From positions 16,006 to 38,605 of the forward strand of contig MHFL01000027.1 of the NCBI GenBank assembly GCA_001804165.1: a stretch of DNA of 22,600 nt, written 5' to 3'. The notes beneath the pieces are model-generated. The model did no database searches. It saw nothing but the letters and a program-made list of their open reading frames with translations, and was not told the origin of the DNA. Shown here one piece after another: positions 1 to 22,600 of this stretch. This DNA is from Omnitrophica bacterium RIFCSPLOWO2_01_FULL_45_10. Lineage in GTDB: Bacteria > Omnitrophota > Gorgyraeia > 2-01-FULL-45-10. The stretch's first letter is position 1; each line of letters opens with the position of its first letter. A program made the translations under genes and the position numbers.

Positions 1-2
1 CA

Positions 3-245
3 GGGAAACTTGAGGGTTTTGACGAGGAGCATGGAAAGATTCAGGATATGATTAAAGGGATCGAGGCTGAGTATTTCACTTTTGAATATTGCTATAAAGA
101 ACCTGCCTCCGAGAGCGAATATGAGTATAGATGGAAAAATGTTTGGGACGATCCAAAAAAGATACCTCGCGGCGTTAAAGTCGCGATAGGTAAATTTAAA
201 AAAATTATATTGCTCCCTGCAGGCGAACTGATCGAAGAAAAATGA
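3..245 (+). CDS. Type II secretion pseudopilin GspJ-like, C-terminal part (5' end outside window)
   Basis: The reading frame is open from the first bases of the window to the TGA at 243-245, so only the last 80 residues of a longer protein are present. The visible part has the look of a GspJ minor pseudopilin C-terminus: an aromatic, acidic beta-rich stretch, a Trp-containing segment (RWKNVWDDP) followed by a 'P-R-G-V-K-V' strand, as in the 'lP.gv.v.l' strand of GspJ/PulJ, then a short hydrophobic tail. Position also supports it, because gspK follows with a 4-bp ATGA overlap and GspJ precedes GspK in most T2SS operons. GspJ would sit in the pseudopilus tip complex with GspI and GspK in the periplasm. 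An internal ATG at 48 is not taken as the start because the frame continues upstream. The exact pseudopilin type is inferred from context more than from the fragment. Confidence 0.6.
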   Translation, partial: GKLEGFDEEHGKIQDMIKGIEAEYFTFEYCYKEPASESEYEYRWKNVWDDPKKIPRGVKVAIGKFKKIILLPAGELIEEK

Positions 246-1282
246 GATTGAATAGGAACGGCACAATCCTGATGGCGTCTTTGTGGATATTGGCGATACT
301 CTCCATTTTGGCCGTCGGTATCGGATTTCGTGTCTCGTTGGAGCTGCGCCTATCCAGAGATAATATGGATCGGCTAAAAGCACTATATCTTGCCAAGGCG
401 GGTGTTGTCAAGGCACAGGAGCGGCTCTTTAAAGATACAAGCAATTATGATTCCATCTATGAATGCGGTATAACGTTATCTAGTGAGGAAAAGTCAGACC
501 CAGGGGAATTTAATGCTGTATTTAATGTATCATTAGGCGATGGGTCTTTCAGCGTAGGCTACAGCGAAAACGGGAAATCTTACATAGGTATGTCGGATGA
601 AGAGCGAAAGATTAATATAAATAAAATAGATATAGCGAATAAAAAAATATTAGAAAATATTTTGATTAATAGCGCAAAAGAAAGACCGCTGTCAGGGCCC
701 GAGGCATCTGAGATAGCCGCGTCAATTATTGATTGGCGGGATGAGGATGAGGAATTCTTAGACGGGGGTGCCGAAAAAGATTATTATCAATCGCTGGAGT
801 TTCCGTATGATTGTAAAAATGGCGATTTCAGCGCGATCGAGGAACTCTTGCTTGTTAAAGGAATGACGCGCGAAATTTTTAACGATTTAAAAGATTATGT
901 CACGGTAAATGGCGATGGGAAGGTTAATATGAATACCGCCTCTAATGAAGTTATGCATGCAGTCGCCGGGGCGATTCCGTTGATAGAAGATACGATCAAC
1001 GCAATCATCGTTTTTCGGAATGGCACCGATGGTATTCTAAGCACCCAGGACGATGGAATATTTGACAGTGGTAACATGACTACTATATTATCCCTCCCCG
1101 GCATTGGGCTAACGCCAGGAGAAATAACTAAGGTCACAAACTCCTTTACAACGACGTCGAATTATTTTAGAATTGAGTCTCGAGGCGTGGTAGAAAGGGC
1201 AAAGATGAAAAAGCGAATAATCTGCGTTGCAAAAAGAGGAACCGGAGAGAATTTAAAATTAATCTCTTATCGCGAACAATAG
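242..1282 (+). CDS. gspK: Type II secretion minor pseudopilin GspK
   Basis: This 346-residue protein has a short basic N-terminus, then a prepilin-like cleavage site (RNG followed by TILMASLW) and a hydrophobic helix at about residues 8-29. The residue at +5 after the cleavage site is not Glu, which is the known GspK peculiarity among pseudopilins. The large soluble domain has an inserted region and a helix-hairpin-helix-like motif (VNMNTASNEVM, about residues 228-238), matching the usual 'vNvNTA' signature of GspK. GspK caps the pseudopilus tip with GspI and GspJ in the periplasm. The start ATG overlaps the upstream gene's stop (ATGA), indicating translational coupling. Length is within the usual range for the family (about 300-350). 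Its 3' end may overlap the true start of the next gene. Confidence 0.9.
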   Translation: MRLNRNGTILMASLWILAILSILAVGIGFRVSLELRLSRDNMDRLKALYLAKAGVVKAQERLFKDTSNYDSIYECGITLSSEEKSDPGEFNAVFNVSLGDGSFSVGYSENGKSYIGMSDEERKININKIDIANKKILENILINSAKERPLSGPEASEIAASIIDWRDEDEEFLDGGAEKDYYQSLEFPYDCKNGDFSAIEELLLVKGMTREIFNDLKDYVTVNGDGKVNMNTASNEVMHAVAGAIPLIEDTINAIIVFRNGTDGILSTQDDGIFDSGNMTTILSLPGIGLTPGEITKVTNSFTTTSNYFRIESRGVVERAKMKKRIICVAKRGTGENLKLISYREQ

Positions 1283-2712
1283 ATATTGGGAAAAGTTTCT
1301 TCGACCTCGCGAAGACAGACGTCTCTTTAGAGATCGGCAAGTCGTTTGTGAAGGTCATTGAGACGAAGAAGGCAAAAGGGAAGAGGGAGATAACCCGACT
1401 GGCCAGCGTTAAACTATCTTCAGAAAAAGATGAAGATATCTCTCAAGAAATAAGAAAACTGTTTAAGTCCCAGAAGATCGTTTCAGCAAAGGTCCGCTTG
1501 AATCTTCCGCGGCATTTGGCCACCATTAGATTTTTGAGACTTCCATCCACAAATGATGAAGAGATAAAGAAGATGCTTAAAACAGAGTCTTTAAAATACC
1601 TTCCATATGCGGAGGAAGAGATCGCATACGGCCATCGGATACTCTCAAAAGGCGACGATGGTTATTCGAATGTGCTCTTGGCGATCGCGCAAGTTACCAC
1701 TTTAGATAGATTGCTCAGGCTTTTGAAAGGCGCTGACTTGAGCGCTGATTCGATTTCTATTGGCTCAGAAGGTTTATTTTTATGGTATCTTCTTAAAGCC
1801 CCGGACGAAGGCGTTCCAAAGGCCGTGATATTGGTCAATATAGATTCAGATTATATAGATATCGGCATAATAAATGATTCAACACTTGTTTTCACGAGAG
1901 GAATTCCATGCGATAATGTTAATTTGTTCAATCGAATGCAGGTCTTGGACGAGGTGAGGGTGTCGATCGCGGCATATCAGAAAGAATCGGCGGAAATAGT
2001 AGGCAAAATCATATTAACCGGAATCCGCGATAAGGTTAATACTTGCGAGGATTTATTTAAAAAGGCCATGAGGATACCGATCGAAGCGCGTGACCAGACT
2101 CAAGATACCGGTGTGGCTTGCGAGGCCGCAGGCCTAGATTCAGAATCGCCGTCATTTGCCGAATTGATAGGAAGCGCTTTATCATTCGAGAAATTGAAGG
2201 TCGATCTTTTACCATCAAATATCTCAGAAGAGATTCGCCTTAGGTCCTTGAAGAATGGTCTCGTCGTCACTTTAACGCTAACGGCACTGATAGGGGCCCT
2301 AGCATTAGCCGGAGTCATTAAGCATTTAGCCGACAAAAGGGTTTATCTGGCATATATCAATAAAGAATTAACGAGGATTGAGCCCAGGGTCAATCGCGCC
2401 AAAAAGATGATGGACGATATAAACATTGTCAAGGAAGAACTCGAGAAAAGGCCTTTAGCCATAGATATCTTAAGCGAGGTCTATAAGTTGACTCCGAACG
2501 GGATATCTTTGAATATGCTGGATTTCGAAAGGATGAAGGCGCTGGTTTTAAGAGGCCGAGCCGGCGCATTAAGTGAGATATTTAAATATATCGGTCTTTT
2601 GGAAGGCTCATCTTATTTCGAGAACGTGAGGGTGAAGTACGCGACAAAACGGGTAGTGGCGAATAGGGAAGCAGTCGATTTTGAGATAAGTTGTTCGTTA
2701 TCTAAACAGTAA
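1258..2712 (+). CDS. GspL/PilM-like actin-fold assembly protein with PilN-like C-terminal domain
   Basis: The N-terminal two thirds are the cytoplasmic PilM/GspL actin-like domain. One transmembrane helix follows (nt about 2257-2325), then a periplasmic PilN/GspL-like ferredoxin-fold segment ending at 2712. Such a protein links the secretion ATPase to the inner-membrane platform and partners the GspM-like product next door. The first conventional start in frame is GTG at 1348, but that would cut off the family's N-terminal phosphate-binding strand motif, which is present in frame just upstream (LEIGKSFVKVIE, nt 1333-1368). The frame stays open back to a stop near 1171-1176, with no ATG, GTG or TTG before 1348. 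The best candidate is ATT at 1258, eight bases after a GGAGAG ribosome binding site at 1244-1249, giving 484 residues and a 25-base overlap with gspK. Function is well supported; the start codon is an inference, and the fallback is 1348. Confidence 0.82.
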   Translation: MNLLSRTIDIGKSFFDLAKTDVSLEIGKSFVKVIETKKAKGKREITRLASVKLSSEKDEDISQEIRKLFKSQKIVSAKVRLNLPRHLATIRFLRLPSTNDEEIKKMLKTESLKYLPYAEEEIAYGHRILSKGDDGYSNVLLAIAQVTTLDRLLRLLKGADLSADSISIGSEGLFLWYLLKAPDEGVPKAVILVNIDSDYIDIGIINDSTLVFTRGIPCDNVNLFNRMQVLDEVRVSIAAYQKESAEIVGKIILTGIRDKVNTCEDLFKKAMRIPIEARDQTQDTGVACEAAGLDSESPSFAELIGSALSFEKLKVDLLPSNISEEIRLRSLKNGLVVTLTLTALIGALALAGVIKHLADKRVYLAYINKELTRIEPRVNRAKKMMDDINIVKEELEKRPLAIDILSEVYKLTPNGISLNMLDFERMKALVLRGRAGALSEIFKYIGLLEGSSYFENVRVKYATKRVVANREAVDFEISCSLSKQ

Positions 2713-2760
2713 ATAAATCATCAAGCCATATTGGCTCGAAACGAAAAGAGGCAGAGCAGG

Positions 2761-3297
2761 ATGTTCATACAGAATCTATCAAAACGTGAAAGGCGAATAG
2801 CGTTAACGACGATTGTTATCGCGGTGGTCGCGTTAACGCATAACTTTATTCTGGAGCCGATACGTGAACGTTGGATGCGTTTTGATGAAGAGATAGACTC
2901 AAAAGTTAATAGATTAAGAAAGAACACGGAAATAGTGTCGATATATAACCTGTTGGAGACAAGATACGAGAAATTATCCAAATATGCCAAATCTACAAAG
3001 AAAGAAGAAGAGGAGGTGGCGGCAATATTAAGCGAGATCGAGGCGATTTCCCGAACCAACTCCGCCGCAATAGAAAACATAAAACCTCTGGGCGTAAAAA
3101 ATAGGGGAACGTATAAAGAGGTCCTGATAGAAGCGTCTTTAGATGCCCAGATAAGCCAGTTATCGAAGTTTTTATATGATTTGGAAAATTCACAAAATAT
3201 GATAGTAAAGGTAAAACGTTTCACCTTATTCAGTAAGGCCAACCAGCCAAATATCCTCAAGTGTACATTGCTCGTCAGTAAATTGTTAATCGATTAA
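2761..3297 (+). CDS. GspM/PilO-like inner-membrane assembly protein
   Basis: From the ATG at 2761 this is 178 residues: a short cytoplasmic tail with the 'LSKRERR' motif typical of GspM just before the membrane, one transmembrane helix at about residues 12-30, a coiled-coil region at about 35-85 rich in Lys/Glu, and a C-terminal ferredoxin-like domain. This is the standard GspM/PilO layout, the partner of GspL/PilN in the inner-membrane platform. The ATG at 2761 is preferred because AGAGG (2747-2751) lies nine bases upstream. A TTG at 2731 in the same frame would add ten residues but has no ribosome binding site. Sequence conservation in this family is low, so the call rests on topology, the LSxRE motif and position after the gspL-like gene. 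Confidence 0.78.
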   Translation: MFIQNLSKRERRIALTTIVIAVVALTHNFILEPIRERWMRFDEEIDSKVNRLRKNTEIVSIYNLLETRYEKLSKYAKSTKKEEEEVAAILSEIEAISRTNSAAIENIKPLGVKNRGTYKEVLIEASLDAQISQLSKFLYDLENSQNMIVKVKRFTLFSKANQPNILKCTLLVSKLLID

Positions 3298-3342
3298 CCA
3301 TAATCTAATACCACAAGCTTTCATAACCCATTGTGCTATAGT

Positions 3343-3359
3343 GCGAAGCGAAGCGAAGC
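3343..3359 (+). repeat. Short tandem repeat, 3 x GCGAA
   Basis: Three perfect tandem copies of GCGAA followed by GC lie in the 156-bp gap between the gspM-like gene and the merR promoter. No function is evident. It may be slippage or debris of an interspersed repeat. Confidence 0.4.
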
Positions 3360-3373
3360 CTGCCCGAATGGGA

Positions 3374-3401
3374 TTGACAAATGAAAAATATGTGATATAC
3401 T
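3374..3401 (+). promoter_or_regulatory. Sigma-70-type promoter of the merR-exeA-gspCD unit
   Basis: A perfect -35 TTGACA (3374-3379) and a -10 TATACT (3396-3401) are separated by 16 bases. Transcription would start near 3408, about 45 bases before merR. The spacing is normal for sigma-70, not the stretched 19-20 bases typical of promoters activated by classical MerR twisting. The promoter splits the secretion locus into two transcription units. Confidence 0.75.
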
Positions 3402-3443
3402 CTCTGAGTAGAGAGTATTAATTAACTATCTAATCAGAGAGTA
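3398..3443 (+). promoter_or_regulatory. Dyad operator overlapping the -10 box, plus a third half-site
   Basis: TACTCTCT (3398-3405) and AGAGAGTA (3410-3417) form a perfect 8-bp inverted repeat around GAGT. It overlaps the -10 hexamer and the expected transcription start. A further identical half-site AGAGAGTA lies at 3436-3443, 26 bp downstream of the second arm and just before merR. Such placement suits a repressor site, most simply autoregulation by the MerR-type protein encoded next. The assignment to that protein is inference. Confidence 0.6.
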
Positions 3444-3453
3444 CGCACGCGCA

Positions 3454-3687
3454 ATGGAATTTTACCTAGTAAAAGACTTATCTCGCCTTTCAGGCATCTC
3501 TATTTACACGCTAAAATATTATTTGAAGTTGGGGCTTTTAAGAGAGACGGGTAGAAGTCCTGAAACCAATTTCAGGTATTTTGACAACAGCACCCTCGAT
3601 AGATTGAAAAAGATAATAGAGTTTCGGCGTAACGATATATCTTTGGATAAGATACGCCAACTCATGGACGAAGGAAAGAATAGATGA
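3454..3687 (+). CDS. MerR-family DNA-binding protein, short form (77 aa)
   Basis: The product is 77 residues and consists almost only of a MerR-type winged helix-turn-helix. It has 'VKDLSRLSGISIYTLKYYLKLGLL' features spread over residues 6-29 (helix-turn-helix), followed by a wing with 'NFRYFDNSTLDRLKKI' and the beginning of the second helix pair ('DISLDKIRQLM'). The effector-binding and long dimerisation parts of classical MerR proteins are absent. It follows its own consensus promoter with an overlapping dyad, and its stop overlaps the start of the exeA-like gene (ATGA at 3684-3687), so the two are translationally coupled. This suggests local control of the secretion genes downstream. The ribosome binding site is weak: the purine-rich half-site AGAGAG lies 12 bases from the ATG. 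Confidence 0.88.
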   Translation: MEFYLVKDLSRLSGISIYTLKYYLKLGLLRETGRSPETNFRYFDNSTLDRLKKIIEFRRNDISLDKIRQLMDEGKNR

Positions 3688-4499
3688 GTTATTATGAGGA
3701 GATAGGATTGAAGACGGAACCTTTTTCTTCGAGTCCTGATCCCGCATTTTTTTACCGTTCGTCCGCCCATAACACGGCGCTTCAGAGGTTAGAGATCGCC
3801 ATCAGGTTGAAGCGGGGTTTAAGCCTCGTATTGGGAGACGTCGGAACGGGGAAGACCACAATGCTTAGGACGCTCGTTCAGAGTTTCGCGGATGATGATA
3901 AATTCACGTTTCATATGATACTTGACCCGTCTTACAAATCGGAATTCCAATTCCTCTCGAGCCTCGTCAAGATGTTCGGCGTGAAGCCGGATTCAAGATC
4001 CACTTTAAATTATAAAGACGAGATACAAAAATATTTGTTCAAAAAAGGGGTGGATGAGGACAAGACGGTCGTGCTTTTGATAGATGAAGGCCAGAAACTC
4101 TCCACGCCGTTCCTCGAGATTTTGAGAACCCTCTTAAATTACGAAACAAACGAGTATAAACTTCTTCAACTTGTGATAATCGCGCAGATGGAACTCCTGC
4201 CGCGCGTGAAGCGGCTCAAGAACTTTTACGACAGGATAATGCTGAAGTACATCATAAATCCCCTCGATGAAAGAGATACAAAAGAGATGATAGCATTTCG
4301 ACTCATGTCCGCCGGGCTCGACAGCTCCAGGCGCCTCTTTACAGATGGCGCCTTAAGGGTAATATTCGAATATTCTCAAGGATATCCCCGCAAGATTTCC
4401 ATCCTATGTCACGATAGCCTGGAAATGCTCGTCATGAACGGCGACTCGATGGTGGATGAGGGTATAGTTAGCGCCTGTATAAAGCGAGAGATAATTTAA
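3684..4499 (+). CDS. ExeA/GspA-type AAA+ ATPase
   Basis: This 271-residue protein starts with the family signature 'YYEEIGLKTEPFSSSPDPAFFY' (around residues 3-24). It has a Walker A (GDVGTGKT, 51-58), a Walker B (VVLLIDEGQ, 129-137) and a C-terminal AAA lid. This matches the cytoplasmic ATPase part of ExeA, which with ExeB helps insert the secretin through the peptidoglycan in Aeromonas. The transmembrane segment and peptidoglycan-binding domain of full-length ExeA are missing, so this is the cytoplasm-only form often found in T2SS and pilus loci. It is coupled to merR upstream and directly followed, without gap, by the gspC-like gene. Confidence 0.88.
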   Translation: MSYYEEIGLKTEPFSSSPDPAFFYRSSAHNTALQRLEIAIRLKRGLSLVLGDVGTGKTTMLRTLVQSFADDDKFTFHMILDPSYKSEFQFLSSLVKMFGVKPDSRSTLNYKDEIQKYLFKKGVDEDKTVVLLIDEGQKLSTPFLEILRTLLNYETNEYKLLQLVIIAQMELLPRVKRLKNFYDRIMLKYIINPLDERDTKEMIAFRLMSAGLDSSRRLFTDGALRVIFEYSQGYPRKISILCHDSLEMLVMNGDSMVDEGIVSACIKREII

Positions 4500-5201
4500 A
4501 TGCACAAAGACACGTCGCCGGAGGAGAGGCTCTTAGCCCTGATAAAGGGAAGACATAAAAAGCCCAAAGATAAGGGCATAAGAGATACGGCTCTGGATGA
4601 GAGCCGCCAAAATGCGAATGAAATGCCCGAAGCGACCCAGCCGGAGCCAAAGAGAGCCGGTAGCAAATCTTACATTTTAGAGATACTCAGATTTCCATTA
4701 TTCAAGAAGAGGCTCTTTGACCCCGTCGTTTTAAGGATTATCAATAAGTATTTGGCAATTATTTTTATACTTTCAATTGGATATTTATTTTTTGCTCTTC
4801 TCTTTATAAAACCCAATAAAAATTTTCAACTTCTCATATCCCAAATGCCACGCCAAAAGTCGACCTTAAGAGAAGCCGAAGAGGTCGTTCTGGACACGAA
4901 GGATTACGCGTCATATTCGTCAGAGATAAGCGGCAAGAGATTATTCAGCCCTACTATAGAAGAAAACATCACCGCCTCACCTAAGGGGACTCAAACCCCC
5001 GAAGAGGACATGTCGGGCAATCTCATCTTGGTAGGCATAATACAGGGAGATAATCCTCAGGCCGTCATAGAGGATAAGAAAAGCCAGAAGACATACTACT
5101 TGAGCGTGAACCAGTCTTTTAACGGGTTCACGATAGAGGAGATTACCGCAGGCAAAGTCATATTGGACTATGGCGGTAGAAAGATAACGCTCGTATTATG
5201 A
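4500..5201 (+). CDS. GspC-like inner-membrane secretion protein
   Basis: The 233-residue product has a long polar cytoplasmic N-terminus (1-80), one transmembrane helix (about 84-103), a linker, and a C-terminal domain at about 173-233. That domain has the homology-region pattern of GspC: 'LVGIIQGDNPQAVIED' then 'KTYYLSV' and a final short strand. GspC connects the inner-membrane platform to the N0 domain of the secretin, which fits its place immediately before gspD. There is no PDZ domain at the C-terminus, so it resembles the short GspC/PilP-like type. The ATG follows the previous stop directly (TAAATG). GspC is the best match, but a PilP-like name would be defensible. Confidence 0.75.
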   Translation: MHKDTSPEERLLALIKGRHKKPKDKGIRDTALDESRQNANEMPEATQPEPKRAGSKSYILEILRFPLFKKRLFDPVVLRIINKYLAIIFILSIGYLFFALLFIKPNKNFQLLISQMPRQKSTLREAEEVVLDTKDYASYSSEISGKRLFSPTIEENITASPKGTQTPEEDMSGNLILVGIIQGDNPQAVIEDKKSQKTYYLSVNQSFNGFTIEEITAGKVILDYGGRKITLVL

Positions 5202-5223
5202 GTATGAACAAAAGAGGTGAGAG

Positions 5224-7188
5224 ATGAAGAGAATCCATTCTTTAATGTTTATCGCAATTTTCTTTCTTTGCATTGCCGTAACCTTTGTATTTGCCGAAGA
5301 GGCCCTTATTACGAATATCGAACAGCCGGCAGGCCTTGAAGAGAATAAGATATCCTTAGATCTAAAAGGCATGGATGTGGTAGAGGTCGTAAAGATGCTC
5401 GCCACGAAAGGAAACCTGAACGTCGTTATCTCCAGCGACGTGAAGGGCCGCGTCACGATATTTTTGAAGAGCGTCGATATCATGGATGCCTTCGAGATAA
5501 TCCTCATCGCTAATAACCTTGCATACGATAAGCGCGGCGACATCATCTACGTGATGAGCCAAAGGGATTATGAGGCGATATACGGAGAGAGGTATGCCGA
5601 GAAGAAGGCAGCGAAGATATTTCAACTTAAATATGCCAAGGCGAGCGAAGTCTCGAAGGCGCTGAACCAGATAAAGACGAGAATAGGAAAAGTCATAGTG
5701 GATGAGGGCTCAAACACGATTGTAGCCATTGATAACCCCGGGGCCTTAGAGCAGATAACCGATACGGTCGATAAGTTGGATGTGCGCACTGTAACCAAGA
5801 TATTCGAACTTAAATACGCCAAGGCAGCCGATTTGAAGACGAAGATCTCTGAGGTGCTGACCAAAGGTGTAGGCGCCGTTCAGATGGACGAAAGGACGAA
5901 CAAGATTATCGTCATGGACCTGGAGAAAAGGATGCCTGAGATAAGCCAGATGGTGAAGGCCTTTGATGATAAATTACAACAGGTTCTCATAGAAGCGAAG
6001 ATAATTCAGATAACGTTGGACGATAAATATAAACTGGGGGTTGACTGGGAGCAGGTTCTTCACAAACTGGAGAAGGAGATCAGTATAAAAAGCACATTCG
6101 AACTTGCTGCGAAGAATGCGTTTACGCCCGGAGCGCAGGTCGTGATAGGCACGCTCGGCTCCGCTACAGATTACGCCGCGATGGTGCAGGCATTGAAAAC
6201 CATTGGAGATACAAATCTTCTCTCGAGCCCGAGGATAACGGCGTTGAACAATCAAGAAGCGAAGATACTGGTAGGCACATCCCAGCCCTACGCCAGCAAC
6301 ACCGTAACCCAGGGCACATCTACCACGACGACCGCGACATCTCTTAATTTTATAGATGTGGGAGTGAAACTTTATGTCACTCCAACGATCAATAAGGATA
6401 ACTTCGTCACTATGAAGATAAAACCGGAGGTGAGCTCCGTATCCGGCACTTATACGTATGGTAGTCCATCGACAACGGTTCCGATAGTATCAACGACACA
6501 GGCCGAAACGAGCGTTACAGTAAAAGACGGGATAACGATAATCATAGCCGGATTGATAAAAGACGAAAGGACAAGCACGGTTGATAAGGTTCCGATACTA
6601 GGTGATATACCTATAATAGGGCATGCATTCAGAAAGACGGACAAGGAGATAAAGAAACAGGAATTGGTGGTATTTTTAACCCCTCACGTCGTAAGCGGCG
6701 AAAGCGATTATCTGGAACAACCCCAAACAGCGCCGATAGGAGAGAGACAATTCACCGTGCCAGAGACCCTCGTATTCGAAAGAAGAAAACGAGAGGATAT
6801 GAAACCGGGCTACTTTAAGCAAAAGAGGAGAAAGATGTTCGAGAAGGCGCCAAAAGAAGAGGAAATACAAAAGAAGGGAGCATTGGTGAAGACAGTCATT
6901 CCTGCAACGCCGGCGGAATATTACTATGTTATAAAAGAAAGAATAGTTGAAAATATAGAATTCCCGAAGGGCGCTAAAGCCGCTCCCCTTAAGGGAGAGG
7001 TGAGAATAGCGTTCTCTTTGTCTAGATCCGGAGAGTTGGTGGATTCGCCTGAGATTCTTGGCTCTTCCAATAATGATTTGGACTTACCATCCATAAACGC
7101 CGTAAAAAAAGCGAGCCCTTTCCCTGAATTTCCGGAATCTATCGGACAGGACGAAAAACGCTTTATAGTTAATTTAATTTTCGAGTAG
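5224..7188 (+). CDS. gspD: Secretin GspD with C-terminal TonB-like domain
   Basis: A signal peptide (about 1-24) is followed by an N0 domain (about 45-111), an N1 domain (about 130-187), an N2-like repeat (about 192-249) and the secretin core (about 255-490), including the signature 'VPILGDIPIIGHAFR' (456-470). The protein forms the multimeric outer-membrane channel of the secretion machine. It then has a basic linker (about 500-560) and a domain at about 565-654 with TonB C-terminal features: a 'GEVRIAFSLSRSGEL' strand pair, 'SSNNDLD', and 'AVKKASPFPEFP' before a last beta strand. That extension is not part of standard GspD and seems to be a fusion. The N1 and N2-like domains share 'KIFxLKYAKA', a clear internal duplication. 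The ribosome binding site GAGGTGAGAG is strong. The start is unambiguous. Confidence 0.93.
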   Translation: MKRIHSLMFIAIFFLCIAVTFVFAEEALITNIEQPAGLEENKISLDLKGMDVVEVVKMLATKGNLNVVISSDVKGRVTIFLKSVDIMDAFEIILIANNLAYDKRGDIIYVMSQRDYEAIYGERYAEKKAAKIFQLKYAKASEVSKALNQIKTRIGKVIVDEGSNTIVAIDNPGALEQITDTVDKLDVRTVTKIFELKYAKAADLKTKISEVLTKGVGAVQMDERTNKIIVMDLEKRMPEISQMVKAFDDKLQQVLIEAKIIQITLDDKYKLGVDWEQVLHKLEKEISIKSTFELAAKNAFTPGAQVVIGTLGSATDYAAMVQALKTIGDTNLLSSPRITALNNQEAKILVGTSQPYASNTVTQGTSTTTTATSLNFIDVGVKLYVTPTINKDNFVTMKIKPEVSSVSGTYTYGSPSTTVPIVSTTQAETSVTVKDGITIIIAGLIKDERTSTVDKVPILGDIPIIGHAFRKTDKEIKKQELVVFLTPHVVSGESDYLEQPQTAPIGERQFTVPETLVFERRKREDMKPGYFKQKRRKMFEKAPKEEEIQKKGALVKTVIPATPAEYYYVIKERIVENIEFPKGAKAAPLKGEVRIAFSLSRSGELVDSPEILGSSNNDLDLPSINAVKKASPFPEFPESIGQDEKRFIVNLIFE

Positions 7189-7216
7189 ACAGCCTCTCTT
7201 GAAAGGAGGGAGAAAA

Positions 7217-7750
7217 GTGCAAAAAAATCTAAACATTTTCCTAACCATTTTTTTCGTAACGAGCATAGTCCTTTTGTGCACGTCCCTGGTATTATATACA
7301 TTAAAGGAGAACGAGGAAGAAAAAAAGATAGCCCTTCAGAAAACTCTCGACGAAGTTATTAAGGCCAAAGAGTCGCTCGAAGGCAAATCAAAAAATTTAG
7401 AGGTCGCGAGCGCGGAATTAAAAGCGACCATCAAGTCTCATGAAGACAGGATAAGCGCATTGGCTCGGTCCCAAGAAGAAGAGCGGGCAAAATCCGATGA
7501 CTATCTTGCCAAGATGAAGCAGGGCGAGATGGAGATAAAAACTTTAAAATCGAGACTTGAGGAAGAGGGTTTAGAAAAAGAAGAATTGTTAAAACGTCTC
7601 AATGCAGTGAATGAGGAGCGCCTCAACCTTAAATTTCACCTGGAAACATTGCTCAAGACAAAGGAGGAACTGGAGAAGAAGGCGAAAGAACTCGCCGAAA
7701 AGGAAGATATCTCATTAGGCACAATCGTCATCAAACAACCCCCGAAGTAG
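7217..7750 (+). CDS. Membrane-anchored coiled-coil protein, function unknown
   Basis: From the GTG at 7217 this is 177 residues: a hydrophobic helix at about residues 5-25, then an almost continuous Glu/Lys/Leu-rich coiled coil to about residue 165, and a short Pro-containing tail. GTG 7217 is chosen because AAGGAGG (7203-7209) stands seven bases upstream. The longer frame from a TTG at 7199 would contain that ribosome binding site in its own coding sequence. The gene lies 28 bases after gspD and has the same strand, so it is probably the last gene of the secretion unit. I do not recognise a family. It could scaffold or space the secretion complex in the periplasm, but that is speculation from topology and position. 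Confidence 0.75.
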   Translation: MQKNLNIFLTIFFVTSIVLLCTSLVLYTLKENEEEKKIALQKTLDEVIKAKESLEGKSKNLEVASAELKATIKSHEDRISALARSQEEERAKSDDYLAKMKQGEMEIKTLKSRLEEEGLEKEELLKRLNAVNEERLNLKFHLETLLKTKEELEKKAKELAEKEDISLGTIVIKQPPK

Positions 7751-7786
7751 GTAACGTTTAAATGGTACCTACGCCGTGGATAACTA
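7747..7786 (+). repeat. Degenerate REP-like hairpin (third copy)
   Basis: GTAGGTA (7747-7753) and TACCTAC (7766-7772) form a 7-bp stem around a loop containing TTTAAA. The stem is followed closely by GTGGATAACT (7776-7785). This is the same plan as the two hairpins flanking the RAYT gene: GTAG foot, stem with TTTAAA-like centre, then GTGGATAACT. It is more diverged. It starts within the stop codon of the coiled-coil gene. The rest of the gap to 8042 is AT-rich, with no gene I can support. Confidence 0.45.
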
Positions 7787-8042
7787 TATTACGAGTTTAT
7801 CTATTTCGATTATGGGATTAGCGCGGGATAATCGGTTTTTAGGTAATGATTGTAGCTGGAGTACGGATATTCCTCTGGGGAATTTAGGCTTAATTAAACG
7901 AATTGATGAACTCTTCGGTAAGAAATTGCAGAAATAGAAGGACTATCTTGAATCTGATAGAAATATATATTTTTGTATATCCAACCTATATATTTATACG
8001 CTTCATCATTTGGGTGGTGAGGACGATAGCAAAGTAAATAGA

Positions 8043-8405
8043 ATGAAGAAAAAAATTCTGCTCGTAGACGATGAACCGGATATTTTAGAATTTTTTAGAA
8101 AAATGTGCGCCGATGTCGGATATGAGATTGCCACAGCCCAGAATGGGCTAGATGCCCTTCTTATGATGCTCACGAATGATTATGACGTTATGATGACCAA
8201 CATAAAGATGCCGAAAATAAATGGTCTGGAGTTGCTGCAAATGGCGAAAGAGATAAAAAGCGACTTAAAAGTTATAGTGTGTACAGGGTGCCACGACCTC
8301 CAGGACGAGGCTATTAAATATGGCGCCTATGCGTATTTCAAAAAGCCGATTATTATAGACACAATTAAAGATTGTCTTCAGGGCCTTAACAGTACGGAGA
8401 AATGA
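8043..8405 (+). CDS. Single-domain response-regulator-like protein lacking the phospho-acceptor Asp
   Basis: From the ATG at 8043 this is 120 residues comprising one CheY-like receiver domain. Recognisable parts are the acidic pair D9-D10 (LLVDDE), the conserved Thr81 (VIVCTG) and Lys101 (YFKKP). The position that should hold the phosphorylated Asp is Asn53 (codon AAC) in the segment MMTNIKMP, where active receivers have D before the IxMP loop. There is no output domain and no histidine kinase nearby. It is therefore probably a pseudo-receiver working by protein-protein contact, or constitutively in one state. An upstream TTG at 8010 is in frame but would add eleven non-conserved residues. 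The gene lies between the secretion locus and the RAYT element. Confidence 0.85.
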   Translation: MKKKILLVDDEPDILEFFRKMCADVGYEIATAQNGLDALLMMLTNDYDVMMTNIKMPKINGLELLQMAKEIKSDLKVIVCTGCHDLQDEAIKYGAYAYFKKPIIIDTIKDCLQGLNSTEK

Positions 8406-8409
8406 GTAG

Positions 8410-8452
8410 TAGTAGCGCACCTTTAAAGGTGCGCTACTATTGTGGATAACTT
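8410..8452 (+). repeat. REP hairpin, left copy
   Basis: A perfect 30-bp palindrome is centred on TTTAAA, with stem TAGTAGCGCACC. It is preceded by GTAG repeats and followed by TGTGGATAACTT. It starts five bases after the stop of the receiver gene and may also act as a transcript 3'-end hairpin, though it has no U-tract. Confidence 0.85.
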
Positions 8453-8934
8453 CAATAGTTTAGATGGTCGATTGCCAGCGCGCTTTTATTATTACCGAAA
8501 TACCAATGATAGCTTGAATGAGGGTAGTCCCCCAGTGAACCAACCAGCTTTTTACGAAGAGGGTTGTTATGTATATATTCTATTTTTTGCATCAGCATTG
8601 CCGCGTCTCTTATTCCCTCATCATAAAAACGTTTTTGCCAAATCTTACCGTTTTTATCTCTTATCTTATTAATTTTTCTAGAGAAGCTTCCTTTTATCAT
8701 CTGCATGATATATGAAAGATTGTATTTTCCAACCGGCTGAATGATAAAATGAACATGATCTGGCATCACGCAGTAAGCAAATATTTTATAGTCCAGCAGC
8801 AGTTTGAAATATTCCATGGTAATCAACATAATATCGCACATCTTCGCATTAAGAAAAATAGGTTCTCTTTCGTAAGTAATGCTGGTTACGAAATATGGGT
8901 AGCCTTTTTCAAAGTATCTTCTCATATATGCCAT
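8452..8934 (-). CDS. REP-associated tyrosine transposase (RAYT, Y1_Tnp family)
   Basis: This 160-residue IS200-like transposase has the HUH motif 'MPDHVHFI' (His60 and His62) and the family pattern 'IWQKRFYDEGIRD' (98-110). The likely catalytic Tyr120 is in 'EYIHNNP', and 'YPHSSYHWY' lies near the end. These enzymes cut and join single-stranded DNA at REP hairpins with a 5' tetranucleotide such as GTAG. Both flanks of the gene carry such hairpins, so it is probably a resident RAYT acting on this REP family. The start at 8934 is chosen because GGAG lies seven bases upstream. The longer frame from 8955 starts inside the right-hand hairpin. All expected catalytic residues are visible, so the enzyme appears intact. 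Confidence 0.93.
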   Translation of the reverse strand: MAYMRRYFEKGYPYFVTSITYEREPIFLNAKMCDIMLITMEYFKLLLDYKIFAYCVMPDHVHFIIQPVGKYNLSYIMQMIKGSFSRKINKIRDKNGKIWQKRFYDEGIRDAAMLMQKIEYIHNNPLRKKLVGSLGDYPHSSYHWYFGNNKSALAIDHLNY

Positions 8935-8952
8935 AAAATATCTCCATAGTAT

Positions 8953-8996
8953 CATAGTAGCGCACCCTTAAGGGTGCGCTACTATGTGGATAACTT
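8953..8996 (+). repeat. REP hairpin, right copy
   Basis: A 34-bp perfect palindrome is centred on TTAA, with stem ATAGTAGCGCACCCTT. Its right edge runs into TGTGGATAACTT (8985-8996). It differs from the left copy by compensated changes in the loop-proximal pairs (CTTTAAAG versus CCCTTAAGGG), which keep the pairing. This indicates that the structure is under selection or was copied recently. Confidence 0.85.
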
Positions 8997-9017
8997 AAGC
9001 ATGGGCTACATAGTTTC

Positions 9018-9042
9018 TAACCTGGTTAGATTTGTCAGGTTA
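9018..9042 (-). terminator. Weak hairpin at the comM 3' end
   Basis: TAACCTG (9018-9024) pairs with CAGGTTA (9036-9042), which includes the comM stop codon. No run of U follows on the minus strand, so it may be a transcript-end stabiliser or mean nothing. Confidence 0.25.
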
Positions 9043-10572
9043 CGACCAGAGGTTGCGGTCGAGGCTCCTGTATGAGATCGCTTCGGAGATGTGATGGGAT
9101 TCGATAGTCTCTTTAGAGTCCAGGTCCGTTATCGTCCGCGCGACCTTGAGAATCTTGTCGTAGGCCCTTGCTGAAATCCCAAGTTCGAGGATAGCCAACT
9201 TTAGTAACTCCTCGCCCTCCTTATCCAGGACGCAATATTTTTCCAACTCCTTCGACTCTAAATGAGCGTTGAAATGTATGCCTTCTCTTTTATATCTCTC
9301 CTTCTGTCTCTCGCGTGCCATATTAACGCGTTTACGTATCTCCTCCGATGGTTCGCCGCGCCGCCTTGCTGTCAGGTTCTCGACATTGAGTCTCGGGACG
9401 TCAAGGTGGATGTCGATCCTGTCGAGCAAAGGGCCCGATATCTTGGAAAGATATGTCTGTATCTGAAACGGCGTACAGTGGCATTGTCTCTTCGGGTCCG
9501 TGAAATATCCGCACGGGCAAGGGTTCATGGCGGCGACGAGCATGAATTTAGACGGATATGTCAGTCTGTTCGCGACTCTCGCTATTGTGATTGAGCCTTC
9601 TTCTATCGGCTGTCTCATGACTTCCAAAACGTTTCTTTTAAATTCGGGAAGTTCGTCTAAAAACAAAACGCCGTTATGCGCCAGACTTATCTCCCCCGGA
9701 GAAGGATTCGTGCCTCCGCCGACCAAAGCGGCGTCAGAAATGGTATGGTGCGGCGACCTAAAGGGCCGAGTCGCGATAAGCCCTTTGTTCGGCGAAAGCA
9801 GTCCCGCGACACTGTGAATCTTCGTCGTTTCAAGACTTTCCTCGAGTGTCATCTCGGAAAGTACAGTGGGAAGACGCTTTGCCAACATGCTTTTGCCGGA
9901 ACCGGGAGGCCCGATCAAAAGGACGTTGTGGCCGCCTGAGGCGGCAATCTCCAAACCGCGCTTAACATGCTCCTGTCCTTTTACATCGTTAAAATCTATC
10001 CTGTAAATTGACCTTTTTTTGAATGTCTCTTTAAGAGAAGAACGCTCTATCTGTAATTGTTTCTTTTTATTTATAAAATCAACGACCTCCCTTAAGGTTT
10101 CCGCTGGATATATCTCTATTCTTTCAGCCACGGATGCCTCTTTCGAGTTTTCTTTCGGAAGGACGAACTTCGCTTTGTTCATATTTCTTAATCCAAGCGC
10201 TATCGGCAATGCCCCTTTGATCGGTTTCAGTTTTCCGTCGAGCGAGAGTTCACCCAAGAAGACAGTATCGTGTAGGTCGGGATAATCGAGCACACCCTCG
10301 AACGACAATATCGAAAGCGCGATGGGAAGATCAAACGACGCGCCTTCCTTTTTGATGTCTGCCGGAGCCAAATTTATCGTTATCTTCTTTGACGGAAATG
10401 AGTAATCGGAATTCTTTATCGCGGACTTTATCCTATCTCGAGACTCCTTTATGGCCGCGTCGGGTAAGCCGACAATATTGAAGCCAGGCAAACCGCCTCC
10501 TATATCAGTCTCTACTGTAACTTCATACGCGTCTACGCCTATTACACTGCTTGAATATATCTTTGACACCAT
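9040..10572 (-). CDS. comM: YifB/ComM-family Mg-chelatase-like AAA+ ATPase
   Basis: The product has 510 residues, the usual length for ComM. An N-terminal Lon-protease-like fold domain (1-170) has the conserved 'GLPDAAIKESRDRI' and 'NLAPADIKKEG'. The AAA+ Mg-chelatase domain has Walker A GPPGSGKS (221-228), Walker B near 'VLFLDELPEF', a 'PCPCGYFTDPKRQCHC' cysteine cluster around residue 353, and a C-terminal lid. In Vibrio ComM is a hexameric helicase that extends recombination branches during natural transformation; outside competent species its role is less clear. It is the last gene of the spoVG-yraN-comM unit. The gap to yraN is 14 bases and contains AAGGAGAA before the ATG. Confidence 0.95.
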   Translation of the reverse strand: MVSKIYSSSVIGVDAYEVTVETDIGGGLPGFNIVGLPDAAIKESRDRIKSAIKNSDYSFPSKKITINLAPADIKKEGASFDLPIALSILSFEGVLDYPDLHDTVFLGELSLDGKLKPIKGALPIALGLRNMNKAKFVLPKENSKEASVAERIEIYPAETLREVVDFINKKKQLQIERSSLKETFKKRSIYRIDFNDVKGQEHVKRGLEIAASGGHNVLLIGPPGSGKSMLAKRLPTVLSEMTLEESLETTKIHSVAGLLSPNKGLIATRPFRSPHHTISDAALVGGGTNPSPGEISLAHNGVLFLDELPEFKRNVLEVMRQPIEEGSITIARVANRLTYPSKFMLVAAMNPCPCGYFTDPKRQCHCTPFQIQTYLSKISGPLLDRIDIHLDVPRLNVENLTARRRGEPSEEIRKRVNMARERQKERYKREGIHFNAHLESKELEKYCVLDKEGEELLKLAILELGISARAYDKILKVARTITDLDSKETIESHHISEAISYRSLDRNLWS

Positions 10573-10586
10573 TGTTATTCTCCTTA

Positions 10587-10964
10587 TCAGTAACCGTCAT
10601 TCTCCACCACGTTTTCTATCAAGTCTATATATTCAACGCCATAATCGCTATTCAATTTGACAGATACTACATCTACTCGCCAATTTGAGTGAATTAAGTC
10701 GCGCATTTTCAAGTATAAAAGCGCCGTCTTGATAATATGTCTTTGTTTGAGAGGCGTCACAGAGATAAACGGCGGGCCGAGAGAAGATGTTGAGCGGGTC
10801 TTTATTTCGACGAACACCACTACGCCTTTAATCTTGCCAACCACGTCTACCTCGCCAAAGAGATTACGATAATTGATTTCCAATATCTTATAACCCCTTT
10901 CGATTAAGAATTCCAAGGCCAGCCTCTCACCCAGTCTACCCAATCCGATCTTCTCTCGACCCAT
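10587..10964 (-). CDS. yraN: YraN family (UPF0102) nuclease-like protein
   Basis: This 125-residue protein has the family's N-terminal 'GRLGERLALEFL' and 'GYKILEINYRN', then the PD-(D/E)XK-like core 'GEVDVV' (37-42) and 'FVEIKTR' (51-57). The family resembles Holliday-junction resolvase and restriction-type nucleases, but its activity is not well established. In many bacteria it lies beside comM/yifB, as here, which supports a DNA-processing role. Only three bases separate it from spoVG upstream. Confidence 0.92.
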   Translation of the reverse strand: MGREKIGLGRLGERLALEFLIERGYKILEINYRNLFGEVDVVGKIKGVVVFVEIKTRSTSSLGPPFISVTPLKQRHIIKTALLYLKMRDLIHSNWRVDVVSVKLNSDYGVEYIDLIENVVENDGY

Positions 10965-10967
10965 AAG

Positions 10968-11231
10968 TCATGCCCCGTATGACTCTAAGACGATTCGCTC
11001 GATCTCGTCTCTCGCCTCACGTTTTAGAACCGCGACAGTGTTATACCACTTTCCATCCTTACCCAATTCTCTTGGCATGCTGACGAATAGGCCCTCCTTG
11101 CCCTCAATTACTCGTAGACCGTTTATTACTAAAGAATCGAGTATTGAGATATCGCAGAATGCCTTTGTCGGCCCATCGCCATCTAACTTGTGCAATCTCG
11201 AGACGGCGACTTTCAATTCATCCTTTACCAT
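10968..11231 (-). CDS. spoVG: SpoVG-family regulatory protein
   Basis: This 87-residue protein carries the SpoVG pattern: an N-terminal strand with 'VSRLHKLDGDGPTKAFCDI', the conserved 'INGLRVIEGKEGLFVSMP' region split over residues 43-60, and a C-terminal helix ending 'VLESYGA'. SpoVG proteins are small nucleic-acid-binding regulators best known from Firmicutes and spirochaetes. They occur in other phyla too. The start at 11231 is preferred over 11252 because a near-perfect ribosome binding site AAAGGAGGTGAG (11236-11247, minus strand) lies just upstream and would otherwise be inside the gene. It heads the operon with yraN and comM. I see no clear sigma-70 promoter upstream on this strand. 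Confidence 0.9.
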   Translation of the reverse strand: MVKDELKVAVSRLHKLDGDGPTKAFCDISILDSLVINGLRVIEGKEGLFVSMPRELGKDGKWYNTVAVLKREARDEIERIVLESYGA

Positions 11232-11365
11232 GCTTCTCACCTCCTTTCGCATATTACTTGAACCTATATATAAGACGTAAAAAGGACCTAATTTATTGCA
11301 ACTATTTTTTGAAAATTATTGTCCGTTATTTTTGGTTAAGATTTAAAAAAGGTTAATTATATCTA

Positions 11366-11394
11366 TTGACATATTACGGATTATACTATATACT
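11366..11394 (+). promoter_or_regulatory. Consensus sigma-70 promoter for the two small genes
   Basis: TTGACA (11366-11371) and TATACT (11389-11394) are separated by 17 bases, a near-optimal promoter. Transcription would begin around 11401 and leave a leader of about 69 bases with a T8 run (11420s) and no obvious terminator hairpin. The surrounding gap 11253-11469 is markedly AT-rich and otherwise shows nothing I can name. Confidence 0.7.
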
Positions 11395-11469
11395 TACATG
11401 TGAGCATAGGAAGGCTATTTTTTTTGCCTGTGTAAGTAAAATGTTTTAAAAAGTCTTTAGAGGTGCCAA

Positions 11470-11841
11470 ATGAGAGAAGTCCAATTTAAAGAACTATGCT
11501 CTAGAAATACAAGGAAGAAGGACATCTTCCTTAAGGATGTCTTTGAGAAGGATGGCATAATGACAAAGACGGAGAGGAGATGCCTATATTTCTTGAAAGA
11601 AGCGATACATCTCGAGAAGCCGGAAGACCTTCAGAAATGGCTCGATTCTCAAAGCCCCTCGAAGAATCCCGCGAAAAGAAATTTTCACATCCTTAAGGAG
11701 CACAATGATTCCATCGGCGAAGATAAGATAATATGTAAGATTGCCGGCACGTTCTACGCGGTGGTCACGAAAACCATTTACGTAATATACTTTTTGCATT
11801 ATTTCAAGACGCAGTTCATAAAACTTTCAATAGCAAAATAA
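11470..11841 (+). CDS. Unrecognised small protein, 123 aa
   Basis: This protein is not recognised. It is 123 residues: a charged N-terminal two thirds rich in Lys/Arg/Glu, with Cys10 and Cys38, followed by a C-terminal stretch from about residue 90 rich in aromatic and beta-branched residues ('FYAVVTKTIYVIYFLHYF'). That stretch could be an amphipathic or membrane-interacting segment. The ribosome binding site AGAGGTG is well placed and a consensus promoter precedes it. It is followed nine bases later by another small gene on the same strand, so the two probably form an operon. No domain or catalytic motif is visible. A regulatory or envelope role is possible but unsupported. Confidence 0.65.
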   Translation: MREVQFKELCSRNTRKKDIFLKDVFEKDGIMTKTERRCLYFLKEAIHLEKPEDLQKWLDSQSPSKNPAKRNFHILKEHNDSIGEDKIICKIAGTFYAVVTKTIYVIYFLHYFKTQFIKLSIAK

Positions 11842-11850
11842 GGAGGGATT

Positions 11851-12009
11851 ATGCCGTACCCTACGACGAGAAGGCTCTACCATATATTTGGTAGGAAGGT
11901 GTCGAAATATTTTGTTTGCAGGAAGGCAAAAAAGATGTATAATGAAATCAATCGGGATATGGCCGCGTTAGAATCGAGATACTTAAAATCCAGATTAAAT
12001 CACGCCTAA
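11851..12009 (+). CDS. Unrecognised very small basic protein, 52 aa
   Basis: This open frame of 53 codons including the stop begins at an ATG preceded by AGGAGG (11841-11846) at ideal spacing, one of the strongest ribosome binding sites in the window. The product is basic (many Arg/Lys), with an N-terminal 'RRLYHIFGRKVSKYF' segment, one Cys, and a helical-looking C-terminal half with 'EINRDMAALESRYLKSRL'. It sits nine bases after the 123-aa gene and would share its promoter. No family is recognised. The strong translation signal and operon position are the reasons to believe it is a real gene. Confidence 0.6.
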   Translation: MPYPTTRRLYHIFGRKVSKYFVCRKAKKMYNEINRDMAALESRYLKSRLNHA

Positions 12010-12014
12010 AATTT

Positions 12015-12081
12015 CGTGACCCGTAACCGGTAACTCGTAATTAGTAACTAAAAAATTACGGGTTACCGGTTGTGAGTCACG
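12015..12081 (+). repeat. Large imperfect hairpin made of degenerate 7-bp repeats
   Basis: Two 28-base arms (12015-12042 and 12054-12081) are complementary at 24 of 28 positions around an A-rich loop. The left arm continues as five tandem heptamers of the form GTRAYNN (12016-12050), and the right arm repeats the pattern on the other strand. It lies between the small-gene pair and the cvpA promoter. No U-tract follows, so it is listed as a repeat, not a terminator. Bases 12082-12125 show nothing further. Confidence 0.7.
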
Positions 12082-12125
12082 GGTTCCGATGCAACCTCAT
12101 CTCATACCTTTTCAATCTCCGCGCC

Positions 12126-12154
12126 TTGACAACCCGCTAATTTTGTGATATATT
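12126..12154 (+). promoter_or_regulatory. Sigma-70 promoter of the cvpA-nif3-dnaG-rpoD unit
   Basis: TTGACA (12126-12131) and TATATT (12149-12154) are separated by 17 bases, 28 bases upstream of the cvpA-like start. As the following genes are closely packed to 17245, this is probably the main promoter of that operon, including the sigma factor itself. Confidence 0.72.
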
Positions 12155-12182
12155 TTCATTTCCATCTAAAAGGGCTAAATAT

Positions 12183-12833
12183 ATGGATATAGTAGGGCTT
12201 ATTAAGGGTTTAAATTGGATAGACCTTTTAATTGTAATTATCGTAGTACGAATAAGTTACATCGCTTTTCAGGATGGGCTAAGCCATGAAATATTTCCTC
12301 TCTTCGGCAGTGTTATCATGGCAGTTTTGGGACTGCATTATTATAATAAAATCGCGTTGTTTTTTTCAGAAAATCTGGTTAAAGCGCCGATTGAGATTTT
12401 GAACTTTTTGACTTTTCTTGTCATAATTACGGCCGCTGGGTTCCTGTTTAAATTGGTCAGGATACTTCTGGATAAGATTGTCAAGGTTGAATGGCATCCA
12501 TTGATTGAAAAATTTGGCGGCCTCATTGCGGGCATTTGCCGCGGGGCAATCGCCTCCAGCCTTATCTTAATAATTTTGGGCCTTGTGCCGCTCAAATATT
12601 TTCAATATTCTATAAGAGATAGATCGCTTATGGGGATGACATTCTTAAGGATAGCGCCTCGGATATATGAGAAGGCCTCCGGGTTTATTCCTACCTTGAA
12701 GATGGAAGGCGCCCCTGTAGATAGAGAAGAAATCGTGAAAAAACTGGCTTCGGATAAATCGCTCGAAAGTAAATCCAAAAAAGAGAAGAAGCCCACGAGA
12801 TGGGAGAAATGGGATGAGGAGGTTGGGAAATAA
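12183..12833 (+). CDS. cvpA: CvpA-family membrane protein
   Basis: This 216-residue protein opens with 'NWIDLLIVIIVV', the CvpA hallmark (an acidic residue entering the first helix). It has four transmembrane helices at about 13-31, 36-54, 72-92 and 112-137, followed by a soluble, Lys-rich tail of about 75 residues. CvpA proteins are inner-membrane proteins named for colicin V production and linked to envelope stress and division-related roles. Their molecular function is not settled. The stop overlaps the next start by one base (TAATG). The assignment relies on topology and the N-terminal motif. Confidence 0.8.
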   Translation: MDIVGLIKGLNWIDLLIVIIVVRISYIAFQDGLSHEIFPLFGSVIMAVLGLHYYNKIALFFSENLVKAPIEILNFLTFLVIITAAGFLFKLVRILLDKIVKVEWHPLIEKFGGLIAGICRGAIASSLILIILGLVPLKYFQYSIRDRSLMGMTFLRIAPRIYEKASGFIPTLKMEGAPVDREEIVKKLASDKSLESKSKKEKKPTRWEKWDEEVGK

Positions 12834-13786
12834 TGAGATTAATAGATATATATGATTTTGTCATTAAAAAAGGGATTGCCAAGGACCCCCGCACTAAAAA
12901 GGAGATAGATGAGGAACTAAATAAGGCGAGGCGCGAGTTTCGGAATTTAAGAGGCCCCGACAAAAAATATTACGACAAGGATAGATTAGAAAATCCCTAC
13001 GCGGACACCAGGATTCTTTATGGAAATCCCGACGAAGACATCAAGACGATGATGATAGGCGTGGATATGGAAGTGCCTGAAGTTTTGGCGGCGGACCGGC
13101 TGAACGAAAGGGGCGAATCCATCGATCTCGTCATGGCCCACCACCCGGAAGGCGCCGCCTGGGCAAGATTTTATGATGTCATGCGCCTGCAGGTGGCGAT
13201 GCTGAGGAAATTCGGGATCCCGCCTGAAATAGGGAAAGCGCTTCTTGAGGACCGTATCGGCGAAGTCGAGAGGGCAGTCTCGCCCGCTAATCACATGAGG
13301 GCCGTTGATGTCGCAAGGCTCTTGGACATGCCCTTCATGTGCGTCCATACGCCGGCCGACAACCACGTCGCGGATTATTTGCAAAAGATTTTTGACAGAA
13401 AGAGGCCCGAAAACCTCTCTCGCGTTCTTAATATTTTGAAGAATATACCTGAATACCAGGACGGAATTAAGAAGAATACCGGGCCGAGGATTCTGATAGG
13501 GAAGCCGGATAAGAAGGCAGGCAGGATATTCGTAGACATGACCGGAGGGACGGAAGGGCCGAAGAAGATATTCGCGAGATTATCCCAGGCGGGCGTAGGG
13601 ACAATAGTTTCGATGCATTTGAGCGAGGAGCATTACAAGAACGCCAAAGATGAGCATATAAATATAATTATCGCGGGACACATAGCGAGCGACACGCTCG
13701 GCATCAATCTGCTGTTAGATGAACTCCAGAAGCAGGAAAAATTCAGGATAATACCTTGTTCGGGTTTTGTGAGAGTGAGAAGGTAA
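12833..13786 (+). CDS. NIF3-like dinuclear metal protein
   Basis: This 317-residue protein shows the NIF3/YqfO metal-binding signatures: 'MAHHPEG' (His103-His104), 'HTPADNH' in the middle, and 'HLSEEHYKNA' then 'AGHIASDTLGINLL' (from about residue 280) in the C-terminal half. The last motif has Asp where many relatives have Glu. The family binds two divalent metals and is widespread, but its physiological reaction is unclear; a GTP cyclohydrolase-like activity has been proposed for some members. In Firmicutes nif3 homologues lie next to dnaG-rpoD, and the same neighbourhood appears here. A charged N-terminal insertion (about 18-60) is longer than in YqfO. The ribosome binding site is GAGGAGG, inside the end of cvpA. 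Confidence 0.85.
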   Translation: MRLIDIYDFVIKKGIAKDPRTKKEIDEELNKARREFRNLRGPDKKYYDKDRLENPYADTRILYGNPDEDIKTMMIGVDMEVPEVLAADRLNERGESIDLVMAHHPEGAAWARFYDVMRLQVAMLRKFGIPPEIGKALLEDRIGEVERAVSPANHMRAVDVARLLDMPFMCVHTPADNHVADYLQKIFDRKRPENLSRVLNILKNIPEYQDGIKKNTGPRILIGKPDKKAGRIFVDMTGGTEGPKKIFARLSQAGVGTIVSMHLSEEHYKNAKDEHINIIIAGHIASDTLGINLLLDELQKQEKFRIIPCSGFVRVRR

Positions 13787-15535
13787 GTGCCCATACCGCA
13801 AGAGACGATAGACGAGATTCAGGCGAAGATAGATATAGTAGATGTCATCTCCGGCCGCATACCGTTGAAGAAGATCGGCAGAAGCTTTAAGGCGCTCTGC
13901 CCGTTTCATCATGAGAAGACCCCTTCTTTCATAGTAAGCCCCGATAAACAGATATATCACTGTTTCGGCTGCGGCGCCGGAGGAAACGCGTTCTCATTTT
14001 TAATGAAGTACGACAACCTGGAATTTCCGGAAGCGGTCGAGCAATTGGCCGAGAAGGCAGGGGTAACTCTGCCGCGCCACGCTTCGGCTAAAGATGAGAG
14101 TTCTTTGTCCAATCAACTTTACAAGATTAATGAGTTGGCCTGCGGTTTTTTTCAGCAAACTTTAGCGAACAATAGTTCGGCAAGAGAATACCTGATATCG
14201 CGAGGCATGGGCGATGAAACGCTCAAGAATTTTAGAATAGGATATGCGCCGAACGCATGGGACGCGCTTTTAAGTTTCTTCAAGAATAAGGGCTTCAGCG
14301 GAGCCGTATTGGAAAAGGCGGGCCTTGTCATAGCAAACGATAAAGGCGGCTGGTACGATAGGTTCAGGAACAGGATAATCTTTCCGATAAGCGATTTGAA
14401 GCAGAGGATATTGGGTTTTGGAGGCCGTGTCCTCGATGTGAGTCTACCTAAATATATAAATTCGCCCGAGACGCATATATATAGTAAAGGGAAAAATCTG
14501 TATGGATTGAACTTCAGCAAGGAATATATAAGAAAATCGGGCTTTTGCCTCATAGTAGAAGGTTACCTGGACTACGTAATACCTTATCAGGCCGGGATAA
14601 GGAGCTTGATCGCGACTCTCGGAACCGCCCTGACAGTCGAGCAGGTGAAGTTGCTCAAAAGATTCACCCAGACCGTCATAACGGTCTACGACCCGGATGA
14701 GGCGGGCGAGGCGGCGAGCTTTAAAGCGCTGGACTTATTTCTAGACGAAGGTGTGAACATATATATTGCGGAACTCACCGCCGGATACGACCCGGACAGT
14801 TACATACGTAAATTCGGCGCGGAGGAATTTAAAGACCTCATAAAAAAATCAAAGAATCTATTCGATTACAAGCTCGAAAAGCTGGAGAGAAGATTCGATA
14901 TAACGAGCGCCAATGGGAAGACGCGAATAGCGGGCGAGATGCTGCCAACGATCGCCAGGATAAAGAACGCCGTATTAAAGTCCAATCTCGTCAAACGACT
15001 TAGTGAGCGGCTCTCTGTTGATGAAGAGTCCGTCAGGGAAGAGATGAGAAAAGTCAAATTGGATTATGGCGAAAGCCGCTATCTTGTGAAGATCGGCTCT
15101 TCGGGAAAAAACGTGGTGAGCGCGGAGAAGATGCTATTGGCGCTTTTGATCGAATCAGGAGATTATGTCGAAAAGATAAAGCAGGCGTTATCCTTGGAAG
15201 AATTCAAGGCCTCCTCTATAAGGGATATCGTGAAGGCGGTCTTTGACCTTCGCGAAAAAGGAAAAGAGTTAAGCGTGTCGAGTCTAATAAATTATCTCGG
15301 CAATAGACCGGAAGAGGCCGTGTTAATATCTGAGGCGGTAAGTATTCTTGAGACGGTTACGGATAGAAAGAAAGTTATCGATGACTGCATCATGAGGATA
15401 AAAAAAGATAACTTGAATGACCAGTTGGGCCGGCTTAAGGAAGCTATTAAGGCGGCGCATGAACAAAAAGATGAGAATGGCGTTAACTCTCTTATAAATC
15501 AATACGATACGCTGCTGAGGGGCGCGCGACATTAA
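13787..15535 (+). CDS. dnaG: DNA primase DnaG
   Basis: The 582-residue primase has the expected modules. The N-terminal CHC2 zinc finger has Cys38, His41, Cys59 and Cys62. The TOPRIM catalytic core begins with 'IVEGYLD' near residue 256 and continues to the metal-binding 'YDPDEAGE' near 301. A C-terminal helicase-binding-type region follows. DnaG makes the RNA primers for replication. The start is GTG directly after the nif3-like stop (TAAGTG), with AGAAGG just upstream. The zinc-finger distance from this start is canonical. The stop is followed three bases later by rpoD, the classical primase-sigma pairing. Confidence 0.97.
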   Translation: MPIPQETIDEIQAKIDIVDVISGRIPLKKIGRSFKALCPFHHEKTPSFIVSPDKQIYHCFGCGAGGNAFSFLMKYDNLEFPEAVEQLAEKAGVTLPRHASAKDESSLSNQLYKINELACGFFQQTLANNSSAREYLISRGMGDETLKNFRIGYAPNAWDALLSFFKNKGFSGAVLEKAGLVIANDKGGWYDRFRNRIIFPISDLKQRILGFGGRVLDVSLPKYINSPETHIYSKGKNLYGLNFSKEYIRKSGFCLIVEGYLDYVIPYQAGIRSLIATLGTALTVEQVKLLKRFTQTVITVYDPDEAGEAASFKALDLFLDEGVNIYIAELTAGYDPDSYIRKFGAEEFKDLIKKSKNLFDYKLEKLERRFDITSANGKTRIAGEMLPTIARIKNAVLKSNLVKRLSERLSVDEESVREEMRKVKLDYGESRYLVKIGSSGKNVVSAEKMLLALLIESGDYVEKIKQALSLEEFKASSIRDIVKAVFDLREKGKELSVSSLINYLGNRPEEAVLISEAVSILETVTDRKKVIDDCIMRIKKDNLNDQLGRLKEAIKAAHEQKDENGVNSLINQYDTLLRGARH

Positions 15536-15538
15536 GAA

Positions 15539-17245
15539 ATGAAAAAGACGAAGAAGAAAAAAACTTTAAGGCGGGCAATAAAGGCGCGGAAAAGAAAGAG
15601 CATTTTCTTTAGGAAGCGTTTCTTTAAAAAACGACCTCCAAAGGCGCAACTAAATTTAAAAGAGAATTCAGCGGCAAAAGGGCTTAAGGAACGTTTTAAC
15701 AATAAGACCTCTTCTTTTAAAGAATTGTCCGAATTGATAGCGCGGGGCAAGGAGAAGGGGCATCTCACGTTTGACGAGGTAAATAACCTCCTTCCGGTCG
15801 ATATCGTTTCCTCCGAAGAGATAGACGAAATACTCGGCATACTAGGCGATGAGAATATAAAGTTGGTCGACAGCGAAGAGGAACTGACGGCGAAAGAAAC
15901 TCTTGAGGAAACTGTAACAGAGAAGAAAGAAGAACCGAAGGAAGAGATCTCAAAACTCGTCCAGATAGACGACCCGGTCAAGATGTACTTGAGGCAAATG
16001 GGTCAGATTCCGCTTTTGACGAGAGAGCAGGAATTAGAGATAGCCGAGCGCATAAAGGAAACGGAGTACAAGTTCAGGGACGCCGTTAATTACCTGAAAC
16101 TTTCAAAATCGAAGGCGCTCGAGATATTGAATAATATTTTGAAAAATGAACTGAACGCCGAAGAGTATCTGAAGATTGATATCAGCCTAAGCCAAGTGAG
16201 ATTTAAAAATCGATTAACGCGCTTAAGGAACTCCTTACGCAAGGCGAGGACCAAATCAGGCATAGCGAAAGTGATAAAAGAGGTGAATCTGGCCATATCC
16301 GTTATCGAAGAGACAGCGAAAAAGGGCGAGGAATATTTAACCGAATATTCCAGGATAGAAAATAGACTGGCAAGACTGAAAAAGAAGGAGCGCCTGGAAA
16401 GAAAAAATTCGCTAAAGGAAAAAAGGAGGATTGAACAAGAATTCGGAGAGCCGATCAATGCTATAAGGGAACATTATAAGGCGATAAAATCATCCGAGGC
16501 AAAGTTCACCAAAGCAAAGAAGGAACTCATCGCCGCGAATTTGCGGCTCGTCGTGAGCATTGCCAAAAAATATACCAACCGCGGGCTATCTTTTCTCGAT
16601 CTCATTCAAGAAGGGAACATCGGCCTGATGAAGGCAGTTGAGAAGTTCGAATATAAACGCGGATACAAATTCTCGACTTACGCGACATGGTGGATTCGTC
16701 AGGCGATAACGCGCTCCATCGCTGACCAGTCGAGAACCATCAGGATACCGGTCCACATGACCGAGACGATCAATAAGTTGATAAAGGTATCCCGGGTGCT
16801 CGTCCAGCAGAACGGTAAGGAACCGACGCCTGAAGAGATAGCCCATAAGATGAGAATGCCCGTGGATAAGGTGAGGGGGATATTGAAGATCGCCCAGGAG
16901 CCGATATCGCTCCAGACGCCGATAGGGGATGAAGGCGATACGCATTTCGGCGACTTCATAGAAGATAAACGCGCCGTATCGCCGGCTAATGCCACGGCCT
17001 ACTCGATGTTAAAGGAGCAGTTAGACGATGTCCTCTGCACGCTTACGGAGCGCGAGAAAAAGGTCCTGCGCCTGCGCTTTGGCATAGGCGACGGATATTC
17101 TAGGACGCTCGAAGAAGTAGGGGCCGTATTCAAAGTAACGAGAGAGCGCGTGAGACAAATAGAGGCGAAGGCGCTGAGGAAGTTGAGACATCCTACCAGG
17201 GCGAGGAGATTAAAGAATTTCCTCGCAATGGCTGTGGCCGAATAA
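15539..17245 (+). CDS. rpoD: Primary RNA polymerase sigma factor RpoD
   Basis: This 568-residue sigma-70 has region 1.1 (about 58-120), region 1.2 from '[11 protein letters not shown]' (about 145), a non-conserved spacer (about 170-330) and region 2 from '[12 protein letters not shown]' (about 333). Region 2 includes the -10-binding '[17 protein letters not shown]'. Region 3 and region 4 with '[13 protein letters not shown]' (about 501) and the -35-binding '[20 protein letters not shown]' follow. It directs housekeeping transcription, and the TTGACA/TATANT promoters in this window fit it. It is unusual in having about 45 Lys/Arg-rich residues before region 1.1. The ATG has only a weak upstream ribosome binding site, so translation may be coupled to dnaG. 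Confidence 0.97.
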
Positions 17246-17263
17246 CAAGCCGAATAAAAAGTT

Positions 17264-17293
17264 TTGACAAGGATGAGTTCGATATGTTATACT
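17264..17293 (+). promoter_or_regulatory. Sigma-70 promoter of rplM-rpsI
   Basis: TTGACA (17264-17269) and TATACT (17288-17293) are separated by 18 bases, in the 70-bp gap between rpoD and rplM. The start would be near 17300, giving a very short leader. No L13-binding structure is apparent in it. Confidence 0.75.
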
Positions 17294-17315
17294 TTAGCAC
17301 TTTAAAAGGCACGGT

Positions 17316-17744
17316 ATGAAGACATACATAGCGAAACAGAAAGACATACACAGGGCATGGTACGTAGTCGATGCCAAGGACAAGATACTGGGTCGGCTCG
17401 CGACCAAGGTTGCCACTTTATTGATGGGCAAGGGCAAGGCGATTTATTCTCCTCATCAGGATGTCGGCGATGAGGTTATCGTCATTAATGCTCGAAATAT
17501 AAAGACCACCGGCAAAAAGTTGAGCCAAAAGGAATATAAGAGATATTCGGCATATCCCGGCGGGCTAAAGATAGAGACGCTTGAAACCGTCCTAAAGAAA
17601 AAGCCGGAATATGTCATAAGGCACGCTGTTAAGGGCATGTTGCCTAAGAGCAAACTGGGCGATAAACTTTTGAAGAAACTTAAAGTATATCCGGATGGAA
17701 CACACCCTCATAGCGCCCAGAAGCCGAAGGAATTAGTGGTATAA
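17316..17744 (+). CDS. rplM: 50S ribosomal protein L13
   Basis: The 142-residue product matches L13 in full: 'WYVVDAKDKILGRLATKVATLL' features over residues 15-36, 'VIVINARNIKTTGKK', a 'YPGGLK' loop, and 'VKGMLPKSKLG' near residue 107. L13 binds 23S rRNA early in large-subunit assembly. It is followed 13 bases later by rpsI, the universal partner. Confidence 0.98.
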   Translation: MKTYIAKQKDIHRAWYVVDAKDKILGRLATKVATLLMGKGKAIYSPHQDVGDEVIVINARNIKTTGKKLSQKEYKRYSAYPGGLKIETLETVLKKKPEYVIRHAVKGMLPKSKLGDKLLKKLKVYPDGTHPHSAQKPKELVV

Positions 17745-17757
17745 AAAGGAAATTATT

Positions 17758-18153
17758 ATGGCAGAGATAATTCAATATTTCGCTACTGGAAGGCGAAAAA
17801 ATTCGATAGCGCGGGTTAGACTGCTCTCAGGTACCGGTAAGATAGTGGTAAATTCGCGGACCTTCGAGAATTATTTTTCGAGAGAGACCTATCGCCTCAT
17901 AATAATGCAGCCTCTTGAACATGTGAAACTTCAATCGAATCTCGACATCTACGCGAACGTCGAGGGCGGTGGTAACGGTGGCCAGGCGGGCGCTGTGCAG
18001 TTGGGCATAGCGAGGGCCATCGTCAAGATGGACGAGGGTTTGAGGCAGACCCTGAAGAAGGCCGGGTTCCTGACGCGCGATCCAAGGATGCGCGAACGTA
18101 AGAAATACGGCAGGAAAAGGGCCAGGAGGAAATTCCAATACAGTAAGAGGTAA
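17758..18153 (+). CDS. rpsI: 30S ribosomal protein S9
   Basis: The 131-residue product shows the S9 signatures: 'ATGRRKNSIARVRL' near the N-terminus, 'VEGGGNGGQAGAVQLGIARAI' features around residues 67-88, 'LTRDPRMRERKKYG', and the conserved basic C-terminal tail ending SKR, which reaches the P-site tRNA in the ribosome. It forms an operon with rplM and is followed by an intrinsic terminator. Confidence 0.98.
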   Translation: MAEIIQYFATGRRKNSIARVRLLSGTGKIVVNSRTFENYFSRETYRLIIMQPLEHVKLQSNLDIYANVEGGGNGGQAGAVQLGIARAIVKMDEGLRQTLKKAGFLTRDPRMRERKKYGRKRARRKFQYSKR

Positions 18154-18192
18154 TCCTAAAATTTAGGAATTACGATTTCCGACGGAAATTCG

Positions 18193-18246
18193 AAAAACCT
18201 ATCTGGTCAACTCCGACGATATTTTTGTTGACAGGGTAGGTTTTTT
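18193..18246 (+). terminator. Rho-independent terminator of rplM-rpsI
   Basis: The segment AAAAACCTATC...GGTCAAC pairs with GTTGACAGGGTAGG followed by TTTTTT (18241-18246). It forms a stem of about 16 pairs with a small bulge and a T-rich tail. Two smaller palindromes (TCCTAAAATTTAGGA at about 18157 and TTTCCGACGGAAA at about 18177) stand before it. Confidence 0.8.
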
Positions 18247-18294
18247 AATTTATGATTAAGTGTGTTTATCGTCGAGGAAGAGATAAATCTATCG

Positions 18295-18369
18295 GTCATT
18301 GCGAGGCACGCAGTGCCGAAGCAATCTAAAAGAGAGATTGCTTCGTCGCCTTCGGCTCCTCGCAATGAC
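18295..18369. repeat. Palindromic interspersed element upstream of argC
   Basis: Outer arms GTCATTGCGAGG (18295-18306) and CCTCGCAATGAC (18358-18369) are perfect complements. So are inner arms CGAAGCAATCT (18317-18327) and AGATTGCTTCG (18335-18345). The 75-bp element can fold into a long, interrupted hairpin. It has the look of a short non-coding interspersed repeat of a type I associate with several unrelated bacterial genomes. Its neighbours 18247-18294 show nothing else. Confidence 0.75.
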
Positions 18370-18394
18370 GGATGTCACTATTAGAGGTGAAGAC

Positions 18395-19408
18395 ATGTTT
18401 AAAGTTGGCATAATAGGCGCAACGGGTTATACGGGAGAAGAAATAATCAAAATTCTGTCGACCCATAGCAGGATAAAGATAACACACCTGTCCGCCGTTT
18501 TAGATAAAGAAGAGCCGATCTCAAATATCTTTCCTTCCCTCAAGGGAAGGGTAGACGTGATTTGCGAGAAACCGGACGCGGAAAAAGCGAAAGATGAAGT
18601 CGATATAATATTCCTAGCGCTTCCGCATAGGGTTTCAATGGAATTCGCGCCGACATTTTTAAGGGCAAAGAAAAAAGTCGTAGATTTAAGCGCGGATTAT
18701 AGACTTTCTCCTGACGCCTATAAAGTATGGTACGGTATTGAGCATAAGGACAAAGGTAATATTCAGGAGGCGGTCTATGGCCTGTCTGAGATATACCGCG
18801 ATGAGATTAAAAATGCGTCATTGATCGCTAATCCCGGCTGCTACCCCACGAGCGTCGTGCTTGCGCTTGCTCCGCTCATCAGGGAGATGGCCGTAGAAAG
18901 GGAGTGCATAATCGCCGACTCAAAAAGCGGAGTGACAGGCGCGGGAAGGAGGCCTGACCTCGCGCTCTCTTTCGGAGAGGTCAACGAAAACATGAAGGCG
19001 TATAAGATAAATGAGCACCAGCACAAGCCGGAGATAAATAAGATTTTGTCTTCCCTGGCGGGAGAGGAAACGGATGTGATATTTACACCGCACCTTGTCC
19101 CGATGAATAGAGGCATATTATCAACGATATATGTGAGGTTGAAGAAGAAGTTGGAGTTAAAGGCCGCGTTGAATTTGTATAAAAATTTCTATTCAGGAAG
19201 GCCCTTCGTTCGGATCTATGATGAAGGCAAATTTCCCCAAATACGGAATGTTGTTGGGACGAATTTTTGCGATATAGGCATAAAGATAACAGGCGGTGCG
19301 TGTGTTCTGGTTTCCTGCATCGATAATCTACTGAAGGGCGCGGCGGGCCAGGCGGTCCAGAACATGAATATAATGTGCGGATTTGATGAGACGGAAGGGC
19401 TGATTTAA
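18395..19408 (+). CDS. argC: N-acetyl-gamma-glutamyl-phosphate reductase ArgC
   Basis: The 337-residue enzyme has the NADP-binding 'GIIGATGYTGEEI' at the N-terminus, the catalytic Cys149 in 'NPGCYPTS', and 'HLVPMNRGI' with a C-terminal 'TGGACVLVSCIDNLLKGAAGQAVQ' region. This is the type 1 ArgC. It reduces N-acetylglutamyl phosphate to the semialdehyde, the third step from glutamate to ornithine. The ATG at 18395 is preceded by GAGGTGAA. A longer frame from 18299 is rejected because it would translate the palindromic element. It is the first gene of argC-argJ-argB-argD. Confidence 0.97.
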   Translation: MFKVGIIGATGYTGEEIIKILSTHSRIKITHLSAVLDKEEPISNIFPSLKGRVDVICEKPDAEKAKDEVDIIFLALPHRVSMEFAPTFLRAKKKVVDLSADYRLSPDAYKVWYGIEHKDKGNIQEAVYGLSEIYRDEIKNASLIANPGCYPTSVVLALAPLIREMAVERECIIADSKSGVTGAGRRPDLALSFGEVNENMKAYKINEHQHKPEINKILSSLAGEETDVIFTPHLVPMNRGILSTIYVRLKKKLELKAALNLYKNFYSGRPFVRIYDEGKFPQIRNVVGTNFCDIGIKITGGACVLVSCIDNLLKGAAGQAVQNMNIMCGFDETEGLI

Positions 19409-19414
19409 ATTTTT

Positions 19415-20635
19415 ATGATTATTATAAAAGGCGGAGTTACGGCGGCTTTAGGATTTCAGGCGAACGGCATAGCGGCCGGCATAAAGAAATCCGGCAGGAA
19501 GGATTTGGGCCTTCTATATTCCGAGGTTCCGGCCGCCGCTAGCGGCGCGTTCACTACTAATAGATTCCAGGCATCGCCTATCAAGATAAGCAAGGCGCAT
19601 TTAAAGAATCGGCTGCACCAGGCGATCGTCGTGAATAGCGGAAACGCGAATTGCGCGAACGGTAAAATTGGCGACAGGGACGCTCTTTTAGTCGCGGAGT
19701 TCATAGCTAAAAATCTTGAGATTCACAAAGGAAACGTCCTCGTTGCTTCAACCGGCATAATAGGAAAATATCTCGATACCGAGAAGATAAGAAAAAATAT
19801 TCCTAAGCTTGTTAAGGGTTTATCGAAAAGAGGAGGCGTTTTATTTTCCGACGCCATCCTCACGACCGATACAAAAAGAAAAGAATTCGCGGTGAAGGTA
19901 AAACTGAGGTCCCATTCCGCCGCGATAGGCGGCGCGTGCAAGGGTGTAGGAATGATATATCCGAATATCAAAACGGAACGACACGCCACGATGCTCTGTT
20001 TTATTACGACAGACGCGGCCATTTCAAAAAGGATGCTTGAAGAGGCTATTTTTGAGGCGGCTCAAGGATCTTTTAACATGATATCTGTGGACGGCGATAT
20101 GTCCACTAACGACGCATTTTTTATTTTGGCTAACGGCCTCGCCGGTAATAAAACTATTTTCTCGAAAAACGGTGATTATCACAAATTTTTAGAAGCTCTG
20201 AAGTTCACGGCAAAGGAACTGGCCAAGATGATGGTCAAAGACGGAGAAGGCGCCACGAAATTCGTGGAGATAAAAGTCGCGGGCGCTGAAAGCGATGACG
20301 ACGCGAAAGCGATAGCGAGAATGATTTCCCGCTCTACGCTCTTAAAATGCGCTATATTCGGCTCCGATCCCAATTGGGGCAGGATCGCCGCGGCCTGCGG
20401 CGCAAGCGGAGTTGGTTTTGATTCAAGCAAAATTGACATATATTTGGGCGATGTAAAAGTAATGTCAGGCGGAATGAGTGTCAAAGGGTACGATGAGGGA
20501 AGAGTGAAGTCGGTTTTTAAAAAAGATAATATTCATATAAAAGTAGATTTAAAGAGCGGCTCGCATAGCGCCACTGCATGGACCTGCGACCTGTCGAAGA
20601 AGTACGTGGACATAAACGCGGAGTATCCAACTTGA
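19415..20635 (+). CDS. argJ: Ornithine acetyltransferase / N-acetylglutamate synthase ArgJ
   Basis: The 406-residue product has 'NSGNANCANG' near residue 70, the self-cleavage site with nucleophilic Thr192 in 'HATMLCF', 'SVDGDMSTND' and a C-terminal 'GSDPNWGRIAAACG'. ArgJ moves the acetyl group from acetylornithine to glutamate, and bifunctional forms also use acetyl-CoA. The sequence alone does not decide which. The segment before the nucleophile reads 'GMIYPNIKTERHATML', about five residues longer than the usual 'GMI.PNMATML'. It lies six bases after argC and overlaps argB by four bases (TTGA). Confidence 0.96.
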   Translation: MIIIKGGVTAALGFQANGIAAGIKKSGRKDLGLLYSEVPAAASGAFTTNRFQASPIKISKAHLKNRLHQAIVVNSGNANCANGKIGDRDALLVAEFIAKNLEIHKGNVLVASTGIIGKYLDTEKIRKNIPKLVKGLSKRGGVLFSDAILTTDTKRKEFAVKVKLRSHSAAIGGACKGVGMIYPNIKTERHATMLCFITTDAAISKRMLEEAIFEAAQGSFNMISVDGDMSTNDAFFILANGLAGNKTIFSKNGDYHKFLEALKFTAKELAKMMVKDGEGATKFVEIKVAGAESDDDAKAIARMISRSTLLKCAIFGSDPNWGRIAAACGASGVGFDSSKIDIYLGDVKVMSGGMSVKGYDEGRVKSVFKKDNIHIKVDLKSGSHSATAWTCDLSKKYVDINAEYPT

Positions 20636-21486
20636 AGGAAGCGATTAAGAAAAGCGACGTTTTGATAGAGGCGCTGCCTTACATAAGGAAGTTTTTTGAA
20701 AAGGTGATAGTGATAAAGTATGGCGGCTCCGCGGTTGACGAAAGAGGCATGGACAGGGCAATCTTAGAGGACATAATGTTCATGAACTATGCCGGCATGA
20801 ATCCGGTAGTCGTCCATGGAGGGGGCCCTCTCATCTCGAAGATGATGCGGAAGGCGGAATTAGAACCGAAATTCATTAATGGCAGGAGAGTTACCGATAC
20901 TCACACGATCCATATAATTGATAGGGCCCTTCACGCGATTAATAAAAAGATTGTAGGAACTTTGAGGGAGATGGGAGCGAAGGCGTTTGGACTCAGCGGG
21001 AAAGAGAATAACCTGATCAGGGTCAAAAAGATGGCGGTCGACTACGACCTCGGATTCGTGGGTGAAGTGACATCGGTGGATACGACGGTCATAAGAAGGC
21101 TTTTAGAAGATAATATAATACCTGTGGTATATCCCCTAGGCGTAGGGAGAGATGGAAATATCTACAATGTGAACGCCGACGATGTGGCGAGCGAATTGGC
21201 GATTGCGCTCAACGCGGAGAAATTTGTCCTCCTCACAAACGTGAGAGGGATAATGAGGAACAAGAGGAGCGTAAAAACCTTGTATAATACGCTCAACATA
21301 AGCCGGATAGGCGGGCTCATAAATAGAAGCGTCATAGATTCAGGGATGATACCAAAGGCATTGGCATGTGTCAACGCGATTAGGGGCGGGGTTAAAAAGG
21401 CGCACATACTGGACGCGTCAATTCCTCACGCGCTTCTATTGGAGATATTTACGGATAAAGGTATCGGGACGGAAATTGTAAAATAG
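20632..21486 (+). CDS. argB: Acetylglutamate kinase ArgB
   Basis: From TTG at 20632 the product is 284 residues and begins in the family manner: a helix leading to 'LIEALPYIRKF', then the phosphate-binding 'VIKYGG' (Lys29) and 'VVHGGGP' (60-66). Later come 'NVNADDVASELAIALNA' features and a C-terminal 'GTEIVK'. It phosphorylates N-acetylglutamate. The TTG is chosen because GGAG lies eight bases upstream and the TTGA overlap with the argJ stop couples translation. An in-frame ATG at 20578 lies deep inside argJ and would add 18 unrelated residues. The N-terminal helix ahead of ALPYI is of the type found in arginine-inhibited hexameric enzymes, but feedback control is an inference. Confidence 0.96.
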   Translation: MKEAIKKSDVLIEALPYIRKFFEKVIVIKYGGSAVDERGMDRAILEDIMFMNYAGMNPVVVHGGGPLISKMMRKAELEPKFINGRRVTDTHTIHIIDRALHAINKKIVGTLREMGAKAFGLSGKENNLIRVKKMAVDYDLGFVGEVTSVDTTVIRRLLEDNIIPVVYPLGVGRDGNIYNVNADDVASELAIALNAEKFVLLTNVRGIMRNKRSVKTLYNTLNISRIGGLINRSVIDSGMIPKALACVNAIRGGVKKAHILDASIPHALLLEIFTDKGIGTEIVK

Positions 21487-21493
21487 TATATCT

Positions 21494-22600
21494 ATGAAAA
21501 CAGACGATATTATAAAGATATACGATAAGTATATCATGAGTACGTATAGAAGGGTGCCGCTCTGTATTGAGAAGGCGAAGGGCGCAAGAGTCTGGGACAT
21601 AGACGGGAAAGAGTATCTGGACTTTTTCCCGGGGTGGGCCGTCTCAGGGATAGGACACTGCCATCCAAAGGTGATTAGCGCCATAACCGCTCAGGCGAAA
21701 AAGTTGCTGCACGTATCCAATAATTATTATAGCGTTCTCCAGGCGCGGTTGGCCGAAACAATCATAAAAAATTCTTATCCGGGGAAGGTCTTCTTCGCGA
21801 ATTCAGGCGCTGAGGCGAATGAAGCCGCAATAAAACTTGCGAGATTATACGGCCATGATAAGGGCAGGTTTGAGGTTATAACATGCTTTAAATCTTTTCA
21901 CGGCAGGACCCTCGCCATGATTACCGCGACGGGCCAGGATAAAGTGAAAAAGGGCTTCGAGCCGCTCCCTGCCGGATTCGCGCACGTTCCATTTAATGAC
22001 ATCGAGGCGATTAACGAGACGATCACGGATAAGACAGCGGCTATAATGCTCGAGCCGATACAGTGCGAAGGCGGAATAAATATCGCCAGGCCCGACTATC
22101 TCAAGGCCTTGAGGGCCATATGCCACGAGAAAGATATAGTTTTGATTCTCGATGAGGTCCAGACCGGCATGGGCCGCTCAGGCAGGATGTTCGCGTACGA
22201 GAATTACGGCATACTGCCGGATGTGATGACGCTCGCGAAATCGCTTGGCGGCGGATTGCCGATAGGCGCCTGTATAGCGGCTCATAAATTCAAGGATGTA
22301 TTGACGCCAGGCACACACGCGTCGACCTTCGGCGGATCGCCGATAGTATGCGCCGCGGCATTAGCGGTCTTTGACGCGATAAAGAAAGAAAAATTATTGC
22401 GGAATACGAAATCGATCGGCGCTTATTTAAGGAAGAAATTGGAAGGCCTGAAGGAGAAATATCATTTCATAAAAGAGATAAGGCAAATGGCGCTCATAAT
22501 AGGGGTTGAATTGGCGATTAAAGGCGAAGATATTTATAGACAGTGTTTAAAGGAAGGTCTCCTCATAAACTGCACCCAAGATACGGTCTTGAGGATAATG
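21494..22600 (+). CDS. argD: Acetylornithine aminotransferase ArgD (3' end outside window)
   Basis: The frame from the ATG at 21494 is open to the last base of the window (369 codons), so about 20-30 residues are probably missing. It is a class III PLP aminotransferase: 'YLDFFPGWAVSGIGHCHPKV' features at 41-60, 'NSGAEANEAAIKLAR' (103-117), 'EPIQCEGG' (187-194), 'ILDEVQTGMGRSG' (218-230) and the PLP-binding Lys249 in 'TLAKSLGGG'. Following argC-J-B, the acetylornithine role is the natural reading; many ArgD enzymes also act on succinyl-diaminopimelate in lysine synthesis. The gap to argB is seven bases and the ribosome binding site is poor, so translation may be coupled. Confidence 0.95.
   Translation, partial: MKTDDIIKIYDKYIMSTYRRVPLCIEKAKGARVWDIDGKEYLDFFPGWAVSGIGHCHPKVISAITAQAKKLLHVSNNYYSVLQARLAETIIKNSYPGKVFFANSGAEANEAAIKLARLYGHDKGRFEVITCFKSFHGRTLAMITATGQDKVKKGFEPLPAGFAHVPFNDIEAINETITDKTAAIMLEPIQCEGGINIARPDYLKALRAICHEKDIVLILDEVQTGMGRSGRMFAYENYGILPDVMTLAKSLGGGLPIGACIAAHKFKDVLTPGTHASTFGGSPIVCAAALAVFDAIKKEKLLRNTKSIGAYLRKKLEGLKEKYHFIKEIRQMALIIGVELAIKGEDIYRQCLKEGLLINCTQDTVLRIM

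Follow-up and report, generated by a model that had tools for sequence, protein, structure and literature searches.

The analysis confirmed that residues 558–654, the C-terminal end of the secretin encoded in the window (the whole stretch of DNA analyzed here, 22,600 nucleotides), form a genuine domain of the TonB family. The gene is part of a type II secretion operon, and a tail of the same kind was found on a second family of secretins, those of the Tad type. In our estimate, chances are about even that this tail is a docking module serving to concentrate, position or hold the secretin within outer membrane and cell wall. The coordinates of all features are collected in Table 1.

Table 1. 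Features of the secretin, its operon and related loci. Positions without a locus name refer to the window.
Feature	Position	Strand	Basis or remark
gspK-like minor pseudopilin	242..1282	+	above Pfam cut-off, below NCBIfam cut-off
gspL-like, PilM and PilN fused	1348..2712	+	above Pfam cut-off, below NCBIfam cut-off
gspM/PilO-like	2731..3297	+	above Pfam cut-off, below NCBIfam cut-off
MerR-type DNA-binding protein, 77 residues	3454-3687		PF13411; within the operon; overlaps the 5′ end of the next gene (AAA ATPase)
AAA ATPase, GspA/ExeA-like type	3684..4499	+	AAA the only domain found; hydrophobic segment absent
gspC-like	4500..5201	+	one hydrophobic segment and T2SSC domain; above Pfam cut-off, below NCBIfam cut-off
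Secretin gene, 654 aa	5224..7188	+	signal peptide, N0-N1-N2, secretin core, linker, TonB-family domain
N0 region, residues 42-112	5347..5559	+	STN and GspD N0 profiles match below cut-offs
N1 and N2 ring domains, residues 129-249	5608..5970	+	Secretin_N
Secretin core, residues 253-490	5980..6693	+	PF00263 over residues 323-490, 172.8 bits
Flexible linker, residues 491-557	6694..6894	+	low pLDDT, low identity among orthologues
TonB-family C-terminal domain, residues 558-654	6895..7185	+	profiles, model, fold matches
SPFPEFP motif, residues 631-637	7114..7134	+	form in common with free Omnitrophota TonBs
Small protein directly 3′ of the secretin	7199..7750	+	N-terminal hydrophobic segment, coiled-coil look
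IS200-like (Y1) transposase domain protein	8452-8955	-	domain match
Mg-chelatase family protein	9040-10572	-	domain match
Tad secretin (RcpA/CpaC type), TonB_C end	L045:5806-7440
Tad secretin (RcpA/CpaC type), TonB_C end	L046:6020-7603
Tad secretin (RcpA/CpaC type), TonB_C end	L047:6241-7809
Tad secretin (RcpA/CpaC type), TonB_C end	L048:8448-10004
Tad secretin (RcpA/CpaC type), TonB_C end	L049:195-2054
btuR/cobO and free tonB, 3′ of the tailed secretin of G089	L136:4439-7712

Domain organization of the secretin

Matches of the full protein to the Pfam profiles PF00263 (172.8 bits) and PF03958 (84.5 bits) assign the gene product to the secretins. The GspD equivalog TIGR02517 and the PilQ profile TIGR02515 were not reached (270.3 against a cut-off of 351.35 and 268.6 against 284.35, respectively). 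The initial annotation had placed the end of the core near residue 490, which is exactly where the PF00263 match ends, and had described a basic linker behind it. A linker is present, but its basic character is weak (16 K/R against 12 D/E); prolines make up five of its 67 residues. In the model of the secretin, pLDDT was below 50 at residues 492–557, and the mean pairwise identity of the linker among 14 orthologues was 25%. A linker modeled with such low confidence would let the tail domain wander. Hydrophobic windows of 19 residues were confined to residues 1–95 (i.e. the signal peptide and N0 region), and the same scan found no hydrophobic segment in the tail. Window position 6907 corresponds to residue 562, and the stop codon ends at position 7188.

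The TonB-like domain that had been read by eye behind the core was borne out by sequence profiles and by its predicted structure. On the full-length protein, PF13103 (TonB_2) matched residues 564–648 with 28.3 bits (cut-off 22) and PF03544 (TonB_C) matched residues 577–638 with 27.4 bits (cut-off 24.6); on the C-terminal 152 residues alone, the scores were 31.4 and 30.4 bits, respectively. TIGR01352 remained narrowly under its cut-off of 27.1 on the full protein (26.6) and passed it on the C-terminal fragment (29.6). The tolA_full profile gave 16.9 bits on the secretin (cut-off 59.45). A single-sequence search of a large protein set with the tail returned the query and one relative only, so that alignments were required. 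Using a profile of 14 orthologous tails, TonB chains of the PDB were reached, the best being 6sly (E 9.1e-8), which the structure listing gives as Helicobacter pylori TonB. The AlphaFold2 model of the tail, based on a 39-row tail alignment (mean pLDDT 91.9, pTM 0.82), has the order helix-strand-strand-helix-strand, and its closest solved structures were the C-terminal domains of TonB and TolA. The highest Z values were those of TolA domain III (2x9a, 10.7; 1lr0, 10.6), with a tie with TonB at 10.1; these matches were read from Foldseek and VIA lists, and families missing there are not counted as excluded. The model thus has the TonB/TolA fold. Neither of the two results that, according to the initial annotation, would have told against its reading (no TonB_C match, or another fold) was obtained.

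Compared with the TonB C-terminal domain (PF03544, PF13103, TIGR01352; H. pylori 6sly and 5lw8), the tail is alike in profile scores, fold and its extreme C-terminal position. It differs in that its carrier is a secretin instead of a TonB anchored in the inner membrane, and in that the linker ahead of it is not proline-rich. The best-conserved columns of the tail alignment are G, P, F and Y; since such columns are often fold-making, a binding site is not visible in the tail.

Distribution of tailed secretins

Secretins with this tail, which the initial annotation suggested looking for in related genomes, were found in at least 14 of 38 genomes, the own genome included (30 loci inspected, one best per genome). 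They also accounted for 53 of the 80 named loci, i.e. those kept from GTDB genomes; the other 27 had no full tail. Among these 27, the reading frames of L166 and L168 end within the start of the tail, which reflects either decay or an assembly error. Protein-search matches were named Candidatus Omnitrophota, and the tail profile was positive in all of the best 120 of 3702 (7998 candidates scored). The tail profile, which also detects free TonBs, matched 242 of 285 genomes of the phylum, and among the matches listed (to about E 3e-16) at least 58 genomes had a match within an open frame of at least 430 codons; the sequence ahead of the tail was inspected in the best 30 loci of this search. One row used to build the tail profile (L015) gave no Pfam TonB match at 0.01.

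On a tree of the secretin core, tail presence required 9 changes, compared to 16.0 in shuffles (0 of 500 as low); the tree held 65 rows, window included, after 16 of 80 had been dropped because the end-of-core pattern failed. A trait clustered in this way fits an old gain followed by several losses, without proving it.

Five secretins of 519–620 residues with the Tad N-terminal domain PF13629 and PF00263 likewise have TonB_C at their end; with 34 to 61 bits, they score higher in PF03544 than the window secretin. In L045, the gene sits between RcpC/CpaB and a fused ParA-T2SSE ATPase, which we take to be CpaE-CpaF-like; RcpC/CpaB also accompanies the secretin in L048. PF03544 was present in all of the best 120 of 1610 matches to a Tad secretin profile. 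This profile matched 66 of 146 genomes at E 1e-60, the own genome not being among them, and 62 of the 66 rows reached the end of the tail; those of G168, G041, G131 and G091 stop at 399–428 of 526. Omnitrophota members of the RcpA/CpaC type thus share the TonB_C end but belong to another secretin family and have a shorter linker (median 25 residues in 100 of the 120 proteins, against 65 in 46 GspD-type proteins; both samples were restricted by sequence patterns and different tail profiles were used). With the tail on a second secretin family, its role seems suited to secretins generally rather than to one substrate.

The sole other phylum surveyed was that of genome G297, from which locus L203 comes (record name, Elusimicrobia). 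In 99 genomes of this phylum, the GspD profile had matches in 46, none of those listed extending past 528 of 647; the Tad profile had matches in 93, none of those listed extending past 442 of 526 (the tail start at most). Two loci from records named Planctomycetales (L160 and L215) fell among the Omnitrophota matches. L160 is tailed, and a Tad-type match over the full length was obtained in the genome to which L215 belongs; their Planctomycetales names may be erroneous.

Origin and selection of the tail

Derivation of the tail from TonB is well supported. In G167, a genome of the same class, an exbB-exbD-tonB cluster encodes a free TonB that shares 44% identity with the window tail. The form of the SPFPEFP motif, which was chosen after viewing the sequences, occurred in 33 of 39 GspD-type tails and 21 of 22 free Omnitrophota TonBs, as against 2 of 25 Tad tails. 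In a domain tree with few columns and a bootstrap that had not settled, GspD tails and Tad tails formed separate clades (99/94 and 99/95) with free TonBs between them, and the ExbBD-linked TonB of G167 grouped beside the Tad tails (93/90, not starred). A single joint clade of both kinds of tail was not rejected by the AU test (p 0.319). We consider it likely that the GspD and Tad tails represent two separate fusions.

Mean pairwise identity was 32.5% for the tail and 55.0% for the core. In seven pairs, which stem from three groups of loci and are therefore non-independent, dN/dS amounted to 0.059–0.205 for the tail, 0.048–0.141 for the core and 0.124–0.487 for the linker; only eight pairs passed the end-of-core pattern and the required core identity of at least 80%, and the eighth was saturated. 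Values of the tail close to those of the core, together with higher ones for the linker, point to a maintained domain on a looser tether, and indicate that the tail is under purifying selection. These low ratios, as well as the recurrence of this fusion across dozens of genomes that stem from different projects, contradict the notion of a functionless passenger domain or an assembly artefact, to which we give hardly any credence although the tail is absent or broken in 27 of the 80 named loci.

The type II secretion operon

Upstream of the window, gspE (630.9; cut-off 630.25) and gspG (140.5; cut-off 88.85) scored above their NCBIfam cut-offs and gspF below (390.9; cut-off 424), and H-, I- and J-like pseudopilins gave weak matches. 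The combination of gspE, gspF and gspG with gspC, gspK, gspL and gspM identifies a type II secretion operon. The Mg-chelatase family protein farther downstream is presumably ComM-like. N-domains, core and operon resemble those of GspDs with S-domain and pilotin (EpsD/ExeD; PMC6532946), but the present secretin adds a linker and a TonB-family domain at its C-terminal end. The ExeA/ExeB and OutB accessory factors likewise involve a gene for an AAA ATPase next to gspC-gspD, and ExeB has been called TonB-like (PMC4098917, PMC9239104); in the window, it is the secretin that bears the TonB domain, and the ATPase is without membrane and wall-binding parts. The latter does not have the full make-up of ExeA/GspA, an AAA domain with a membrane segment and a wall-binding domain: it has AAA as its only domain, a TIGR03015 score of 167.8 against 324.5 and no hydrophobic segment, and no wall-binding domain was found in it with Pfam. 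GspAs without a periplasmic region have been described, according to part of PMC9239104.

The order AAA-gspC-secretin was kept in seven of nine loci of tailed relatives; L050 has no ATPase, and L051 begins too close to the contig end to tell the order. Identity in seven tailed loci was 62–80% for the ATPase, at most 72% for the secretin and at most 45% for gspC. Within flanks of at most 2.5 kb, which make these counts lower bounds, an AAA gene was found beside 34 of 53 tailed and 18 of 27 untailed secretins, and gspC beside 47 and 20, respectively. No marked association of the tail with either gene was therefore apparent. As untailed loci have these neighbours too, the tail is not essential to the operon and has no obvious partner there. 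Relatives of the small protein directly downstream of the secretin occurred in 12 of the 80 named loci, all of them tailed. A 340-residue protein with a lipoprotein-like start (judged by eye) lies just 3′ of the secretin in L196; it was found in four loci, all untailed, and is a possible alternative helper for untailed secretins.

Candidate partners in the cell envelope

In the sections used of PMC6532946 and PMC9239104, the C-terminal S-domain of GspD is part of the membrane-binding region, and bound pilotins staple the external barrel. The initial annotation had located the tail at the periplasmic base of the channel; from the position of the S-domain in solved GspDs, we infer that it starts near the outer membrane instead. 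Possibly, the tail stands in for the S-domain helix: an outer-membrane lipoprotein bearing a TonB-box-like strand would be recruited by it and would pilot the subunits to that membrane. The location of the tail where the S-domain lies in other GspDs (PMC6532946, in part) and its occurrence on two secretin types agree with such a route. Nevertheless, we regard it as unlikely: a full tail is missing from 27 of the 80 named loci, the largest downstream family confined to tailed secretins (12 loci; among the 12 largest families) is not lipoprotein-like, and the one lipoprotein-like family (by eye; L196 and three others) adjoins untailed secretins.

Wall attachment of type II secretins differs among bacteria, and Legionella LspD itself has a SPOR-like domain (part of PMC9239104). 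As cited there, LspD shares with the present secretin an extra built-in domain, but that of LspD is SPOR-like and N-terminal, not TonB-family and C-terminal. Peptidoglycan binding, by which the tail would fix the secretin in the sacculus, was hypothesised for TonB C-terminal domains from modelling (cited in a portion of PMC9008036), and it would match the wall-binding parts that other secretins carry or recruit (PMC9239104, in extract) as well as the want of such a part in the ExeA-like ATPase. It is a rather unlikely role for the tail, to which no wall-binding Pfam profile matches and which is slightly acidic (11 K/R, 15 D/E).

ExbD, for which the initial annotation had suggested looking, was found in 37 of the 38 genomes searched, so that its presence does not discriminate. 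Two ExbD genes are present in the own genome; the neighbour of one is an ExbB confirmed by profile, and that of the other is an ORF resembling ExbB by eye. The periplasmic domains of TonB and of ExbD have been reported to be in contact (PMC9008036, in part), and ExbD or an ExbBD-driven TonB could contact the tail and work the gate or assembly of the secretin by proton-motive force. This we hold to be improbable. The nearest ExbD (C27:56714) is 33 kb from the secretin (C27:21229-23190) on the same contig and outside the operon, and the secretin has neither the anchor in its tail nor the exbB/exbD neighbours of a TonB energy transducer. The C-terminal domain is, moreover, the output end of TonB, namely that which binds the receptor (from the part consulted of PMC9008036). 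Since the tail has no hydrophobic segment and corresponds to this receptor-binding end, coupling to ExbB/ExbD is the weakest of the three roles offered initially, after pilotin replacement and peptidoglycan binding. Just as improbable is the broader idea that Omnitrophota made the output domain of TonB a general part of secretins in two channel families, with proton-driven ExbB/ExbD acting on a ring of tethered TonB domains and so helping to assemble or open the channel; if it were true, the secretin would be powered from the inner membrane.

TonB-dependent receptors and TolB are the usual binding partners of TonB and TolA domains. The own free TonB, which the tail profile detects, scored 17.7 bits with PF03544 (under the cut-off) and gave no match at 0.01 in another search. 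It lies near a TonB-dependent receptor (L043:3522-4139 and 5021-6988). Docking of the tail to such receptors or to TolB, which the partners of TonB and TolA domains and this receptor might suggest, is disfavoured and very improbable. The Plug domain was not found in the tailed genomes G008 (92% complete), G010 (97%) and G019 (93%), nor in the Tad-tailed G033 (93%), and TolB_N was not found in 38 genomes with a profile that was positive in 3 of 14 controls; these genomes are incomplete and divergent families can escape detection. The likeness to TolA domain III (2x9a, 1lr0), which gave the highest Z, accordingly extends to the fold but not to a detected TolB_N.

In G089, a free tonB located 0.5 kb from the tailed secretin was considered as a partner and rejected. 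The intervening gene is BtuR/CobO, so this tonB is probably a B12-uptake neighbour.

Proposed role of the tail

The docking module proposed at the outset is suggested by three features of known systems: strand addition by TonB, the pilotin site on the S-domain, and the variety of factors that fix secretins in the wall. Solved GspDs have 15 subunits per ring. Each subunit would bear one tethered TonB-family domain just beneath the outer membrane. The tail domain would bind a peptide strand or a surface of another envelope component, as TonB does; a TonB-dependent receptor or TolB is not required as its partner. Such binding could do the job done elsewhere by pilotins, GspA/GspB, a SPOR-like domain or other accessory parts. 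Beta-augmentation is the binding mode of TonB C-terminal domains, according to part of PMC6699858. For the TonB-like ExeB of Aeromonas, binding to a strand of the secretin N0 domain in the way TonB binds receptors has been hypothesised (PMC4098917, in part).

Implications for Omnitrophota

The routes by which secretins arrive at the outer membrane and cross the wall vary from one bacterium to another and are known mainly from work on a few Proteobacteria. No description of a secretin fused to a TonB C-terminal domain was found among the open papers listed, as judged by titles and opening lines, and the main text of the Omnitrophota genome paper discusses RcpA and Tad and has no occurrence of 'TonB' (PMC10066038, in the portion used). 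Database names of such proteins include 'TonB family protein', so the match has already been noticed by annotation pipelines. As far as these searches show, a TonB-family domain in two secretin families of one phylum is an unreported solution, and the fusion suggests an undescribed way to dock export channels in the cell envelope. Being a small soluble domain of 97 residues, the tail allows direct fishing for its partner. The Tad pilus and type 4a pili of Omnitrophota have been discussed as pointing to a predatory or symbiotic way of life (PMC10066038, in part), and the tail of the Tad secretins may therefore matter for the attachment of these tiny cells.
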